Shown here: in pieces, positions 1 through 64,000 of the stretch | How positions within the stretch are numbered: position 1 is the stretch's first letter | Layout: each line of letters opens with the position of its first letter | Source of the DNA: a virus | IMG/VR virus record: IMGVR_UViG_3300037189_011739 | Coordinates: 1-64,000 of that record | Strand: one strand, 5' to 3' | Length of the DNA: 64,000 nt | Notes under the pieces: generated by a model | The model's database searches: none | Told to the model about the DNA's origin: nothing | What the model saw: the letters and a program-made list of their open reading frames with translations, nothing else | Position numbers and translations under genes: made by a program

Positions 1-1165
1 TGTAAGCGCAGTACCAGTAAGAGCAGTTACACTTCCATTCGTGTAAGTTAAGTTAGTACCAGAAAGCGTGGTTACAATTCCGGTATTATAATAAGCATTG
101 GAACCACTTAAAGTAGTAATATTGCCAGTAGTGATTGTAGCGGCAGTGCCAACAATATAGGTTATATTTCCATTCGTATAAGTTAGATTAGTACCAGAAA
201 GTGTTGTAGTAATACCAGTATTATAATAAGCATTGGAACCTGACAATGTAGTGATATTGCCAGTAGTTATTGTTGCTGCTGTTCCAGTAAGATAACTTAC
301 ATTTCCGTTGGTATAAATTAAATTAGTACCACTTAAAGTAGTTACAATACCGGTATTGTAGTAAGAATTGCTACCTGACAATGTAGTGATATTGCCAGTA
401 GTATATGTTAAAGCAGTACCAGCAAGTGCAGTTACAACACCTACATTATGATAACCATAAGTACCACTTAAAGTAGTTACAATTCCGGTATTATAATAGA
501 GATTACTGCCAGATAATGTGGTGATATTGCCAGTAGTGATTGTAGCGGCAGTACCAGTAATAGAAGTTAATGATGAATTGGCATAAGTTAAGTTAGTACC
601 GGATAATGTGGTTACAATTCCAGTATTATAATAAGCATTGCTACCAGATATTGTGGTGATATTACCAGTTGTATAAGTTAGTGCTGTACCGGCAAGAGCA
701 GTTATAATACCAACGTTATAGTATCCATAAGTACCAGATAATGTAGCAATATTACCAGTAGTAATAGTAGCAGCAGCGCCAGTAATATAAGTTACATTTC
801 CGTTGGTATAAGTTAAGTTAGTACCAGAAAGTGTTGTAGTAATACCAGTATTATAATAAGCATCACTTCCACTTAATGTAGTAATATTACCAGTAGTGTA
901 TGTTAAAGCAGTACCAGCAAGTGCAGTTACAACTCCTACATTATGATAACCATAAGTACCAGAAAGTGTAGTGACAATACCAGTATTGTAATAGAGATTA
1001 TTGCCAGATAATGTGGTGATATTGCCAGTAGTATAAGTTAGTGCTGTACCAGCAAGTGCTGTAACTAATCCTACGTTATAATACTCATAAGTACCAGAAA
1101 GTGTGGTGATATTTCCAATACTATAAGTTGCTGCTGTACCTGCAATTGTAGTAATTGTTGCAACA
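1..1165 (-). repeat. About 26 tandem 45-bp units coding a 15-residue fibre repeat
   Basis: Units of 45 bp follow each other without interruption and continue past the left edge. Each encodes a 15-residue motif built around T-L-S-G or A-L-A-G, followed by a Y-rich or T-Y-T-rich stretch and an N/G turn. Copies vary at synonymous and non-synonymous positions, and higher-order groups of several units recur. The array lies inside the coding frame, so changes in whole units would lengthen or shorten the fibre without a frameshift. Confidence 0.85.
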
Positions 1166-1365
1166 CCAGCATTAATCTGTCCGTTAAATGTAACAGCAGT
1201 AACAACACCAGTAAATCCACCATCACCAACTACATATAAAGATGACCCAGCAAATGTTGTTCCAATGCCGACATTTCCAGTAACCTGCAATGAAGTAGTA
1301 TTTTCACTAAAAGAAGAAATACCAACCTTAAGATTTCTTTGTCTGCCGCTTAAGAACTGTGTCAT
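1..1365 (-). CDS. Repeat-rich tail-fibre protein, N-terminal part (runs off left edge)
   Basis: The frame is open from an ATG at 1365 to the window edge, giving the first 455 residues of a longer protein. After a roughly 65-residue lead-in that begins MTQFLSGRQ, it becomes an array of 15-residue units of the type TLSGTNLTYTNGNVT and TLSGSNAYYNTGIVT. These are rich in Gly, Thr, Ser and Asn with regularly spaced hydrophobic residues, which suggests a beta-structured fibre shaft. The LSGR start is shared with the 1506-residue fibre at 15822-20342, and the two genes upstream are also paralogous to that fibre's neighbours. It is probably a trimeric virion fibre; this is inferred from composition and context. 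The C-terminal end is outside the window. Confidence 0.8.
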   Translation of the reverse strand, partial: MTQFLSGRQRNLKVGISSFSENTTSLQVTGNVGIGTTFAGSSLYVVGDGGFTGVVTAVTFNGQINAGVATITTIAGTAATYSIGNITTLSGTYEYYNVGLVTALAGTALTYTTGNITTLSGNNLYYNTGIVTTLSGTYGYHNVGVVTALAGTALTYTTGNITTLSGSDAYYNTGITTTLSGTNLTYTNGNVTYITGAAATITTGNIATLSGTYGYYNVGIITALAGTALTYTTGNITTISGSNAYYNTGIVTTLSGTNLTYANSSLTSITGTAATITTGNITTLSGSNLYYNTGIVTTLSGTYGYHNVGVVTALAGTALTYTTGNITTLSGSNSYYNTGIVTTLSGTNLIYTNGNVSYLTGTAATITTGNITTLSGSNAYYNTGITTTLSGTNLTYTNGNITYIVGTAATITTGNITTLSGSNAYYNTGIVTTLSGTNLTYTNGSVTALTGTALT

Positions 1366-1372
1366 TTTTTTA

Positions 1373-1714
1373 TTAGTTGAGTGTTTCTAAAATACTACCG
1401 ATAAACTTAATATTATTTGGATCACTTGCCGATAAAACCAAAGCATCACCAGATTGTAAAATTAACTTACCGGACAAAAGTGACGTAGTATCATTGCCAG
1501 AAATTGGAAAACTTTTTACAATTTCGGTTGTGACTGCAATACCACTAATTGTTCTTTGATGATAAAATGAAATTGTATAAGTAGAAGAACTAATATTTGC
1601 TGCTTGTGCCAATAAAACAACACCAGTATATCCAACGGGAGCGGTATAAATTCCAACTGGATTTGTTGGTGCTATTTGCGTAACCGTCTTAAAAACATTT
1701 AATGCTAATGCCAT
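1373..1714 (-). CDS. Small beta-rich virion protein, short paralogue of 20345-21007
   Basis: This 113-residue protein resembles both ends of the 220-residue protein at 20345-21007. Both begin with an Ala-rich MALA/MAVA start, contain a (Y)T(A/T)PVG motif followed by L(L/Y)AQA(A/S)N and (F)xHxRT, and end in F-x-x-SILE. The longer paralogue carries an extra internal module that this one lacks. It sits 3 bases after the beta-helix fibre gene and 7 bases before the repeat fibre, so the three are probably one transcript. It could be a fibre connector or trimerisation protein; the family function is unknown to me. Confidence 0.7.
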   Translation of the reverse strand: MALALNVFKTVTQIAPTNPVGIYTAPVGYTGVVLLAQAANISSSTYTISFYHQRTISGIAVTTEIVKSFPISGNDTTSLLSGKLILQSGDALVLSASDPNNIKFIGSILETLN

Positions 1715-1717
1715 TTC

Positions 1718-3574
1718 TTATTGTCCTCCTAGTGCTAGAATGAATGGTGTCATTGTTGAAAATAAACTTTTTGAATAAAAAGTTCCAGAAATCGTTCCGG
1801 TATTTTGATTAATTGCAACACCATCACCAATTCTAAAATTGCCAGATTGGTCAGTGCTCGTGAAAACTACTAGACCACCATTACGAGCATCAGTTTCATT
1901 ATCTTGTATTGGAACTCCACCAGTAGAAGGAAGAGCAGAAGAAATTGTAACTCCAGAACCAATATATTCAAATGAATGTCCAGATGCTAGTACTCTACTT
2001 TGTTTGAAAAATGGAACCGTAGTTCCAACTCCAACAGCATAAGGTACATTATCATTCAAAGTAATAGTACAAATTCCGGCAGAAATTGGTGTTGAACTCT
2101 TAATGGTGTAATAAGTTTGTAATAATTGAGCAGTTGCTGTAGCTGTATTTATTCCAACATTTGGAGAGTCAATTACAACGGTTGGAGTTGAAGTATATCC
2201 ACGACCATTAGATACAATTTCAAATCCAGTTATACTTCCATTACTAATTACTGCAACTGCCTGTGCCTGAACGCCCCAGGAAGTACTTGGGGGACTGATA
2301 GTGACTGTTGGTGTGGTTGTATAACCAGTTCCACCAGAACCTACTACAACACGATTTAAGGTGTAGAAAAGACCATCCAAATAAACTGCCTGCCCATCAT
2401 ATGGACGAACTATATTATTTTTAACTGTCCCACCAGAAACATAAACTTGATCGGGTGTTGTAGAGACTCCTACATTAATTGAAAATGAAGTAGAACTTGG
2501 GATACTTGCAATTTCAAAAATATATCCTTTATCACCGCTTGGATATATTGCAGTTCCCCCAATACCAGTACAGGTAAATTGAAGACCAGATATTGAAACA
2601 CCCATTCCAACATTAAAGTTGTGTGGAGATGAAGTTGTGATGGTTGTTACGCCAGTTGTATTTGTATAAACGGCATTTGATACATTTAACGTAGGAGTAG
2701 TTAAATTTAATACAAATGTATCACTATTTGCACTTGCATAAGAAGTTATTATTCCAGTATATTTGCTTGGTCCTACACCATCACCAACCAATCCGTAATT
2801 TCCAAATGATGAATTTGAGTTAGTTAAATCGCAGGCACCACCACTTCCGCAATATACTGCTACGTCATTACAAATTGTAAAGAGTGATACTAATTGGGCA
2901 TACCCTTCATTCGTAATTGAAATACCAATACCACCTTGATTGTATTGAGTATAGCTATCAAGAACCATAGATTTTGTAGGTCCGATAGAATGCCTACCAT
3001 CAATTCTCATTCCAATACTATTGGGAATAAAGTTTGTACAGTTTTGAATATAAGGTGATTGGTTATTATAAACTGGTATATTTGGATTAAATGAAAAAAT
3101 TGCACCAGTATTTGCCGCACCCACAAATGACATATTGGAAATATAATTTCCATTTCCAACGTAAAATAAATCTCCTTGATTTTGTAAAGAAACTGAAACT
3201 TCTCTTAAACTATCTCCAACAATACTTATTTGATCTGGAAGTGTAATTGGATTATTTTCTACATAAGATCCAGGAGCAACCCTAATAACTGTGCTTGTTG
3301 TTGCAACTGCAACTGCTCCTGCGATTGTTGCCTTTGCGTCTCCAAGTCTTCTTCCTGTGTTTGTGTCGCTTCCGTCTCTTGTGACATATAAAATATTAGT
3401 AACAGTGGATCCAGCACCCAATCTTATGATGTCTGTTCCTATACCAGTTCTCTCTCGTCTGGTATAAAGTTCAGCATCATAAGTATTAAGACCTAATTCT
3501 CCTAGTTGTATATCCGTAAGACCCGGAGGTTTTCCAGGCACAGAGGATCTTTTTATCCTAATCGGTGTGCTCAT
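1718..3574 (-). CDS. Tail-fibre protein with pectate-lyase-like beta-helix
   Basis: The 618-residue protein starts with the phage fibre signature RIKRSS-x-x-G-K-x-P, then LGELGLNTYD, which I recognise from many phage fibre N-termini. Residues of about 60-300 carry VTRDGSDTNTG, ENNP and CDLTNSNSSFGNYGLV, which look like right-handed beta-helix turns. Residues of about 300-380 hold a SPHNFNVG module also found in neighbouring fibres. The C-terminus (GHSFEYIG through TPFILALG) matches the C-terminus of the 1142-residue fibre at 21011-24439, and the beta-helix part also aligns. It probably binds or degrades host surface glycan; no catalytic residues are identified. Confidence 0.8.
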   Translation of the reverse strand: MSTPIRIKRSSVPGKPPGLTDIQLGELGLNTYDAELYTRRERTGIGTDIIRLGAGSTVTNILYVTRDGSDTNTGRRLGDAKATIAGAVAVATTSTVIRVAPGSYVENNPITLPDQISIVGDSLREVSVSLQNQGDLFYVGNGNYISNMSFVGAANTGAIFSFNPNIPVYNNQSPYIQNCTNFIPNSIGMRIDGRHSIGPTKSMVLDSYTQYNQGGIGISITNEGYAQLVSLFTICNDVAVYCGSGGACDLTNSNSSFGNYGLVGDGVGPSKYTGIITSYASANSDTFVLNLTTPTLNVSNAVYTNTTGVTTITTSSPHNFNVGMGVSISGLQFTCTGIGGTAIYPSGDKGYIFEIASIPSSTSFSINVGVSTTPDQVYVSGGTVKNNIVRPYDGQAVYLDGLFYTLNRVVVGSGGTGYTTTPTVTISPPSTSWGVQAQAVAVISNGSITGFEIVSNGRGYTSTPTVVIDSPNVGINTATATAQLLQTYYTIKSSTPISAGICTITLNDNVPYAVGVGTTVPFFKQSRVLASGHSFEYIGSGVTISSALPSTGGVPIQDNETDARNGGLVVFTSTDQSGNFRIGDGVAINQNTGTISGTFYSKSLFSTMTPFILALGGQ

Positions 3575-3596
3575 TTATAGATTTCGGTATTTACCA

Positions 3597-3624
3597 AAAA
3601 AGAGGGATATATATCCCTCTTTTA
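3597..3624 (-). terminator. Perfect 13-bp inverted repeat, probable bidirectional terminator
   Basis: Each 13-base arm (AAAAGAGGGATAT) is followed directly by its exact complement, centred at 3610/3611. On the minus strand the stem is followed by a run of T, which fits intrinsic termination of the small gene at 3652-3837 before the fibre gene starting at 3574. The + strand reading also has a T-run, but no gene upstream on that strand needs it. Confidence 0.7.
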
Positions 3625-3651
3625 TTTAGTATTAAATTTTAAAGTAGGTTT

Positions 3652-3837
3652 TTATTCTGGTGCTACAACTTCTGTTGGTGCTTCTTCTTGAAGGACAAGA
3701 TTGAGTGCTTCAATGGCTCCTTGAAGACGAATAAATTGTTCTTTCTTTTGAATAAATGATTGTTCGGTCTGAAGAATATCTTGGCGAAGTTCCTCTGCTT
3801 GTTTAGTCAAATTTTCAAGCATTTCTTGTGGTTTCAT
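3652..3837 (-). CDS. Small coiled-coil protein
   Basis: The 61-residue protein is almost entirely a predicted amphipathic helix: heptad-like L/I spacing from residue 5 to 50 with many E, Q and K, then an acidic, proline-containing tail. I do not recognise a family. It has its own late-type promoter (3863-3870) and is followed by a strong hairpin, so it appears to be a single-gene late transcript. A virion or assembly role is possible but unproven. Confidence 0.6.
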   Translation of the reverse strand: MKPQEMLENLTKQAEELRQDILQTEQSFIQKKEQFIRLQGAIEALNLVLQEEAPTEVVAPE

Positions 3838-3862
3838 ACGTGATATAGAATAACTACGGGAT

Positions 3863-3870
3863 TATTTATA
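3863..3870 (-). promoter_or_regulatory. T4-type late promoter TATAAATA
   Basis: The minus strand reads TATAAATA, identical to the T4 late promoter core, ending 26 bases upstream of the ATG at 3837. This is the expected distance for a transcript with a short leader. Confidence 0.65.
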
Positions 3871-3916
3871 GCGTTTGTAATATAGATACATCATACAAAA
3901 TTATTAACCTCTCATA

Positions 3917-4492
3917 ATGAGTCAAATGGAATTAAATACCAAAAGTTTTTATCACATTCCATCTGGAATACCCAAGGAAGTATGTGAAATTATTAAAAAT
4001 ACTTGTCGTGGAGATGACGAAATTGAAGATTCAGTCGTGTTCCCAAACAAAATAATAGATACTAAAATTAGAAAAAGCAAATCCTTATGGTTGCCTACTG
4101 ATGGTTGGATTGCCGGAATGTTGGCGCATTTCATATATCATTCTAATTTTAATTTTTTTCATTATGATTTACATCAATGGGCAGATAGAATTCAATATAC
4201 TGTATATGAAGGAAAGGGAAGTCATTATGGTTGGCATTATGATACGGCACTAAGTTCTTTTTACGAAAATTCTATGCGAAAATTATCTATAACTATGATG
4301 CTTTCAGAAAAAGATGAGTATGAAGGAGGGCAATTTCAATTAATGCTATCTCCAAAAGATATGAAAACTTTTGATCTGAACCTAGGAGACGTTATTATAT
4401 TCCCTTCGGAGTTAATGCATCGTGTGAGACCTTTGAAAAGTGGAACCAGAACTACATTAGTTGGATGGTTTGGTGGACCACCTTTAAGATAA
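3917..4492 (+). CDS. 2OG-Fe(II) dioxygenase, prolyl-hydroxylase-like
   Basis: The 191-residue protein has the full iron and 2-oxoglutarate site of the PKHD/prolyl-4-hydroxylase type: H107-x-D109 in GWHYD, the distal H168 in LMHRVRP, and R178 in SGTRTTLVGW for the 2-oxoglutarate carboxylate. GDVIIFPS before the distal His is the usual core strand. Such enzymes hydroxylate amino-acid side chains or small molecules; the substrate cannot be read here. It begins a short + strand unit (with 4552-5337 and the adhesin) between minus-strand fibre genes, so modification of a fibre protein is one possibility. Confidence 0.85.
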   Translation: MSQMELNTKSFYHIPSGIPKEVCEIIKNTCRGDDEIEDSVVFPNKIIDTKIRKSKSLWLPTDGWIAGMLAHFIYHSNFNFFHYDLHQWADRIQYTVYEGKGSHYGWHYDTALSSFYENSMRKLSITMMLSEKDEYEGGQFQLMLSPKDMKTFDLNLGDVIIFPSELMHRVRPLKSGTRTTLVGWFGGPPLR

Positions 4493-4551
4493 TATGCGAA
4501 TTGCAAAATCACAAAACCTATGCTATACTTTACGAAATAGATTTATTTGAA

Positions 4552-5337
4552 ATGAAAACCAATGTGATTGAATTTTTTACCTACGATAGAAATTCTGAAA
4601 TGATACCAGAACCATATCCTGCTTATAGAAATATTCCAAAATGGTTTTCTGATACTCCCACCATATCCAGGGCGTCAAAGTGCCCATTTAGATACTTGGC
4701 GGATAATTTTGTACAAATTGACAAGAAAGTAAATGTCAAAGGATGTCCAGGCATAATTGACTATGTTTCGTCTGGATATATTATTCCTAGTTGGAATAAT
4801 TTTTTAGCAAGAAACGATAATGGAAAATTGTATTTTAATTGGGAACATCAATTGGGTGAGGATTATACATTACACGAATCTGATACTCAAGCATCTGGAT
4901 TGACAGAAGAAGAGAAACCATTATATCAAGGATTTCATAAAATTTCAACACCTTGGTATATTAAAACAAGTCCAGGAGTCTCCTGTTTGGTTACTCACCC
5001 AACGTGGCACAGAGAAAAAAGGTTTACCAGTGTAAGTGGAGTTATGCATACAGATAAATCTCCAATGCCATTAAAGTGGTTTTTTGAGTGGAATCAAGAA
5101 CTAAAAAATGATATGACTGCCGATAATATAACCAAAGAACAAATTATTGAAAAAGGAACACCCCTCATTTTGATTACTCCATTTGTTAGATCAAAGTTTG
5201 ATCATAAAATAAATTATGTAACTGAAAATGAAATGAATATTAAAATAAAATACAAAACATCAATTTTTGTTCACGATTGGTTGAATAAATCAGGATATAA
5301 CGAATTTAGAAAAAATATTGGAAAATTATTCAAATAA
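4552..5337 (+). CDS. Conserved phage protein of unknown function
   Basis: I chose the ATG at 4552 (MKTNVIEFFTYDRNSE); a longer frame from 4465 would overlap the oxygenase and add an unconvincing leader. The 261-residue product is soluble, with IPEPYPAYRNIPKWF near the N-terminus and later segments rich in aromatic residues. I recall similar proteins in other cyanophages but know no function. It lies just downstream of the 2OG oxygenase and upstream of the glycine-rich adhesin on the same strand. Confidence 0.65.
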   Translation: MKTNVIEFFTYDRNSEMIPEPYPAYRNIPKWFSDTPTISRASKCPFRYLADNFVQIDKKVNVKGCPGIIDYVSSGYIIPSWNNFLARNDNGKLYFNWEHQLGEDYTLHESDTQASGLTEEEKPLYQGFHKISTPWYIKTSPGVSCLVTHPTWHREKRFTSVSGVMHTDKSPMPLKWFFEWNQELKNDMTADNITKEQIIEKGTPLILITPFVRSKFDHKINYVTENEMNIKIKYKTSIFVHDWLNKSGYNEFRKNIGKLFK

Positions 5338-5340
5338 ATA
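5333..5340 (+). promoter_or_regulatory. Late promoter AATAAATA for the adhesin
   Basis: AATAAATA on the + strand overlaps the stop codon of the upstream gene and ends 26 bases before the ATG at 5367. The spacing matches the other late promoter sites in this window, so the adhesin can be transcribed late on its own. Confidence 0.55.
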
Positions 5341-5366
5341 GAGATATTGCGTTAAAAAATATTCAA

Positions 5367-6428
5367 ATGACCACACCAACAGGAGCAATAAAATTTTCAG
5401 ATATTACTACTGAATTTGGAACTCCTACTGGAAATAATTTAGGAGCATTTAGAGTTAATCAAACTATCGTAGGTCAAAGTTGGCCTTTAGATACTGGAGT
5501 TCCAACTGCTGGTGCAATAAGTTTTTCGCAACTTAAAGGGAAAACTTTAAATGTAGTTATTGATTCTGGTACTACTGGTGGTGATGAATATGATGTAACT
5601 TTGACAAATTATTTTCCATCTAAAGCAACTGCAGTTGGAGGATTTTATACACTTCCTGGCGCACTATCATCTTTAGGCGGAAAAAAATATTATGTATATT
5701 TAAGAAAAGATTATGGTGGATCTGCTTCTGTAACTACAAGTGTAAAGTCTGGTGCTTGGCCTTCTGGATCCACATTAAACGTTGTTGTTTCCGATAGTGC
5801 TACAATCTGGGGTCGTGGTGGTAATGGTGGAGGTGGAGCTAATGGTGGCGCTGGAACTTATGGTAGTGGTGGCGGAACTGGATTGAATTCAATCGGATTT
5901 TCATATTCTGCAAACTTATCTATCAGTTCTGGATCTAGAATTATTGCTGGTTTTGGTGGCGGCGGTGGTGGTGGCGGCGGTTTCTCAAACCCAGATACAG
6001 GTTCATATGATCCTTCGTGGGGTGGTGGAGGCGGCGGCGGTGGACAAGGAAATCCAGGAGGAAATGCTGGTTCCGCTGGTATTGTGGGAAATCCTGGTAC
6101 ACCCGGAAATGCTGGTACTGTAGGTTCAAAAACATCCGGCGGAAATGGTGGTGGGCAAGGTTGCTTCCCCCAAATCAATGGTTCAGGTGGCGGCGGCGGT
6201 GGTGGCAGTGGAATTACTTTTGGGTATGGCGGAAAATGTCCAAGTAACCCTTTCTTTGGCGATTCCGGAGCTGATGGTAGTGTGACCAGTGGTGGAGGTG
6301 GTGGCGGAACTGGTGGTGGAGGTGGTGGAACTGGATCGGCAATATTGCAAAATGGAGCTACCGTTACTGTTAGTAATGGTGGATATTGTTATCCTTCAGC
6401 AACTCCAGTTACTGCTGCTTTTACTTAA
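5367..6428 (+). CDS. Glycine-rich receptor-binding tail-fibre adhesin
   Basis: The 353-residue protein starts with GAIKFSDITTEFG, a common phage fibre N-terminal motif (residues 6-18). From about residue 150 it is dominated by runs of G (up to nine in a row) broken by short variable segments such as SNPDTGSYDPSWG. This resembles the polyglycine-II sandwich with variable loops of the gp38 adhesins of T-even and S16-like phages, where the loops choose the receptor. That link is by composition, not alignment. It converges on the giant fibre gene with only one base between the stop codons. Confidence 0.8.
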   Translation: MTTPTGAIKFSDITTEFGTPTGNNLGAFRVNQTIVGQSWPLDTGVPTAGAISFSQLKGKTLNVVIDSGTTGGDEYDVTLTNYFPSKATAVGGFYTLPGALSSLGGKKYYVYLRKDYGGSASVTTSVKSGAWPSGSTLNVVVSDSATIWGRGGNGGGGANGGAGTYGSGGGTGLNSIGFSYSANLSISSGSRIIAGFGGGGGGGGGFSNPDTGSYDPSWGGGGGGGGQGNPGGNAGSAGIVGNPGTPGNAGTVGSKTSGGNGGGQGCFPQINGSGGGGGGGSGITFGYGGKCPSNPFFGDSGADGSVTSGGGGGGTGGGGGGTGSAILQNGATVTVSNGGYCYPSATPVTAAFT

Positions 6429-6429
6429 T

Positions 6430-9400
6430 TTATTTTTTCTTAAGTTCTTCAATTTCTGCTTTCAATTCCTTGATTGCTTCAATTAGAAGTGGTACAATTT
6501 TTTCATATTTGACAGTCTTGTAATTTTCACCACTTCTAGAATACTCATTTCCATCATCATCAACATCAATATCAAATGGTGCTGCTTTCACAACTTGAGG
6601 AAGTACTTTTTCTACTTCTTGTGCGATAACACCAACTTGTTCTTCTCTTGTATATCCAAAAGAAGCAGCAACATCATTTGCATTATATGTAACTCCACGA
6701 AGAGAACATACTTTATTAAGAGCATTTGCAATTGGACTGATATTTTCTTTCAGTCTCAAATCAGAATAGAATGCGGTAATATCATTTGTTGCACGAATTT
6801 CGCCAGCAGTACCTGAAGCAGCAGTTCCAACACCAAAGGAATTAACTTGATAATTATTTCCAGTTACAAGAGCACTTGCCGTACCAGTTAAAGTTGCAGT
6901 AATAGTTCCAGCACTAAAGTTACCTGAAGCATCACGAGCAACTACTGTAGATGCAGTATTTGCACTTGTAGCATTTATTGTAATAGTTGCAGATGCAGAG
7001 TTATTAAATGATCCAGACAAGTAAGTTCCAGTAGAAACACTATACTGAAGAGTTCCATTTAAGTTGGTAGCACTAATTGTACCAGCACTAAAGTTACCAG
7101 AACCATCACGAAGCACAATACTGCTTGCCGTATTTGCGCTTGCAGTTTGATAACCTTGCAGATAAGAAACATTTAAATTGCTAACTTGTGTAGTGGAAGA
7201 TACAACAAATGGTGCAGTTCCTGTTGTAATATTTGAAGTAATAGTTCTACTTGTAATATCACGAGCAGCAAAATCACCATTTACATCTCTAGAAACAATA
7301 CTTGCACTATTATCGCCAAGAGTCCAAGTTGATTTTGCATCAACATTAAGTTCTCTTGCTGTACTTCCATTATAAGTGGAACCACTTGTATAACTTAAAT
7401 GAGTATTGAGAGTTAAATCTCCAAGATTACTTCCAAGAGCAACACCAGAAATTGTACTATTTGCTAGATTTGCATTTGAAATTGCAGCAGAACCAGAAAG
7501 ATTGGTATTTGTCAGTCCAGTAATCGTATTTGAACCAGCAGCAATTGTTTTATTAGTTAAGGCATCAGAAGTATTTTTACCAACTAGTGTATCTGTTGCT
7601 GCTGGTAATGTGAGAGTTCCACTTGCAGTTGATGATGCTACTAATTTAGTAAATCCAGAAGTTCCTTTAAAATCAATACCAGAAGTACTAACTGTACTAA
7701 TTCCAATATTATTTAAATTGGTAATTGTAGCATTTGTATAAGTAACAGCAGTACCCGCAAGTGCTGTAATAATTCCTACATTTTGATAAGCATAAGTACC
7801 ACTTAATGTAGTGATATTGCCAGTAGTGTAAGTTACAGCAGTACCAGTAAGTGCTGTAATTATGCCAACATTTTGATAAGCATAAGTGCCAGTCAACGTT
7901 GTGATATTACCAGTAGTGTAGGTTACAGCAGTGCCAGTTAAGGCACTAATCGTGGAAGAACTGGCATTTAGTCTTCCTGCAAATGTGGAAACTCCAGCAT
8001 ATGTTGAATTGAAAGAACTACCAACGTTAATATTTGCAGTATTAGAGAAAGTAACACCAGTACCAGTAACTTCTAAATTATAAAGTTGCGAAATGCCTTG
8101 TATGTGTTTCTGGGTATAAGCAGTTACAATTGCCCCAACTGAATTTGTTCCTGGGAAAACTGCACCATTATAAATCGTGATTCCTTCAAACGCAACACTA
8201 CTAAATGTTTGTGGAGTAATAAATGTAACAGATTCAGTTACATAAAGATTTTTAAATCTTGCAGTTCCATTCACTTCCAATTCATTTGTGAATGGGAATG
8301 TTGCATTTGTTTGTCCAATTCCAAGTCTATCTAAACGAAGAACATCCAAGTCCTTCTCCATACTAATCATTCCAAATCTCTTCCAGTCACTATCGGCATA
8401 AACGTGACCTACATATCCACCAGATACTGGGCTGGAAATTAGAGAAATATCACCAGAACGAGCACCAGAAATTACTGCAGAAGTTGGAGTAGAAATTCCA
8501 ACGGTAATTAATTTTGATTGTGAAGCAGTTCCTTTAATGAATAAGTTTTTAGTTTCAATTCCGTTATCTGATGTATTTGTAATTTTTTGTGTGAAATTTA
8601 CAGGACCATAGAATTGTGATGTTTGATTATTATTTTCACCACCTTCAACTGTAATTCTTTCTTTTACGACAATATCATCATAATATCCACTCAATCTCTG
8701 GGTCAAATCTGTATTTGCATCATCTCCAGTATAAGTGAATATTGGAGCATCAAAGAGTTCTTCTTCTCCAGTAATAGAAGTGAGTTTCTTTGAACCAGAA
8801 TAAAACTCACCCAAATCGTTCATACCAGAATAAACAATTGTTCCGCCATCTTGTTCTTTTGCTTGGGAAACAATTATTTCATCAGTTGTTAGAACTTTAG
8901 TTTGCTTTTGAGGAAGACCAGTTGAATAGTTACCGGGACCATATCCAACATATTCAAAAGTATGACCAGAACCACGAATATACGATGGGCGATGGAATTG
9001 AATTGGAATGATACGAATTTTCTTAACAAGAGTTCCACTATCTGCTGCTGCTGAAATTGTACCAAATTGTCCACGAATGACTGACGTGCAAGCATCATTT
9101 AAGATACGAAGAACTTCTGAATTAATTTGGATGAAATCGCCCTTTTTGAATCCATTTGGACTTGAGAGATTAATTGTAGTTGCCGAAGAAGATAAAGAAC
9201 TTCCAAGTGTTACAGAAATACCACCGTAAATGTAAGATGCACGACCACCAAGATTGCTTTCGCCATCACCAATTGGAAGAGCATTTACTCCAATACCTTG
9301 CTTTAAGACTGTACCACCACTCACATAAGGTTGTGTTGCAGTCACAATACCAACATTAAATGTAAACGTAGTAAGACCAACTACACTTTTGACTACAAAT

Positions 9401-12400
9401 GAACTATCATAGATTGCCTGTCCTGTACCAACGATTGTAAATTTATTACCAACAAGCAATCCGTGAGATGTAGATGTAGTAACTGTTGCAATTCCAGTCC
9501 TAATATCAGTAAAGTTTAAAGTTGAAATTGTTGAACCTTCTGCCGTAATTGCGGCATAAGGCAATGTGCCGTCAGTTCTAGACGTATAAACACCAACATT
9601 ATTTGCATTATAAACTGTAAATTGTTTTGGTCCAGAAATTGCTGTAATTTTAAATAGGCCATTATAACCTTCACTTGCAAATCCAACGATTTGAATTGAA
9701 TCGCCAATATTATTATTGATAGAAGTCACTTGTACAGTTGCAAGTGTTGTTCCACCTGCAATACTCATTGTATTTCCTACACCATAAGCACTACCACCAT
9801 CTACAATACTTACATCTATTGGAACGCCAGCAGTCAATGAAACTTTAACTGTTGCATTAGTTCCTGCTCCAGTTCCGCCCACCAAAGCAGCAGAATAGAG
9901 TGTCGTTGAACCATATCCAGAACCAGCAGCAGTCAACGAAAGTGCAGAAATTGCATTTAAATTGTGCTCTCTATCAGTATAGAAAGTGACAGCAGTCCCA
10001 GTCACAGCAGCATAAGTAATACCAAAACCAATTGTATTTTCTCTTATAAATGAGTCAAGAGTTTCTTTTGTGACTGAATTTCTCTTATCATCTGTTGTGA
10101 CTTTTCCAAGTGGTTGAATATCTGCATAAGATGTTGATGCTTTTGGATCTGAATTATAATTATCCCTATCTAATTGTGGATAAAGATTGCGAACATCTTG
10201 ATTGTATTTTTTATAACTAATACCATATCCAACATTTTTAAGTGTTGGTGATTCACCCGAAGACATTACTGTAAGATGATAGATACCATCTTGTCCTGTA
10301 GTTGAAGAACCAGGAATAAACTTTTTAATTTCATCAATTCTATAGATGAAATAAGTATCGTAATATCTCTCTCTAGTTACAGTTGGAAGTGCTTCTACTT
10401 GTTGTGAAGTAGTTCTTTGATTTGTGACATTTGCAAAAGATCCAGGATCAGTAGCAATACCAGAAACAGTAAAGGTTTTGCTGCTTGGAACTGTTGCAAT
10501 TGTGAAGGAACCATTAAATACAGAAGATGCAGAACCTGCTAAATTATTTGAACTTAATACATTTTGAATTTTAATTCCATCACCAGAACTTAAATTATGT
10601 GGAAGTTCAGTTGTAATAGTAATTACATTTGAAGAATACGATGCACCAGTAATGATTTTTGGATTTTTAAGTTGTGTAGAATCCGAAAGGTTACCAGATA
10701 AAACTCCAGGACTATCAATTGTTGTTGTACTACTTTCCTGAATAGTATAACCAGCAATTGGTGGTCGCGCATTTGTTGCTTCTTTTGGAATTACATAACG
10801 AAGTTTATAAATTCTTTCATTTAATGAACGATTATCTAACTTTCTTTTCACAAAAGTAGAACCAGATTCTAATCCCAATCCAGTTGTACCCAATCCTACA
10901 ATTGCATTGTAGATATTATTATCTTGTGTGGAATTGGAACAAGTAATATACCAATTTGAATTCGTAGAGTCAAATTGAATTGGATGTCCAAGATCTCCTG
11001 GTTGCTTGTCGGTTACTGAACTGACAATAGTAAGAATACCACCAAGATTATTAGTTCCATTAATAGTTCTTGGAGTTGCAGCAATTGCATCACTATATGT
11101 TGGTGAAAGTTTAACTTGATTTGAAGAACCAGTTGTGGAAATATAATAAACTTTATTCAATTCAATATTATTTGGAGATTCTGCAGTATCACTAAATACT
11201 CTTACTTTTTCTCCATTATAGAAGTTATGAGCACCTGTAAGTGTAAAGATATCACTACTAATGCTATTGATGCCGGAATTTCTTCCAACAGTAGATACTT
11301 TCTGCGCGGAATATACTGAACCACCAGGGGACTGCATCAAGACTGGTGCAGTATAAGTTGTTTGTGCTGTTCCAATAGTTACTGTTAGATTTAACAGTTC
11401 GTTTTGTTTTGCTCCAATACGATAACTATCAACTTGATGCGGTGGAGCAATATCTAAACTGTTATATCCATAAAGATATAGATTTGAGATTGTTGCTGCT
11501 GAAATTGTTTTTGTAATATCTAATGATAACCAAGTAACTTCATTTTCATTTGTAATAACTTCTCTTGGCGGAATAATGTGAGTAATGTATCCAGTATTGT
11601 CACGATCAAATGCTTCTTTGCGGAAACCAACAGATTCAAGAGCTACAGCACCAAAGTTACTATTAGAGTTGGTGATGGACATATCACCACCACTTTCAGC
11701 TAAAAATTGTCTAGCATAACCAATCGCAAAGATAGATACGCACTGAACAAAACCACCATTTGATACTTTTACGTGGTTATTTTCATATGATGGTTTGTAG
11801 ATGGAACCAGAATATGTGTGAAGTGGGGAATTTGATGATTGACTATTATCTTTAAATGATTTGCTGGTTGAATCATAATCAATAAAAGCATTATCATCTT
11901 TTTGTAGTGACACACCAGTAAATTGAGCCACAACCATTGATTTAAAACCAGTGGATTTGCTTCCATCAGCGTGTATTCCACTCATACCATAAACTGATCT
12001 TATAGAACAATTAAAGATATAAGGAGAAGCAGAAGAAACGCTATCTGCTTCTATAACAACTTGTGCATCTTGAAGATAAGTAACAGGATCTGGAACTAGA
12101 TTTGTTGGAGATCCTAATGATGTATAGGTGAATGTGGTGAGTCCTACGATACCACTTACAACAAATGAACCATTATAAATGCTGGTATCAATACCAACAC
12201 CCTTCATTAAAATTGGAGTATCAACAAAAAGACCGTGAGTTGCGTTGGTGGTTACAGTAATAGATGAAGATGGGGTTACACCATCACCAGAACGAATACT
12301 TGTGATTCCAAGATTGTTTGCGTTTAGATTTCCAACAATACGATATTCATCTACACTTGGTTCAAAATCAAGACCAACTGGATAATCTATAATTGGTCTT

Positions 12401-13170
12401 CCGGAACTATTACCATAAACTAAAGTAAGTTTGTGGTAATACATCTGCAGATCAGTTAATCCACTATCTACGTTGCTGATCTTTACATTATTCACACCAT
12501 CAGCATATGCAAATGCAGTTAGTTTGTGGTGAGAATAATTTGGGAAATTTGTAGTATTGTTATAATTTTTATAAGAGAATTTTGTAGTATCTGCATCTAA
12601 AAATGTAAAGATACTGAAATAGCAAGTACCAGTTACATTAAAAATAGAAGAAGTGTTAATATAATCGTCTAGTGGGTCTGGAACATATAATGGACGAATT
12701 TTAGTTTTTCTTAAATCATAACCAATAATGGATACACCACGAGGAATGATTATACCACCATCTACCGAGTTTAATTTATATAAATCGTTATTTGCGTCAA
12801 GTACATCTGTATTAAATGCCGATCCAAGTTCATTGATTGTAACACCACTTGCCCAAGAAACACCAGAACCAGATCCAGTTCTCTGCTTTAGTGCTCCGGT
12901 AGTATCAATTGCAAATCCTGGACGATTATCAATATAATGAGTTCCAGGATATACAAGTACGGTTGTTCTATCAATTCTATCGTTATTTCTTCCTGACTGA
13001 TATGAAAATCTTGCTGCCTCTATTAGTGCTCTTTGAATAGATTTAAATGGGCGGGCTAAACTATTGCCCTTATTTTCATAACTATCAGTTGCATCAAAAT
13101 CTGATGGATTAACATAAAGAATGTTACCTTCAGCATTCTTTAGGAAATTTTCTAACCTGGAGAGTGGCAT
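6430..13170 (-). CDS. Giant long tail fibre with C-terminal S74 chaperone
   Basis: The largest gene here encodes 2246 residues. The N-terminal third has beta-helix-like segments (AGLKAELI-free, S/T/N-rich turns) and motifs shared with other fibres in the window, including GHTFEYVG. Middle repeats include the 15-residue LTGTAVTYTTGNITT unit and several HNF/HGL modules. The last 110 residues are a peptidase S74 intramolecular chaperone: SDLRLKENI, GVIAQEVEKVLPQ, then a helical K/E-rich tail. S74 domains trimerise and fold the fibre, then cut themselves off before the Ser of SDLRLKEN. It is probably the main long or side fibre of the virion. Confidence 0.88.
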   Translation of the reverse strand: MPLSRLENFLKNAEGNILYVNPSDFDATDSYENKGNSLARPFKSIQRALIEAARFSYQSGRNNDRIDRTTVLVYPGTHYIDNRPGFAIDTTGALKQRTGSGSGVSWASGVTINELGSAFNTDVLDANNDLYKLNSVDGGIIIPRGVSIIGYDLRKTKIRPLYVPDPLDDYINTSSIFNVTGTCYFSIFTFLDADTTKFSYKNYNNTTNFPNYSHHKLTAFAYADGVNNVKISNVDSGLTDLQMYYHKLTLVYGNSSGRPIIDYPVGLDFEPSVDEYRIVGNLNANNLGITSIRSGDGVTPSSSITVTTNATHGLFVDTPILMKGVGIDTSIYNGSFVVSGIVGLTTFTYTSLGSPTNLVPDPVTYLQDAQVVIEADSVSSASPYIFNCSIRSVYGMSGIHADGSKSTGFKSMVVAQFTGVSLQKDDNAFIDYDSTSKSFKDNSQSSNSPLHTYSGSIYKPSYENNHVKVSNGGFVQCVSIFAIGYARQFLAESGGDMSITNSNSNFGAVALESVGFRKEAFDRDNTGYITHIIPPREVITNENEVTWLSLDITKTISAATISNLYLYGYNSLDIAPPHQVDSYRIGAKQNELLNLTVTIGTAQTTYTAPVLMQSPGGSVYSAQKVSTVGRNSGINSISSDIFTLTGAHNFYNGEKVRVFSDTAESPNNIELNKVYYISTTGSSNQVKLSPTYSDAIAATPRTINGTNNLGGILTIVSSVTDKQPGDLGHPIQFDSTNSNWYITCSNSTQDNNIYNAIVGLGTTGLGLESGSTFVKRKLDNRSLNERIYKLRYVIPKEATNARPPIAGYTIQESSTTTIDSPGVLSGNLSDSTQLKNPKIITGASYSSNVITITTELPHNLSSGDGIKIQNVLSSNNLAGSASSVFNGSFTIATVPSSKTFTVSGIATDPGSFANVTNQRTTSQQVEALPTVTRERYYDTYFIYRIDEIKKFIPGSSTTGQDGIYHLTVMSSGESPTLKNVGYGISYKKYNQDVRNLYPQLDRDNYNSDPKASTSYADIQPLGKVTTDDKRNSVTKETLDSFIRENTIGFGITYAAVTGTAVTFYTDREHNLNAISALSLTAAGSGYGSTTLYSAALVGGTGAGTNATVKVSLTAGVPIDVSIVDGGSAYGVGNTMSIAGGTTLATVQVTSINNNIGDSIQIVGFASEGYNGLFKITAISGPKQFTVYNANNVGVYTSRTDGTLPYAAITAEGSTISTLNFTDIRTGIATVTTSTSHGLLVGNKFTIVGTGQAIYDSSFVVKSVVGLTTFTFNVGIVTATQPYVSGGTVLKQGIGVNALPIGDGESNLGGRASYIYGGISVTLGSSLSSSATTINLSSPNGFKKGDFIQINSEVLRILNDACTSVIRGQFGTISAAADSGTLVKKIRIIPIQFHRPSYIRGSGHTFEYVGYGPGNYSTGLPQKQTKVLTTDEIIVSQAKEQDGGTIVYSGMNDLGEFYSGSKKLTSITGEEELFDAPIFTYTGDDANTDLTQRLSGYYDDIVVKERITVEGGENNNQTSQFYGPVNFTQKITNTSDNGIETKNLFIKGTASQSKLITVGISTPTSAVISGARSGDISLISSPVSGGYVGHVYADSDWKRFGMISMEKDLDVLRLDRLGIGQTNATFPFTNELEVNGTARFKNLYVTESVTFITPQTFSSVAFEGITIYNGAVFPGTNSVGAIVTAYTQKHIQGISQLYNLEVTGTGVTFSNTANINVGSSFNSTYAGVSTFAGRLNASSSTISALTGTAVTYTTGNITTLTGTYAYQNVGIITALTGTAVTYTTGNITTLSGTYAYQNVGIITALAGTAVTYTNATITNLNNIGISTVSTSGIDFKGTSGFTKLVASSTASGTLTLPAATDTLVGKNTSDALTNKTIAAGSNTITGLTNTNLSGSAAISNANLANSTISGVALGSNLGDLTLNTHLSYTSGSTYNGSTARELNVDAKSTWTLGDNSASIVSRDVNGDFAARDITSRTITSNITTGTAPFVVSSTTQVSNLNVSYLQGYQTASANTASSIVLRDGSGNFSAGTISATNLNGTLQYSVSTGTYLSGSFNNSASATITINATSANTASTVVARDASGNFSAGTITATLTGTASALVTGNNYQVNSFGVGTAASGTAGEIRATNDITAFYSDLRLKENISPIANALNKVCSLRGVTYNANDVAASFGYTREEQVGVIAQEVEKVLPQVVKAAPFDIDVDDDGNEYSRSGENYKTVKYEKIVPLLIEAIKELKAEIEELKKK
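7725..7955 (-). repeat. Five or so 15-residue fibre repeat units within the giant fibre
   Basis: The coding strand gives units such as ITALTGTAVTYTTGN and ITTLSGTYAYQNVGI, the same 45-bp family that fills positions 1-1165. Adjacent copies are nearly identical in DNA, which suggests recent duplication or recombination between fibre genes. Confidence 0.75.
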
Positions 13171-13224
13171 TTTATAAGCACAGATATTTCTTCTGTCTTA
13201 TTTAGACACTTAATAAATCATCAC

Positions 13225-13407
13225 TCAATCGGTATAAACTAATTCTCCACGAAGTTCAGCAAGTTTTGCAGTTGCAAGTGCTTCTACACAAGCCCAATAA
13301 GTTTCTCCTGTAAGTGGAAAGTTTTCATCCACAAAATGGGAGCACATATCTTCTTGTAACTCACGAAGTTCTTGTAGGGTTTTGCGGTCAATTTGCATTA
13401 TAGGCAC
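13225..13407 (-). CDS. Small hypothetical protein
   Basis: A 60-residue soluble protein, helix-rich and acidic, with QELRELQEDM near the start and TYWACVEALATAKLAEL in the middle. The start could be GTG at 13407, which has a weak purine-rich site about 10 bases upstream, or ATG at 13398 (MQIDRKTL). It lies between the oxygenase gene (ending 13450) and the giant fibre. I do not recognise a function. Confidence 0.55.
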   Translation of the reverse strand: MPIMQIDRKTLQELRELQEDMCSHFVDENFPLTGETYWACVEALATAKLAELRGELVYTD

Positions 13408-13449
13408 ACACAGTGGTCCTCTTCATTCTAGCACATATTTTGAGTCTTG

Positions 13450-14001
13450 TCAAGGGGTCTGGTCCATTATAAAATCTTCATATGGGAGATGGGCACCGAA
13501 CATCCAAAGTATTCTGGGAGTTTCTCCTTTCACTTCAGTTACATAATGAGTTTGCTCCGAAGCATAATAACAATGTAAATCTCCAACATTAATATCAACT
13601 AACTCATCATCCACATATAATTCTGCACCTTCTTCTGTTGCTTGAGCCATTATATTACAACGATATGTTGTCCAACCATTTTCTGCTTTTGGATCACGAT
13701 GACTATAGACATCACCACCTTTATAAGTTACAGAGACAACTACACCTTCACTACCGTGACCCATAATTAATGGTCTATGGGATATTCTCATAAATTCACG
13801 AATTCTATTTGAAATATCAATTACAAGTTCGGGATATTTTTTATCCTTCATATGCATTCTACTGGTTAATCTTTTTTTATATTGATGATTTCCTCGTGAA
13901 ACTCCCAAATTAATCCACCCCTCTTCAACACCATTTAAGGCAATTTCAGATAATTGCTCACATTCCTCTAATGTGATAAAATTTTTAAATATTTTAATCA
14001 C
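13450..14001 (-). CDS. 2OG-Fe(II) oxygenase
   Basis: The 183-residue protein has H101-x-D103 (YSHRD), distal H152 (QTHYVTEV) and R163 (TPRILWMFG), the metal and 2-oxoglutarate ligands of the 2OG-Fe(II) superfamily. GAELYVDDE and INVGDLHCY are the usual central strands. It overlaps the sulfotransferase gene by ATGA, so the two are translated together. Substrate unknown; with the sulfotransferase and fibre genes next to it, a tailoring role on a virion or cell-surface component is an inference. Confidence 0.8.
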   Translation of the reverse strand: MIKIFKNFITLEECEQLSEIALNGVEEGWINLGVSRGNHQYKKRLTSRMHMKDKKYPELVIDISNRIREFMRISHRPLIMGHGSEGVVVSVTYKGGDVYSHRDPKAENGWTTYRCNIMAQATEEGAELYVDDELVDINVGDLHCYYASEQTHYVTEVKGETPRILWMFGAHLPYEDFIMDQTP

Positions 14002-14606
14002 AATTCAGTAGAATATTCAAATTTTTCAAATTCATCCTTACAATAATTTTTTATAATCTCAACCATTTCTGGTGTATATACAGTTTTATAATTTGGTCCA
14101 GGAATAGCATTAATTTGATATTCACTCCAACTAACATTACATTCTTCTAAAAATTCTTTTACTAATTCCATATTTTCAAATTTAAATAATTTAATATTAC
14201 TCTCATCTTCCCCATTTACATAATTAACTTGTGACTGCATAAAATAATATTTTTTATAATCACCATTTCCAAATTTTTTTACAAACTCTTCAAAAGTTTC
14301 TGGAACTTCTGGAAAATCTGGATTATTTGCTTGTCCGTGTTGTCTTGACCATTTCCATAAACTATGAACTCTATTATATGGATTTCTAACAACTACAAAA
14401 AATCCAACTTGATCGGAATTTGCTGCAGGTAATGCCCGTTTAACAAATTCAATTGTTGGAGCATTTTTAACAGGAATTGAGAAATCATTTACATCAGTAA
14501 ATGGATCGTGTATTTTTGAAATTTTATTATTAACTTTAAGCAAATTTTTAATGAACATTCCCGCCGTTTTTGGAATGTGAATGTAGATATATAATTTCTT
14601 TTCCAT
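13998..14606 (-). CDS. Sulfotransferase-family protein
   Basis: The 202-residue protein opens with HIPKTAGMFIK (residues 10-20), the 5'-phosphosulfate loop of the carbohydrate sulfotransferase family (compare HIPKTGGT), followed by VVRNPYNRVHSLW (residues 72-84), the 3'-phosphate-binding strand and helix. Known relatives transfer sulfate from PAPS to sugars or proteins. It is translationally coupled (ATGA) to the 2OG oxygenase and lies 1 base after the 113-residue gene. Target unknown; sulfation of a fibre glycan or host surface sugar is conceivable. Confidence 0.8.
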   Translation of the reverse strand: MEKKLYIYIHIPKTAGMFIKNLLKVNNKISKIHDPFTDVNDFSIPVKNAPTIEFVKRALPAANSDQVGFFVVVRNPYNRVHSLWKWSRQHGQANNPDFPEVPETFEEFVKKFGNGDYKKYYFMQSQVNYVNGEDESNIKLFKFENMELVKEFLEECNVSWSEYQINAIPGPNYKTVYTPEMVEIIKNYCKDEFEKFEYSTEL

Positions 14607-14607
14607 A

Positions 14608-14949
14608 TTAAGTAGAAATACCAGAATTTATTTTATCTAAGAGTTTTTGATTTTCAAGTTGAATATCTGCTAAATTTAATTTATCTTGCTGTACTTTTTT
14701 TTCCTGTTCGGCAATTAATTGATCTTGGTTTATTTTTTCTGCATTCCACAAATCAATTAATGGTTGGATATAATTAATATCCTCAAAAAATTCATTATTT
14801 CTCTCCTGACGATTGATAAATTCAATTTCACCATAAGTATCGTACCATTGAATTGCATCAACTTCTTGATCAAAAGATGAATTGACAATAGTTAAAAATA
14901 TTCCATTAATCCCTATAATTTTATCAGTTTTAATATATGTAAATCTCAT
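14608..14949 (-). CDS. Hypothetical protein near the fibre genes
   Basis: The 113-residue protein has a beta-like N-terminal half (ITVNSS-like and YGEIEFINRQERN segments) and a C-terminal coiled coil from about residue 70 rich in Q, E, K and L. The layout resembles small tail-fibre assembly chaperones, but I cannot assign the family. It overlaps the upstream 106-residue gene by ATGA. Confidence 0.6.
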   Translation of the reverse strand: MRFTYIKTDKIIGINGIFLTIVNSSFDQEVDAIQWYDTYGEIEFINRQERNNEFFEDINYIQPLIDLWNAEKINQDQLIAEQEKKVQQDKLNLADIQLENQKLLDKINSGIST

Positions 14950-15266
14950 TTTGCATCTCCAGAATCTAAAACGTTTATTGTTGATGAAATAATTCCTTGT
15001 TGTAATGATTGAATATAAAGTTGCTGATTTTTTTGATTGGCATCCACAACTTCATTTCTAAAACTTTCTACAGCAGAAGCAGTTGATCTTTGTTGTTGAG
15101 AATTTTCTATGGTAAGCATTGGCAACCAAGTAATTGCACATCCCCATTCATCTACTGGTTCTCCTGTATTTGGATTCATACCTCTTATTTGGGTAAACCA
15201 AGAACATTGGAGACTAATGCAATCTTTTTGTATTAAAGGGCAAAATTTGCCTTGTTCAAGTTTCAT
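14946..15266 (-). CDS. Conserved phage protein with four-cysteine N-terminus
   Basis: The 106-residue protein has C9, C16, C21 and C43 in the pattern CPLIQKDC-x4-C and W-G-C-A-I, then NSQQQR and a helical tail. I recognise this as a small family that recurs beside tail-fibre genes in unrelated phages; its function is unknown. The cysteines could bind a metal. It shares one base with the collar-type gene upstream and four with the gene downstream. Confidence 0.75.
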   Translation of the reverse strand: MKLEQGKFCPLIQKDCISLQCSWFTQIRGMNPNTGEPVDEWGCAITWLPMLTIENSQQQRSTASAVESFRNEVVDANQKNQQLYIQSLQQGIISSTINVLDSGDAK

Positions 15267-15769
15267 TAAGTTTTAGCGCAAAGTATAATGTTTATATATT
15301 GTACCGCGAAATCCATTGCCGTCGCAGTAAATCCGTGATTGTGAGCACCACCAGAACCTTCATTAATACCTCCAGTATTTGCACCAACTCCAGAAGGACC
15401 CGGTACATTTGGAAATGTTTTATAATTATTGGCGCCGAAGGCGACAAGATTTGTAGTATATGATGATGGAGCAGTATAAGCGTGAGTGTGATTTCCCAAT
15501 TGAGATGCCGAAAGTGTAGTATTATCAACAGTACCAGTAGGAGTTTTGGAAGTAAATACAGTTGTAAAGGCAGTAGAACCACCAGAACCACCACCAGTTC
15601 CTGATACGACTCTCAATGCTTTATCGTTATGCGTTACTACTTGTGACCATCCTGTGGGTGCAGATGCTTGATAGAACAATAAAGTTGTTCCAGAAGCGAA
15701 GACCGTACCAGAAACATTAGATCCAGATACAGGCAACCATTGACCAGAACTTCTAACATAAGTTGGCAT
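15266..15769 (-). CDS. Collar-domain tail-fibre tip protein
   Basis: The 167-residue protein carries LLFYQASAPTGWSQV (from about residue 30), the phage tail-collar signature, and two H-x-H pairs, NHTHAY and AHNHGF. In T4 gp12 and gp37 such His pairs coordinate metal ions along the fibre axis; that parallel is inferred. Its small size and C-terminal FAVQYINIILC ending are typical of short fibre tips. It is followed by the Cys protein and the sulfotransferase/oxygenase pair. Confidence 0.8.
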   Translation of the reverse strand: MPTYVRSSGQWLPVSGSNVSGTVFASGTTLLFYQASAPTGWSQVVTHNDKALRVVSGTGGGSGGSTAFTTVFTSKTPTGTVDNTTLSASQLGNHTHAYTAPSSYTTNLVAFGANNYKTFPNVPGPSGVGANTGGINEGSGGAHNHGFTATAMDFAVQYINIILCAKT

Positions 15770-15821
15770 AACAAATTAAATTTTGATATTTTAGATATTT
15801 AGATCAATATTTAATTAATTT

Positions 15822-18800
15822 TTATTTTGATTTTTTCATCTCATTTATTTCCTCTTTAAGATCTTTAATTGCTTCAATCAAAAGAGGAATAATTTGATCA
15901 TATTTAACTGCAAGATATCCATTATCTCTTGTGATTACTGCTTGAGGAAGAACTTTTTGTATTTCTTGTGCAATAACTCCAGCTTCACTTCCCGTTTTTC
16001 CGGATTTTTTATCCCAGTCAAAGATATTTCCACTAATTGCAAGTACTTTATTTAATGAATTTGAAATTGGAGTGATATTATTTTTTAATCTTTGATCTGA
16101 AGTATAATATGCTGTAATATCTCCATATACGGAAAGATTTGTTCCATCAAATATTAAATTATTAGAACCAGTCGTAAGGTTAGATGCATTTTTATATAAA
16201 ACTTGATTTGCTGATCCTATAGCATCTATTGATCCAGTTGCAGTAGCTCCGCTGGTATCATACCAAACATCACCATCACAAGGACTTGCAGGTGCTGTAG
16301 ATTGGACATATTTTGTCCCATAAGCATTACTAGTAGAAGCAATATTGATAGTATTTCCAGTTGCTGTTGTAATTGGATTCGTACAACTATATGATGTTTG
16401 ATTTACAGTTAAACTTACAAGACTGGTTACAGTATCTGCAATTCTAGCGGAATCAACACGAACGCCATAAGTATTTGCGCCATTCCAACCCATCAATGTT
16501 GGGTATGTTGAAGACCAAGCAACTTGAGAATTAGTATTGTTTACTGCGCCACCATCAGGTGAAGTGCTAGCAGAAGCATCAAAGATTGTATGACTATTGC
16601 CATAGTTTTTCCAAGAAAGTTGCCCAACAACAGCAGAAATAGTTCCATTTGTGGACCAATTAGTTCTTCCTGTACTTAAGTTAGTTGCAGTGGCAGCATT
16701 ACCAGAACAAGAAGCAGAAGAACCAGTAACGTTTCCTCCTGATGTTATGTTAGTTCCTGCAACTGAACCCGATACACTAATTGAACCAGTAACAGTAATA
16801 GTAGTACCAGAAGCGGGAATTGAAATGCCAGCACTTCCAGTTGCCTGTAAATTTAGAGTTCCATAAGCACTAGTGTCTCGGTTATAACAAATCACATATC
16901 CTTGACCAGCACTCATTCCCATTTCAACTGCAAGACCAGTATAAGAACTTCCAGTAGGAGTTCCATACCAACCAGTTGCACGAACTTGCTCTAGGGTTCT
17001 TAAGTAATTACTGAAAGTTCCAGTGGTAGCAGCAACTGACCCTCCAGATAAGTTCGTTGTAGTGGTTGCATTGGTTGAAGATCCAGCACTATCAGCATAA
17101 CCCGCATATATTTTACTCCAAGAACCCCAAGTACCACCTTCTCTAAATCTTACTGAAGGGTATGGATTTCCACCTATGGATGCTCTTGGAATTGCAAATT
17201 CCATTGCATATAATGAATATGCATAGTCATTGCCAAGACCTATTGAAAGATTATAATATTGTATCGCACTGGGAATTCCAGGACCGTTTGTAGTACCTTG
17301 AATATAGTTAAATCCAAAATTAGTACTGGCATTAAAATCTGTTCTAGTGCTGTGGTTGTTCCCCATATTATTGAAGAACTGAGTCGCAGTAATACCATTC
17401 AGATAATTTGAATTTAAATTACTAACTTGAGTAGTAGAAGCAACAGTAAGTGGTGCTGTTCCTGTTGCTACTGTGGATGCTATTGTTCTAAACGAAGAAT
17501 TGCCAGAAGAATCTACAGACCCAACAGTAGCACCGGCACCATTACCAAAGTTTACTCCACTAGTTCCTTTATAATAATTAATGTAAGTTGCAAAAGCACC
17601 ATTTTTTGCATCAAGATGTAAGTTTCCGTTTGTTGTAACTACAGAAGCATTTGTCGTATCTGCATTTCCGTTTCCGCCAACTCTTAAATATTGCGCCCAA
17701 GTTGAATTTGGACCATAAAGAGCAGAACCATCTCCAGCAATTGTAATTGAATTGGCAGTTATTGATGAAGTTGCAAATGTATTTGTGAGTTTATTAAAAG
17801 TAAGATTTGCATTTCCAGCAAAAACATTACTATCATTAAATTGTATTTGTGTATTAGAACCCGCAGCAGCAACAGAAGAAGCATTAATTCCTGTAATGCT
17901 TGTATTAGTAACAGAGGTAATTCTACCTTTACTATCAACAGCAAATACTGGTACTTGAGAACCAGACCCATAAGTATTCGCAGAAACACCAGTAGATGCT
18001 AATGTGCCTGTTGCAGTAACATTAGAAGATCCATCAAATGATGGACTTGTATAAGTTAAATCACCAGTAATCGCAATAGTTCTTCCTGTGGTTAATTTAT
18101 CTGCTTGAGCAACAGTAGCAGCAGTAAAATTAACCCCAACACTGGATGCTGAAGTAATTCTGCCTTTAGCATCAACTACAATCTGTGGAATTGTTGTTGT
18201 AGAACCATAAGTATTCGCAGAAACACCAGTATTCGCTAAAGTACTAGTTGCAGTTATATTTGCAGTACCATCAAATGATGGACTTGTATAAGTTAAATCC
18301 CCAGTAATCGCGATAGTTCTTCCTGTGGTTAATTTATCTGCCGATGCTACTGTTTGAGAACTAAAATTAACACTAACACTGGATGCTGAAATAATTCTGC
18401 CTTTAGCATCAACTGCAATCTGTGGAATTGTTGTTGTAGAACCATAAGTTGTACTAGTAACACCAGTAGTTGCCAAAGTACCAATCGCAGTTACATTTGT
18501 AGTGCCATCAAATGATGGACTTGTGTATGCCAAGTCTCCTGTAATGGCAATGGTTCTACCTGTTGATAACTTTGTAGCCGTATCAGCATTTCCATTCAAA
18601 GCACCTTTAAATGTAGTTGCTGTAACAACACCAACAACACTTAAAGATTGTGATGATAAACTAGTGGCAGTAGCAATTCCTAAAGAACTATTACCTGTAA
18701 CTATCAAAGATTGAGTAGTAGAAATTCCAGAAACATATGAAGATGTTATATCAGCATAACCACCTATCACACTTGTTGCAGTATTTGTATTTCCAGTAAT

Positions 18801-20342
18801 TGTATCAGCAACAATCGTACTAACATAAAGACTATTCCACTTATAATTAATGCTCCCAATATTATAAGTTGTAGTTGCCGATGGTGTGATAGTACCACCA
18901 AAGGTAGAAGTACTAGAAACATTTAATGTTTGAGTTGTTGTAATTCCGGAAACATTTAAACTTCTAGCAGTTAATTGAGTCGTCGTTGTAATTCCAAGAG
19001 TACTAATTCCAGATGAAATGATATTTGCAAGAGATGAATTTGTACTTGTTAATGTTGTTACAATACCTGCATTATAATAAACATCAGAACCATTTAAAGT
19101 AGTAATATTTCCAGTCGTATAAGTAACTGCTGTTCCAGTTAAAGCAGTTATTGTTCCATTTGTAGAATTAAATGTGGTAATTGTGCCAACACCAGAACTA
19201 ATCTGCCCTTTGAATGTAGATCCGGTAATAATACCAGTAAAATTAGCACTTGTGCCATTAATATCAAATAGACTAGAAACACCAACAACATTTAAATTTT
19301 GAGTTGTTGTTTGTCCTGTTACTGTTAAACTTACTGCAGATACTGCTGTTCCTACATTTAAGTTTTTGGCAATTCCAACTCCACCAGATATAATTAATGC
19401 ACCAGATGTTGCATTTGTGGAATCTACAGAAGAACTAAAAGTGGAAATTCCAGTTACATAAAGTTTATTTAATGTGGCAATTCCAGTAATTCTAGTATCA
19501 CCCGCAACATCTAAAAGATAAGTTGGTAATGTACTTCCAATACCAACACGATTATTGATTGGATCATATACAAAATTTACAGCACCATCAACCAATCCAG
19601 CAGAATTGTGATACTGAATTTGAGTGTAAGTTCCACCAGCTCCTGCTTTAATTGAACCTTGACTGGTCCATACTAATGAACCAAGTGCATTTTTGACTAG
19701 TATCTGTTGAGTTATTCCTGGATTATTTGCATAATCATAAATGGTTCCAGTTAGTCTTAAATCTCCAACAATATGAAGTTTTGCTGTTGGATTTGTAGTT
19801 CCAATACCAACAGAACCAATCCCTGTCGTTGAAATAACTGTACCACCGACGCCAACATTCAATTGTTTTCCTGCAGTTAGGATTCCGGTGTTAGTATCAT
19901 AGGTTAAATCAACTGAAGAGGAAAACTCATTATTGCTATTAAAAATTAATTCTTTATTATTTCCTGGAGCAAAGACAGTAATTGTTGAGATTGTGCCTGG
20001 ATTTCCATAAGAATCCAAATACCCAGAAGCACTAATCGCAGCACCAACAAAATTAAGCTGAGTTATGCTACTAACTCCTCCAGGTGGAACTAGGAGTCCT
20101 TCATTGTAAACACTAATAGCACCTGGAATTAAACCACCACCAACAGGAACCCAATATCTTTTTCCGGGATATCCAACAATAGATACTGATTGATATTGTA
20201 CTCCAACAGGAAGTATTTCCCCAGAAACAATTGGATCGCCAAGATTTGGTTCTGCTTGATCTAATGAAAGATAACTGTATCTGTCAGAAGTTAATCCAGA
20301 TTGTGGAATTCTTTGTACTCTTCCGCTTAAATACTTTGCCAT
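15822..20342 (-). CDS. Large tail fibre with C-terminal S74 chaperone
   Basis: The 1506-residue protein begins MAKYLSGRVQ, like the fibre at 1-1365. It contains G-I-G-T-T fibre turns, a few 15-residue repeat units (near 19040-19165), three 79-residue repeats (SFDG, VDAKGRI; 17880-18590) and long S/T/N-rich beta segments. The last 100 residues form an S74 chaperone: SDQRLKNNITP, AGVIAQEIQKVLPQA, then a K/E-rich helix. S74 domains are auto-cleaved after guiding trimer folding. It is the third gene of the second fibre cassette. Which fibre of the virion it forms is unknown. Confidence 0.87.
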   Translation of the reverse strand: MAKYLSGRVQRIPQSGLTSDRYSYLSLDQAEPNLGDPIVSGEILPVGVQYQSVSIVGYPGKRYWVPVGGGLIPGAISVYNEGLLVPPGGVSSITQLNFVGAAISASGYLDSYGNPGTISTITVFAPGNNKELIFNSNNEFSSSVDLTYDTNTGILTAGKQLNVGVGGTVISTTGIGSVGIGTTNPTAKLHIVGDLRLTGTIYDYANNPGITQQILVKNALGSLVWTSQGSIKAGAGGTYTQIQYHNSAGLVDGAVNFVYDPINNRVGIGSTLPTYLLDVAGDTRITGIATLNKLYVTGISTFSSSVDSTNATSGALIISGGVGIAKNLNVGTAVSAVSLTVTGQTTTQNLNVVGVSSLFDINGTSANFTGIITGSTFKGQISSGVGTITTFNSTNGTITALTGTAVTYTTGNITTLNGSDVYYNAGIVTTLTSTNSSLANIISSGISTLGITTTTQLTARSLNVSGITTTQTLNVSSTSTFGGTITPSATTTYNIGSINYKWNSLYVSTIVADTITGNTNTATSVIGGYADITSSYVSGISTTQSLIVTGNSSLGIATATSLSSQSLSVVGVVTATTFKGALNGNADTATKLSTGRTIAITGDLAYTSPSFDGTTNVTAIGTLATTGVTSTTYGSTTTIPQIAVDAKGRIISASSVSVNFSSQTVASADKLTTGRTIAITGDLTYTSPSFDGTANITATSTLANTGVSANTYGSTTTIPQIVVDAKGRITSASSVGVNFTAATVAQADKLTTGRTIAITGDLTYTSPSFDGSSNVTATGTLASTGVSANTYGSGSQVPVFAVDSKGRITSVTNTSITGINASSVAAAGSNTQIQFNDSNVFAGNANLTFNKLTNTFATSSITANSITIAGDGSALYGPNSTWAQYLRVGGNGNADTTNASVVTTNGNLHLDAKNGAFATYINYYKGTSGVNFGNGAGATVGSVDSSGNSSFRTIASTVATGTAPLTVASTTQVSNLNSNYLNGITATQFFNNMGNNHSTRTDFNASTNFGFNYIQGTTNGPGIPSAIQYYNLSIGLGNDYAYSLYAMEFAIPRASIGGNPYPSVRFREGGTWGSWSKIYAGYADSAGSSTNATTTTNLSGGSVAATTGTFSNYLRTLEQVRATGWYGTPTGSSYTGLAVEMGMSAGQGYVICYNRDTSAYGTLNLQATGSAGISIPASGTTITVTGSISVSGSVAGTNITSGGNVTGSSASCSGNAATATNLSTGRTNWSTNGTISAVVGQLSWKNYGNSHTIFDASASTSPDGGAVNNTNSQVAWSSTYPTLMGWNGANTYGVRVDSARIADTVTSLVSLTVNQTSYSCTNPITTATGNTINIASTSNAYGTKYVQSTAPASPCDGDVWYDTSGATATGSIDAIGSANQVLYKNASNLTTGSNNLIFDGTNLSVYGDITAYYTSDQRLKNNITPISNSLNKVLAISGNIFDWDKKSGKTGSEAGVIAQEIQKVLPQAVITRDNGYLAVKYDQIIPLLIEAIKDLKEEINEMKKSK
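17880..18590 (-). repeat. Three tandem 237-bp repeats in the 1506-residue fibre
   Basis: The segment GRTIAITGDL, TSPSFDG, (V/I)TATxTL, GV-(S)-ANTYGS and V-DAKGRI recurs at an exact 237-bp period (79 residues); the marker gttaatttat falls at 18091 and 18328 and its diverged form at 18565. The DNA of the copies is very similar, which points to recent in-frame duplication. Confidence 0.8.
19040..19165 (-). repeat. 15-residue fibre repeat units in the 1506-residue fibre
   Basis: Two to three units (TALTGTAVTYTTGNIT, TLNGSDVYYNAGIVT) match the family that fills positions 1-1165, placing the same module in a third fibre gene. Confidence 0.65.
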
Positions 20343-20344
20343 TA

Positions 20345-21007
20345 TTATACTGTACTATTTTCCAAAATACTACAAACAAATTCCATTTGAAGTGGTGCAA
20401 CTAATCCCCCACTCACATAAGTATGTGCTATTCCTGCAATTACACCACTATTTGTAGTAAAGGTGAGGGATGTCCCAACGCTTCCAGTAATTCCACTCAC
20501 AACAAAAGATGCTTGTGGTGATGGATAGATTGTTGTCGTGACTCCACTAGTTCCACTACAAGTAAATCCAAGACCACTCATTGTAATTTCGTCCCCAACA
20601 ATAAAATTATGAGGACTGATTGTAGTAACTGTCGTAATGCCAGTCGTATTATCGTATTTACAGTTAGTAACAGAAACAATACCTGATTGAGTACCAGAAA
20701 TGACAATTGAATCCGAAATTAAAGCAGTTCTTTCTAATACCATTCTGCCATCAATTATTATCAAACTATCATTCGGTAAAATTGCTCCTCCTTTAATAAC
20801 TCTATTGTTTCTTACATTTCCAGTTTTAATTGTTGTTCTGCGATGAGTAAATGTAAATCTTGGATAAGTTGTAATTCCAGCAACATTTGATGCCTGGGCA
20901 TAAAGCAAAATTGCCGATACTCCCACTGGAGTTGTATATACTACTTGCTCTCCTGGTGCAACTGGAACCGCAAAGGTAAGGAACTTATTAAGTGGTGCAA
21001 CTGCCAT
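20345..21007 (-). CDS. Beta-rich virion protein, long paralogue of 1373-1714
   Basis: The 220-residue protein has the same N- and C-terminal parts as the 113-residue protein at 1373-1714, with an extra module of about 85 residues (TTVTTISPHNFIVGDEIT through SGVIAGIAHTYVSGG) inserted before the end. That module also occurs in the 618-residue fibre. It lies 3 bases after the 1142-residue fibre and 2 bases before the S74 fibre. Probable virion connector or decoration protein; function unknown. Confidence 0.7.
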   Translation of the reverse strand: MAVAPLNKFLTFAVPVAPGEQVVYTTPVGVSAILLYAQASNVAGITTYPRFTFTHRRTTIKTGNVRNNRVIKGGAILPNDSLIIIDGRMVLERTALISDSIVISGTQSGIVSVTNCKYDNTTGITTVTTISPHNFIVGDEITMSGLGFTCSGTSGVTTTIYPSPQASFVVSGITGSVGTSLTFTTNSGVIAGIAHTYVSGGLVAPLQMEFVCSILENSTV

Positions 21008-21010
21008 TTC

Positions 21011-24000
21011 TTATCTCAACGCAAGAATTAAAGGTGTAACTTCTGCTTGTATCGCTCTACTGAAATCTCTACCACGAATTGTATTGGTAGTTTGATCTAT
21101 AATAATTCCTTTTCCGATTTCAAAATCTCCTTTTTGATTGGTGCTGGTATATGGTATTTGGGCACCATTACGAGCAACAACTTGATTTTCTGCAATTGGA
21201 ACACCACCCTTTTGGGGTGTTGCTGTATTTATATCTGTTCCAGTACCAATATATTCAAATGAATGACCACTAGTAAGAATACGACTAATTCTATACATTC
21301 TAACTGTTGTTCCAATTCCAATATTAAATGGAACAAACTCATTAAATGTAACTGTTGCAATTCCAGTATTCGTTGATGTTGCAGTATTTACTGTATAATA
21401 TATTGGAGACATATTTGCAATATAATCACTTGTACTTTGAACTACTCCATTAATAGCAATTCTTAAAGTTTGTGTTGATAGGTAATTTCTTCCACTATTT
21501 ACAATATCAATTACAGTAATTGCACCAGAATCATTTATAGTTGGGGATACTTCTGCAATAATTCCTTCTGGTCCTAATGGAGAAAGACTATTACCATTTC
21601 CAATATCAACAAGTGTTATGCTTGGTGGAGATGCTGCACTATAACCACTACCACCATTCAGTACAGTTACACTATCCAATTGTTGCATTGGACTTGTAAT
21701 ATAATTTCCGTTTACTGGAATTTGGAACCAAAGTGCTTGACCATCATAAGGAATACGATAATTTAAAGAAGTATCTTTTACATCATTAAAGACAATCGTA
21801 TCTCCACCACCAGTAAATTCCACACCAACATTTGCCGTGAATTCCAAAGCACCAAGACCATCAGCAACCAATCCATAGTTTCCAAATGATGAGTTTGAGT
21901 TAGTTAAATCGCATTGTCCTCCACTTGAGGCATAGATTGCAATATCACAGTTGATAGTAAAAATAGAAACTAATTGGGCATATCCATTATTTGTGACTGA
22001 CACACCAATTCCTGCTTCATTATATTGAGTAAAGGAATCGCAAACCATACATTTAAGATCTGCTCCAATCGTAGAAGCAGTTGCATTATTTCCATCAATC
22101 TTCATACCAATACTTAATGGCATAAAGTTTGTACAATTTCTTATATAAGGAGATCTCCATCTTCCTGATGGACCTTCTGTTGCTGGTCCAGGAGCAATAT
22201 AACCAGATACTGCTATTTTGGATGTATCGGTTGGTGGGAATGCAACTGCTCCACCACCTGGATTGGATTGTCCAGTATCACAAGAAAAATTCATATTTTC
22301 AACCAAACACCCTCTTCTTACGTGGAAGAAATCTTTTCCTAAATTTTGAGGAACAACCGTAACAAGTCTTAAATCTTGACCGCTAATAGCGACATCAGTT
22401 CTCAATCCAATTGGATTATTTTCATAATAAACACCAGGACGAATAATCACAGTGTCTCCTGGTTCTGCAATTGCTGCTGCTGCGCCAATTGTTAATTTTG
22501 CATCTCCTTCTGTTTTTCCGGTATTATCATCGTTTCCATATTTTGTAACCCAGATTGAGTTTCTAGAATCTGCTCCTGCCGGTGCCCAAATTACTTTACC
22601 GTCGGGATAAGTAATATTTGGCGCAGAAGTTGGACCTCCTCCAATAATAGTAGTTACAATTCCAGCACAAGTATAAATTGCGGAAACTACATTTGAACAT
22701 CCGGTTGGACTAACATTACTTCCATTATCTTCTTGGAGAGTCAAATCACGAATTTGACGAATGCTACTTACACCACTTTGATATGATTTTGGCAATAAAG
22801 CATTATTGATAACATATTTGGAAAGTTGGACCGCTGTTGTAATTGCAACAATCGTAGCATCTTTAATTGAATAACCATTTACATCATTTCCGGTAATATG
22901 AATGAGTGATGGTCCATTATAATAAGATAATCCAGCACCTACAGATTGTGAATTCCCACCTTTAGTAATATCAAGAGTGATTGCCTTTAAAATTTGTTTA
23001 ATATCGTTTCTGCAAGTAGAAACTCCACCAACACCAGGAACTTGAAATGCCGGACTTTTATAATCAGTACTCGTAAGAAATCCGATTGCTTCATTTGCAA
23101 TAAAATCAAGATTCAAACGAATCATATTTGCAGCATCAAAGAATCTTCCTCCTATGATTTGCCCAGTACTTCCAATGCCAACAGTAGTTAATACTGCTCT
23201 TGGATTTTGATAAAAGTTTGTAACATATCCAACATTATTATTAGAATCAAATATTGCTTCACGAATTCTAATATCTTTTGCTAAATCAATATCTCTTGAT
23301 GGATTTGTAGTTCCAATACCAACAGAACCAATCCCTGTCGTTGAAATAACTGTACCACCGGCACCAACTTTAAATGTAGAAGATAATACAGTATCTCCAG
23401 TAACATTTAATTTATCTTCAAGTGTTGTAATTCCTTTTGTGTTTAATGTGGAATAAAATACAACTGCACCTTGAGCATTTAGAGTTTGTGATATTTCACC
23501 ATAAGCAGCACTCATAGTTTGAGTGATGGAAGCACTTCCAGCAATATCTAATGCTACTGATGGATTATTTACATTAATGCCAACATTAGACATTCTGTAA
23601 ATGTTATTTGTTCCATTTACATAATCCCAATAATCAGAGACATATACATCAGCAATAGTACTATTTGCTGCACCAACATATGCTTGTATTGGGTCTGTCC
23701 CAACTCCAGAACTACGGCCAGTTTTGAAGTTCAATCCTCTAAATGATTGAACTCCAACTAAAGTCTCATCATTATAGATAAAAATACCTTGAGTGATTGA
23801 TGGTTGAACCGTAGTCCATTTAATTCCTTGAGAATCTTTAGTTAAAAATGATCCAACAACACCCGGAACATTTAAAGAATCGTAAATATCATTACTTATC
23901 TTTACACTTCCACCAACATCTAATTTTTGTTGTGGAATTGTGGAACCTATACCAACATTTCCATAATAGGTGGAGGCACTTCCAACAACACTTGGATCAG

Positions 24001-24439
24001 TTGAAGCAATTCCTATTAGAATCGTCCCACCAACACCAATATTAAATCTTTTAAGTATCGTTGCTGTATTTACGGTGAAACGATCAAATGATACATCACT
24101 TGTAAAATAAACTGGTCCAGCAAAAGTTGCAATTCCACTATTTGTAAATGGACCACTATATTTTATACTTCCATTTACATCCAAAGTGGCTTGAGGATCA
24201 TTTGTTCCTATTCCAAGTCTTGTTAAATATGGATTAAAAATTAAATTATTACTTACATATGGTTGTCTTAATTCTATATTAGTCTCATTCAACATCACAA
24301 AATAGTTAGAAGATGCAGTGGTTGCAATTCCAACTTTAGTTAGATTTGGATATTCTCTTAAATATAAATCTAGATTAACACCAGTTAATTCGGTACTAGT
24401 TGTTAGTCCAGTTATACTATTGAGAAGAAGAGTACTCAT
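21011..24439 (-). CDS. Large beta-helix tail-fibre protein
   Basis: The 1142-residue protein has a long N-terminal part of fibre turns (LGIGTNDPQATLDVNG, VGIGSTIPQQKLDVGG, VGIGTTNPSRDIDL). Its C-terminal 530 residues align with the 618-residue fibre: WVTKYGNDDNTG, ENNPIG, CDLTNSNSSFGNYGLV, GHSFEYIGTG and TPLILALR. The beta-helix part suggests a glycan-binding or depolymerising fibre; no active site can be named. It overlaps the 346-residue gene by ATGA and starts the second fibre cassette. Confidence 0.8.
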   Translation of the reverse strand: MSTLLLNSITGLTTSTELTGVNLDLYLREYPNLTKVGIATTASSNYFVMLNETNIELRQPYVSNNLIFNPYLTRLGIGTNDPQATLDVNGSIKYSGPFTNSGIATFAGPVYFTSDVSFDRFTVNTATILKRFNIGVGGTILIGIASTDPSVVGSASTYYGNVGIGSTIPQQKLDVGGSVKISNDIYDSLNVPGVVGSFLTKDSQGIKWTTVQPSITQGIFIYNDETLVGVQSFRGLNFKTGRSSGVGTDPIQAYVGAANSTIADVYVSDYWDYVNGTNNIYRMSNVGINVNNPSVALDIAGSASITQTMSAAYGEISQTLNAQGAVVFYSTLNTKGITTLEDKLNVTGDTVLSSTFKVGAGGTVISTTGIGSVGIGTTNPSRDIDLAKDIRIREAIFDSNNNVGYVTNFYQNPRAVLTTVGIGSTGQIIGGRFFDAANMIRLNLDFIANEAIGFLTSTDYKSPAFQVPGVGGVSTCRNDIKQILKAITLDITKGGNSQSVGAGLSYYNGPSLIHITGNDVNGYSIKDATIVAITTAVQLSKYVINNALLPKSYQSGVSSIRQIRDLTLQEDNGSNVSPTGCSNVVSAIYTCAGIVTTIIGGGPTSAPNITYPDGKVIWAPAGADSRNSIWVTKYGNDDNTGKTEGDAKLTIGAAAAIAEPGDTVIIRPGVYYENNPIGLRTDVAISGQDLRLVTVVPQNLGKDFFHVRRGCLVENMNFSCDTGQSNPGGGAVAFPPTDTSKIAVSGYIAPGPATEGPSGRWRSPYIRNCTNFMPLSIGMKIDGNNATASTIGADLKCMVCDSFTQYNEAGIGVSVTNNGYAQLVSIFTINCDIAIYASSGGQCDLTNSNSSFGNYGLVADGLGALEFTANVGVEFTGGGDTIVFNDVKDTSLNYRIPYDGQALWFQIPVNGNYITSPMQQLDSVTVLNGGSGYSAASPPSITLVDIGNGNSLSPLGPEGIIAEVSPTINDSGAITVIDIVNSGRNYLSTQTLRIAINGVVQSTSDYIANMSPIYYTVNTATSTNTGIATVTFNEFVPFNIGIGTTVRMYRISRILTSGHSFEYIGTGTDINTATPQKGGVPIAENQVVARNGAQIPYTSTNQKGDFEIGKGIIIDQTTNTIRGRDFSRAIQAEVTPLILALR

Positions 24440-25476
24440 GAGAAATACTGGTTATATGTTGAATTATTTAAAGTGTTTATAATATTATTAATTTGTGTTT
24501 TTCTATCATTAAGTGTGCCTTCGCCAAAAATATATCCATATCTCTGTTTATATAATTTTGTCATTTCAACTTTCATAGAATTTACACCAGACAACAAAGT
24601 GTCTCTGTAATTTCTGATTGATGTAATATTAGATAAAACTACGTTTGCTTGGGAACTATAAGTTGCACAAGATGTTGCACAACTACTTATACCAGAAGAA
24701 ACTATGGTTGGGATAAATACACTTCCAATTCCAGAACTTGCTACAATATAAGTATCTATACCAATTCCTAAAATTGGAGAACCAATATCTGTAACTGTAA
24801 ATGAAGCCCCAGGAAATGCTGTAATAGTAAGCACATCATTAACAGAATATCCCGTGCCACCATTATTTACAATTACATTTGACACAGCACCAGCAGGAGA
24901 AACAGTAATATCTGCTTTTGCTGAATTTCCAGTACCACCAACCAATGATTGATTATAATAGTTAGAAGAGATAAAACCAGAACCAGGATTATTTACAATT
25001 AACTCTAAAATTGAATTTGATGTTGAACCAACAATCACTGTATTATTTGCATATCCACTATTAAATGATGTGGATCCGTCAGTTCCTTCTAGAGGTTTAT
25101 TTGGTGCTATTCCATAATAATTAGTATTTTCCGCATTAATACGATGTGCCTTTGCATTTTCATAATAATAAGTATCACCAACAACAATAGTTACAGTTGT
25201 AGTTCCTGTTCCAGGAGGAGCAACAGGAACAGTAACTAGTGCTGTTGTTCCACACCCACAAGCAAATGCATCATTTGAAATAATAGAAAGATTGTAGATT
25301 TCATTATTCAAATCAACAGTTAATTGTGCAATTTGTTCATCTACCTGTGCAGTTGGTGATTTAAGTTCATCAATAGATGCTTGCAATGGAAGTTTCAAAT
25401 CTTCAATAGAAGAAATTTGTTTATTCAACGAATCTAATTTTGAATTGAATTCATTAATAATATTTTGTTTGGACAT
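24436..25476 (-). CDS. Virion structural protein with N-terminal coiled coil
   Basis: The 346-residue protein has a coiled-coil N-terminus (residues 1-65), a Cys-containing turn (ACGCG), then beta segments such as GTGNSAKADI and NNGGTGYSVNDVLTI. The GGTGY-S-x-x-D motif also appears in the gp5-like protein and in fibres here. It is embedded in the baseplate-fibre operon with one base shared with the upstream gene. Probably a baseplate-fibre connector; family not recognised. Confidence 0.65.
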   Translation of the reverse strand: MSKQNIINEFNSKLDSLNKQISSIEDLKLPLQASIDELKSPTAQVDEQIAQLTVDLNNEIYNLSIISNDAFACGCGTTALVTVPVAPPGTGTTTVTIVVGDTYYYENAKAHRINAENTNYYGIAPNKPLEGTDGSTSFNSGYANNTVIVGSTSNSILELIVNNPGSGFISSNYYNQSLVGGTGNSAKADITVSPAGAVSNVIVNNGGTGYSVNDVLTITAFPGASFTVTDIGSPILGIGIDTYIVASSGIGSVFIPTIVSSGISSCATSCATYSSQANVVLSNITSIRNYRDTLLSGVNSMKVEMTKLYKQRYGYIFGEGTLNDRKTQINNIINTLNNSTYNQYFS

Positions 25477-26291
25477 TATTTCTCAACCTCTTTCTGTTCT
25501 ATAACTAATTTATCAACATCAAGTCTTTCTGCATAAACAACATAACTACAATCAATTGGACCACCAGAATTATTCATAACAGTAATTTTAGAAACATCCA
25601 TACTTTTCACAAAAAGTTCTTGATAAACTTTATGTGGAGTAAGATTGACTGTAATACTTCCTGGATGTACTAATCCATTCCAATATTCTGGGAGTTTGAT
25701 TGTGTTTTCTCTTTCAAGTCTTCCACGATAATATACGCCAATTTCTGGTCCTTCCAAACAAGCGTGTACTAATCTATAACCTTCTTTATTTGGATGTGGA
25801 ATATTAAATTGTTTAAATGGAGCAGCAACATTAGCAAAATTACCAAAATTTGAATAAATGGAATCGCACCAAATAAGATCAGTGACATTCAAATTGCCAG
25901 TAATAGTTTTATTTTCAGTGGTGATATGAAATCCTTCATTGACTTTAAGAGCAGCAGATATATCTGTTGCTATTTTCAAAGAAAGTCCAAGTTTTTTAGA
26001 AACACCAAAAGTATTCGTATCTCCTATATGATTTGTCTGTCCAACGTTATTGGTAATTCCAAGAACATTTAATGAATTTGGAATAGACCCAACTCCAGGA
26101 ATTGCAATTGGGGGGCCAATCGTAACTGTACCCAAATCAATTCCAGTTGGAAATGATGCTCCAAAATATGAAACACCACAATTTACAAGTGTTCCTGATT
26201 TTAGTCCCAATATTTCACCAAGAGATGCTACGGAAGTATCAAAATCTCCAATTATAACTTTTGATGATTGTATTAGAGGAATATTAGACAT
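25476..26291 (-). CDS. Virion structural protein with conserved C-terminal domain
   Basis: The 271-residue protein ends in a domain containing HPNKEGYRLVHACLEGPE, GVYYRGRL, LPEYWNGLV and TVNLTPH, which I recognise from C-termini of many cyanophage structural proteins, where it replaces or resembles the S74 chaperone. The N-terminal 150 residues have fibre-like TNTFGVSKKLG turns. It is probably a short fibre or baseplate component. Confidence 0.7.
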   Translation of the reverse strand: MSNIPLIQSSKVIIGDFDTSVASLGEILGLKSGTLVNCGVSYFGASFPTGIDLGTVTIGPPIAIPGVGSIPNSLNVLGITNNVGQTNHIGDTNTFGVSKKLGLSLKIATDISAALKVNEGFHITTENKTITGNLNVTDLIWCDSIYSNFGNFANVAAPFKQFNIPHPNKEGYRLVHACLEGPEIGVYYRGRLERENTIKLPEYWNGLVHPGSITVNLTPHKVYQELFVKSMDVSKITVMNNSGGPIDCSYVVYAERLDVDKLVIEQKEVEK

Positions 26292-26293
26292 AA

Positions 26294-26872
26294 TTAGAAT
26301 TTAAAAAACATTTTAATTTCATTAATACCGCTTATTATTCTAGATAATAAACTGCCATTCAATAAAGATTCATTACCGGTGGATATATCAGTAGTTACAT
26401 CTCCGTGAAATGTTCCATATGAAGATAAGCAATATAAACTATGATCTGCTGTAATATTTACATTTGTACCTTTCACTGTATTTTGTGGTGCATCAGTTTG
26501 AATAATATGTGGAGATCTGATTGTTACCGAACCTTTTGCGTCAGTGGCATTAATTTGAACATTCTTTCCATTTAAAACAATATCCCCATTAGGCGCTTCT
26601 ATATGAATAGTTCCATTCATATTTTTAATGTAAAAATGTCCAGTGTCTTTATTTGCATCAACACCAGTAGTAAGTTCAATTGATGTATTGGAAACTAATT
26701 TTATCTGTCCTTTTTCATAAATTTGAAGTCCTTGACCTGTTGGCGTATGAATACCATATTCAAGTTTTTCGTGACCAACACTTTTTGTATTTGCAGTGAT
26801 TTCTACTCCACCAAGATATTGGCGAAAATAATCTTCAAGTTCTGCTAATTGCTCTTTTGTAAAGTTACTCAT
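26294..26872 (-). CDS. Baseplate spike needle-like protein (gp5 C-terminal type)
   Basis: I start it at ATG 26872, which overlaps the upstream stop as ATGA; a TTG 6 bases earlier is less likely. The 192-residue product is a series of short beta strands with a rising repeat (GQGLQIYEKGQIKLVSNTS, GTIHIEAPNGDIVLNGKN), the pattern of the triple-stranded beta-helix needle of gp5 and VgrG-type spikes. It is placed directly after the gp5 OB-fold protein, so the T4 gp5 parts appear split between two genes here. Membrane-piercing role inferred. Confidence 0.7.
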   Translation of the reverse strand: MSNFTKEQLAELEDYFRQYLGGVEITANTKSVGHEKLEYGIHTPTGQGLQIYEKGQIKLVSNTSIELTTGVDANKDTGHFYIKNMNGTIHIEAPNGDIVLNGKNVQINATDAKGSVTIRSPHIIQTDAPQNTVKGTNVNITADHSLYCLSSYGTFHGDVTTDISTGNESLLNGSLLSRIISGINEIKMFFKF

Positions 26873-29097
26873 ATACAATCCACCACATTAATGACTTGAC
26901 TTTGATTTACATTTATTGTTGCATTTTCATTTACAGTTGCTCCTTGTGGTGTAAATTTCATTACTGGAATTACCTTTGCACCAACACCTGTTGATGTATT
27001 TATTGTGATTGTTGGGGTGCTTCCAAATGTTTGATTGTAATTTGTAGGAACATTAACTTGAACAATTGAACCATTTGGAGTTATTTTTGGTATGAATGAT
27101 GTAGTTCCAATACTAATTGTATCGCCAGAAGTATATCCTATGCCCGGAGTTACAATATGAATAGAAGTTACAATACCAACTATGGAAGTTGAAACGCCAG
27201 TTGTTGATTGTTGAGTTGTTTCAATTCCAATATTATTGTAATTTCCACCACAATAACCAGAACCACTATAAATTACAATTGCTCCTGTAATCACACCATT
27301 TTCTATAATTGCTTCTGCTTTTGCGCCAGAACCATAACCGCTATTATCAACAATAGAAATTGGCAAAGGTGCAGTATATCCAACACCGCCACTAATTACT
27401 TCTATTGAGAAAATAGCGCCATTTGTAACAATAGGGACAAGATTCGCACCAACACCAGTTCCATATACTTCTGCAATTGGCGGAATACAATATTCATATT
27501 GATATCCCAATGGAACTGGTGCCAAATCATATTGTGTCTGTGGATTCAAAGTAGATTCATTGCAAGGTCCAAAAGCATTATTTGCGTTTCCAAATCCAGA
27601 AATTGTAGCAATTGCACCTTCAATTGTATTCAAACCTCCACCCAAAGCATTTGCAGTTTGTAATATTCCTCCAATTTGATTACTATTTACTAGACCATCA
27701 ACATTTGCAAAATCATTAACTCCTCTTGTGATATTATCAGATACCTTTGTTAAAGTATTACTTATTCCACCAAGAATATCAACGTTTTTAAGTTGTTTTT
27801 CCCAGTCATCACTTGATTTTTGCATTGCAACTGCCATAGAAGAAACCCACTCACTTGGTTGAGTGCATTTTAATCCACCACAATCACCAATAAAACTATA
27901 AATTTCAGCAGCAAGAGTGCTTGCTTGACGCAAAATACCAGTAACACTTGAAATTCCACCAGTTAACCAACTAATTCCAGATAAAATAGGTTGAAGTGCA
28001 TTTTCTATCATATTCATCAATTTAGCAAGAATGCCGGAAGTAAACTGCTCTGCGACACAGAGACTGGGATTGATAATATTCCCAATCATATTTGTAAGCA
28101 TATTTGCAACAAAACTAATAATCTCTTCAATTAAATTTTCAAGAATACAAAATATTTTATCCAAAATTGTTTTTGTTGCTTTCTTTACTGCTTGAGATGT
28201 AACTGGATTTGTTGGGTCAGTTTTGCCCAAAAGTGCTAAAAATTGTTTAAGTAAAAATACAATTCCTTTTGTTATCGCAGTTCTTATACTATTAATAATA
28301 AGTTTTACAATTCCACCAATTTGACTTGCAACATTTTTAACTTGTGATGCTACATCAACAATTTTATTTAAAACTGGATCAATAAATTTTTTGAAAGAAT
28401 TTTCTAAAATACTAATTCCTGCAATAAAATCTTGCAGTATTCCCGTAATTCTACCAATTAAATCATTTCCACAATTGCTTGGTATTCTAGAAATATTAGT
28501 TCCTTTTTTTTCTACCTGCCATTGTGCTAAACATACACCACCAGGAATATATGCAGATGGAATTTTTCTGTCTATTGTTGCACCAATACCAGTAGATGCT
28601 GTTGTCGGTGAAAGTGGTGTTGTATTTGTTTTTGGGAGATTTGTCGCAGGCGCATTATTATTAATGTAAAGAGGAGCATTTTTAAATTGTGAACTTTTCT
28701 CCGCTTCAATTGTCTTTTGGTCTATACTTGATTTTACATTTGCGTGACGATGTAGTAATCCAATAATTACTGGTTGTTGTCCATCCTCACCATCCATAAA
28801 GAAACCAACACAAGTTTCCCCGCCTTCTAATTGCAAGGTCTTGCTTTGACCTCCCATACCATTTCCGCCAGTTGCATCCATCAAACAAACAGCCCAAGGC
28901 AAATCTTCTTCTTTGATGGTATTATCAAATGGGTGATATCCAATAATTCTTACTTTACATCTAAATCCAGGATCTCCATTAAAGGAATTTTCTAAATTTA
29001 CGTTTCTCCAAACCTTTGCATCAGCAACTCTACCAATCCACCAAACAAATCCGTCTTTACCAAGAATGCCGGATTTCAATAAACTTTCTTCAATCAT
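26869..29097 (-). CDS. gp5: Baseplate hub/spike protein, gp5-like OB fold
   Basis: The 742-residue protein starts with an OB-fold-like domain (residues 10-125: WWIGRVADAK, GFRCKVRIIGYHP, LPWAVCLMDATGG, GETCVGFFMDGEDGQQPVIIGLL), typical of the N-terminus of T4 gp5 and VgrG. I see no T4-lysozyme catalytic motif. Residues of about 215-400 are hydrophobic and helical, and the C-terminal 200 residues have GGVGYTAPLPISIVD and GIGYTSGD beta repeats. It is followed by the needle-like gene and preceded by the gp27-like hub gene. Confidence 0.75.
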   Translation of the reverse strand: MIEESLLKSGILGKDGFVWWIGRVADAKVWRNVNLENSFNGDPGFRCKVRIIGYHPFDNTIKEEDLPWAVCLMDATGGNGMGGQSKTLQLEGGETCVGFFMDGEDGQQPVIIGLLHRHANVKSSIDQKTIEAEKSSQFKNAPLYINNNAPATNLPKTNTTPLSPTTASTGIGATIDRKIPSAYIPGGVCLAQWQVEKKGTNISRIPSNCGNDLIGRITGILQDFIAGISILENSFKKFIDPVLNKIVDVASQVKNVASQIGGIVKLIINSIRTAITKGIVFLLKQFLALLGKTDPTNPVTSQAVKKATKTILDKIFCILENLIEEIISFVANMLTNMIGNIINPSLCVAEQFTSGILAKLMNMIENALQPILSGISWLTGGISSVTGILRQASTLAAEIYSFIGDCGGLKCTQPSEWVSSMAVAMQKSSDDWEKQLKNVDILGGISNTLTKVSDNITRGVNDFANVDGLVNSNQIGGILQTANALGGGLNTIEGAIATISGFGNANNAFGPCNESTLNPQTQYDLAPVPLGYQYEYCIPPIAEVYGTGVGANLVPIVTNGAIFSIEVISGGVGYTAPLPISIVDNSGYGSGAKAEAIIENGVITGAIVIYSGSGYCGGNYNNIGIETTQQSTTGVSTSIVGIVTSIHIVTPGIGYTSGDTISIGTTSFIPKITPNGSIVQVNVPTNYNQTFGSTPTITINTSTGVGAKVIPVMKFTPQGATVNENATINVNQSQVINVVDCI

Positions 29098-29303
29098 AAT
29101 TCGTATTTTCTACATTCAAGTGCTTCTGGATTTAAATCACAAAATAATTGTAATGAATTTGGGATTTCTGTTGCTGTTGGATGATTTCTTTTATAAGAAA
29201 AAAGTTCTTCTAGATATGCTTGAAGGTATCTTTTTCTCTGTTCATTAAGTGAAGAAGTTTCTAGTTCTTCACATATTTTGACAATAAGTTCTTGTAGTTC
29301 CAT
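29094..29303 (-). CDS. Small conserved hypothetical protein in the baseplate operon
   Basis: A 69-residue, mostly helical acidic protein (ELIVKICEELE, RKRYLQAYLEELF), overlapping gp5 by ATGA and 8 bases after the gp27-like gene. It could be a small assembly factor; I know no function. Confidence 0.65.
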   Translation of the reverse strand: MELQELIVKICEELETSSLNEQRKRYLQAYLEELFSYKRNHPTATEIPNSLQLFCDLNPEALECRKYEL

Positions 29304-29311
29304 TTTAGTAT

Positions 29312-30628
29312 TTATTGGTTTGGACCATAGAGACCATAACTGTCTCGGATTAATTTTGCACTCGTAAGCATATGTCCACCACGAGGATCAAAGTGATGGC
29401 AAAGTTCTTTAATTAAATAATTTCCACTTTGTTCTGGATCTGCTTCTCCACTATTTGCCTCTTCTATTCTTGGAAAGATTGCTTCAATTATATCACCAAC
29501 TTTAAGATTTAAATTCATAGGTATATTTATATTTACTGCTTGAGTGAATAATAAATTATATCTTGATGAGGATTTGGCAATATCTGCACTATCTCGTCCA
29601 GACTCTTCAAACTTTCCGCCCTTATCCAAATATCCGTGATCTGAAGTTCTTGTCAAAATTCTAGAAATTGAATCTCCAAATTGATCCGAAACCGCAATAC
29701 TTTCTGCCCCGCCTAATTGCGTTGCATTTTTAATTTCATTTTTCAAAGAATACTTATAGATACTAACTTCTTGATTATAAATGTCATAAAAATAAGTTTT
29801 ATTTGCATACATTCCAACTCTTAATGATTTCATCAAATCAATATTTTTTTCATAGTTATAATTTATTATTTTGAAGTTATTGTTTAAATTATTATGTTCA
29901 ATTACCTTCTGTGACCAAGTATAAGAATATTTTGGTTTTTTATTTCCAGTTCCTAATTGTGCATTTGATACTAAACTATCAATACTACGAAAATTAAATC
30001 CATCATAATTTTCATAAAATAAAAATCCAGAAGTTCCTTTTGCTTGCCCACTTTGACCATTTCCAGAAACATTAGATACTTTTGAAATTTGAGAAACTGC
30101 TTTTGGACCCAACCAAGTCAAAATATGAAATGGTTTTTTGTTATTTCCTATGAAACTATAAGAATTTGATGTAGTTTCTATTGTTCCTATTTTATCTGTC
30201 TGTAATGTGTTTTTTAAAATATCATTAACGTGATTATCTAGTGTTAATTTTTGATATTTTTTTTGGCACCTGACTGTTTCGTTTTGTAATCCTTCTTTAG
30301 AAACAAGATGTAATGTAAATTTTTCATTTGTTCCTTCTGCATCAAGATTGCTTACTTTATAAACAAACATTGCTCGTGTTCCATCTAACTTGAAATTGCT
30401 AGATGCGGTTTCAATTTCCATCGCAACACTTTCTCCGCCACGAATAGGAAGACCATTGAATATAGAATGAGTATTCTCCATAACAATTATCATTGTTATA
30501 CAAGGAGATAAAATATCTTCATAATAATTCATTTCAAGAATTGAATTTGTCAAATCAAATTTTTTAGACCCATCCAATGATGCAATCGTAACATATTGAT
30601 ATCTTAAACCAGATACTGCGTTTGTCAT
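29312..30628 (-). CDS. gp27: Baseplate hub protein, gp27-like
   Basis: The 438-residue protein has NSILEMNYYEDILSPC and GLPIRGGE near the N-terminus, a middle of beta strands, and NLKVGDIIEAIFPRI with SGNYLIKELCHHFDPRGGH near the C-terminus. The late strand and G-x-Y-L-I pattern is the one I associate with tail-hub proteins of the gp27 type, which form the trimeric ring below gp5. Its location between the tail-lysin proteins and gp5 supports that; the name rests on order and pattern, not a search. Confidence 0.65.
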   Translation of the reverse strand: MTNAVSGLRYQYVTIASLDGSKKFDLTNSILEMNYYEDILSPCITMIIVMENTHSIFNGLPIRGGESVAMEIETASSNFKLDGTRAMFVYKVSNLDAEGTNEKFTLHLVSKEGLQNETVRCQKKYQKLTLDNHVNDILKNTLQTDKIGTIETTSNSYSFIGNNKKPFHILTWLGPKAVSQISKVSNVSGNGQSGQAKGTSGFLFYENYDGFNFRSIDSLVSNAQLGTGNKKPKYSYTWSQKVIEHNNLNNNFKIINYNYEKNIDLMKSLRVGMYANKTYFYDIYNQEVSIYKYSLKNEIKNATQLGGAESIAVSDQFGDSISRILTRTSDHGYLDKGGKFEESGRDSADIAKSSSRYNLLFTQAVNINIPMNLNLKVGDIIEAIFPRIEEANSGEADPEQSGNYLIKELCHHFDPRGGHMLTSAKLIRDSYGLYGPNQ

Positions 30629-32577
30629 TATGCCGAAGAGAGATTAGTAAGAAGCATAGTCTTCCATAGACTATTTAATATCTGTCCTTCAGGAATTGAT
30701 ACAACAGCAACTCCACCTCCGCCGCCTCCTCCCATTGGAATGGGAACTGGAACCATAGAAGGTTGTCCCGCTGGTTGAGATTGACCAAGCAATATTGCCG
30801 ATCCAGGTGTTTGTTCTTGTAATGGAGTTGTAATTGCTCCTGGAACTTGTGGTGTTTGTCCTGGCGCTATTTGTGCTTGTCTTCTTTCTCTAATACCTTT
30901 GACATAAACATTATAATTTTTTTGTAGTTGTTTGAATTCTGGTAGTTTGGGATCTTTGAGTGCTCTATCTGCTCTTTCTTTGCCCATAGTTTGTTTTGCA
31001 AAATCTTCAATTGATTGTTGCTTTGTGTCTGGGGTACTTCCTCTCATATCTGCCATTCCTTGTGATCCTTTTCCTTTAGATGCCGATTGTTCACTTTGTT
31101 GTTTTGCCTTTTCTTTTGTTAAAGGAGCAGGAATTTTTTGGCCAAGACCAGCAGAAGATGGATTTATTGCAGTTCCACCACGATAAACTTCAAAGTGTAA
31201 GTGTGTATTATCTCCGTCTGGATATAAATTAGCAATTTGTTGTCCCCCATATACAACATCACCAGTATTCACAGAAGGTGAGGTATGATAATATCTTGTC
31301 TTTAATCCACCTCCGTGATCAATTGTGACATAACCATTATATCCATTACTAACTGATTCTACGACTTTACCAGTTTTATAAGCAGCAACTGGAGCATTTA
31401 ATGCTCCGACATGGTGAGTCATGTCAAGTCCAGCATGAGCTCCTTTGCCCCTAGCTCTATCCGCACCAAACTGTTGATTGGCAGATTGTCCTGCTTTTCC
31501 TCCAGGTAGGGGGAAAAAGGTGTCTCCACTTATAGGTCCATCATAGGTTTGATTTGATGGATTGATTGGTGGATATTGCTCCGGTTCCTGATAAGGATTC
31601 ATTGACTCCTCACCTTTACCGACATTTTTATCACCAGGACCAGTTCCAGACATTCCAAACTTTATCTTTTCAAACTTACTTACAACTTTATCAAACTTAT
31701 CAGTAATACTTACAAACGTAACATTACTTGCAGATGCTGCTTCTCTTTGTATTTTTTCTTGTGCTTTCAGTCTCTGGTCCATCTTATCAGCACCAGTCAG
31801 TTTATCTGCTAAATTTCCACCAAGTTGTCCTCCACCAAATCCACCAGCAAGAGAACCAATAATTCCACCAATTACTGCACCAGGAGCTGCACCAACACCA
31901 CCAAACAAAGCGCCTATACCTGCACCTACTGCTGCCCCCGCTTGCCCACCAGCCCAAGCACCGGCAAGACCACCAGCAAGACCACCGCCCGCCCCAACTC
32001 CTGCTTGAAGGTCTGATTGCCCTTCTCCTTTTCTTCCCATAAAGTCGGCAGCAGTCAATCCAACAGATAGTATCCCACCACCAAATTTTCCTATTTTTCC
32101 AATTTTTCCTTTTGGTGCTTTTGTGGAACCAACATCTTCAATTTTGCTTGGTTGTCTATTAAAATTGACAATATTATTTGCTGCCTTAACTCCTGTTGGT
32201 TTAGTTTTTTGTCCTATTTTAGATATTCCCGAAAAAATATTTTTACTTTCCTTTGTTGCTTTTATTGTTGGTTTTCCTCTGCTGAATTTTTTAACTAAAG
32301 ATTTTAATCCAAACCCCCCAACACCAACTCCAAGTGCAGCAAGAAGAGAACCAAATAATCCGCCATTTCCTCCACCACCAAGAGACATTCCAATAGAAAA
32401 CTCAAGGTCTTCTACTTTTTTGACCTTTGGTAATTTTATTTTTTTGACATCTTTATTGCTTGTATCTAACCAATTAATAAAGGCATCATATTCCTTCGCC
32501 CTTTTTGTCAATGGGCGTCTAGTTTTTACAATATTATTGGCAGCAGTTAGTAGGGGAGAAAAAAGTTTAGTTTTCAT
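30628..32577 (-). CDS. Tail-associated protein with M23 endopeptidase domain
   Basis: The 649-residue protein has an N-terminal glycine-rich hydrophobic segment (about residues 185-255), then an M23 (LytM-type) domain: GAHAGLDM (near residue 382, His and Asp ligands), GYVTIDHGGGLKTRYYH, and HLHFEV (near residue 462). M23 enzymes cut peptidoglycan cross-bridges. The C-terminus is Q/P-rich and ends in a polyglycine stretch. It shares one base with the gene upstream, which has a transglycosylase-like motif, so the pair may open the cell wall during tail penetration. Confidence 0.8.
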   Translation of the reverse strand: MKTKLFSPLLTAANNIVKTRRPLTKRAKEYDAFINWLDTSNKDVKKIKLPKVKKVEDLEFSIGMSLGGGGNGGLFGSLLAALGVGVGGFGLKSLVKKFSRGKPTIKATKESKNIFSGISKIGQKTKPTGVKAANNIVNFNRQPSKIEDVGSTKAPKGKIGKIGKFGGGILSVGLTAADFMGRKGEGQSDLQAGVGAGGGLAGGLAGAWAGGQAGAAVGAGIGALFGGVGAAPGAVIGGIIGSLAGGFGGGQLGGNLADKLTGADKMDQRLKAQEKIQREAASASNVTFVSITDKFDKVVSKFEKIKFGMSGTGPGDKNVGKGEESMNPYQEPEQYPPINPSNQTYDGPISGDTFFPLPGGKAGQSANQQFGADRARGKGAHAGLDMTHHVGALNAPVAAYKTGKVVESVSNGYNGYVTIDHGGGLKTRYYHTSPSVNTGDVVYGGQQIANLYPDGDNTHLHFEVYRGGTAINPSSAGLGQKIPAPLTKEKAKQQSEQSASKGKGSQGMADMRGSTPDTKQQSIEDFAKQTMGKERADRALKDPKLPEFKQLQKNYNVYVKGIRERRQAQIAPGQTPQVPGAITTPLQEQTPGSAILLGQSQPAGQPSMVPVPIPMGGGGGGGVAVVSIPEGQILNSLWKTMLLTNLSSA

Positions 32578-34265
32578 TATCCATCCACAATATTATAAAC
32601 CATTCTTGAATATAATGTTAAGAAATTATCATAGTTTGATGATGGATAAAATGGAGCAGTTGGTCCATTTTGTTGTGGTGATGGTGGTGCAGATATTTTA
32701 CCACCACCTCCAGATGATGCTGGTTGAACTTGTGATTGTTGTTGGAATGGAATGACTATTGGTTGTGGTCGAGATTTTGATGCTGACGGTGCTTGTGGTG
32801 CTTGTTGTCCTGGTTTTGTTGGTGTTTGTGGAATGGGGTTTCCTGCTGCGACTTGGCCCATTCTTCTTTTTGCGGAATTAATCCATCTTTGTATTTCTAC
32901 TCCAGCAGAATCTGATATTGATTTTCCTTTAAGAAAATCTGTAAGACTGCCCTCTCCAAGTTGTGCTCCCGCGAGATTTGATAATCTTTCCGTTGCAGAC
33001 ATACCTTTATATTCTGGGGATAATTGCATCATTCTTCTATTCATCAATATAGTTCTTCCCATATAAATTTTTTCTTGTAATTCTGGATTAGATAGATATT
33101 CCTGCTGCGATGGAGTTGGAATTCCCATCACAGCAGAAGCAGATGCAATTTCCCCACTTCCCATTTGATATCTTCCAGCAAATCTACCTCCAGCACCACC
33201 CATTTGATTGTATCTTGCTCCTTCTACATCTGCAATTCCTTGTTTATACGCATTAAATTGTTCCTGTGATATTCCCAATTCAGAAAGACCTTGCTTATCG
33301 TCTTTTATTGTAACTCCAGCAAGAGAACCACCTCCACCAGCAGGACTACCACCAGGAGGGGCACCAGGACTAGCAGGTTTTGAATTAGAACCGGAACTAG
33401 AACTTGCACCAGAAGATTTTCCGGGTTTTCCTTTCAATCCATCAAGTATTTTATCAAATCTATCTAAAATGGAATTGAATTTATCTAAAACATTTCCTGG
33501 AACTTCTGGTGTAGTATTTCCTGGTTGGACATCTTCGCCTCCAGGTTGAGAAAGACCACTCACAGCAGCCCCAGCACCAAGAGCAGCAGTACCACCTAAA
33601 AGTAATTTTCCTATTCCGCCCCCACCACCTTTCAGTCCTTTTGGTATTTTTGATAATAAATTCCCTTCTTGCTTCATCGCAGGACCAGCAACATTTGGTG
33701 CTCGTTTTCCCGCCATTCCAGGAACCAATCCACCCGCCAATCCACCAAGTGCAGACATTATAGCACCAATTATTCCTCCACCACCTCCACCACCAGAAAG
33801 TCCAGAGATTTGTTCTATAATTTTAAGTATTGCCTTTCTTAATGCCTTTGCAACATCAAAAGTTTCTACAAAAGTAGCCTTTAAATTGTCTATATTTTCT
33901 TTAACTCTATCTAAATTCTTCTTTGCTCCAAAGAAAGTGATAAAGGCAAGTGCTTCTTTAAATTTATCAAAGAATCCGCCAAAGAATTTAGAACTTTTCT
34001 TTTCCTTTGTTTCTTTATTCCCAAAAATATTTTGAATTGTATTTGTGGTATTAAAGACAGTTGAAGAAAGGTTACTGATTAATGCCTGCAAATTATTTGG
34101 TTTTGCCGATACTTTTGCTCTATCAAAATTTACAATTTTATTCTTCGCACTAGAAAGAATTGAGGAACCAAGAGAAGAACCACCAGAAACAAATTTAAGT
34201 GCTTGTTCCTTTGTTGGTTTTTGCTTTCCTATAATTTTTTCTGGTTGAAGAACAGAACTAACCAT
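32577..34265 (-). CDS. Virion protein with transglycosylase-like motif
   Basis: The 562-residue protein contains IADVEGARYNQMGG followed by GRFAGRYQMGSGEI (about residues 340-370). A Glu with a GRYQ motif about 20 residues later is the pattern of lysozyme and lytic-transglycosylase-like phage tail enzymes. The N-terminal part is helical with K/E-rich segments and a Gly-rich hydrophobic stretch (about residues 155-200). The family is inferred from that motif only. It is followed by the M23 protein and overlaps the last 8 bases of gp51. Confidence 0.65.
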   Translation of the reverse strand: MVSSVLQPEKIIGKQKPTKEQALKFVSGGSSLGSSILSSAKNKIVNFDRAKVSAKPNNLQALISNLSSTVFNTTNTIQNIFGNKETKEKKSSKFFGGFFDKFKEALAFITFFGAKKNLDRVKENIDNLKATFVETFDVAKALRKAILKIIEQISGLSGGGGGGGIIGAIMSALGGLAGGLVPGMAGKRAPNVAGPAMKQEGNLLSKIPKGLKGGGGGIGKLLLGGTAALGAGAAVSGLSQPGGEDVQPGNTTPEVPGNVLDKFNSILDRFDKILDGLKGKPGKSSGASSSSGSNSKPASPGAPPGGSPAGGGGSLAGVTIKDDKQGLSELGISQEQFNAYKQGIADVEGARYNQMGGAGGRFAGRYQMGSGEIASASAVMGIPTPSQQEYLSNPELQEKIYMGRTILMNRRMMQLSPEYKGMSATERLSNLAGAQLGEGSLTDFLKGKSISDSAGVEIQRWINSAKRRMGQVAAGNPIPQTPTKPGQQAPQAPSASKSRPQPIVIPFQQQSQVQPASSGGGGKISAPPSPQQNGPTAPFYPSSNYDNFLTLYSRMVYNIVDG

Positions 34266-34434
34266 TACTTTGTTGTGCCTTTAAGTTTTCTTCTTCTACA
34301 AACTGATTTAATAATGCTAGGTAAATGTCCCGTTCCCAGGGCATCATATTTTCTATCTCGGTCAAAGAATATTTATAATGCGTCATCAAAGAGAAATTAA
34401 TTTTAAAATATGACTCAAGATCCATATGAGCCAT
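34258..34434 (-). CDS. gp51: gp51-like hub assembly protein, possible frameshift extension of gp26
   Basis: A 58-residue protein starting MAHMDLESYF and containing YSLTEIENMMPWERDIYLAL then a charged helix. The M-P-W-E-R-(D/E)-I-Y motif is one I associate with T4 gp51-type hub assembly factors and with the second part of tail chaperones. Its ATG lies just past the gp26 stop. The same frame is open further upstream into gp26 and is reached by a -1 shift at 34443-34449, so it may be made alone, as a gp26 fusion, or both. It was too short to be an obvious gene. Confidence 0.75.
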   Translation of the reverse strand: MAHMDLESYFKINFSLMTHYKYSLTEIENMMPWERDIYLALLNQFVEEENLKAQQSNG

Positions 34435-34436
34435 TA

Positions 34437-35171
34437 TCAGCCGAAAAAACTTGTCAATCCCTCCAACGTAACTTCACTTTCTTTTTTTGTATTTGGATTA
34501 GTCACTTTGAAAGTGTGTGCAAGTTTAGGCATCGTATTGAAAAACTTTTCTACTTCTTGGAACTGTTGTGGAGTCAAAGTCTCAATCCAATCATTAAGTT
34601 CCTTTTTGGTACAATCTGCTGCCGCCCAGGACTCATCGGCATTAAAGACTATATCAATACAAGAAGAAACGATATCAAATGATTTGTTGATTTGTTCAGT
34701 AGAAGAATTCTTCTTTGAACTAAAATCAAAATTATTCGCAATAAATTCATTCAAAGATGGATACTTCATTCTCAATACCAATCCATCACCCAAATTAATA
34801 TCAGTAGAGTGATTTGGGTCTTTTTGGACTTGAATTTCATCAATATAAATCTTAACTGGAACTTCGGTTGTTCCATCATCACTACAAGTCACAATCAGTT
34901 CAATTGCTTCACCAACTGAATGTCCACGAACATTTAGAAAGATATATTCAATATCAAAAGTAGGAAGTTCTTCTACTTTAATGCCTTTCGTAATAATACA
35001 ATCCTTTAAAATTTGTTTGATTGCTGATGTAATTTGAATCACATCTTCGCTTTCAAGAGCAAGAATAAGTATCTTTTCTTCTTTGACTAAAAATGGGCGA
35101 TATTTGATACTTTTTCCTGTTGATGGCAAATCAAGAGTATATTGTGGCGTAGCAATTTTAGGTAAAGGCAT
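34437..35171 (-). CDS. gp26: Baseplate hub assembly protein gp26-like
   Basis: The 244-residue protein has IKYRPFLVKEEKILILALE near residue 18, a signature I know from the T4 baseplate family containing gp26, plus NVRGHSVGEAIEL and a helical acidic C-terminal half ending LTSFFG. gp26 acts with gp51 during hub assembly and is not thought to stay in the mature baseplate. Preceded by an AATAAATA late promoter, 27 bases upstream. The C-terminus carries the slippery site described separately. Confidence 0.8.
   Translation of the reverse strand: MPLPKIATPQYTLDLPSTGKSIKYRPFLVKEEKILILALESEDVIQITSAIKQILKDCIITKGIKVEELPTFDIEYIFLNVRGHSVGEAIELIVTCSDDGTTEVPVKIYIDEIQVQKDPNHSTDINLGDGLVLRMKYPSLNEFIANNFDFSSKKNSSTEQINKSFDIVSSCIDIVFNADESWAAADCTKKELNDWIETLTPQQFQEVEKFFNTMPKLAHTFKVTNPNTKKESEVTLEGLTSFFG
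34443..34449 (-). promoter_or_regulatory. Slippery heptamer T TTT TTC for -1 frameshift gp26 to gp51
   Basis: In the gp26 frame the coding strand reads AGT TTT TTC GGC TGA, so a TTTTTTC heptamer of the X XXY YYZ type sits one codon before the stop. After a -1 slip the frame reads TTT CGG CTG ATA and then enters the gp51 ATG, with no stop until 34258. Tail genes of many phages (lambda G/GT) use this arrangement. Confidence 0.65.
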
Positions 35172-35197
35172 TTTGAATGATTAAGTTCAGTTGTGAT

Positions 35198-35205
35198 TAT
35201 TTATT
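35198..35205 (-). promoter_or_regulatory. Late promoter AATAAATA for the gp26 operon
   Basis: The minus strand reads AATAAATA ending 26 bases before the gp26 ATG at 35171; it overlaps the last codons of the gp54 gene. Spacing agrees with other late sites here. Confidence 0.6.
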
Positions 35206-36097
35206 GGATAGTTTCTCCTCTATATATCGCCGCCTGTCTATATGCCTCTTCATTGCTACCAAAAGCAGGGCCATAATATTGAACAGGAGTTGTCGTTGGT
35301 TTAGGTTTGTCTGTATTGTTTAGATTTGATGGATATGGATTTATCTGTGTTCCTTTATGTTTTATTACAGTATATCTAGTATAACTAAAATTAATTGTAG
35401 TTTTAGTTATTGTGCTTCCTTCATAAGATAATGGAAGTGCAGTGATATTAGTTGGAAAAGCATCAATAAATTGATAAGTCAAAAGATTTTGTGTCTCGGT
35501 TGGACTTTTTGGATTATTTGGATTTGACAAAAAGTCCCTTTCAAATTTGGTGATTGAAATTATTCTTTTGTATTGATCTGGATATTTAAATCTATAATAA
35601 TTTTCACTTTGCTCATACCCAACTTGTCCACGAGGATTTGGTATTTGTTCTCCGTCTTTTGTGTAAATTGGATTTATAAAATTCATCCATTCTTCAAATA
35701 AACGAATAATATTATATTCACTATCAACATAAAAAGTTAAATTGAAATCTGAAAATATTCTACGATTTGGAAATCTTTCAATTATGCCCTGACGACTTCC
35801 ACTTTCTTCTCCAACGTCAAAAGTTGCTCCGGGAAGAACTGCTTCCGCACACATAAAATCATAAGTAAATGTTTTTGAAATATTATTAGTTATTCCACAT
35901 TTGTTTAAATATTCTAATAAATTTCCATCCTGTGCCCCATTTGATCCACCTAGAAACATATTAACTTTAAATTGACTTGTAAGAGATACATTACCAAACA
36001 TCTCTTGAACTGAAGGCAAAGAAGATCCCCCCATATCTCTCGGGGTAGTCATCTTTACATAAAGAGGATCTACTCTATATGTATTTGCTCTAGCCAT
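35201..36097 (-). CDS. gp54: Baseplate tail-tube initiator, gp54-like
   Basis: The 298-residue protein contains VSLTSQFKVNMFLGG, a tail-tube-type strand, EEWMNFINPIY and KFERDF, patterns seen in the tube-like proteins gp48 and gp54 that start tail-tube polymerisation. In T4-like cyanophages this gene stands opposite gp4, as here. The first gene of the leftward baseplate group; gp4 starts 31 bases away on the other strand. Confidence 0.7.
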   Translation of the reverse strand: MARANTYRVDPLYVKMTTPRDMGGSSLPSVQEMFGNVSLTSQFKVNMFLGGSNGAQDGNLLEYLNKCGITNNISKTFTYDFMCAEAVLPGATFDVGEESGSRQGIIERFPNRRIFSDFNLTFYVDSEYNIIRLFEEWMNFINPIYTKDGEQIPNPRGQVGYEQSENYYRFKYPDQYKRIISITKFERDFLSNPNNPKSPTETQNLLTYQFIDAFPTNITALPLSYEGSTITKTTINFSYTRYTVIKHKGTQINPYPSNLNNTDKPKPTTTPVQYYGPAFGSNEEAYRQAAIYRGETIQ

Positions 36098-36128
36098 CTA
36101 AATAAGCGTATACGATTATATACTATGT

Positions 36129-36593
36129 ATGCCCCGTAACGAAGATAGTGGATACCATCAAGGAAAATTTAAACCCAAAAATCCTCAAAAATATAATGGA
36201 GATCCAACAAATATAATATATCGTTCATCTTATGAACTAAAAATGTTTCAATATTGCGATTTGACTGAAAATGTTATATCTTACCAGAGTGAAGAATTTT
36301 GGGTTCCATATGTTTCACCAATAGACAATAAAACCCATAGATATTTTCCAGATATGAAATTGAAATACAAAGACAAAGACAAAAATATCAGAATTGTAGT
36401 AATTGAAATTAAACCAGCAAAGGACTTGAAAGAACCACAAAGAACTCCGAAAAGAAGAACAAAATCTTGGGCATATTCAGTAAAAACTTGGGTCACCAAT
36501 CAAGCAAAATGGAATGCTTGTAAGGAATATTGTGCTGATAGGGGATGGGAATTCCGCATATTCACAGAAGAACAATTAGGCATAGAAATATGA
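36129..36593 (+). CDS. gp4: Head completion protein gp4
   Basis: The 154-residue protein has IIYRSSYELKMFQYCD (E36), YFPDMKLKY (D75) and VVIEIKPAKD (E93-x-K95), a PD-(D/E)XK endonuclease-type core as in TnsA and as found in T4 gp4 (gp50/65). gp4 completes the head after packaging and allows tail joining; the nuclease fold may act on DNA ends. It begins the + strand unit gp4-unknown-gp48-gp53 with ATGA overlap to the next gene. Confidence 0.85.
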   Translation: MPRNEDSGYHQGKFKPKNPQKYNGDPTNIIYRSSYELKMFQYCDLTENVISYQSEEFWVPYVSPIDNKTHRYFPDMKLKYKDKDKNIRIVVIEIKPAKDLKEPQRTPKRRTKSWAYSVKTWVTNQAKWNACKEYCADRGWEFRIFTEEQLGIEI

Positions 36594-37105
36594 TCGCAGA
36601 AAAAATACTCAAAGAGGCGGGAACGAAACGTTGGTCCACTAACTGGTATACAAACAGATTGATGAATGAGTTAGCAAGATATCAAAATGAGGATTCTAGT
36701 GAAATTGATACAAATTTTATTTCGCCGGGAGATTTGGTATTTTTTATGTATTCGGCAAAATATCCCCAAAAATACAAATTCTGGGATATGCAACCACTTA
36801 CTTATATTATAAGTATTGACACAAAATCTGGAATATTCTTTGGTTCTAATCTTCATTATCTAAATCCACAATATCGTGGAGGTATTGCCGCTTCTTACAT
36901 AAATAAATCAGGAAATGTGAATGCACCAAGAAAAACTTTACATAATTACCTTTTTTCTGGTGTAACTAGTCATTTTTTTAAAGTACCTGAAAGTGAATGG
37001 AGAGAAGTTTCTTTACTTCCTACCGAAAGATTTGTAGATAAAAGAGGACAACCAGTATTCAAATCCAAAGTTTGGGATTATCCAGATAACTCATCGGCAC
37101 CGTAA
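36590..37105 (+). CDS. Conserved T4-like phage protein, function unknown
   Basis: I start it at ATG 36590 (MIAEKILKEAG), overlapping the gp4 stop by ATGA; the frame open from 36545 would run into gp4. The 171-residue protein has SPGDLVFFMYSAKYPQKY, FWDMQPLTYIISID and FGSNLHYLNP, a pattern I recall from small proteins in many T4-like phages near the head and baseplate genes. I know no function. It runs directly into gp48 with no gap. Confidence 0.7.
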   Translation: MIAEKILKEAGTKRWSTNWYTNRLMNELARYQNEDSSEIDTNFISPGDLVFFMYSAKYPQKYKFWDMQPLTYIISIDTKSGIFFGSNLHYLNPQYRGGIAASYINKSGNVNAPRKTLHNYLFSGVTSHFFKVPESEWREVSLLPTERFVDKRGQPVFKSKVWDYPDNSSAP

Positions 37106-38629
37106 ATGGCTCAAAATCCTAACATAAATTTCACATCAGGAAATAGTACAATTAATGTTAAAGGAACAATTATAAATGCTAGTAAACTTATTGGCGATCC
37201 TTTAACATATAGTGCCGGAAAACCAGTAGATGCAAATAGTAAAGACCCTCTTATAAAAAGATTAAATTATACAATTAATAGTAATACTGGGCAAGTACAG
37301 TATGTTGATACTGGAAATGGCAATGCAACATTTAATAGTTTAAATGATTATGCAAAAAGTCCCGCAATAAATTTTGCTGGTTATGATGCATTTACTACAC
37401 AAAATATTCAATATGCGATGCAAAAAAATCTTGCATCTGCAATAGGAGCACAAGGGCCAACCGGGGGACCCCCAGTTGCACCATCAGGAGGAGGTGGTGA
37501 TGTACTTACTCCATTTTTAAACAATCTAGGTGTTGATGTTGATACATTAAAACTAGACAAAGATTTGAATTTTGAGTTTGGTGCGGTAGATGATGTAATC
37601 AGAAAAATGCCGTTATTGAACTACCCAGAAGATGCTTTATATAATAAAACCCAAGATTATCTGTCAATAGCACAATACAGTTATAAACCACCAAGAAGTA
37701 ATGATATATTTGGAGATCCTTTAAATACTTTACGAAATGGTTCTAAACGAACATCACCCTTAAAAGATTTATTGGGTATGGTAAATCTTCCTATGCCAAA
37801 TAACATAACTGATTCTAATAATGTTTCTTGGGCAGATGATAATATGAATAATTTAAGTGCTGCGCTGACATCATATGTTACAAATGATCCATTAAAAACT
37901 TTAGCAGGAGCTGCAGCATTAAGAGCAGGGGCTTCTGCTGCTGGCATTGGTGGTGGAGCAGCACAAATAGCATCATTCCTTGGTGCTCTAGCAGGTATGG
38001 GAGCATTTAAAACAGGAGCAACTCCAGCAATGAAAACTTTACTTGGAGGAGCAGTAAATTCCCAAGTACTTGGAATGCTTGGTGTTAGTGTATCACCAGA
38101 AAGTATTTTAGCAAGAGGATTTGGAATTGTTCCAAATAGTAACCTTGAACTTCTATTTAATGCACCAACATTAAGAGAATTTACATTTCAATATAGAATG
38201 AGTCCAAGAAGTAGCAGTGAAGCAAAAATAATAAACAATATTATAAGATTTTTTAAGCAAGGAATGGCAGCAAAAAAAATAAGTTCAATCTCTGGTGGTG
38301 GTTCTGCTGGTGCTCAATCATATTTCTTGGGAACGCCAAATGTTTTTCAGTTGCAATATAAGACTGCTGGGGGAAAAACAATCAAAGGCGTAAATCGTAT
38401 CAAAACTTGTGCTTTGACTGGATTTGCTATGAATTATGCTGCCGATGGAAATTGGGCGGCATATGATGAAGGACAACCAGTATCTGTGATTATGAATATG
38501 TCATTCAAAGAACTTGAACCAGTTTATGATACTGATTATCAAAGTAATATTGAAGATGGAAGAGAATTTACAGGAAAAGATGGTTCTGGTGATCTTTATC
38601 CAATCACACCAGACGAGGTAGGATACTAA
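37106..38629 (+). CDS. gp48: Baseplate tail-tube cap, gp48-like
   Basis: The 507-residue protein has a long N-terminal extension, a Gly/Ala-rich hydrophobic middle (about residues 265-320), and a C-terminal tube-like domain: LELLFNAPTLREFTFQYRMSP, GVNRIKTCALTGFAMNY and VIMNMSFKELEPVY. The FxxxPTLREFxxxYRM signature is typical of gp48 in cyanophages. It caps the baseplate and, with gp54, nucleates the tail tube. Its ATG follows the upstream TAA immediately. Confidence 0.8.
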   Translation: MAQNPNINFTSGNSTINVKGTIINASKLIGDPLTYSAGKPVDANSKDPLIKRLNYTINSNTGQVQYVDTGNGNATFNSLNDYAKSPAINFAGYDAFTTQNIQYAMQKNLASAIGAQGPTGGPPVAPSGGGGDVLTPFLNNLGVDVDTLKLDKDLNFEFGAVDDVIRKMPLLNYPEDALYNKTQDYLSIAQYSYKPPRSNDIFGDPLNTLRNGSKRTSPLKDLLGMVNLPMPNNITDSNNVSWADDNMNNLSAALTSYVTNDPLKTLAGAAALRAGASAAGIGGGAAQIASFLGALAGMGAFKTGATPAMKTLLGGAVNSQVLGMLGVSVSPESILARGFGIVPNSNLELLFNAPTLREFTFQYRMSPRSSSEAKIINNIIRFFKQGMAAKKISSISGGGSAGAQSYFLGTPNVFQLQYKTAGGKTIKGVNRIKTCALTGFAMNYAADGNWAAYDEGQPVSVIMNMSFKELEPVYDTDYQSNIEDGREFTGKDGSGDLYPITPDEVGY

Positions 38630-38630
38630 A

Positions 38631-39290
38631 ATGGCATATTTTAAGGAACTTCCAAATATATCATATATTTCTCGTTTGCCTGACGTAAGTTCAAACGAAG
38701 AATATATTACCGTCAAAAATCTCTTCAAAAGGGCAAAGTTAAGGACAGATATAGTTAATATTATTACTGCTTTCAATTATTATCAAGTAGAAGATAATCA
38801 AAGACCAGAAGTAGTTGCTTCTAAACTTTATAATGACCCAGAACTTGATTGGGTTATTCTAATTACTAACAATATCACAAATGTAAGAGAACAGTGGCCT
38901 TTGAGTAATAATGATCTATACAATTATATGCTTGATAAGTATGGCACAGAACAATCACTATCATCCATTCATCATTATGAAACTATTGAAGTAAAGGATG
39001 AATATGATCGCCTTGTGGTTCCTTCTGGACTTCAAGTAGATTCAAATTTTACAGTTACTTATACTAAATTTGATAATACTTTATCCACTATTTCGCCCGT
39101 GAAGCAAGTAACAAATTATGAGTATGAAACTGACATTAACGAAGAAAAAAGAAAGATAAGAGTATTAAAACCAGCATATCTATCAGTAGTGATTACAGAT
39201 TTAAGAAATATAATGAAATATGACCAATCTTCACAATATGTCAATCAAACTACTAAACAATCTTATAATCCAAATCTAACAGGCGTATAA
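38631..39290 (+). CDS. gp53: Baseplate wedge protein gp53
   Basis: The 219-residue protein starts with YFKELPNISYI and has VKNLFKRAKLRTDI, then DPELDWVILITNNI and QWPLSNNDLYNYM, the conserved core of gp53-type wedge proteins with a LysM-like part. It helps join wedges into the hexagonal baseplate. It is the last gene of the + strand unit, converging on gp32. Confidence 0.85.
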   Translation: MAYFKELPNISYISRLPDVSSNEEYITVKNLFKRAKLRTDIVNIITAFNYYQVEDNQRPEVVASKLYNDPELDWVILITNNITNVREQWPLSNNDLYNYMLDKYGTEQSLSSIHHYETIEVKDEYDRLVVPSGLQVDSNFTVTYTKFDNTLSTISPVKQVTNYEYETDINEEKRKIRVLKPAYLSVVITDLRNIMKYDQSSQYVNQTTKQSYNPNLTGV

Positions 39291-39309
39291 AAACCCTACA
39301 GACAAAAAA

Positions 39310-39334
39310 ATCCCCGGAGATTTTTTCCGGGGAT
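39310..39334 (-). terminator. Intrinsic terminator after gp32
   Basis: Nine-base arms (ATCCCCGGA / TCCGGGGAT) enclose a 7-base loop. On the minus strand the stem runs into a stretch of T, so it ends gp32 transcription; on the + strand there is no T-run after the stem, so it would stop gp53 transcription less well. Confidence 0.85.
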
Positions 39335-39361
39335 AAAGGTAATTAAAAGTTGATTTTGAAA

Positions 39362-40264
39362 TCAGGAGTTAGCAAGCTTTGAGAAGTATGAAAGTGCTTC
39401 ATCATCATCCTCTTCATCAGAAGCAGAACTAGATGAAGAACTAAAAGAAGATGTACTCTTCGTTGAACGCTCTACTTCATATTCATCTTCCTCAGATACT
39501 GTTTCTGGATCTTGGGTGCGAGCACCTTTAGTTCCAAGAACAGAAGAAAGACGCTTCTTCAAATCGTCATAAGACTTGAACTGATCGTTAGCAACAAGTT
39601 CAGCAAGAGAGGATTCTTGCTTCCAGATTGCTTCCAGTTCATCATCATTATCTAGAAGAGCACCAGGAGAAGCAAACTCACTAGAATCATAATTACGATA
39701 ACCAGCAACGTTCTTTGCCTTCAGTTTGAAGTTAGCACCTTGCCAGAAGTCAAATGGATCAATTGGAGTTTCATCTTCAAACTCTGGTTTCATAGCGGCA
39801 GAAATCTTATCAAAGATTTTCTTACCATACTTATAAAGGAAAACTTTACCTTCATTTTCAGGATTAGAAGGATCTTTTACAACATAGATGTTGCTGATGT
39901 AAGTCAGTTTTCTTTTTTGCTTACGAGCAATTTCTTTGTTTGCATCAATTCCTGAATTCCAGAGACCAGAGTTGTGCTCACAGATAGGACATTGTTGACC
40001 GAGTGTCGTAACACAATTATCAATCAACCATCCACCAGAACCTTGGAATGCGTGAGAATAAATCTTCACGAATGGAATATCTTCGTTGTCGGGAGCAGGA
40101 AGAAAGCGAATAACGGCATAACCATTTTGGCTCTTATCTGTGGTCAATTTCCAATAACGATCATCTTCAGAAGAACCAGCACTATTCAGTTTTTCAACTT
40201 CTTTGACTAGTTTTTCGGTTAAAGAACCAAGTTTGGATTGTTTTTTTAAGTTTGCGAATGACAT
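39362..40264 (-). CDS. gp32: Single-stranded DNA-binding protein gp32
   Basis: The 300-residue protein has the gp32 layout: a basic N-terminal arm (KKQSKLGSL), a core with RYWKLTTDKSQNGYAVIRFLP-type OB strands, a zinc site H71, C84, C92, C95 matching the spacing of T4 gp32, and a highly acidic Ser-rich C-tail (SEEDEYEVE through DEEDDDEALSYF) used to bind partners. It coats ssDNA in replication and recombination. Upstream lie DUF1825-like, gp59 and gp33. Confidence 0.93.
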   Translation of the reverse strand: MSFANLKKQSKLGSLTEKLVKEVEKLNSAGSSEDDRYWKLTTDKSQNGYAVIRFLPAPDNEDIPFVKIYSHAFQGSGGWLIDNCVTTLGQQCPICEHNSGLWNSGIDANKEIARKQKRKLTYISNIYVVKDPSNPENEGKVFLYKYGKKIFDKISAAMKPEFEDETPIDPFDFWQGANFKLKAKNVAGYRNYDSSEFASPGALLDNDDELEAIWKQESSLAELVANDQFKSYDDLKKRLSSVLGTKGARTQDPETVSEEDEYEVERSTKSTSSFSSSSSSASDEEDDDEALSYFSKLANS

Positions 40265-40324
40265 AGGATTTTTAGATTAATTGGATGTTTTGGATTGGAC
40301 TTTTTAAGTGTAGCAGATATAAAG

Positions 40325-40657
40325 TCAGTCGTCAAGTGATTTTTCAAGTTTATTGATAGTATTTTCTAATTGCTCAAAGAAAACGCTTAATCCTTTTTCT
40401 GGATTAAATCCAAAAAGTTGAGCGGATTGAGTGATTTTTTCTTTCATTTCTACTGCTTCTGGATCTTCAGAAAGAGACATTCTAAAAATAAACAATTTTT
40501 GTTTTTCTAAAAATTCTCTCATTGTATCCAAATGTTCCTTCTTTTTTTCTTTCGTAGAAGAAGGAAGATCGTACAATTGATTGAAAAGTTTTTCTTGCAA
40601 TTGGTCTAATTCTGTCAAAGATTCTCTGACTAATTCGGAGTCAAAAAACTTACTCAT
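40325..40657 (-). CDS. DUF1825-like protein
   Basis: Start chosen at ATG 40657 (MSKFFDSELV) because AAGGAG lies 7 bases upstream. The 110-residue helical protein begins with a FFDSE motif, then EHLDTMREFLEKQKLFIFRMSLSED, and ends FGFNPEKGLSVFFEQL, matching the pattern I know for DUF1825, a family found in cyanobacteria. It overlaps gp59 and is followed by gp32. A cyanobacterial-type gene in a replication cluster suggests a host-derived role; function unknown. Confidence 0.7.
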   Translation of the reverse strand: MSKFFDSELVRESLTELDQLQEKLFNQLYDLPSSTKEKKKEHLDTMREFLEKQKLFIFRMSLSEDPEAVEMKEKITQSAQLFGFNPEKGLSVFFEQLENTINKLEKSLDD

Positions 40658-41243
40658 AAACAATCTCCTTGAGGATGTTCTTATATCCTGCTACATCAAT
40701 ATTTAGGAAGGATTGATACTTCTGAATTTTTAAACTCATCATTTCCCACACAGGATCATTCATTTTTTTATCAAAATCTTTTACATAATTTAAAATCATA
40801 TTTAAGATAACCAAGGTTTCTAATGTAAGTGCTTTTTGTAGATACTTTTTGAGTAGTTCTGGATGATTGCCGTTTTTACAATCAAATAAGTTTTCAAAAT
40901 TTTCTTTTGATATAAAAACTTCACATTCAGTTTTAAACAAATATGTTAAACTTTGAGATTTTTTTAACCAATTTGAATATGTGTCTTCACCATTACGAAT
41001 AATATCACCAATCCAGAGTCTTTCTGGATCATTACATTCGGCAAAATTAGCAACAAAGAAAGATTTTATTTCTTCATCATTTTTTTGACGAGATATCTTC
41101 TCAAAAAAATAACGATCCTTTCTTTTGTGAAAACTATCTAAAGATGCTCTAGTCTTTCCACAATATTTAAAGTAATCGTAATTTTTTTTGGTAAAGTGAT
41201 TTTTGAATGCTAAAAAATTTGAATAAACTTCAAATGGACTCAT
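40650..41243 (-). CDS. gp59: Helicase loader gp59
   Basis: The 197-residue all-helical basic protein has YCGKTRASLDSFHKRKDRYFFEK, FVANFAECNDPERLWIGDI and the C-terminal helices of T4 gp59, which loads the gp41 helicase on gp32-covered forks. It lies between gp33 and gp32, the order usual in cyanophages. Confidence 0.85.
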   Translation of the reverse strand: MSPFEVYSNFLAFKNHFTKKNYDYFKYCGKTRASLDSFHKRKDRYFFEKISRQKNDEEIKSFFVANFAECNDPERLWIGDIIRNGEDTYSNWLKKSQSLTYLFKTECEVFISKENFENLFDCKNGNHPELLKKYLQKALTLETLVILNMILNYVKDFDKKMNDPVWEMMSLKIQKYQSFLNIDVAGYKNILKEIVYE

Positions 41244-41539
41244 ATAGGCAAACGTGCCTTGGTGGTTTTTTTGAGAAAATTCAAATGAATAGCATCACAC
41301 TTTAATTTTTCTTTGAGTGGTTTTGAAACTAATTTGGAAACCGTCTCAATTTCAATACTATTCTGCTCACAATAAGACACAATAGCATCAATATAATTGA
41401 CTTTAGAGATTTTTACAATTTGCTCAATATCCTGTGCAAATTTTTGAGGACATAAGAACTTATTACTCAATTCTTCTTTTATTTCGTCATTCATACTGGG
41501 TAGATTTAAATTTAAAAAACTTTCTAGTGGATTAGGCAT
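41240..41539 (-). CDS. gp33: Late-transcription coactivator gp33
   Basis: The protein has DIEQIVKISKVNYIDAIVSYCE, then SVSKLVSKPLKEKLKCDAI-type helices, the pattern of gp33, which joins the sliding clamp to RNA polymerase at late promoters. Start chosen at ATG 41539 (MPNPLESF); ATG 41554 and ATG 41494 (MNDEIK) are alternatives and none has a clear Shine-Dalgarno. Its presence fits the NATAAATA promoters in the window. It overlaps gp59 by ATGA. Confidence 0.75.
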   Translation of the reverse strand: MPNPLESFLNLNLPSMNDEIKEELSNKFLCPQKFAQDIEQIVKISKVNYIDAIVSYCEQNSIEIETVSKLVSKPLKEKLKCDAIHLNFLKKTTKARLPI

Positions 41540-41586
41540 AAGGCACCATAACATAATATCTATTATAAGATAAATTAATCAATCTG

Positions 41587-42333
41587 TCAAGCATATTCTT
41601 GCAACTTATCATTAGTGAATTTTTTGATATACTTAATAACTAATTTCATATATTTCTCCAAATCTCTTTCTTCATAAACAACAAGTTCTCCATTTTCACA
41701 AGCCATAATAATGACAAGTTTCTTCACTTGCTTTCCAGTTCTTTCAAAAAGAGCCATACCATAAAACATCGCCTGAACGAAATAGTTTTCAATCCACTCC
41801 CGAGGTTTTGGTTTTGCAGAAGTCTTATAGTCAATAATCGCAAGTTCTTCATCAAACTCTGCGATAGTATCGCAAGTACCAGCAACACCCAACACAGTGC
41901 TATACAGAGCAGTTTCTACTCCGTATATTTTATTCATTCTTTGAAGTGCTGGTTCAATTGTTTCAAACAATGTAGGAGCAGGTTCTGGAACTTCAGGAAG
42001 TTCTTGATTGGTAATATAATTCTCAACCAAACTATGTAAGTTTGTTCCTCTTGTAGTTGCTGCTTTTGTAATCGCATCTGCTTTTACATTACCTACTTTT
42101 CTTCTCCAATCAATAAAGATTTGACGATTGAAATGACTAGTCACAGAAGTAATAGAAACCATTTTTGTTGGTTTCTCATTTCCATTGGGAATAGAATAGT
42201 ATCGTACTCCATCAATAGTTTCTCTATCCAGAGGAGACAAATTGAGTTCAACGTGCTCAAAGCGAGCAGTTGATTTCTCTACTTTTTTTTCTGGATAGAG
42301 TTCAAGATATTTTTCAATACAAGGATTAGTCAT
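41587..42333 (-). CDS. PD-(D/E)XK exonuclease
   Basis: The 248-residue protein has H100 (GTNLHSLVE), D155 (GTCDTIAEF) and D168-x-K170 (AIIDYKTS), the active-site set of RecB/Cas4-type nucleases of the PD-(D/E)XK superfamily. Such enzymes in cyanophages are usually listed as exonucleases and may resect DNA ends for recombination or degrade host DNA. It follows phoH immediately. Confidence 0.85.
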   Translation of the reverse strand: MTNPCIEKYLELYPEKKVEKSTARFEHVELNLSPLDRETIDGVRYYSIPNGNEKPTKMVSITSVTSHFNRQIFIDWRRKVGNVKADAITKAATTRGTNLHSLVENYITNQELPEVPEPAPTLFETIEPALQRMNKIYGVETALYSTVLGVAGTCDTIAEFDEELAIIDYKTSAKPKPREWIENYFVQAMFYGMALFERTGKQVKKLVIIMACENGELVVYEERDLEKYMKLVIKYIKKFTNDKLQEYA

Positions 42334-43101
42334 TTACATTCCCAAAGATTTTTTAGCAACTACAAATTCTTTAACCAATGATGATCTTACAATATCATCA
42401 ACATCAAATTCAATTCTTTCAAATGAAGGCATAATATCAATAATTTTAATGAAATCTATGATTCCATTTCTTTCCGAAGTTTTAATCAAATCACTCTGTT
42501 CTACATCACCTGCAAACATAATTTTTGCATTCTCACCAACTCTTGAGATTACAGAAAAACATTCGTGAGCATTACAGTTTTGTGCTTCATCTACAATAAT
42601 TATACAATTATCAAGTGTTATGCCACGAATGAAAGAAGTACACCAAAATGAAATAGTATTTTGTGCTTTCAGATTACCATAAAGCATTTCAAAGTCAGCA
42701 TCAGATGGCATTTGGAACATATATTTTACCATATTTTTATATGGAATTTCAAATAATGATTTTTTGTCATCTTCACCACCAGGCATAAACCCAATTTCTC
42801 TTGTTTGGACTAATGAACGAACAATATAGATCTTTTCGTATGGTGAGGTTTCATCTAATACATCTTGAAGTGCTTTATACAAAAGCGAAAATGTTTTTCC
42901 TGATCCAGGAACTCCGTGTGCAAAGATATTTTTACCTTCACTATAAAAACCAAATAATTTTTTTTGATTTTCAGTAAGTGGTTCAATATCAATTAAAGAA
43001 GCCAGATTAATTGGCTTCTTTTTTTTCATTTGCCTAGAAGTCATACTGCTATCAACACCAAGATTTTGATTCTCTTGGGTACTTCTTCTTCTACGTGCCA
43101 T
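42334..43101 (-). CDS. phoH: PhoH-like P-loop ATPase
   Basis: The 255-residue protein has Walker A GVPGSGKT (residues 63-70) and Walker B IIIVDEAQNC (167-176, DEAQ box), with IMFAGDVEQSDL as the third motif, as in PhoH. A basic N-terminal tail (ARRRRS) may bind nucleic acid. PhoH is very common in marine phages; its role in infection is unsettled, with proposals in phosphate stress and RNA metabolism. Confidence 0.93.
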   Translation of the reverse strand: MARRRRSTQENQNLGVDSSMTSRQMKKKKPINLASLIDIEPLTENQKKLFGFYSEGKNIFAHGVPGSGKTFSLLYKALQDVLDETSPYEKIYIVRSLVQTREIGFMPGGEDDKKSLFEIPYKNMVKYMFQMPSDADFEMLYGNLKAQNTISFWCTSFIRGITLDNCIIIVDEAQNCNAHECFSVISRVGENAKIMFAGDVEQSDLIKTSERNGIIDFIKIIDIMPSFERIEFDVDDIVRSSLVKEFVVAKKSLGM

Positions 43102-43120
43102 TGTATTTTTAGTTTAAGAT

Positions 43121-43360
43121 TTACTTATGAGGGCGAACATTGCTGCCAGGAATTTTACTGACCTTGTGCAATACTTCATTCCAACCACCATCGGTCTTCA
43201 TTTGGAAATCTCCAACTTGACTGACAGTAGAAGGACATCCTTTGGACCAGTCGGTTTCCCAGTCTGGATTATTTTTTGTCCATTCATCGTGCTCACTAAA
43301 TGAAGCAAAGAATGTTTGAGTCTCTTTAGTTTCTTTATGAATTTTATAATAAGTTGGCAT
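43121..43360 (-). CDS. Small conserved phage protein
   Basis: A 79-residue protein opening MPTYYKIHKETKE, with SEHDEWTKNNP and DGGWNEVLHKVSKIPGSN near the end. I recognise this pattern as a small family of T4-like and other phages that starts MPxYxF(K/R)NxxTGE; it has the FmdB-like start but no zinc cysteines. Function unknown. An AATAAATA site at 43383-43390 could serve it, though it lies inside thyX. Confidence 0.7.
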   Translation of the reverse strand: MPTYYKIHKETKETQTFFASFSEHDEWTKNNPDWETDWSKGCPSTVSQVGDFQMKTDGGWNEVLHKVSKIPGSNVRPHK

Positions 43361-43385
43361 AATTTACAATTATTTACAAAATTAT

Positions 43386-44075
43386 TTATTCCAATGTAAT
43401 AGATGAAGCGTCTTCACATTCTGGGCAGTTTTCTCTTGTCCATCCAAGAGCAGAAGAGATGGTAGGGAACTGACAGGTAAAGATGCACCTGATTGCCTCG
43501 GCAACCTCCATGTGCTCCTTCTGGGTCCCGTGAGCACTTCTAAGGTCAATGTAGTGCATCCAACTACGAAGACTACCGGACATATAGAGACGGGTCTGTG
43601 TTGCCTGTGGAAGCACGAAACGGGCACATTCCTTCGCAACCCCCACACCAAGCATTTTATTATAAAGTTTCAAGGAATATTCAAAGTGCTTACGAATTTC
43701 TTCTTGAAGACCAAGTTTTACATAATCACCAAGATCATCAGTAGAGTTTTGACGATTCTTTGTATCTTGCTTTCTCAAATCAGGCACGGGAAGTTGCAGT
43801 TGAAGTTCTGTACTATCAGCATATCTTTGACTGAATTGCTGAAAGGTAAAACTTCTATGACGAAGAATTTGAGTGGCAATTGCTAGTGAAGTATTAATTT
43901 CAACTGTCAAAAATGCGTGTTCAAAGATACTCCAATGTTGATTCTTAATGCAATACTTAAGAAGTCCTTCAAAATTAGAATTCTCTTGATTTTTTGGATT
44001 TGATACACGAGCACAGTAAGCAATATGTTTTTCTGCGTCAGGTGTTGCGCTAATGAGTTTAACTGTTGATTTCAT
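43386..44075 (-). CDS. thyX: FAD-dependent thymidylate synthase
   Basis: The 229-residue protein has the ThyX motif RHRSFTFQQFSQRY (residues 72-85), with R72, H73, R74, the Ser pair and the terminal RY binding dUMP and FAD. ThyX makes dTMP from dUMP using methylene-tetrahydrofolate and FADH2, feeding phage DNA synthesis. It overlaps the 53-residue gene upstream by ATGA. Standard family length. Confidence 0.94.
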   Translation of the reverse strand: MKSTVKLISATPDAEKHIAYCARVSNPKNQENSNFEGLLKYCIKNQHWSIFEHAFLTVEINTSLAIATQILRHRSFTFQQFSQRYADSTELQLQLPVPDLRKQDTKNRQNSTDDLGDYVKLGLQEEIRKHFEYSLKLYNKMLGVGVAKECARFVLPQATQTRLYMSGSLRSWMHYIDLRSAHGTQKEHMEVAEAIRCIFTCQFPTISSALGWTRENCPECEDASSITLE

Positions 44076-44233
44076 TTCTTTCCAAATCCTTTTGATGTTT
44101 GTGCTTCTAGTTTTGCTAGTTCTTCTTTTAACATTCTAAGTCGGGATTTCATTTCTTTTAATTTTTCAGGAGAATATAAATGATCCTGCTTAATCAACCT
44201 ACCCATCAACTTAACTAATTTCTTTGCTTTCAT
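44072..44233 (-). CDS. Small basic helical protein upstream of thyX
   Basis: A 53-residue protein from ATG 44233, KK-rich (MKAKKLVKLMGRL) with a long helix (LRMLKEELAKLEAQ). It ends in a TGA that overlaps the thyX ATG as ATGA, so it is translationally coupled to it. Not recognised; probably too short for the usual gene finders. Confidence 0.65.
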   Translation of the reverse strand: MKAKKLVKLMGRLIKQDHLYSPEKLKEMKSRLRMLKEELAKLEAQTSKGFGKK

Positions 44234-44379
44234 TAATCAAAATCCTCAAAAACTTCATCGTAATTATCTGTATCCGGAGAACATTTTTGTGGTTCTCCTT
44301 TATCTAAAATTTCATTTTTTAGTGATTCAATAAGTAATTCCATATTTCTAATGATAAGTTTTACTTTTTCTTTATTCAT
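44233..44379 (-). CDS. Small acidic helical protein
   Basis: A 48-residue protein starting MNKEKVKLII, with a long amphipathic helix and an acidic end (DNYDEVFEDFD). Its TAA shares one base with the ATG of the next small gene (TAATG), so the two small genes and thyX form a coupled set. No family recognised. Confidence 0.65.
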   Translation of the reverse strand: MNKEKVKLIIRNMELLIESLKNEILDKGEPQKCSPDTDNYDEVFEDFD

Positions 44380-44408
44380 ATTTTAGAATTTAACATCTAC
44401 CATTATAC

Positions 44409-44438
44409 ACAAAAAAGGAGGAACCGTCAATTCCTCCT
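44409..44438 (-). terminator. Intrinsic terminator after the 83-residue gene
   Basis: Eight-base arms (AGGAGGAA / TTCCTCCT) with a 7-base loop; on the minus strand the stem leads into a T-run. It lies just past the 83-residue gene, separating it from the thyX group, which begins at 44379. Confidence 0.75.
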
Positions 44439-44442
44439 TCAC

Positions 44443-44694
44443 TTATCTTTTCTTTTTTCCTTCTGGTTTTATATACCCATAAACCTTTGGACTAACTTTA
44501 CCACTTGTCCATTCAATTGAAAGTACATTTTTAGTTAAATCGTGATAATAATCAAATACTTCTACTTGAGAAGAAGCTTGAACAATATCATATGATTTAA
44601 TGTCATCAAGAATATATCCTACCAAGTAAGAATTAATTGGAAGACTTTTGTTGTTGGATAAAGATTTTTCACACTTTTGATGAATGATTTTCAT
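44443..44694 (-). CDS. Small hypothetical protein
   Basis: The 83-residue protein is soluble, ends KPEGKKKR and contains VGYILDDIKSYDIV and SIEWTSGKVSPKVYGYI. I do not recognise the family. It is followed by a terminator, and sits 19 bases after the 193-residue gene. Confidence 0.6.
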   Translation of the reverse strand: MKIIHQKCEKSLSNNKSLPINSYLVGYILDDIKSYDIVQASSQVEVFDYYHDLTKNVLSIEWTSGKVSPKVYGYIKPEGKKKR

Positions 44695-44713
44695 AATATT
44701 TTTTTAGTTATAA

Positions 44714-45295
44714 TTAGGATCTACCACCCCATTGAATATCTGGATATGCGGTAGATACGATTTCCTTCGTAATCTTATATTTTGTTTGTAGTTTTTTATC
44801 CTTACACAAGCAAAGAATTTCTGCTTCTAATGGATGAACACCTTCAAGAAGGTTGATAAAAATAGTTTCCCTACGAATACTATTCAAACTATCATTTCCG
44901 CCCTTAATGAAATTATAAAATTTCTTATATTCTCTACGAATCGTAGAGTGCTTTTCATCAATTGTTCCAAGGGAATTGGAACTTCCGCCATTCATTGTAG
45001 AGACAGCGTTACCAATTCTTTCAGTAATTGTTGATGTCTTTAGCACATTATCACCAAAGAAAGGAACTTCACCTTCAGGTAGAAGTGAAACAATACTTTC
45101 ATCAAAGTTCCAAATAAAAAGCGCCTTCAAAGATGGATCTTCATATTTTTTAAGAACTTCCACTTTTTTCTCATTTGTCCTTTGTTTAGATACAAGATTC
45201 AAAATTTCAAACACAAGTGGATTTGGAGGAAGATCCAAACTAACTTCTTTTGTTCTTGAAACTGATACTCTTTTTGCTCCAGTTGTTACAGTCAT
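44714..45295 (-). CDS. Conserved T4-like phage protein (DUF6433-type)
   Basis: The 193-residue protein has LVSKQRTNEKKVEVLKKYED, ALFIWNFDESIVSLLPEGEVP, EYKKFYNFIKGGND, RRETIFINLLEGVHPLEAEIL and KYKITKEIVSTAYPDIQWG. I recall this as a conserved family in T4-like phages of unknown role, which I believe is DUF6433. It begins MTVTT like the Hli protein at 55324, though the rest is unrelated. Confidence 0.75.
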   Translation of the reverse strand: MTVTTGAKRVSVSRTKEVSLDLPPNPLVFEILNLVSKQRTNEKKVEVLKKYEDPSLKALFIWNFDESIVSLLPEGEVPFFGDNVLKTSTITERIGNAVSTMNGGSSNSLGTIDEKHSTIRREYKKFYNFIKGGNDSLNSIRRETIFINLLEGVHPLEAEILCLCKDKKLQTKYKITKEIVSTAYPDIQWGGRS

Positions 45296-45339
45296 ATTTG
45301 TTTAAAAAATCAGTAATAATTTATAATACTATCTATCTA

Positions 45340-45624
45340 TTATTTTTCATCGTCATCATCGTCATCATCATCGTCATCGTCTTCATCAAAAAGACCTCTA
45401 TATTCTTCTTGAAATTCTTCAAGAAATCCAGATTCCAAACGAAGAGAAACTACTTCATCAGCAATTACATTACCATCTTCATCAAAGAACTCTTGATGAA
45501 GAACACCCAGTCTAGAAGGAAGCATATTATCTAGATAAGACTTTAATCCCCAACCACCAACTACACCAACGCATAAAAATAAAAAACTAACTAAACAAAA
45601 AAGTGTGAGTTCTGGTGCGGTCAT
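45340..45624 (-). CDS. Membrane-anchored protein with poly-Asp tail
   Basis: The 94-residue protein has an N-terminal membrane segment (about residues 8-30: LFCLVSFLFLCVGVVGGWGL), a linker, and a C-terminus of 11 consecutive Asp residues encoded by a GAT/GAC microsatellite (near 45346-45378), then EK. This signal-anchor plus very acidic tail suggests an inner-membrane or envelope protein with ion or protein binding. Family not recognised. Confidence 0.7.
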   Translation of the reverse strand: MTAPELTLFCLVSFLFLCVGVVGGWGLKSYLDNMLPSRLGVLHQEFFDEDGNVIADEVVSLRLESGFLEEFQEEYRGLFDEDDDDDDDDDDDEK

Positions 45625-45642
45625 TTTATTACTCCGAGAAAT

Positions 45643-45828
45643 TTACGTTTTTTTAATTATAGAAAGTTCAAAATTAAATCGTATTTCCCTTTTCAGAAAG
45701 GAAAAAACTCTACCAAAAGCGAACCTTCTTTCTTTAAGTTCTTCTGGAATGCGTTTTTCCCTCCGACGAAGCATTAATTCAACGCCACGATTAATGTCGT
45801 GACTTTCAAACTTATTTATAGAATCCAT
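45643..45828 (-). CDS. Small basic hypothetical protein
   Basis: Start chosen at ATG 45828, whose first base is the last base of the glutaredoxin TGA (TGATG); a TTG one codon upstream is possible. The 61-residue product is basic and arginine-rich (LMLRRREKRIPEELKERR). No family recognised; the coupling suggests co-expression with glutaredoxin. Confidence 0.6.
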   Translation of the reverse strand: MDSINKFESHDINRGVELMLRRREKRIPEELKERRFAFGRVFSFLKREIRFNFELSIIKKT

Positions 45829-46076
45829 CAAAGCATATTCTGTTCTTGTAAAAACTTAACTGTATCAGAGCATCCACCCAAATGAGCATTTTCGTAAATG
45901 ACTTGAGGAAAAGTAGATCCTTCCCCAAATTCAACATAAAATTCTTCTCTTGTAAAATTAATCCCCAAGTCATAATAAACAACTGGAGTTCCTTTTATAG
46001 CAGAAACGTGACTCAAAACTGTTTTAACTTTATCACAATATGGGCATCCGTGCTTGGAATAAACTGTAAAACTCAT
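45828..46076 (-). CDS. grx: Glutaredoxin
   Basis: The 82-residue protein has the active-site CPYC at residues 11-14 after VYSKHG, and GSTFPQVIYENAHLGG containing the cis-Pro and GG of the thioredoxin fold. Glutaredoxins reduce disulfides, including those of ribonucleotide reductase; in T4-like phages one serves NrdA/B. It is followed by the small basic gene through overlapping codons. Confidence 0.92.
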   Translation of the reverse strand: MSFTVYSKHGCPYCDKVKTVLSHVSAIKGTPVVYYDLGINFTREEFYVEFGEGSTFPQVIYENAHLGGCSDTVKFLQEQNML

Positions 46077-46127
46077 AGTAATATTAACAATAGTGGTAAA
46101 AAAAGAATTAAAAATGAAATTATAGAT

Positions 46128-46148
46128 CCCCCTAGGACTTCTAGGGGG
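46128..46148 (-). terminator. Hairpin after speD
   Basis: Eight-base arms (CCCCCTAG / CTAGGGGG) with a 5-base loop lie between speD and the glutaredoxin gene. The strong GC stem suits a terminator, but on the minus strand there is no T-run immediately after it, so it may be a weak or attenuating stop. Confidence 0.5.
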
Positions 46149-46164
46149 CTAATACTGCCAGAAA

Positions 46165-46515
46165 TCATATGCCTCTAGTTACAATAGTCATATTTGGCTT
46201 CTTAGATTCTAGTGCATCTATCATATATTCGCAAGCCTTTGCTGGTTGCGTATGATCGCCACAAGTGAAAATATCTACTGCCGCATATTGCTTTTCTGGC
46301 CAAGTATGAATGGAAATATGACTTTCTGACAATAAACAAATTGCTGTTACTCCTTGAGGAGTAAATTCGTATTTAAGTTCTTCAAGTAATGTAGCATTTG
46401 ATTTTAATATCGCTTCTTTTAGCGAACTCATAATATGAGTAGTATCATTCAATAGAGTTACATTACAAGAACATAAATCTAAAATATAATGTACTCCCAA
46501 TGTTTCTATTTGCAT
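46165..46515 (-). CDS. speD: S-adenosylmethionine decarboxylase proenzyme
   Basis: The 116-residue protein has the self-cleavage site LSES-H (E64/S65), with SIHTWPE containing H70 and CGDH containing C85. Cleavage makes a pyruvoyl group on S65 that decarboxylates AdoMet for spermidine synthesis. This is the short prokaryotic class. speD is a known auxiliary gene of marine cyanophages. It lies next to glutaredoxin and an HNH endonuclease gene. Confidence 0.92.
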   Translation of the reverse strand: MQIETLGVHYILDLCSCNVTLLNDTTHIMSSLKEAILKSNATLLEELKYEFTPQGVTAICLLSESHISIHTWPEKQYAAVDIFTCGDHTQPAKACEYMIDALESKKPNMTIVTRGI

Positions 46516-46538
46516 TTCGTTTTTTTCATACTTGGTAT

Positions 46539-46910
46539 TTAGTAATTGATATTTCTTCTTGGTTTATAAGCAAAAACATTTGAAGGAGCATCAGGTTTCA
46601 TCCATTCTTTGATCTTATCATAGTTCTCAATAGAAAAGAAGCACTGATTATAATACCATTCTTCCCAAGGTATATGACCTTTGGATTGATTGCAAGAATG
46701 GCAACAAGCAATTACATTTGTTTTAATATCTAGACCACCCTTACATTGAGGTATAACGTGGTCTAGTGTTATGTTTTCTTTGGATTCGCAATAAGCACAC
46801 TCGTGATTCCAGGCATCTTTTATATTCTGTCTCCATAATCGTTTTGCTTCACTTTTAGATGAGGTATGTAAATTAAACAGATAGTCCTTAGGCGAGTGCA
46901 GAGGAACCAT
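46539..46910 (-). CDS. HNH endonuclease
   Basis: The 123-residue protein has C38-x2-C41, then ITLDHVIPQCKGG (D50, H51), NVIACC (N65) and HSCNQSKG, a zinc-supported HNH nuclease core. Such free-standing HNH genes in T4-like phages are often homing endonucleases, but bacterial HNH proteins and packaging nucleases look alike. It has no recognisable DNA-binding extension. AATAAATA at 46931-46938 could be its promoter. Confidence 0.85.
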   Translation of the reverse strand: MVPLHSPKDYLFNLHTSSKSEAKRLWRQNIKDAWNHECAYCESKENITLDHVIPQCKGGLDIKTNVIACCHSCNQSKGHIPWEEWYYNQCFFSIENYDKIKEWMKPDAPSNVFAYKPRRNINY

Positions 46911-46933
46911 AAGTAATTGCGACTTACAAGTAT

Positions 46934-47095
46934 TTATTCTAAGTTTTTAAATCTAATATTATGTTTCTTTTTGCAGGCATCTCTTCCCCAAATACGAATT
47001 AAACTATCTACATAAGAACAAACTTTTTTCTTCCCTCCACAGTATGGACATCTTGCATCTGGGGGGTCTGTCAAATATCCCTCAGGTGTATACAT
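46934..47095 (-). CDS. Small zinc-finger-like protein
   Basis: A 53-residue protein from ATG 47095. It contains RCPYCGGKKKVC, a C-x2-C motif with a third Cys and a Lys-rich segment, then RIWGRDACKKKHNIRFKN with a fourth Cys and a His. A small zinc-binding protein that could touch DNA or RNA; no family known to me. It lies between the metallophosphoesterase and the HNH gene. Confidence 0.65.
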   Translation of the reverse strand: MYTPEGYLTDPPDARCPYCGGKKKVCSYVDSLIRIWGRDACKKKHNIRFKNLE

Positions 47096-47109
47096 TTTTT
47101 ACAATTTAT

Positions 47110-47814
47110 TCAATACTTCTCTAAACAATAAACTCCATTCTTTTCCACAATCGCAGTACACTGGTCACACCAGTCTCCACAGCACATATACATCACCTTA
47201 CCAAACTGACGAATGTTTCCTGAATGAATATGCCCACAGATAATTCCGGCATACTTTTTATCTTGCTGAATACAATATCCAATAATATCATTCTCATACT
47301 TATCAATATACTCTTTACCTCTTACGGTATTCTTTAGGTAATGAACCAAAGAAAATCTAAAAAATCTATTCAACCAAATACTCAAAGGTGTGACGAACTC
47401 ATATCCCCAATTAAAGATAAGTTGCTTCCAAGAACCTGAAGAATATTCAGAATACTTATCTCCGTGAACACATAGGAACTTATTTCCTTTGGAATCCTTA
47501 TGAACGTATTCATTACAAATCAGAAGATTCTTGTGTTCAAAATCACAGTATCTTCTCATCGTTGCTTCGTGATTACCAAGAACATAGACAACTTCTGTGC
47601 CTTTTTTGCATAGGTTCAAAATTGCGTGAACACATTCCGTATGTTCTTTCTTCCATCTTGTATGATACTTTTCCATACAATGAATGTCTAGAATATCTCC
47701 AACCATTACAAGTTTTTTGGTTTTAAGTTCTTTTAGAAACTTCAGGAACTTTTCAGTATTACATCTATCGGTGCCCAGGTGGACATCAGAAATGAAGACC
47801 GTATCGTAAGTCAT
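47110..47814 (-). CDS. Metallophosphoesterase, LpxH-like
   Basis: The 234-residue protein has the calcineurin-type set: D10-x-H12 (ISDVHLG), GD40-ILD, GNHE (80-83), H117 (VHGDK) and GHIH near the C-terminus. The layout of FISDVHLG, VMVGDILD, VYVLGNHE and CGHIHSG resembles UDP-2,3-diacylglucosamine hydrolases (LpxH) and related phosphatases. Its substrate in a phage is unknown; it may be a nucleotide or glycolipid phosphatase. Confidence 0.8.
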   Translation of the reverse strand: MTYDTVFISDVHLGTDRCNTEKFLKFLKELKTKKLVMVGDILDIHCMEKYHTRWKKEHTECVHAILNLCKKGTEVVYVLGNHEATMRRYCDFEHKNLLICNEYVHKDSKGNKFLCVHGDKYSEYSSGSWKQLIFNWGYEFVTPLSIWLNRFFRFSLVHYLKNTVRGKEYIDKYENDIIGYCIQQDKKYAGIICGHIHSGNIRQFGKVMYMCCGDWCDQCTAIVEKNGVYCLEKY

Positions 47815-47840
47815 TTTGATTTTCTTTACTCCTTATCTAT

Positions 47841-48149
47841 TTAAGGTTTAAAAGGTTTTCCCTGTCCTTCAGGAAGTGCCCTGGAATCAGGTCTAGGATT
47901 GAGAGACTCATTCTTAATCACAATGAACTTATCACTCTTGAGAGTTCCTGCGATCTGTGTGAGAATAGTATCACTTGCGTCCCATCCCAAATCTTTCATT
48001 ACAGTACATACATCCGCAAAGATGTATTGAAACTTCTGCTCCTCACGACTTTGTTCTGCAAGGTCTTCAATCAGTTTCTTATAAAGGTCATCAATATTCT
48101 TTTCACCGGAACGAAAAGGATTTCCATAAGTTTCAATTTTGTTCGTCAT
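47841..48149 (-). CDS. Hypothetical protein
   Basis: A 102-residue acidic, helical protein (LYKKLIEDLAEQSREEQKF, FADVCTVMKDLGWDASD) with a Pro-rich end (PEGQGKPFKP). No family recognised. Its start overlaps the end of the 45-residue gene by 17 bases. Confidence 0.6.
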   Translation of the reverse strand: MTNKIETYGNPFRSGEKNIDDLYKKLIEDLAEQSREEQKFQYIFADVCTVMKDLGWDASDTILTQIAGTLKSDKFIVIKNESLNPRPDSRALPEGQGKPFKP

Positions 48150-48270
48150 TTGATTTCTCTCTCAATTTAAGTTCTTTGTGAATTTGATTGTACTTGGTTG
48201 GTGTATAAAGATTATACCACGTATCTCTGATTATTTCTGCAAGTTTGTATGGAGTTGTTGAGGAAATCAT
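48133..48270 (-). CDS. Small hypothetical protein
   Basis: A 45-residue protein from ATG 48270, with KLAEIIRDTWYNLYTP and a basic helix. It ends inside the start of the next gene and is 9 bases from the 207-residue gene. Coding status rests on its clean frame, its ATG and its close spacing only. Confidence 0.5.
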   Translation of the reverse strand: MISSTTPYKLAEIIRDTWYNLYTPTKYNQIHKELKLREKSNDEQN

Positions 48271-48279
48271 AACCCAAAT

Positions 48280-48903
48280 TCATTCCTTAATGTCGTAAAT
48301 GTAATGATCCGAAGTCTCAAAGGTTCTTGTATTTTCTACAGAATATAAATTAGTATCAATCTCATATCCTGGATTTGATTCTATGCGATTGAATGTCCAG
48401 GCACTATCATACCATATAATTCTATTATTTGGATATGCATAATAATTACCAGTCTCCACCTTGAACAAATGAGCGCATTTATGTTCTGGAGTTTCTGAAT
48501 AATTAAAGTCCGTCATTGCCTTATTCTCAAATCCCCAGTCAAGAGTGAACATGTACTCACCTTGTACTTTAGTATTATCAGGACGAATAAGTTCTGCTTT
48601 CAATCCGGCAAGACGATTCCTTCGTTGAACATCCACATAAGAAGAGAAACAATCCCAATACATAATTTGATTGAGAGGTTCTATTTCTGCATCAGGTCTC
48701 CAACAAAGTGACTGTAGTGGTCTGCGTGTCCAGTTTACACCATTCTCTAGAAAACATTCAAATAATGGAACTCTTTTCTCCATACTTGCGACAGAGTGAA
48801 CATCACATTTTGTGACTTCACCTTGTCCTTTTTTGTGATTATATAGAAACTCATTACGAATATAACAACTCCAATCTGGAAGGTTGTGATTTAGATAAGC
48901 CAT
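48280..48903 (-). CDS. Conserved phage protein of unknown function
   Basis: The 207-residue protein is rich in aromatic residues (NLPDWSCYIRNEFLY, YMFTLDWGFENKAM, IIWYDSAWTFNRIE) and looks like a soluble beta-sandwich. I recall relatives in other cyanophages without a known function. It lies downstream of the truncated frame left by the EndoVII-like nuclease gene. Confidence 0.65.
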   Translation of the reverse strand: MAYLNHNLPDWSCYIRNEFLYNHKKGQGEVTKCDVHSVASMEKRVPLFECFLENGVNWTRRPLQSLCWRPDAEIEPLNQIMYWDCFSSYVDVQRRNRLAGLKAELIRPDNTKVQGEYMFTLDWGFENKAMTDFNYSETPEHKCAHLFKVETGNYYAYPNNRIIWYDSAWTFNRIESNPGYEIDTNLYSVENTRTFETSDHYIYDIKE

Positions 48904-48905
48904 AT

Positions 48906-48991
48906 TTACCGTCCTTGAGGTTTTATAGTAGGGACATTAGAAAGAGGAATACTCCGAATAACTGGAAGAGGAGGAGGATATAGAGCATTTT
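48906..48991 (-). pseudogene. Possible remnant of a proline-rich gene cut by the nuclease gene
   Basis: Between the stop of the EndoVII-like gene and the next gene, one minus-strand frame reads LYPPPLPVIRSIPLSNVP followed by TIKPQGR and a stop, with no upstream start of its own before it meets the nuclease gene. It reads like the C-terminal end of a longer Pro-rich protein. It could equally be chance. Confidence 0.3.
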
Positions 48992-49420
48992 TTATTGATG
49001 CTTTTTAACATATTTAATCATATTCTTGATAAGTTCTACATCTTCATTTACATAACCAATTGTCCTATTACAAATATTACAAAGAAGACCTCTAACCTCC
49101 CCTGTTTGATGATTATGGTCTACAAAAAATACATCTATAGAACCACCTCTTCCACTCTTTCTACCCTTTGGGTCAGTAGTTCCGCAAATGGCACATTTAT
49201 GACCTTGTTTTTCTAATAGGATATTATAATCATTTAATCCAATACCATAAAGTCTTTTTAAATTCTCATCCCTCTTTTTTATGGGGTCATAATTTTTCTG
49301 TTGTTTTTTAATATAACAAGATTTACATTTTCCATGATGACCATAAGGTTCACCATTTCTTACAGTTTGGTAAAATTCTGTAAGTGGTTTTGGTTGATTG
49401 CAGATTTTACAGGTTTTCAT
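48992..49420 (-). CDS. Endonuclease VII-type HNH nuclease beside psbA
   Basis: The 142-residue protein has two zinc-type Cys pairs (C4-x2-C7 and C32-x2-C35), C76-x2-C79, FVDHNHQTGEVRGLLC (D101, H102, N103, H104) and C114-x2-C117, the recombination endonuclease VII arrangement. Free-standing homing endonucleases are known next to psbA in cyanophages, where they target psbA or its intron site. This psbA has no intron. Its end overlaps the possible remnant frame downstream. Confidence 0.85.
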   Translation of the reverse strand: MKTCKICNQPKPLTEFYQTVRNGEPYGHHGKCKSCYIKKQQKNYDPIKKRDENLKRLYGIGLNDYNILLEKQGHKCAICGTTDPKGRKSGRGGSIDVFFVDHNHQTGEVRGLLCNICNRTIGYVNEDVELIKNMIKYVKKHQ

Positions 49421-49470
49421 AGTTCTTTTTATTGATTGAAGTTATTATAGCATAACTTCAACTATTTAGC

Positions 49471-49499
49471 AAATAAAAAAGGAACTCCGAAGAGTTCCT
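49471..49499 (-). terminator. Intrinsic terminator of psbA
   Basis: Eight-base arms (AGGAACTC / GAGTTCCT) close on a CGAA tetraloop, and the minus strand continues with a T-run. It begins about ten bases after the psbA stop. Confidence 0.85.
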
Positions 49500-49509
49500 C
49501 CTTATTATA

Positions 49510-50589
49510 TCAACCGATAGAAGGTGCAGTCAAAGCAACTTGAGTTGTTTGGGCAGCAGCAAGGTCTAAAGGAAAATTATGTGCATTTCTCTCATGCATA
49601 ACTTCAAAACCGAGACCAGCACGGTTAAGAATGTCTGCCCAAGTAGGAATTACACGTTCTTGATTGTCCACGATAGAACCATTATAGTTAAATCCGTTCA
49701 AGTTGAATGCCATGGTAGAAACACCAAGAGCAGCAAACCAGATACCGACTACCGGCCAGGCAGCAAGGAAGAAGTGCAACGAACGGGAGTTATTAAAGGA
49801 CGCATATTGAAAGATAAGACGACCAAAATACCCGTGAGCCGCAATTATGTTATAAGTCTCTTCTTCTTGTCCAAACTTATAACCGTAGTTCTGACTTTCA
49901 GATTCAGTAGTTTCACGAACCAGTGAAGATGTAACCAAAGAACCGTGCATCGCAGAGAACAATGAACCACCGAAGACACCAGCAACTCCAAGCATATGGA
50001 ATGGGTGCATCAGAATGTTATGTTCTGCCTGGAATACAAGCATGTAGTTAAATGTACCGGAAATACCCAAAGGCATCGCATCAGAGAACGAACCTTGACC
50101 GAAAGGATACACAAGGAATACGGCAGTAGCAGCAGCAACAGGTGCAGAGTAAGCAACCATAATCCAAGGACGCATACCTAGACGGTAGGAGAGTTCCCAT
50201 TCACGTCCCATATAGGAGAAGATACCAATCAGGAAGTGGAAGATTACCAGTTGGAAAGGTCCACCATTATACAACCATTCATCCAGAGAAGCAGCTTCCC
50301 AGATAGGATAGAAGTGAAGTCCAATGGCATTAGAAGAAGGAACAACGGCACCAGAGATGATGTTGTTTCCGTACATCAGAGAACCAGCAACTGGTTCACG
50401 AATGCCATCAATGTCCACAGGGGGGGCACCGATGAATGCGATGATGAAACAAGTAGTTGCAGCAAGAAGGCAAGGAATCATAAGGACTCCGAACCACCCG
50501 ACGTACAATCTATTATCAGTTGAAGTAATCCAGGAGCAAAAATCCTCCCAAAGATTATCATTAGAACGTGTAGCAATTGTAGCAGTCAT
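49510..50589 (-). CDS. psbA: Photosystem II D1 protein
   Basis: The 359-residue protein is a full D1: Y161, D170, H190, H198, H215, H332, E333, D342 and A344 all occupy the standard positions for the redox tyrosine, manganese cluster, chlorophyll and quinone sites, and the C-terminal processing site follows A344. Residue 130 is Glu, the high-light (D1:2-like) form. It replaces photodamaged host D1 during infection. No intron is present. The leader upstream is a repeated structured element; no Shine-Dalgarno is seen within 15 bases of the ATG. Confidence 0.98.
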
Positions 50590-50633
50590 TTTTCGTTAAA
50601 GGGTAAAATAAGAATTCAGGGGGAACTGAATGT

Positions 50634-50754
50634 TACAGTTATTTCCATACCACCCTCCAGTACGGATATGAGAGACACTTTACTTCTGATGGTCTCGGTT
50701 GCAGAAGGTTAAGAAACGTAAAGTTTTGTCTTCGTTTCCTGACTTATTTATCAT
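50634..50754 (-). promoter_or_regulatory. Structured psbA leader with late promoter, copy 1 (possible PhotoRC-II)
   Basis: This 121-bp stretch is nearly identical to 51997-52120. It starts with a GATAAATA late promoter. It contains a 6-bp stem CTTCTG/CAGAAG (50683-50688 with 50702-50707) around a loop with ACCGAGA, a second possible stem GGAAACG/CGTTTCT, and a possible GAGA-TCTC pseudoknot. PhotoRC-II is a known RNA motif upstream of psbA in marine cyanophages; identity with it is a guess. It does not encode a protein. Confidence 0.65.
50745..50752 (-). promoter_or_regulatory. Late promoter GATAAATA upstream of psbA
   Basis: The minus strand reads GATAAATA about 155 bases upstream of the psbA ATG, just before the structured leader, so the leader would be the first part of the psbA transcript. 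Confidence 0.6.
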
Positions 50755-50796
50755 AACACCATCAGAACCTGCTGTCAACCCCCTTCCTCAAATAAA

Positions 50797-51957
50797 TTAT
50801 GTTGCAGTTAATGCAGTTACTAATCCAATATATCCAGCACCAATTGCAGTGCTATACTTTGCATTTTTTCCATAAGCAACTACTGTATTGGAATGAAGAA
50901 CAGTAACTCCAGAGACACCAGCAATTGCTCTGTTACTGGCAGGAGATAAAGGTATATCAAAGTAATTATTGATTGTTACAAGAGTACCAGCAGTCATTGA
51001 TACTCCATGTCCTACAGTATTTGTTAGAGATGTGCTAGTAACTATGGCAGTTCCACCATCAACTTTTACACATGCTTCTCCAGCACTGTCAATTTTACTA
51101 TACTGGATTTGTAGAGTTCCTGTTCCACTTACATTAAATGTAGCAGTTGAACCACCAGTTGAGCAGTTACTAAAAAATGCATATCCTTTACTGACTTTTA
51201 CAACATAATCAGTTCCTGATGTACCTGCTCTGGATAATTGTTGAACTTCTGCATATAATTGAGTTCCAGTTCCACTATTATCCATAAAAATTGCCTGGTT
51301 TCCTGTAGAACCTGCAATGATATTACAATCATTTAGATAACAACGAAGAGGTGCTGAACCAGTAACTATTAATGAGTGTGTTGTCCCAATACCAGGATTA
51401 CTTCCAGTATTTACAATACCAAGATTAGAAATACCAAATCGGTTTTGATATAAACTTCCTACTGTTGGATTGATGGTGACTGTTCCATAAATCCATATGG
51501 GCATTTGAGAACCACTTGTAGTATCTCCTTGAATATAAATGTGTCCTGTTGTAAGTCCTATATTCTCTGTTGTAGAACTTTGAAGAATAACAAATTGTGG
51601 ATTTGCAATACTATCTCCATTATCAGTAAAAGATACAATTCCAGTTTGTAGAGCATTTTGAATTGCACTTAATGCTGCACCAACAGTTTTATAAGGAGCG
51701 GCAACAGAACCAGTTGAAGTGTATGTATCAGTTCTATTTGGATTTACATACCAGTGATTATCTGGTGGTGTAAAAAAACCAACTGGCATTATTGGGTTCA
51801 TAACTATTCCAGTTGGAGTAGAACCATCTGATATTTTTAGAACACCATCATTTGGATTATAAAATACTTCACCTTCATCCCCCACAAAGGTAGTTGGATT
51901 AGAACCACCAAGTTTTTCTACAAAAAGTCTATAAACAGTATTGGTGGATAGAGACAT
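50797..51957 (-). CDS. Tail-fibre-like protein with Mtd-type N-terminus
   Basis: The 386-residue protein starts with VYRLFVEKLGGSNPTTFVGDEGEVFYN and GVLKISDGSTPTG, the N-terminal fold I associate with phage fibre and Mtd-type proteins. From about residue 95 it has (S)NAxQ-type turns, then right-handed beta-helix-like strands (ITSTSLTNTVGHGVS) to the end. It probably is a virion fibre or tailspike; no active site seen. It lies between the two copies of the psbA leader. Confidence 0.75.
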   Translation of the reverse strand: MSLSTNTVYRLFVEKLGGSNPTTFVGDEGEVFYNPNDGVLKISDGSTPTGIVMNPIMPVGFFTPPDNHWYVNPNRTDTYTSTGSVAAPYKTVGAALSAIQNALQTGIVSFTDNGDSIANPQFVILQSSTTENIGLTTGHIYIQGDTTSGSQMPIWIYGTVTINPTVGSLYQNRFGISNLGIVNTGSNPGIGTTHSLIVTGSAPLRCYLNDCNIIAGSTGNQAIFMDNSGTGTQLYAEVQQLSRAGTSGTDYVVKVSKGYAFFSNCSTGGSTATFNVSGTGTLQIQYSKIDSAGEACVKVDGGTAIVTSTSLTNTVGHGVSMTAGTLVTINNYFDIPLSPASNRAIAGVSGVTVLHSNTVVAYGKNAKYSTAIGAGYIGLVTALTAT

Positions 51958-51979
51958 TTTATAAATTTCATTTATATCT

Positions 51980-51987
51980 TATTTATG
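51980..51987 (-). promoter_or_regulatory. Late promoter CATAAATA close to the fibre-like gene
   Basis: The minus strand reads CATAAATA ending 22 bases before the ATG at 51957, the usual late spacing. With the site at 52111 this gene would have two late promoters, one on each side of the structured leader. Confidence 0.55.
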
Positions 51988-51996
51988 CTGAACAAG

Positions 51997-52120
51997 TACA
52001 GTATTCCTACACCACCCTCCAGTATAGGTACGAGAGATGCTTTACTTCTGATGATCTCGGTTGCAGAAGGTTACGGAACGTAAAGATTCGTCTTCGTTTC
52101 CTGACTTATTTATTTATCAT
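51997..52120 (-). promoter_or_regulatory. Second copy of the psbA leader element
   Basis: This 124-bp stretch matches 50634-50754 over its whole length with about a dozen substitutions, a 4-base insertion in the promoter part and one missing base. The CTTCTG/CAGAAG stem and its loop, and the AACCTTCTGCAACCGAGA and TACTGGAGGGTGGT blocks, are unchanged. It is upstream of a fibre-like gene rather than a photosynthesis gene. Confidence 0.7.
52111..52118 (-). promoter_or_regulatory. Late promoter GATAAATA in the second leader copy
   Basis: The minus strand reads GATAAATA at the same place in the element as at psbA, with an extra AATA directly following. Confidence 0.5.
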
Positions 52121-52140
52121 AGCATGGACCCTGGGCCTTG

Positions 52141-54690
52141 TCAAGAGGTTTCTTTGGATTTCTTTACTATTGATTTTACCTTTTCCAGTTTCTTCACTCT
52201 TTGCATAACTTCAGCACTTTTAGGGTCCATCCTATTATACATTGCATCTCTCTTTCCGTATTCTGGATGCCAACCATTTACCATTTCTGGCGGTGGATTA
52301 TTTGGATAACCACTTGAAGATGGTTTGTCATCATACTTAAAATTATATCCAAGTTTCTTTAGTGACTTTCTATAAAGACTATCAGTATAATCATCTTCTT
52401 TTGGTTCTTCGGCAATATGACCAAATTGTTTTTCTAACAATTCATTCAATTCAGATTGAAGTATATTGCTTTTTTTATGAGTTTCAGGATCTTCAACAAT
52501 CAATATTTTATCACCACGAATTTCTTCTTTATGAACTACTTTTCCTTTTACTTTGTCAGTATTGACGTTGAAATTATTATAAGCAATATCCTTTCCCTTT
52601 TGATGATTTCTTTCAGTCATCCATTCCCAGAAATGATCTCCAGTTCCAACTCTATCTAATACTTCATTCATTCTTCCTTGTGATAGTCTTACATTTTGTT
52701 GATATTCTTTTCGTCCCCAAATGTTTTCTTCTCTTTGTTTAAAAGGTTGTTCAATTTTAGGATCTTTCATCATAGAAGATCCAATCACTCTTGGTCTTCT
52801 AGTTATCTTTACTTTCTTTTGTTCTGGAAGAACATAAGGTTTTTTGACTTCTTTGAGAATTTGAAGTCTTCTTGAATATTCAGTAGATTGTTTGAGAGTT
52901 GATTTAGTAGATGATGGAGGAGGTAAAGTTGCAGTAATATAGATTGGTTTTAAACTTACATCATTTACATAATATCTAGGATCACCTGTTTCCTGGGAAC
53001 TCCATTGAATATCATTTTTTCTTTCTGCTGGTGTAAGAGTATTCATTCTATGCTGTCCTGCCAATATTAATAATTCCTTTACACCAGGAACATTTCCCCC
53101 AGCAACATCAGTAGGACCATCAAATTGGTAAGTATCAGTTACTGTAATACTACCATCTGGATTTTTTGTTATTTTACTTCCTTTCTCACTTAAATTGTAA
53201 AAAGTTTGATAAGCACTTTGACCCATTGAGGATCCACTAACTTCACTTTTAGAAGTAGAAGTGGTGATTAATTTATTTAATTTATTATAATCACTTTGAG
53301 TCATTTTGGATGGATCATCAATATTCAATTTATTCAATGCATCATTAATAGCATTTGAATATTGTTGAGCATCTTGTTGTGTAAATGGAACGCGAAAAGG
53401 TTTATCGGGAGTAGGATCAATTAAATCCAATTGAGCAGCCACATAAGACAAATATGTTGCGGCAGGAGACCCTGCAGATTTCAAATAGGCATTTATCTTA
53501 TCTTCCAAACCTTTCATAAAATTTCCGGCAGTTTTAGTAACTTGACCAATTGCATTCAGAAGACTATTAATTAATCCACCCTTTTGTTGGTTTTTTGGAA
53601 GTGCAGAACCAGGAGCCAAATTCTTATCAAATGGTCCTACTACTGGAGGAACTCTAGTAGTAGTAACCTTTCTTATTCCCTGTACTGTCATTGGTTGTGC
53701 ATTTAGATTCAACAAATTGGTAATACCTACAATCCAATCGGACATTGGATCACTAGCATTATAGATGTTCAACCAACGAAGACTCAATTTACCATTAATC
53801 CTTACTTCAACATAACCAGAATCATCTCCTGTAAGGCGATTGACTTGAACACTACTTGCAGGTTCATTAATGGCAGACCCAGGACCATTACCACCATTAA
53901 GATATGATCCCATATTATTTTGTTGCCCCCTTTGAATTAAATAATCAGTCAATTGTTGAGGATTATTTGTATCATAATAGAAGACATTGAAGTTTGACGG
54001 AGGGCCCGGAAGTGCATACCAATTTAAACCACCAGGAGGAACAGGAGAAGAGAATTGTTTGCTATTTGGAATTTCGTATGATGCTTTCGGAAGATTTAGA
54101 ATTTGTGCTACAACTCTTCCAAAGTTATCAAAAGTTTGTAATAAATTGTTTTGAGTTCTAGAAAGACCTGTATAAAATACCGGATAATCTGCTACTTTAT
54201 TTGATGAATATTGTGTTCTATACCAAGAGACTTGTTCAGCAGTAAGTTGTCCATAACTGGTAAATCCACTAGAACCATCCCAAGCATCTAAAGTTCCAGC
54301 AACTCTTCCCAGATTAACCATATGTCTATCAGATTCACGGACATATCCAATCTGTGTAGAATTTGTATCAGAATCATAAATGGAAACTATTGGGCCAAGA
54401 AAATAACTTGCATCCCCTGGCGGATCTTGCATCAAAGAAATTCCATAATCAAAGATACCACTAGTATCTCTTCCACTTGATCCATTTAGTGTTAAATCAA
54501 CTGGAACTTCAGGTTCCCCAATATCAGTTCTAATATATTCTGGTTCTACTACATAAATTCCCGAAGTATTGTTGGCTGGAATTTCAGAAAGCATATTGGT
54601 TTGTTGCAATTTAGAATTCAAAAATTGCAACTTTTCATCAATATGCTTGGATGATTTTTTAGAATATTTTTTTATTTTATCAAATTTCAT
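52141..54690 (-). CDS. Large virion structural protein
   Basis: The 849-residue protein has a Lys-rich start (MKFDKIKKYSKKSSKHID), a soluble beta-rich first half (GLSRTQNNLLQTFDNFGRVVAQILN, NRLTGDDSGYVEVRINGKLSLRWL) and a charged, helical second half (KVKITRRPRV, EEIRGDKILIVEDPET, KVKKLEKVKS). Similar large structural proteins with no defined function are usual in cyanophages. Late promoter AATAAATA lies 27 bases upstream. No enzymatic motif seen. Confidence 0.7.
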   Translation of the reverse strand: MKFDKIKKYSKKSSKHIDEKLQFLNSKLQQTNMLSEIPANNTSGIYVVEPEYIRTDIGEPEVPVDLTLNGSSGRDTSGIFDYGISLMQDPPGDASYFLGPIVSIYDSDTNSTQIGYVRESDRHMVNLGRVAGTLDAWDGSSGFTSYGQLTAEQVSWYRTQYSSNKVADYPVFYTGLSRTQNNLLQTFDNFGRVVAQILNLPKASYEIPNSKQFSSPVPPGGLNWYALPGPPSNFNVFYYDTNNPQQLTDYLIQRGQQNNMGSYLNGGNGPGSAINEPASSVQVNRLTGDDSGYVEVRINGKLSLRWLNIYNASDPMSDWIVGITNLLNLNAQPMTVQGIRKVTTTRVPPVVGPFDKNLAPGSALPKNQQKGGLINSLLNAIGQVTKTAGNFMKGLEDKINAYLKSAGSPAATYLSYVAAQLDLIDPTPDKPFRVPFTQQDAQQYSNAINDALNKLNIDDPSKMTQSDYNKLNKLITTSTSKSEVSGSSMGQSAYQTFYNLSEKGSKITKNPDGSITVTDTYQFDGPTDVAGGNVPGVKELLILAGQHRMNTLTPAERKNDIQWSSQETGDPRYYVNDVSLKPIYITATLPPPSSTKSTLKQSTEYSRRLQILKEVKKPYVLPEQKKVKITRRPRVIGSSMMKDPKIEQPFKQREENIWGRKEYQQNVRLSQGRMNEVLDRVGTGDHFWEWMTERNHQKGKDIAYNNFNVNTDKVKGKVVHKEEIRGDKILIVEDPETHKKSNILQSELNELLEKQFGHIAEEPKEDDYTDSLYRKSLKKLGYNFKYDDKPSSSGYPNNPPPEMVNGWHPEYGKRDAMYNRMDPKSAEVMQRVKKLEKVKSIVKKSKETS

Positions 54691-54716
54691 CCAACAATAT
54701 TCTCTACATTATAGAA

Positions 54717-54724
54717 TATTTATT
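54717..54724 (-). promoter_or_regulatory. Late promoter AATAAATA for the 849-residue structural gene
   Basis: The minus strand reads AATAAATA ending 26 bases before the ATG at 54690. The 54691-54897 gap otherwise contains only this site and the terminator at 54826-54858. Confidence 0.6.
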
Positions 54725-54825
54725 CCATCGCAATACAAATGCTACTTATAAGTTGCCGCTCTCATCACTAAAAATAAAAACATAATCAAAAAATAAATTT
54801 CCAAAATATGATAGATCATTTAAAT

Positions 54826-54858
54826 AAAAAAATCCTCACTCGTATTTAGAGTGAGGAT
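54826..54858 (-). terminator. Intrinsic terminator of the hli unit
   Basis: Ten-base arms (ATCCTCACTC / GAGTGAGGAT) around a 7-base loop, followed on the minus strand by a T-run. It closes the unit of two hli genes and a small membrane peptide. Confidence 0.85.
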
Positions 54859-54897
54859 AGCAAAGGATAAGCATAATTGCTTACTTGTGTTAGGGTC

Positions 54898-55017
54898 TCA
54901 CCATACTCCAGGCACAATTTGCCCGGTGGTGAGATAGGTTCCGACTGCGATTACGAAACCAAGCATAGCGAGGCGACCATTAAGAGTCTCTGCTTCAGGG
55001 GTCCATCCGAATTTCAT
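54898..55017 (-). CDS. hli: High-light-inducible protein, short form
   Basis: A 39-residue protein with E10-T-L-N-G-R-L-A-M-L-G-F, the chlorophyll-binding Hli/CAB motif, and one membrane helix (LAMLGFVIAVGTYL). Hli proteins bind chlorophyll and carotenoid and protect photosystem II. It is shorter than the usual host Hli, and its 3' end is followed by the hairpin. It was too short for the ORF list threshold. Confidence 0.9.
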   Translation of the reverse strand: MKFGWTPEAETLNGRLAMLGFVIAVGTYLTTGQIVPGVW

Positions 55018-55028
55018 TTTAGTTCTCC

Positions 55029-55118
55029 TTAGTAAGTTTCTGAAAGTTGATTGATAGAATGTGCAAGAAGCACAAAGAAGGCAATGCTTGTGATGGTAAA
55101 GATTGCTTCACTCATCAT
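55029..55118 (-). CDS. 29-residue membrane peptide between two hli genes
   Basis: From ATG 55118 (or the second ATG at 55115) a short frame encodes EAIFTITSIAFFVLLAH then INQLSETY, a single hydrophobic segment with a polar tail. Its start overlaps the stop of the longer hli. An AAGGAG before the short hli lies at its end. It could be a small photosystem or thylakoid peptide, but I cannot match it to a named subunit. Confidence 0.6.
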   Translation of the reverse strand: MMSEAIFTITSIAFFVLLAHSINQLSETY

Positions 55119-55324
55119 AGCACCCCAAAAAAGAGGTGTCCAGTAGTTGCATAAGATACAATTGCTGCAACAAATCCAAGCATTGCCCAACGTCCATTTG
55201 CGGATTCAGCACGTTCGGCATAAGTTTTAATTCCATATTTGATTGCATCTTCATCAGAAATATAAACTTTTGGCTCAAGTGCCCACATATTATTTTGTCC
55301 ACGCTCATTGGTTGTTACAGTCAT
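55115..55324 (-). CDS. hli: High-light-inducible protein, long form
   Basis: The 69-residue protein has AERAE-S-A-N-G-R-W-A-M-L-G-F (E40 to F51), the Hli motif, and a membrane helix after it, ending TTGHLFFGVL. The N-terminal part (MTVTTNERGQ) is an extension of unknown role. Its stop codon overlaps the next small gene. Confidence 0.93.
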   Translation of the reverse strand: MTVTTNERGQNNMWALEPKVYISDEDAIKYGIKTYAERAESANGRWAMLGFVAAIVSYATTGHLFFGVL

Positions 55325-55376
55325 TTTCGTTTTATGAAGTTTTACTACAAAATTATATAGGAAATGTTAAGACTTG

Positions 55377-56174
55377 TCAAGTGTTACTTTGTTCTGGGGC
55401 ATTTTCTGTAATTCTGCCGAGATAAGGATCATAATCCATCAGTTCCCGAATATTCAACCCTGCCCCCTTCTGTTGCCAAAATTCCAAAAGACCATCGTGA
55501 CTTGATTTGTGAAAAATATCAACGTGCTCTGGGTGAATAGAAGAACCCAATTGAATTTTATAAAGAAGTAAAGGAATACTATAAGTATTTCCAGAATTAT
55601 AAACTAGATCATCTGCAACCGCTCTTGGTTTGCATCCATTATCAAGCTTATACTTATCGCCACGAATATGAAACTTTAAAAGTTTTTCTGCGTGATGCCG
55701 ATTAATCATATAAGCAGCAGTTGAAAAATCATTTACAAATCTTTTATGAAGTTTCACATGAAGAGGTCCAGTACAAATAATAGCAAGTTGAACTACATCC
55801 CAATCATAAGGAACTAATGAATAAAAATCTTTCCAGGAAAAATCCCAATTCTTCACAAGTTGCAGATCAACATCATCTTCCATAATAATTGCATATGGAC
55901 TATCTGTTGTTTCGTACCAATGCCTGATTGCTTTAAGGTGGGAGGTAACACACCCAATCTCACCAGAAGTCATATTATCCGGATAACGCCCGGATATAAC
56001 ATCACTTAAATCATCATTACGACCATCATAAGCAGAAATTCTAGTATAATTTTCAATTTCCCAATACTCAAATTGATCTTCTACATATTGTTTTCTTTCT
56101 GGTTGCCCATCAAGATTAATGTAATAAATTGGACCAATTCCTTGAAGTTTGTAGGTAGATTTGTTTTTATCCAT
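55377..56174 (-). CDS. Glycosyltransferase family 25-like
   Basis: The 265-residue protein starts YYINLDGQPERKQYVEDQF, then SGEIGCVTSHLKAIRHW and AIIMEDDVDL (EDD at 99-101), the GT25 (LPS core galactosyltransferase) pattern. It transfers a sugar to a surface glycan. Overlaps the next gene by 8 bases; it is the last gene of the leftward polysaccharide operon. Confidence 0.88.
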   Translation of the reverse strand: MDKNKSTYKLQGIGPIYYINLDGQPERKQYVEDQFEYWEIENYTRISAYDGRNDDLSDVISGRYPDNMTSGEIGCVTSHLKAIRHWYETTDSPYAIIMEDDVDLQLVKNWDFSWKDFYSLVPYDWDVVQLAIICTGPLHVKLHKRFVNDFSTAAYMINRHHAEKLLKFHIRGDKYKLDNGCKPRAVADDLVYNSGNTYSIPLLLYKIQLGSSIHPEHVDIFHKSSHDGLLEFWQQKGAGLNIRELMDYDPYLGRITENAPEQSNT

Positions 56175-57120
56175 TAGATTTTTGTATAACTTGTTTTACG
56201 GCAGGAATATAATAGTTTTTAATTTGTTTTTTCCAAGCAAATTCTTTTGAATATTCTACTATTTCATTTCTTTTTTGTAAAGATATTGTTCTATTTTCTT
56301 CAATTTTTAAAGACACATATTCCAAATCTATAATTTTACTTTCGGGAATAACAGTAATGAAATCTTTATTTAAATCCAAATTAGCAGTTGCCCATTCAGA
56401 AATCACAAGACCCAATCCAGCAGAGAGTGCTTCCATACAAACAAGTGGATGTGCTTCACCATCAGAGAGCAAAATAAGATTCGCATAATCAGTTAAATTA
56501 TTATACAAATATTCCTTTGACCATTCCCCAAGATAATTTTTATTTCTATCAAATCTTTCATCTACAATATTGCCAGCATAATAAATTGAAGGTATTGATT
56601 GAAATAAACACTGTCTCTTTCGGTAATCTACCTTTGCTAGATAAATTGATCTATTTGGAAATTCTGGCACATTAGTAAATCTAAAATTGTCATTAATCAC
56701 ACCATTTGGAACAGTATATAAGTTCTGTTCTGCAATTCTCATTTGATTTTGATAGATGCTTTTAATGCCATCAGACAAAGCAAAAATATTTGGTTTGATA
56801 TTTGCAAATCCATTTGCTTTATGTGAATAAGCACCATACATTTCTGGTCTTTCTAGATATCCATAATGCGTTGTAATTGCTTTTGGAAATTGAATATATG
56901 GATATAAGAAGACATAATCATCATAATGAACATGGACAAAATCAGGATTAATTTGATTAATCGTTGAAAGAATTTGTTGAGGATCAGTAGTATTAATAAT
57001 ATCTACTTGATGTCCTAATTCTTTCAACGTATTTGCTGTATCCCAAATTACAATTTCAACAGCACCCCAACCAACTGGTGGAATTTGAGAAAACCCAGGA
57101 CCAATGATGCAAATTTTCAT
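56167..57120 (-). CDS. Glycosyltransferase, GT4-like (copy A)
   Basis: The 317-residue protein starts MKICIIGPGFSQIPPVGWGAVE, the nucleotide-sugar side of GT-B enzymes, and has SDGEAHPLVCMEALSAGLGLVISEWA, the E-x7-E type donor motif of GT4. It is a paralogue of the next gene upstream, with the same lead motif and IWD-x2-(N/A). Substrate unknown. Confidence 0.85.
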   Translation of the reverse strand: MKICIIGPGFSQIPPVGWGAVEIVIWDTANTLKELGHQVDIINTTDPQQILSTINQINPDFVHVHYDDYVFLYPYIQFPKAITTHYGYLERPEMYGAYSHKANGFANIKPNIFALSDGIKSIYQNQMRIAEQNLYTVPNGVINDNFRFTNVPEFPNRSIYLAKVDYRKRQCLFQSIPSIYYAGNIVDERFDRNKNYLGEWSKEYLYNNLTDYANLILLSDGEAHPLVCMEALSAGLGLVISEWATANLDLNKDFITVIPESKIIDLEYVSLKIEENRTISLQKRNEIVEYSKEFAWKKQIKNYYIPAVKQVIQKSNG

Positions 57121-58082
57121 TGAATGGTCTCCATCTTTTCAATATTTTGAATATAAAGTTTGACAAGTTTTTCCCAAGAGAAATTTTCCATAGCATAATC
57201 ACGAATTTCATCACGAATAGGTAAAGATGCTTGACGATTTTCTTCAATTTTATTCTTTACATAGTCAATATCTTCTAGTTTATCGTCATCAATTAAAGTA
57301 ATAAAAGGAAGAGAAGTATCTACATCGTGTGCTGCATATTTGGAAATCACAACACCAAGACCATTAATCAGTGCTTCTTTTACAACTAGTGGTGTTCCAT
57401 TTTCTCCATCAGAAAGAAGTACAAGATTCCCATAATCGGTCAAATGTTCTTTTTTATATTCATCTGTCCATTCTCCAAGATAATTGATTGAGGTATCAAA
57501 TGGAGTAGATTTGCTATCCTTTCCAACAAAATCAATACAATTAATAGATTGATACAACCACTGCTTTTTGCGATGATAAATCTGCCCTAGGTATAATGAG
57601 CGATTTGCTTTTGTTGGTTCTTTGGAATAAGTAAAGGTCTCGTGATTTGCACCATTTTCAGAAAGAAGCAATTTGCTTTCATCGGCACCGGCATTTTTGA
57701 AAGTTTGATAATCTTTTTTGGAGATACAGAAGATATAATACTTTTTGTTTTTGATAATAAAATCAAAAGTTTTATCATATCCATCTCTACGATGCATATA
57801 AGATTGATCAATATATGGATAATGACTACTTAAAGCAATTTTAGGAATGTCTGGAATGAGATCTAATATCTCGTGAAAGACATCGTAATGAAGATGAGCA
57901 AAATCATACTTATCTTGCTTTAAGTAATTTAAAATCTCATTCCAGTTTGGAGTATTAATAATCGTACCAGTATGTCCCAACTTATCAAGCTCAAGAGCAT
58001 AATCCCAAATTAAACTTTCAACTGCGCCCCATCCATCAGGAGGAATGGGCATAATGCCAGGACCAATCAGAGCAACATTCAT
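57117..58082 (-). CDS. Glycosyltransferase, GT4-like (copy B)
   Basis: Start chosen at ATG 58082 (MNVALIGPGIMPIPPDGWGAVE). The 321-residue protein shares layout with copy A, including LILSDG-type NLVLLSDGENGTPLVVKEALINGLGVVISKYA near the C-terminus. The longer frame from 58112 would run into the gene before. It overlaps copy A by ATGA. Confidence 0.83.
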   Translation of the reverse strand: MNVALIGPGIMPIPPDGWGAVESLIWDYALELDKLGHTGTIINTPNWNEILNYLKQDKYDFAHLHYDVFHEILDLIPDIPKIALSSHYPYIDQSYMHRRDGYDKTFDFIIKNKKYYIFCISKKDYQTFKNAGADESKLLLSENGANHETFTYSKEPTKANRSLYLGQIYHRKKQWLYQSINCIDFVGKDSKSTPFDTSINYLGEWTDEYKKEHLTDYGNLVLLSDGENGTPLVVKEALINGLGVVISKYAAHDVDTSLPFITLIDDDKLEDIDYVKNKIEENRQASLPIRDEIRDYAMENFSWEKLVKLYIQNIEKMETIQ

Positions 58083-58083
58083 A

Positions 58084-58806
58084 TCAATAAAGTTCTTTAT
58101 ATGCGTGAACAAGTGAGTAATTTGAATTTCTAAAATCTGGTGTTTTCCAAGTTTCAGTCAAATTAGTATTAATCGTATAATCTTTACCGCAAATAAAATA
58201 AGCAATTTGCATATAAAGATCCAACCATCCAAATCTATGATCTAGATTTTCTAAAATATAATCAAATTCAAAATCAATAAAATCATAAATTTTATGATAA
58301 TTGTCCAGAAAGGTGTCAATATTATAGATGCTTCCGCCCCCAGCACCATACCAATCTACATTTGGTTTTGCTCCATATTTGAGCGAGATGTAATCCAAAA
58401 GTCCTGTTTCAATTTTATTTCCAGGAACATCAAATCCAGCACATTCCCAAGAAGGATCAATTTTAACTTTCCCCTGTGTGAGGACATCATCTTCCATCAT
58501 AATCATATGAGTTCCGCCATTCTCTCTAACATGAAGTGCTGCTTCACGAAAATGATGAATCCAATGAAGACTTTCATCTTTTGTAAATCCATAAATCCCA
58601 GAAGGATCTCCCCAATTCCTTCTACCAATACGCATATAAGAATGAACGTATTTGCAGTTATATTTTTTTGCTAGATCGGAGTAATCTACTCCACCATCAC
58701 AAATTAGAGTATAAGGAGCATCTGGATAAAATTTCCTAAACTCTTGCAAAATAAACTCTGTTGCTCTTTTATTTTCATACACTGTATGAAAGCATCCAAA
58801 AGTCAT
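58084..58806 (-). CDS. Probable glycosyltransferase, GT-A type
   Basis: Start chosen at ATG 58806 (MTFGCFHTVY), with GGAAGG upstream; the TTG at 58839 would lie far into the gene before. The 240-residue protein has LICDGGVDYSDLA and MIMMEDDVLTQ, a GT-A-like acidic motif (EDD), and GAGGGSIYNIDTF. I cannot name the family. Part of the overlapping glycan operon. Confidence 0.7.
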   Translation of the reverse strand: MTFGCFHTVYENKRATEFILQEFRKFYPDAPYTLICDGGVDYSDLAKKYNCKYVHSYMRIGRRNWGDPSGIYGFTKDESLHWIHHFREAALHVRENGGTHMIMMEDDVLTQGKVKIDPSWECAGFDVPGNKIETGLLDYISLKYGAKPNVDWYGAGGGSIYNIDTFLDNYHKIYDFIDFEFDYILENLDHRFGWLDLYMQIAYFICGKDYTINTNLTETWKTPDFRNSNYSLVHAYKELY

Positions 58807-58807
58807 A

Positions 58808-59590
58808 TCATTTACCTTCCTTTCTATAATAGGGTTCAATGTCGTCTCTGTATAACCAGAACCAATGTGGTTCTCCAGGTGGAGTTGGTTGTACGTCTGG
58901 TGTCATTCCTTTAAAATCATAACTAAATGGAGCATCATAAAAACTGAAAGATTTTGGGTTATTCAGTCCAATCCATTTTTCAAAATTCATTCTTTGAATT
59001 GGTCCAAAATCTCTATTGTCATTTGGAAATCTATCTCTAGTGGGATGAATTAAAGTTTTAAGATAATCTGCTCGTGCCCACCAAAAGTTTCCACTCATAT
59101 GAGGCCAAGGATCTAAACAATAGTTTACACCAGAAACTTGATGTTCGTCAAGTTTTTCTACTGCTTCTCTCCACCGATCAAGAATGCCCCATTCCATTTG
59201 ATGTCTCCAACTATTCACTGCTCTAAATTTACGATCAGAGTAGTGATCCCGAACTCCACACATATGACTAATGCCTTTTGTGTGAAGATAAGCAACTGCC
59301 TTTAAATCTGGATTGAAATGTGCCTCTTCGTATGCTCTCTTTAAAGTGAATCCTTCATATTCACTTTCATCAATTGAAACATCAAGAACATTCAACCAAT
59401 CATAGATAGAAACATATTCTGCAATTCGGTTTGCTTGTGGTCCATTGATAGCACAATAGATAGAAGCACTTTCCGTAAGTCCATTGCGATAAATTCTTTT
59501 GAGTTGTTCATCTACCATCAATTTCCAAAGATCTGTTCCACCAGGACTCCAGATATGATAATAAAGTGATAAATTTTTGGTCATAGTCAT
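58808..59590 (-). CDS. Probable glycosyltransferase-like protein
   Basis: The 260-residue protein has YYHIWSPGGTDLWKLMVDEQL, AVAYLHTKGIS, YSDRKFRAVNSWRHQMEW and GNFWWARADYLKTL. The YLHTKG and later W-rich blocks resemble enzymes of rhamnan or polysaccharide synthesis. It overlaps the GT6 gene by ATGA. No DXD motif is clear. Confidence 0.65.
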   Translation of the reverse strand: MTMTKNLSLYYHIWSPGGTDLWKLMVDEQLKRIYRNGLTESASIYCAINGPQANRIAEYVSIYDWLNVLDVSIDESEYEGFTLKRAYEEAHFNPDLKAVAYLHTKGISHMCGVRDHYSDRKFRAVNSWRHQMEWGILDRWREAVEKLDEHQVSGVNYCLDPWPHMSGNFWWARADYLKTLIHPTRDRFPNDNRDFGPIQRMNFEKWIGLNNPKSFSFYDAPFSYDFKGMTPDVQPTPPGEPHWFWLYRDDIEPYYRKEGK

Positions 59591-60306
59591 TGATTATGAT
59601 ATTGTTGATTATTTTTGGATACGTGTGTGATTTTTTCTTCAAAATCGCAATATTGTTTAAAGTCTTCTGGATAAGCAAATGACGGAGGAAGTGTATGTAC
59701 TCTTTCTTTGTTTGCAATAAAAAATTTATTAAAATAAGATTCTTCATACCAAACGGGAGTAGAATTCTTTTCAATATCTTTCTTTGTCCATTCATCTAAA
59801 AGTTTCATCATTTCAAGAATTTCAGGAACCTTTCCACCCCACAAACATCCTTGATAATAAACAGAAGTATCCATATCTTCGGTGATGCAGGCATTTGATA
59901 ATGGATTTACATCAAACGATCCTGGATATTTGTCGTGTGGCGGAAGTTTCAAATAAGCACAAGGATGATGAACTCCAATATAATCTTTGGTTTCATCAAT
60001 AAACTCTTCAATAGATACTTTACCATTAACAATCATATCTGCGTCAATAGAAATAAACCAATCACATTCAGAAATAATTTCCTTTGCTTTCAAAATTGTT
60101 TCAAATGTTTTGTAGAAAACATCAGGCCACCCAAAATGTTCTATTTCTATTTTAGTGATGTCTTCTGGAAAATCACCCTCTCCATCTGTAAATACAATAA
60201 ACTTTTTTTCTACACCGGGAAGAAAATTATCGTGAATGGACGTATACCAATTTGGAAGGAAATTTAAATAACTTCCTGTTCCAAAAAATGAAATAGCAAT
60301 TTTCAT
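59587..60306 (-). CDS. Glycosyltransferase family 6-like
   Basis: The 239-residue protein has KKFIVFTDGEGDFPEDI, EIEHFGWPDV, F-x-TILKAKE and ISIDADMIVNG (D88-A-D90), the GT6 pattern of the animal ABO/alpha-Gal enzymes, followed by GCLWGG and WYEESYFNKFF. Most bacterial GT6 enzymes lack the DXD; I recall that a cyanophage GT6 retains it, and so does this one. It probably adds an alpha-linked Gal or GalNAc to a glycan. Confidence 0.85.
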   Translation of the reverse strand: MKIAISFFGTGSYLNFLPNWYTSIHDNFLPGVEKKFIVFTDGEGDFPEDITKIEIEHFGWPDVFYKTFETILKAKEIISECDWFISIDADMIVNGKVSIEEFIDETKDYIGVHHPCAYLKLPPHDKYPGSFDVNPLSNACITEDMDTSVYYQGCLWGGKVPEILEMMKLLDEWTKKDIEKNSTPVWYEESYFNKFFIANKERVHTLPPSFAYPEDFKQYCDFEEKITHVSKNNQQYHNQ

Positions 60307-61130
60307 AAAGAATTCAAAGATTGTACTTGTTTAATTATGCCACTATCAATTGAATAATTACATTTCCAATTGAAATATTTTTGCACCTTTGAGGTGTCTA
60401 TGTTTATGTATGAAGGATTTGAATTCTCATTTTTAAATACAATATTTGGAGAAATATATGTGGATATTTTTTCTATCAAATCTTGAATAGAGATGGACTT
60501 TTCACTACCAACCAAAAATAAATTAAATCCTTTAAGACTAACATCTAATGATTGTAAAATTAAATTAATCAAATCACTAATATGAATAAAATTGACAGTT
60601 GTTTTGATATTTGATGTCATTACGATTTCACCATTATTACAAATCAACTTATCAATCAATCCATTCACTCTTTTTGAGTCAATCTTTCCGCCATAAACAT
60701 TTGTAGTTCTTAAAACTATACTCGTAAAATCATATTGACTATGAAGCAACTTTGTATAATGTTCTAAAAGTAATTTGTGTGTTCCATAAATTGACTTTGG
60801 GATAGGTTGCGATTCTTCATTAGAACAAATATCAAATTCAGAACTATGCAAATCCCCAGCAGTAGAAAGAAAAATAATTCTTCCATTTGGATTTACTTTT
60901 AAATAATTTTGAAACAATTCAAAAGGAATCAAAACATCACTATTAAATGATGATTCCAATTCATCAAAACTATTTCTTGGAGTAGTTGATGATGATAAAT
61001 GAATTAATGTAGAATTTGGTAAGAAATTTATTTCTGGATATTGATTTCTGTAGGAAATTGGAATATAGTTTTGAATATTTTTTGTCAGTTCTGTTCCAAT
61101 CAATCCATTAGATCCAGAAATATAAATCAT
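60303..61130 (-). CDS. NAD-dependent sugar epimerase/dehydratase (SDR)
   Basis: Start chosen at ATG 61130 (MIYISGSNGLIG), which overlaps the stop before by one base. The 275-residue protein has GSNGLIG (residues 6-12) for NAD(P), IYGTHKLLLEHY for the Y-x3-K pair, and LRTTNVYGG. An SDR-type nucleotide-sugar epimerase, reductase or dehydratase; the specific reaction is not clear. Confidence 0.83.
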   Translation of the reverse strand: MIYISGSNGLIGTELTKNIQNYIPISYRNQYPEINFLPNSTLIHLSSSTTPRNSFDELESSFNSDVLIPFELFQNYLKVNPNGRIIFLSTAGDLHSSEFDICSNEESQPIPKSIYGTHKLLLEHYTKLLHSQYDFTSIVLRTTNVYGGKIDSKRVNGLIDKLICNNGEIVMTSNIKTTVNFIHISDLINLILQSLDVSLKGFNLFLVGSEKSISIQDLIEKISTYISPNIVFKNENSNPSYINIDTSKVQKYFNWKCNYSIDSGIIKQVQSLNSL

Positions 61131-61972
61131 CAAATAATCTCCCAATCATCACAGTAAATATCTTTTATGTTATGTTGAGAATACGCTGTCCCAAACCACA
61201 TTTTTGGTGCGATTACTTTCTTGTTTGGATTTTTCATCAACCAAGCACCCCACCAACTCATACTACTATTAGCAATTATAGCATGATCGCACAAAGACAT
61301 CAAGCACAAATCCACATAAGGAACCAAAGCACCATCTGAATATTTGTCTTCTGGTTCTGAAAATAAAAATCTATCCGGTTGAAAGAATTCTTGCTCTTTA
61401 CACCATTCAATTGAATCCGAAAATACCAATATTGGCATATCTTCTGGCAACCGTTTTATTGCCTCTTCGTAGTATTCCAAAGGTTGAACTGGGTGTTGAT
61501 CAGAGCAATTCACGTATGCCCATTTAAATCCCCTACGATCTACTAGATTTGGATCTCCACGGCGAACGTGAAGGAAAGCAATCTCTTGCCCCCCAAACTC
61601 TTGCAGAAACCCTTTACAAGGTTCCATCCATTCATCTCTAAAAATAAAATCTTTGCGAATTTGATCTTCAATCTCTTTGAAATATTTTTCAGTTTGAAAA
61701 TATCCAACAAGAGTCACATCATCTGGGCAAGTATTATGAAATTCTTCACTATAATGAAAGTGAGGTTCTCCAACTGATGGAAGATTTGCTACACCAGTAA
61801 AAGATTTAATATCAAAAGCATCACCAAGTCCATAATTATCAATTCCTTGTTGGTCAAATGGGGGAATACAATAATCAAATCCTCTACGATGTGCGATACC
61901 TTTTAATGCAGCATATTGGAACATTTGATTCCCAAGTCTTCCATTATTGCCAAGTTGATTACACGCTAACAT
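61130..61972 (-). CDS. Alpha-1,2-fucosyltransferase-like, GT11
   Basis: The 280-residue protein has GNNGRLGNQMFQYAA (residues 8-22) and FLHVRRGDPNLVD (133-145, motif HxRRGD), then VFSDSIEWCKEQ and SNSSMSWWGAWLM-type blocks, the GT11 signature. It transfers L-fucose or a related sugar from GDP-fucose. Overlaps the gene before by 14 bases. Confidence 0.9.
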   Translation of the reverse strand: MLACNQLGNNGRLGNQMFQYAALKGIAHRRGFDYCIPPFDQQGIDNYGLGDAFDIKSFTGVANLPSVGEPHFHYSEEFHNTCPDDVTLVGYFQTEKYFKEIEDQIRKDFIFRDEWMEPCKGFLQEFGGQEIAFLHVRRGDPNLVDRRGFKWAYVNCSDQHPVQPLEYYEEAIKRLPEDMPILVFSDSIEWCKEQEFFQPDRFLFSEPEDKYSDGALVPYVDLCLMSLCDHAIIANSSMSWWGAWLMKNPNKKVIAPKMWFGTAYSQHNIKDIYCDDWEII

Positions 61973-62819
61973 AATTTTTCTCCATATCTTTAAAAACTTT
62001 TGAAATTCCTTGATCTATTGTTGTTTTAGGCAACCACCATTTTGTGATGAATGTATTTGCTTGATTTTTTTTATTCAATTGTATATTATCTGTTTCTTTA
62101 GATGGTACAATTTTAACATCATACTTACCAATCAAATTAAATTGACCTTTAATTATTTCAGCAATATCAATAATCTTTGTGTATCTAAAACTTGTAACGT
62201 GTAGATCATCATCAGAACGAAATTCTTTATAATTATTCATTATAGTTTCTAGTGCTTCACAGCAATCTTCGGCATAAAGAAAATCACGTTCTTCTTGTCC
62301 ATCTGTGAGCATATCAATTACGCCAGTTTCAAATCCCTTACGAATAAAGTCAGTAATTGCGTGTGCTTTTTCGTGATCTTTTTCAATACCATAAACATTC
62401 CAGAATTTTACAATTAAACCTTCTAGAGATTTGGTATAAAGTTCTCCAACATTTTTAAGAACACCATATGGAGAATAAGTCATATTACTCATTTGAGAAG
62501 AAGCAAATACAAATGGCTTTTTATGTTTTTCCAATAAACCAAAAGCATTTGCCATCAATCTGGTATTATTATCAATAAAATCAAAGGTATGTTGATACTT
62601 TTTGAGGTAACGAGAACCACCAACATCAAATGCAAGAAAGAATACAAAATCAGAATCTCTAATTTTTATTTCAAGATATTGGTTAGGTATCACAGTCATA
62701 TCTTGCGAAGGTCCATTGACTATATCAAACTCTTCAACTATATGACCTTTCTCACGTAGATGATCTGTAAGATAAGCGCCGATCTGTCCACTAGATCCAA
62801 GAATAGTTATTTTTTTCAT
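61959..62819 (-). CDS. NAD-dependent epimerase/dehydratase (SDR)
   Basis: The 286-residue protein has GSSGQIG (8-14) for NAD binding, FASSQMSNMTYSPYG with Y-x3-K (YGVLK), and FLYAEDCCEALETI. An extended SDR; probable nucleotide-sugar epimerase. It starts 60 bases after the methyltransferase gene's end and is followed by GT11. Confidence 0.85.
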   Translation of the reverse strand: MKKITILGSSGQIGAYLTDHLREKGHIVEEFDIVNGPSQDMTVIPNQYLEIKIRDSDFVFFLAFDVGGSRYLKKYQHTFDFIDNNTRLMANAFGLLEKHKKPFVFASSQMSNMTYSPYGVLKNVGELYTKSLEGLIVKFWNVYGIEKDHEKAHAITDFIRKGFETGVIDMLTDGQEERDFLYAEDCCEALETIMNNYKEFRSDDDLHVTSFRYTKIIDIAEIIKGQFNLIGKYDVKIVPSKETDNIQLNKKNQANTFITKWWLPKTTIDQGISKVFKDMEKNYVSV

Positions 62820-62878
62820 TTTTTAAAAAATCAAATATTTCTAATTTTTTATAATTGTTCACATTTCACACACAAACA

Positions 62879-63532
62879 TCATAAATTAAAAACTTGTTTA
62901 ATTTCTTCAATTAATTCTTTATTATTTGAAGCAACTCCCAATCCATAAGAATTTTCAAAATTCACTTTTGGAACTTCAAGTTGCGAAAAGAAACGCCCAA
63001 CTCCATCTGGAGCAGATATAGTATCATGAAATATAATTACCCCATTTTCTTGCAAAAATGGTGCCCAAGTGTCGCAATCATTCTTACAATTATCATAGTC
63101 ATGAAGACCATCAATATGAAGCAAATCAATTTTTTGGTCCCAAGTTTTTGCTACATCATTAAAGTATGATTTAATAATTTCCAAATTATCAAGTTTTAAT
63201 TTTTCTTTGACATCCAAAACAAATTGATAATCATCAGATTCTCTTATTGCATGTTTTTCTGCTTCAAAACAATCAATACCAATTACTTTATTTTTAGTAT
63301 TTAATGCAAGCAAAAATGAAGAATACCCATAATCTACACCAAGTTCTACAGTCAGATTTGGTTGTATTCTATTCATCAACCAAATAACAAACTCATTATG
63401 ACTTTTTGGAGGTAGATTCCAACCAGAAGGAATTGCTCCCAAAATTTCACTTATATTAGTATCCTCTAAAGAGCGAACATATTCTCTAAAATTACTTTTT
63501 CTATTTTCAATCCAAGAAAAATTTTCAACCAT
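62879..63532 (-). CDS. SAM-dependent methyltransferase
   Basis: The 217-residue protein has TVELGVDYGYSS (residues 61-72, motif I), KVIGIDCFE (motif II) and IDLLHIDGLHDYDN with VIIFHDTI, the Methyltransf_24/CmcI-like set. It probably methylates a sugar or small molecule in the glycan pathway. It overlaps the epimerase at the right edge by 8 bases. Confidence 0.82.
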   Translation of the reverse strand: MVENFSWIENRKSNFREYVRSLEDTNISEILGAIPSGWNLPPKSHNEFVIWLMNRIQPNLTVELGVDYGYSSFLLALNTKNKVIGIDCFEAEKHAIRESDDYQFVLDVKEKLKLDNLEIIKSYFNDVAKTWDQKIDLLHIDGLHDYDNCKNDCDTWAPFLQENGVIIFHDTISAPDGVGRFFSQLEVPKVNFENSYGLGVASNNKELIEEIKQVFNL

Positions 63533-64000
63533 TTAATTGTTCCTCAATCCATTTGTAAGTTTTTGTAATACCCTCTTCTAAAGTCATACTATAATCCCAA
63601 CCGAGTTCTTTACGAATTAAGTCATTATTAGAATTACGACCACGGACGCCAAGGGGAGCATCCAATTTATATCTTTTCTGTACTGCTTTGCCAGAAACTT
63701 TAGCAGTAATATCTACAAGTTGATTGATTGTTACCATTTCTTCGGAACCAATATTAACTGGTCCCATAAAATCAGATTCCATCAATCTTCGTGTTGCTTC
63801 AATACATTCATCAATATAAAGAAAACTACGAGTTTGCCGCCCATCACCCCAAACTTCAATAGACCCACCAAGATCGGGAATTTCTGCTACTTTGCGACAA
63901 ATTGCTGCTGGGGACTTTTCTTTTCCACCTTTCCAGGTCCCTTCGGGGCCAAAGATGTTATGATAGCGACATACACGCACAGGTATATTATAATTCCTAT
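63525..64000 (-). CDS. GDP-mannose 3,5-epimerase-like, C-terminal part (runs off right edge)
   Basis: The frame is open to the window edge; the visible 158 residues include VRVCRYHNIFGPEGTWKGGK, EKSPAAICRK, VWGDGRQTRSFLYIDECI and NIGSEEMVTINQLVD, a close match to the pattern of GDP-mannose-3,5-epimerases of the SDR family. It would make GDP-L-galactose or a related sugar for the glycan operon. The start and the NAD-binding motif are outside the window; the GTG at 63980 is inside the gene, not a start. Confidence 0.88.
   Translation of the reverse strand, partial: RNYNIPVRVCRYHNIFGPEGTWKGGKEKSPAAICRKVAEIPDLGGSIEVWGDGRQTRSFLYIDECIEATRRLMESDFMGPVNIGSEEMVTINQLVDITAKVSGKAVQKRYKLDAPLGVRGRNSNNDLIRKELGWDYSMTLEEGITKTYKWIEEQLNG

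Follow-up and report, generated by a model that had tools for sequence, protein, structure and literature searches.

In the virus record examined here, the reading frame of gp51 begins just past the stop codon of gp26. Do the two frames encode two independent proteins, or is gp51 the end of a longer protein that is made when ribosomes slip back by one base near the end of gp26? The window, which is the whole stretch of 64,000 nucleotides that was analysed, is part of a 70,663-base IMG/VR virus record. Its minus strand carries, in this order, the tail tube protein (36097-35201), gp26 (35171-34437), gp51 (34434-34258) and two large open reading frames from 34265. The locus contains the following features:

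35201-36097, minus strand: tail tube protein, upstream of gp26 (PF23849 Phage_TTP_2; phrog_45)
34437-35171, minus strand: gp26, 244 aa, putative tail assembly chaperone TAC-N (PF12322 T4_baseplate; phrog_150; AF2 model; structural matches of the N-domain)
34474-34476, minus strand: TGA, the nearest -1-frame stop 5' of the heptamer, which limits the possible shift site
34460-34463, minus strand: GAGG within GGAGGGA, an SD-like element that starts 14 nt 5' of the heptamer with a spacer of 10 nt (GAG enrichment)
34443-34449, minus strand: slippery heptamer T TTT TTC, in the gp26 frame ..AGT TTT TTC GGC TGA (sequence and conservation)
34437-34439, minus strand: TGA, zero-frame stop of gp26 and end of the short product (sequence)
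34261-34449, minus strand: -1 frame from the heptamer to the last gp51 sense codon, 63 codons without a stop
34258-34434, minus strand: gp51 reading frame, 58 aa, phrog_634, the probable C-terminal extension (TAC-C) of a frameshift product
30628-34265, minus strand: two large open reading frames directly downstream of gp51, candidate tape measure region

The original prediction placed a slippery T TTT TTC in the gp26 frame, one codon ahead of the TGA, and this heptamer is present at 34449-34443. The 3' end of gp26 reads ACG TTG GAG GGA TTG ACA AGT TTT TTC GGC TGA, and the stop is followed by TA and the ATG of gp51. The -1 reading is TTT TTT CGG CTG ATA ATG GCT and onwards. As had been proposed, it passes through CGG CTG ATA to the gp51 ATG and then runs for 58 codons, open as far as the gp51 stop. 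Translation of the slipped frame gives a gp26-gp51 fusion of 304 residues, close to the 300 or so that had been estimated. A heptamer of the type X XXY YYZ thus lies in the zero frame just ahead of a zero-frame stop, which is one of the marks of a programmed -1 frameshift site.

The tail tube gene is clearly upstream of gp26, in the place that it has in the canonical order of tail tube, TAC and tape measure. The downstream frames of the window are only weakly tape-measure-like. The 562-aa frame contains an endolysin-like stretch, and the 649-aa frame has M23 peptidase and weak tape-measure matches. The second gene after gp51 is described as a putative tape measure in pelagiphage HTVC008M, and in Sinorhizobium phage phiM12 as resembling tape measure proteins. 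The stop of gp51 overlaps the start of the 562-aa frame (ATGGTTAG, window 34258-34265), which suggests translational coupling.

Conservation of the gp26-gp51 junction

Loci with a complete gp26 end (186) were reduced to 159 distinct junctions. The sequence NNT TTT TT(C/T/A) is present in frame at 152 of the 159, so the heptamer that had been proposed for this virus is conserved in its relatives. In these 152 junctions the distance from the heptamer to the gp26 stop is the same to within one codon, and the third codon at the heptamer is TTC in 137, TTT in 8 and TTA in 7. The second element of the proposal, the open -1 frame, is found in all 152, where an extension of 58-68 codons without a stop encodes a protein that can be aligned and is conserved. 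From the heptamer to a conserved P[WFY]E-type (PWE-type) motif there are 36 codons in 143 of the 152. The heptamer is carried by Kyanoviridae-type cyanophages, HTVC008M and phiM12, as well as by Aeromonas 65-type phages, Vibrio phage D480 and Acinetobacter phage nACB2. A viral search that used gp26 of Vibrio phage D480 as its query returned no matches.

The seven junctions that lack the heptamer include T4 and Klebsiella phage PWKp16, in which the genes are separate, and four phages that belong to the Ackermannviridae or lie close to them and have T-rich junctions of other kinds. L177, counted among the seven, was rejected as an exception; its gp26 frame stops early in the contig and a T-run junction is present further on.

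The pattern of variation indicates what is being conserved. The T6 run is invariant in all 52 members of a non-redundant set, drawn from junctions of the usual spacing and sharing less than 80% nucleotide identity. The codon just ahead of the heptamer may specify Ser, Asn, Asp, Ala or Thr, yet it always ends in T. The Phe-Phe pair at the junction is written TTT TTC in 137 of 145 cases, compared with 14 of the 147 Phe-Phe pairs at other places in these genes. In seven cases the third residue has changed from Phe to Leu (TTC to TTA) and the heptamer has been kept. Judged from these alignments, the constraint at the junction is a nucleotide signal and not a protein signal, because the T6 run and the T-ending preceding codon hold at silent positions while the amino acids vary.

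A similar bias is found upstream. Most junctions have an SD-like GAGG, GGAG, AAGG or AGGA at 15-12 nt 5' of the heptamer. The Glu codon at this site is GAG in 82 of 136 junctions; across gp26 as a whole the share of GAG is 31%, and where Glu precedes Gly it is 15 of 70. The enrichment of the SD-like element is only moderate. In the -1 frameshift of E. coli dnaX, an SD-like purine element lies about 10 nt upstream of a slippery heptamer, A AAA AAG, which is followed by a strong downstream stem-loop. By analogy, the GAGG/AAGG element is a possible dnaX-like stimulator that may promote slippage. The likeness to dnaX extends to the upstream element but not to the stem-loop, since a conserved downstream RNA stimulator was not found: RNAalifold on 28 junctions gave 4 weak pairs and a consensus of -1.04 kcal/mol, and downstream RNA structure was rejected as a stimulator on this value.

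A separate observation concerns the interior of the gp51 frame, where TATAAATA lies at window 34377-34370 on the minus strand. The motif NATAAATA in this frame is similar to the late promoters of T4-type phages (TATAAATA). At codons 24-25 past the heptamer, silent sites are strongly conserved, with AAA in 46 of 48 Lys codons and CAT in 47 of 50 His codons. The late-promoter-like motif NATAAATA could serve the downstream tail gene.

gp51 start codons and the competing explanations

An independent gp51 gene should keep a start codon. In 80 of the 152 junctions the codons that separate the heptamer from the conserved gp51 core include no ATG, GTG or TTG, which counts against independence; an intact gp51 in these phages can be reached only by a shift. 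In 41 junctions there is no start codon within the first 14 codons. On a quick gp26 tree the presence or absence of the start changes at least six times, and the T6 run is fixed throughout. In 34 of the 152 junctions a -1-frame stop abuts the heptamer on its 5' side, so the shift must fall between that stop and the gp26 stop.

Why, then, do some phages have an ATG beside the gp26 stop? An ATG is found at codon 5 of the -1 frame, adjoining the stop, in 68 of the 152 junctions, including the window (TGATAATG). Ribosomes that terminate on gp26 could reinitiate at such an overlapping or adjoining ATG and make a separate gp51, the heptamer being incidental, and in the window reinitiation could also yield free gp51. 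As the full explanation of the locus, however, this is very unlikely. It does not account for the 80 junctions without a start ahead of the gp51 core or for a heptamer that is invariant at synonymous positions, and the sequence conservation of gp51 begins upstream of some annotated gp51 starts. An SD-like sequence precedes none of the 68 ATGs, that of the window included, though such sequences are rare before gp26 too.

The conserved T6 run could also be read as a site where the polymerase slips, so that the -1 frame is carried by the message itself and ribosomal frameshifting is not needed. A T6 run that is mostly ended by C is short for polymerase slippage, and the codon register of the run is invariant while its last base is C, T or A, as is predicted for tandem tRNA slippage. 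Transcriptional slippage is therefore an even less probable explanation than reinitiation. A run of T residues might also be expected by chance in AT-rich DNA in which TTT is the preferred Phe codon (70%). The spelling TTT TTC is rare at the other Phe-Phe pairs of gp26, and the conservation of the junction already refutes a chance T run, to which we attach a negligible probability.

The explanation that we favour, with high confidence, is that gp26 and gp51 form one tail assembly chaperone locus that is read by a programmed -1 shift to give a short and a long protein. Most ribosomes would terminate at the end of gp26 and so produce the short chaperone, TAC-N. In a fraction, tRNA-Phe would re-pair with TTT TTT, so that the ribosome slips one base back on T TTT TTC, passes the gp26 stop and adds about 60 residues from the gp51 frame, making the 304-aa long form, TAC-NC. 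By analogy with lambda G/GT, the role of the short form would be to coat the tape measure protein, and the C-terminal part of the long form would recruit tail-tube subunits. Both forms would depart before the virion is completed.

Predicted protein fold and the two proposed chaperone forms

The assignment of gp26 as a chaperone draws on its predicted structure and its relation to the T4 proteins. gp26 matches PF12322 (T4_baseplate) with an E value of 9e-69, and its AF2 model is confident, with a pLDDT of 88.7. Among solved structures, residues 1-88 match HK97 gp13 (2OB9, Z 7.8) and YqbN (3KLU, Z 7.2), and the next row has a Z of 4.9. Both HK97 gp13 and YqbN are named tail assembly chaperones (PMC9603447). 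The top Foldseek match for gp26 is also 2OB9, with a weak E value of 0.8. The modelled N-domain is thus suggestive of a TAC-N fold and appears chaperone-like. Searching solved structures by sequence with gp26 turned up nothing of use, and neither gp26 nor gp51 nor the fusion had a sequence match to any Pfam or PHROG family that bears the name tail assembly chaperone.

The relation to T4 is informative about gp51. With hhalign, T4 gp51 (249 aa) aligns with the fusion over nearly its full length and across the junction (E 2.8e-13); the match of T4 gp26 is to the gp26 part (E 5.9e-18). The two T4 proteins also align with each other (E 2.6e-10); T4 gp51 is a full-length paralogue of gp26, encoded by a separate gene on the opposite strand from gp26. 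The phrog_150 score is higher for the fusion (298 bits) than for gp26 alone (258 bits), and the phrog_634 profile covers both sides of the junction. PMC3004832 counts both T4 proteins among the hub assembly chaperones and reports that gp51 is missing from the virion. The alignments indicate that T4 encodes the short and long forms separately. This is not the case in the window, where the gp51 frame is a C-terminal extension only, and the virus most likely makes both forms from one locus, as far as can be told from the sequences. The N-domain fold and the alignment of T4 gp51 with the fusion support the suggestion that the locus encodes a chaperone pair like lambda G/GT. In BFVD, the predicted viral protein A0A8S0HX62 (182 aa) is a match for the gp26 model (45% identity) as well as for the gp51 model (62%), and it may be a gp26-gp51 fusion that was deposited as one chain.

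Known systems and annotation

Like lambda G/GT, the locus would produce a short and a long chaperone through a -1 slip close to where the upstream frame ends, and it adjoins the tail tube gene and the candidate tape measure region. The heptamers differ (G GGA AAG in lambda, T TTT TTC in the window), no usable sequence similarity was found between the two systems and gp26, unlike its lambda counterpart, has a long part beyond the TAC-like N-domain. The TAC genes of the Vandenendeviridae and Andersonviridae, which are other phage families, have a conserved poly-T -1 shift where TAC-N ends, together with an open C-terminal frame that is often annotated as a separate gene, as in the T4-like phages; their motif is GTTTTT (PMC12846349).

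The original prediction knew of no described gp26/gp51 shift in T4-like cyanophages. That view does not hold, judging from how the earlier work is cited. Vladimirov, Gautam and Davidson identified the TAC genes of T4-like phages in 2022 (Virology 566:9-15), and PMC12846349 credits them with poly-T -1 frameshift signals in the TAC-N genes of these phages. Their title refers to another mechanism in some T4-like phages, which according to PMC10274946 is the use of separate short and long genes. The T4-like genes 26/51 belong to the same gene family as the pair in the window, which differs in being an unannotated environmental member. The abstract of the 2022 work reportedly describes frameshifting as apparently conserved across several groups of T4-like phages, with T4 itself making use of genes 26 and 51. 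The gp26/gp51 shift is therefore not new; going by the account in citing papers, it is real, conserved and essentially described already, and the window is a further instance. The start-codon losses and the silent-site constraint are independent support that is not known to have been described earlier.

The Kuttervirus-type Ackermannviridae (L194-L211, L090) present a different junction, in which gp26 ends GA(A/G) ATT TTC AT(T/C) TAA. At several of these loci the -1 frame opens only around the ATT codon, and 15 of 18 loci have no start codon within 32 nt after the stop. The sequence of this junction suggests an obligatory -1 shift on TTTTC that dispenses with a standard heptamer. A broader view can be proposed, for and against which we would give even odds. 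In Kyanoviridae-type phages gp51 would be no gene at all but only a C-terminal extension of gp26 made by a -1 shift, with a T-heptamer and an SD-like element and no RNA structure. The related Ackermannviridae would do likewise with a reduced ATTTTC site without the standard heptamer, and in T4 the separate gene 51 would provide a hard-wired copy of the long form as an alternative to the shift.

None of the 14 database records examined carries a joining of gp26 and gp51 or a ribosomal slippage mark. In the records of Syn2 and Aeromonas phage 65.2 the gp51 stretch has been left unannotated, and in those of P-HM1 and HTVC008M the gp51 start is placed inside the conserved core. The finding would correct the annotation of many cyanophage genomes in which gp51 is given as separate, internally started or omitted. 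The loss of gp51 starts in several lineages is strong comparative evidence for the frameshift, and it makes the frameshift directly testable by proteomics of infected cyanobacteria.

Follow-up and report, generated by a model that had tools for sequence, protein, structure and literature searches.

PhotoRC-II is an RNA family (RF01717; Weinberg et al. 2010) that has so far been described only before psbA-type genes (PMC2864571), and it has until now been regarded as a cis-regulatory RNA of psbA alone, with an unknown mechanism. Three other systems offer points of comparison. In phage S-PM2d, psbA is the sole phage gene that responds proportionately to light, and a hairpin has been noted in its 5′ untranslated region (PMC5931967). 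T4-like phages carry promoter early stem-loop cassettes, or PeSLs (Arbiol 2010 and Comeau 2014, as cited in PMC4503421). The homing endonuclease F-CphI is free-standing and is encoded beside psbA (PMC6083498).

The locus described here lies in a stretch of 64,000 nucleotides from a marine cyanophage, referred to below as the window (positions 1 to 64,000 of IMG/VR virus record IMGVR_UViG_3300037189_011739). Two of its noncoding stretches, both on the minus strand along with the genes that they precede, are much alike: when 50634-50754 and 51997-52120 are aligned after reverse-complementing, 106 of the 120 aligned bases are the same and 14 differ, with gaps in 5 further columns, and the likeness falls off beyond these limits. 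Copy 1 lies upstream of psbA, which encodes the 359-aa photosystem II D1 protein (49510-50589, minus strand; Pfam Photo_RC, PHROG 182), and copy 2 lies upstream of an open reading frame of 386 aa (50797-51957, minus strand). When the whole window was compared with all 4227 Rfam families by Infernal, RF01717 aligned over its full model length to both copy 1 (50631-50721, minus strand; 59.5 bits, E value of 1.3e-7) and copy 2 (51993-52083, minus strand; 48.5 bits, E value of 4.2e-5), in each case above the curated gathering cut-off of 39 bits. These E values exclude a chance match for either copy. A preliminary description, made from the letters of the window, had reported two stretches of about 120 bp with about a dozen changes, one leading into psbA and the other into a fiber-like gene, and had offered PhotoRC-II as a guess to be checked with this covariance model; all of these points hold. 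Each copy has GATAAATA and, as that description had stated, the ACCGAGA loop and the CTTCTG/CAGAAG stem. The position upstream of psbA is an association of the PhotoRC-II family and not part of the RF01717 model. No third copy was found in the 70,663-base IMG/VR record.

The distance from the end of the element to the start of the gene is 41 nt for psbA and 35 nt for the 386-aa open reading frame. Homology between the copies ends at TTCAG, and the hairpin in the 3′ part of the psbA leader (TTCAG-TTCCCCC-TGAA) and the sequence just before the ATG are not common to both. Upstream of copy 2 is a gene of 849 aa (52141-54690, minus strand), for which neither Pfam nor PHROGs gave a family match.

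Both copies sit behind TTGACA-17-TATGATAAATA, a sigma70 promoter that overlaps a late motif. In copy 1 (promoter at 50745-50778, minus strand), TTGACA (50773-50778) is spaced by 17 bp from TATGAT (50750-50755), which overlaps GATAAATA (50745-50752). The promoter of copy 2 (52111-52144, minus strand) has TTGACA at 52139-52144 and TATGAT at 52116-52121, with the same spacing and the same overlap with GATAAATA, and its -35 box also overlaps the 3′ end of the 849-aa gene. NATAAATA is the late, gp55-type promoter motif (PMC2984593), and GATAAATA is that motif, lying over the -10 box. The preliminary description had placed a late promoter at the head of both stretches, which was accurate as to GATAAATA and incomplete, since a full sigma70 promoter (TTGACA, 17 bp, TATGAT) overlaps NATAAATA. 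The order TTGACA, 17 bp, TATGAT, and then AAATA or a sequence close to it is shared by the two copies with nearly all of the PhotoRC-II leaders compared, and 93 of 96 nonredundant leaders match the sigma70 consensus with at most 2 mismatches of 12, compared to a mode of 4 for shuffled sequences. The psbA gene of S-PM2d has a promoter of the same dual type (PMC5931967). In S-PM2, no PhotoRC-II was detected above the cut-off, the best score (17.2 bits) being a chance match inside a long open reading frame, and so the light result of S-PM2d is not simply transferable to PhotoRC-II leaders.

The promoter belongs to the shared block, and the likeness between the copies might be one of promoter DNA only, with no RNA structure behind it. 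The covariance-model matches of both copies speak against this explanation, as do three features of the leaders themselves: the covariation of a pseudoknot, the stability of a 5′ hairpin, and the compensatory changes in P2 between the copies; we consider it extremely improbable. Copy 2 has all the features of RF01717, namely the P1 and P2 hairpins, the conserved loop, and the linker. P1 is identical in the two copies. P2, with the loop GGAGGGU, is found at 50644-50666 (minus strand) in copy 1, based on the Rfam alignment and the sequence, and at 52006-52028 (minus strand) in copy 2, where its 8 pairs are intact; the stems differ by two-sided changes. The same hairpin was found in 42 of 106 nonredundant psbA upstream regions from loci gathered by protein similarity.

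The RF01717 model as printed is nested and has no pseudoknot helix. In copy 1 (50672-50696, minus strand), GAGAC of the P1 loop (50692-50696) pairs with GUCUC of the linker (50672-50676), and in copy 2 (52034-52058, minus strand), GAGAU (52054-52058) pairs with AUCUC (52034-52038), giving all five pairs with a two-sided change relative to copy 1. The loop and linker vary together among relatives, as GAGAU/AUCUC, GAGGC/GCCUC, GGGGC/GCCCC, GGGAU/AUCCC, and AGGAC/GUCCU. In an alignment of 33 sequences, a set chosen by psbA similarity together with the two-copy loci, 98.2% of the pseudoknot cells are paired and two-sided changes occur in four of the five pairs. The covariation score, a statistic subject to a caveat of relatedness although the variants nonetheless arise in different lineages, was reached by 0 of 500 shuffles, and shifting the partners abolished the signal; the compensatory changes that the preliminary description had proposed to look for in other phages are thus present. 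Loci from the AGGAC pattern scan were excluded from the pairing test, since that pattern had been picked for pairing. PhotoRC-II is on the CaCoFold list of families with missing covarying pairs (PMC7657543), so the pseudoknot may already be known to others.

Two further hairpins lie outside the Rfam model. P0, between the promoter and P1, has a mean z score of -2.86 over 88 leaders. P4, the C-rich-loop hairpin UUCAG-UUCCCCC-UGAA before psbA (50615-50630, minus strand), was found in 41 of 43 psbA leaders compared to 10% of shuffles; it is absent after copy 2 and was not found in the three non-psbA leaders tested. The P4 loop UUCCCCC (within 50615-50630) and the P2 loop GGAGGGU (50652-50658) are conserved and partly complementary over the psbA leaders, and a kissing contact between AGGG of the P2 loop and the C-rich loop of P4 is possible; both loops hardly vary among leaders. 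Pure promoter homology was rejected for the family on the grounds of structure and covariation, and judging from the alignments, we regard the PhotoRC-II structure in these leaders as real.

The preliminary description had called the psbA leader duplicated, and a local tandem duplication of the window's own leader would agree with the adjacency of the copies, their common strand, the 106 identical bases of 120, and the identity of P1. We nonetheless find such a duplication very unlikely. In a comparison by module, copy 2 of the window and of L124, L125, L127, and L071 overall resembles psbA leaders from other phages more than it does the copy 1 beside it. In the window, the difference over the whole length is small (0.84 to other psbA leaders versus 0.83 to copy 1) but holds consistently by module, the corresponding values being 0.88 and 0.84 for P0, 0.93 and 0.91 for P1, 0.92 and 0.75 for the P2 arm, and 0.82 and 0.67 for the 3′ part. 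Likewise at odds with a local duplication, copy 2 has the 3′ half of P2 in common with copy 2 of other phages, the leader types differ in other two-copy genomes, and the 386-aa gene has been laterally transferred (see below). In L124, the 5′ half of copy 2 matches the L333 psbA leader at 98 to 100% identity through the 5′ arm of P2 as far as the P2 loop; it then switches to the 3′ part that is linked with the 386-aa gene, and P2 no longer fully pairs. On this comparison, copy 2 appears to be derived not from copy 1 but from a different leader, and we do not retain the term duplicated, with the qualification that the origin of copy 2 could be obscured if the two have undergone gene conversion.

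The 386-aa gene has 14 relatives in IMG/VR. Its nucleotide identity is 95.6 to 97.8% in comparisons of phages that share only 77 to 88% identity at the 5′ end of psbA, and in the same phage pairs dS is 0.04 to 0.08 for the 386-aa gene versus 0.8 to 1.5, near saturation, for psbA. In the other two-copy phages, the genes that lie upstream show no relation to the 849-aa gene. With breakpoints inferred from drops in identity, the window and L124 share a block of 98 to 100% identity that runs from the P2 loop of leader 2 to the -10 box of leader 1, and the likeness of the window to L125 and L127 starts within leader 2 and stops at the -35 box of leader 1. The low dS beside a nearly saturated psbA, together with block ends inside the leaders, indicates that recombination at PhotoRC-II leaders has transferred the gene laterally, and that the psbA leader served as the joint of the exchange.

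Our main explanation is that copy 2 is probably a further leader, with an origin other than that of copy 1, joined to a 386-aa gene that is spreading among cyanophages by recombination at the psbA leader. The sequences themselves demonstrate that the copies belong to the family, that they are structured, that the gene was laterally transferred, that the exchanged block ends in leaders, and that the arrangement recurs with other genes. Both stretches carry P0, P1, the pseudoknot, and P2 behind the dual promoter and so are complete PhotoRC-II leaders, copy 1 being the psbA gene's own. Crossovers in conserved leader sequence, in the P2 loop GGAGGGTGG on one side and in the -35/-10 region on the other, would place the gene between two leaders. 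By an insertion of this kind, psbA would retain its regulatory region and the newcomer would gain the psbA promoter and most of the 5′ leader. Divergence of the two copies would be expected to lower the rate of excision by recombination between direct repeats.

How unusual this arrangement is can be judged from an IMG/VR DNA pattern scan, which gave at least 120 loci. Among the 121 matches listed, psbA directly follows in 113, the contig ends in 6, and other genes follow in 2 (L071 copy A and L109). Whole-record covariance scans of the loci listed found exactly one PhotoRC-II copy in each of 118 records. Among named phages, a blastn search, which may miss divergent second copies, gave 175 places in 175 records and none with two. 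The scan patterns fixed parts of the motif, and the counts of exceptions are therefore lower bounds. The window and five other records (G002 to G006) have the 386-aa gene between two copies, and further fusions of PhotoRC-II to this gene occur in L357 and L358; L130 carries the gene without PhotoRC-II upstream. A targeted scan and a search with a neighboring 161-aa gene found the order leader, other gene, leader, psbA around a 136-aa gene (L342), 168-aa-type genes (L375 and L376; L345 breaks off ahead of its second leader), and a gene of 89 aa (L071 and L378). The relatives all come from metagenomic contigs, of which many are fragments cut at the locus; an assembly artifact is unlikely, given the same arrangement in independent contigs. 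Across these contigs, two-leader loci appear to be rare but recurrent, with several unrelated genes and often beside a candidate HNH endonuclease. PhotoRC-II before a non-psbA gene is not reported in PMC2864571 or PMC9602691. The psbA leaders of L042, L071 copy B, and L104 share an enlarged P1 loop (CTTGCCGAAAAGGGACGAAACTCCTCACCGAGACTAGGCAAG) and differ in P2 and the 3′ part, suggesting that leader modules shuffle in single-copy phages too.

The 161-aa gene has an HNH-like motif read by eye and a helix-turn-helix C terminus, and it is found in L071 (4851-5333), L130 (9266-9748), L342 and L345 (reverse strand), and L368 to L384. In many phages it lies directly upstream of the psbA leader, with varying passenger genes and at times with a leader on both sides, and its product is a candidate for a homing endonuclease directed at that leader. 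Such an enzyme could drive the exchange by cutting leader DNA, the repair copying endonuclease, passenger gene, and leader together, with subsequent loss of the endonuclease from the window. This proposal is possible but somewhat doubtful. PhotoRC-II and psbA directly follow the 161-aa gene in 14 of 17 loci, four loci (L370, L372, L375/L376, and L378) have leaders on both sides with differing passenger genes, and in L130 and L134 the 161-aa gene comes right after the 386-aa gene. However, Pfam and PHROGs detect the helix-turn-helix part only, with no nuclease domain above the cut-off, the HHNPPRCEGG motif, having been read by eye, amounts to no more than a lead, and the gene is absent from the window and from L123 to L127.

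Other features of the locus were also noted. Directly downstream of psbA, the window has an endonuclease VII-type gene (48992-49420; Pfam Endonuclease_7) with the position and catalytic type of F-CphI (PMC6083498). In L130 (9929-11861), L372, L373, L377, L378, and L382, psbA is split at several positions by homing-endonuclease open reading frame inserts or group I introns. A 207-aa protein (48280-48903) matches PHROG 3704, annotated as ferredoxin (1.4e-49), a doubtful label in that Pfam gives a weak Ig-like match. The adjacent paralogous genes at 56167-57120 and 57117-58112 are about 40% identical and look glycosyltransferase-like by eye.

The 386-aa protein has no family match above a curated cut-off; a weak N-terminal likeness to Mtd_N (14.7 bits) lies below the cut-off of 26.3, and the N terminus matches PHROG 36222, a family of unknown function. 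A sequence search of the PDB gave no match, and a structure prediction from 7 sequences had a pLDDT of 37. L129 has the same C-terminal part on another N terminus, and the adjacent gene is homologous to one annotated as "L-shaped tail fiber protein assembly"; relatives of the gene thus display both a modular exchange of N termini and a neighborhood of tail genes. dN/dS is 0.4 to 0.8. Named phages yielded no full-length homologue, only the N terminus, in S-CAM7, where it lies near gp44 and where neither a late motif nor a leader was seen before it. We consider fiber-like a fair, if unproven, label.

Copy 2 would presumably be transcribed as the 5′ end of the fiber gene mRNA, and it may give psbA-like expression, early and late and possibly linked to light; control of the 386-aa gene by copy 2 is plausible. 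It could even be that copy 2 has been kept by selection, PhotoRC-II control being useful to the fiber-like gene and a possible receptor-binding protein being co-regulated with psbA, e.g., by light or photosynthetic state, a reading compatible with insertion at the leader and, to us, rather doubtful. In its favor, the window copy 2 has a full promoter and a complete P1, pseudoknot, and P2, the spacing from element to ATG resembles that of psbA, and six different leader haplotypes precede the same 386-aa gene. The light-responsive psbA of S-PM2d, with the same dual promoter type and a 5′ hairpin (PMC5931967), also fits, but S-PM2 has no PhotoRC-II above the cut-off. Further evidence against such selection is that P4 and the psbA start region are absent from the non-psbA leaders tested, and that L130 has the 386-aa gene with no leader. 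There is also a late-type motif in the interval from leader to ATG: when the upstream regions are aligned, CATAAATA, a remnant or variant of it, falls at 51980-51987 (minus strand), L125, L127, and L130 have TATAAATA at this site, and the proximal motif takes the form (T/C)ATAAATAAG. P2 is intact in the window copy 2, but 4 of 12 non-psbA copies have a broken P2, compared to 4 of 93 leaders of psbA (P = 0.006). An incomplete pseudoknot occurs in 3 of these 12 copies and in 1 of these 93 leaders. Both differences would be expected for recombination scars under weaker constraint. In view of the truncated leader, the proximal late-type motif, and the broken P2 and pseudoknot of some non-psbA copies, we hold insertion at the leader as the main explanation and selected control as a possible addition to it; copy 2, with its truncated leader, primarily resembles a joint left where a gene was laterally inserted. 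The broadest interpretation, in which the psbA leader is a portable regulatory and recombination module that puts inserted genes, including a possible receptor-binding fiber, under the psbA promoter and RNA leader so that a host-recognition part is expressed with light or photosynthetic state, is speculative and unlikely.

Natural fusions of PhotoRC-II to unrelated genes are ready-made experiments: the fiber-like gene without a leader (L130), set against the same gene with one (the window or L127), could separate an RNA effect from a psbA effect, and a light-linked fiber gene is a testable prediction. The conserved RNA loop, as a homology joint, would give a concrete breakpoint for cyanophage gene exchange at the psbA locus, and the pseudoknot and extra hairpins provide a better model with which to find and test the psbA leader.

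Among known systems, F-CphI resembles this one in that psbA is a hot spot of recombination owing to its endonucleases and introns (PMC6083498, PMC5931967), but F-CphI acts at an intron insertion site in psbA, whereas the exchange in the window would be upstream, in the leader. PeSLs (as cited in PMC4503421) are likewise modules of promoter and stem-loop that flank exchanged genes and offer homology for shuffling, as the block here ends in two leaders; they differ in joining an early promoter to a terminator hairpin, in many copies per genome, whereas the window has a long structured psbA 5′ leader with a dual sigma70/late promoter and hairpins downstream of the promoter, in two copies only. 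The psbA leader of S-PM2d (Puxty et al. 2018, PMC5931967) shares the dual sigma70/gp55 promoter and a structured 5′ leader, but it is without PhotoRC-II above the cut-off and, as far as tested, is not common to another gene there. The closest likeness is to PhotoRC-II itself, with both copies above the cut-off, P1, P2, the conserved loop and linker, a cyanophage setting, and copy 1 before psbA; what sets the locus apart is a second copy that precedes a non-photosynthesis gene, together with three elements that the printed Rfam model lacks, namely the pseudoknot, P0 at the 5′ end, and the C-rich P4 at the 3′ end.
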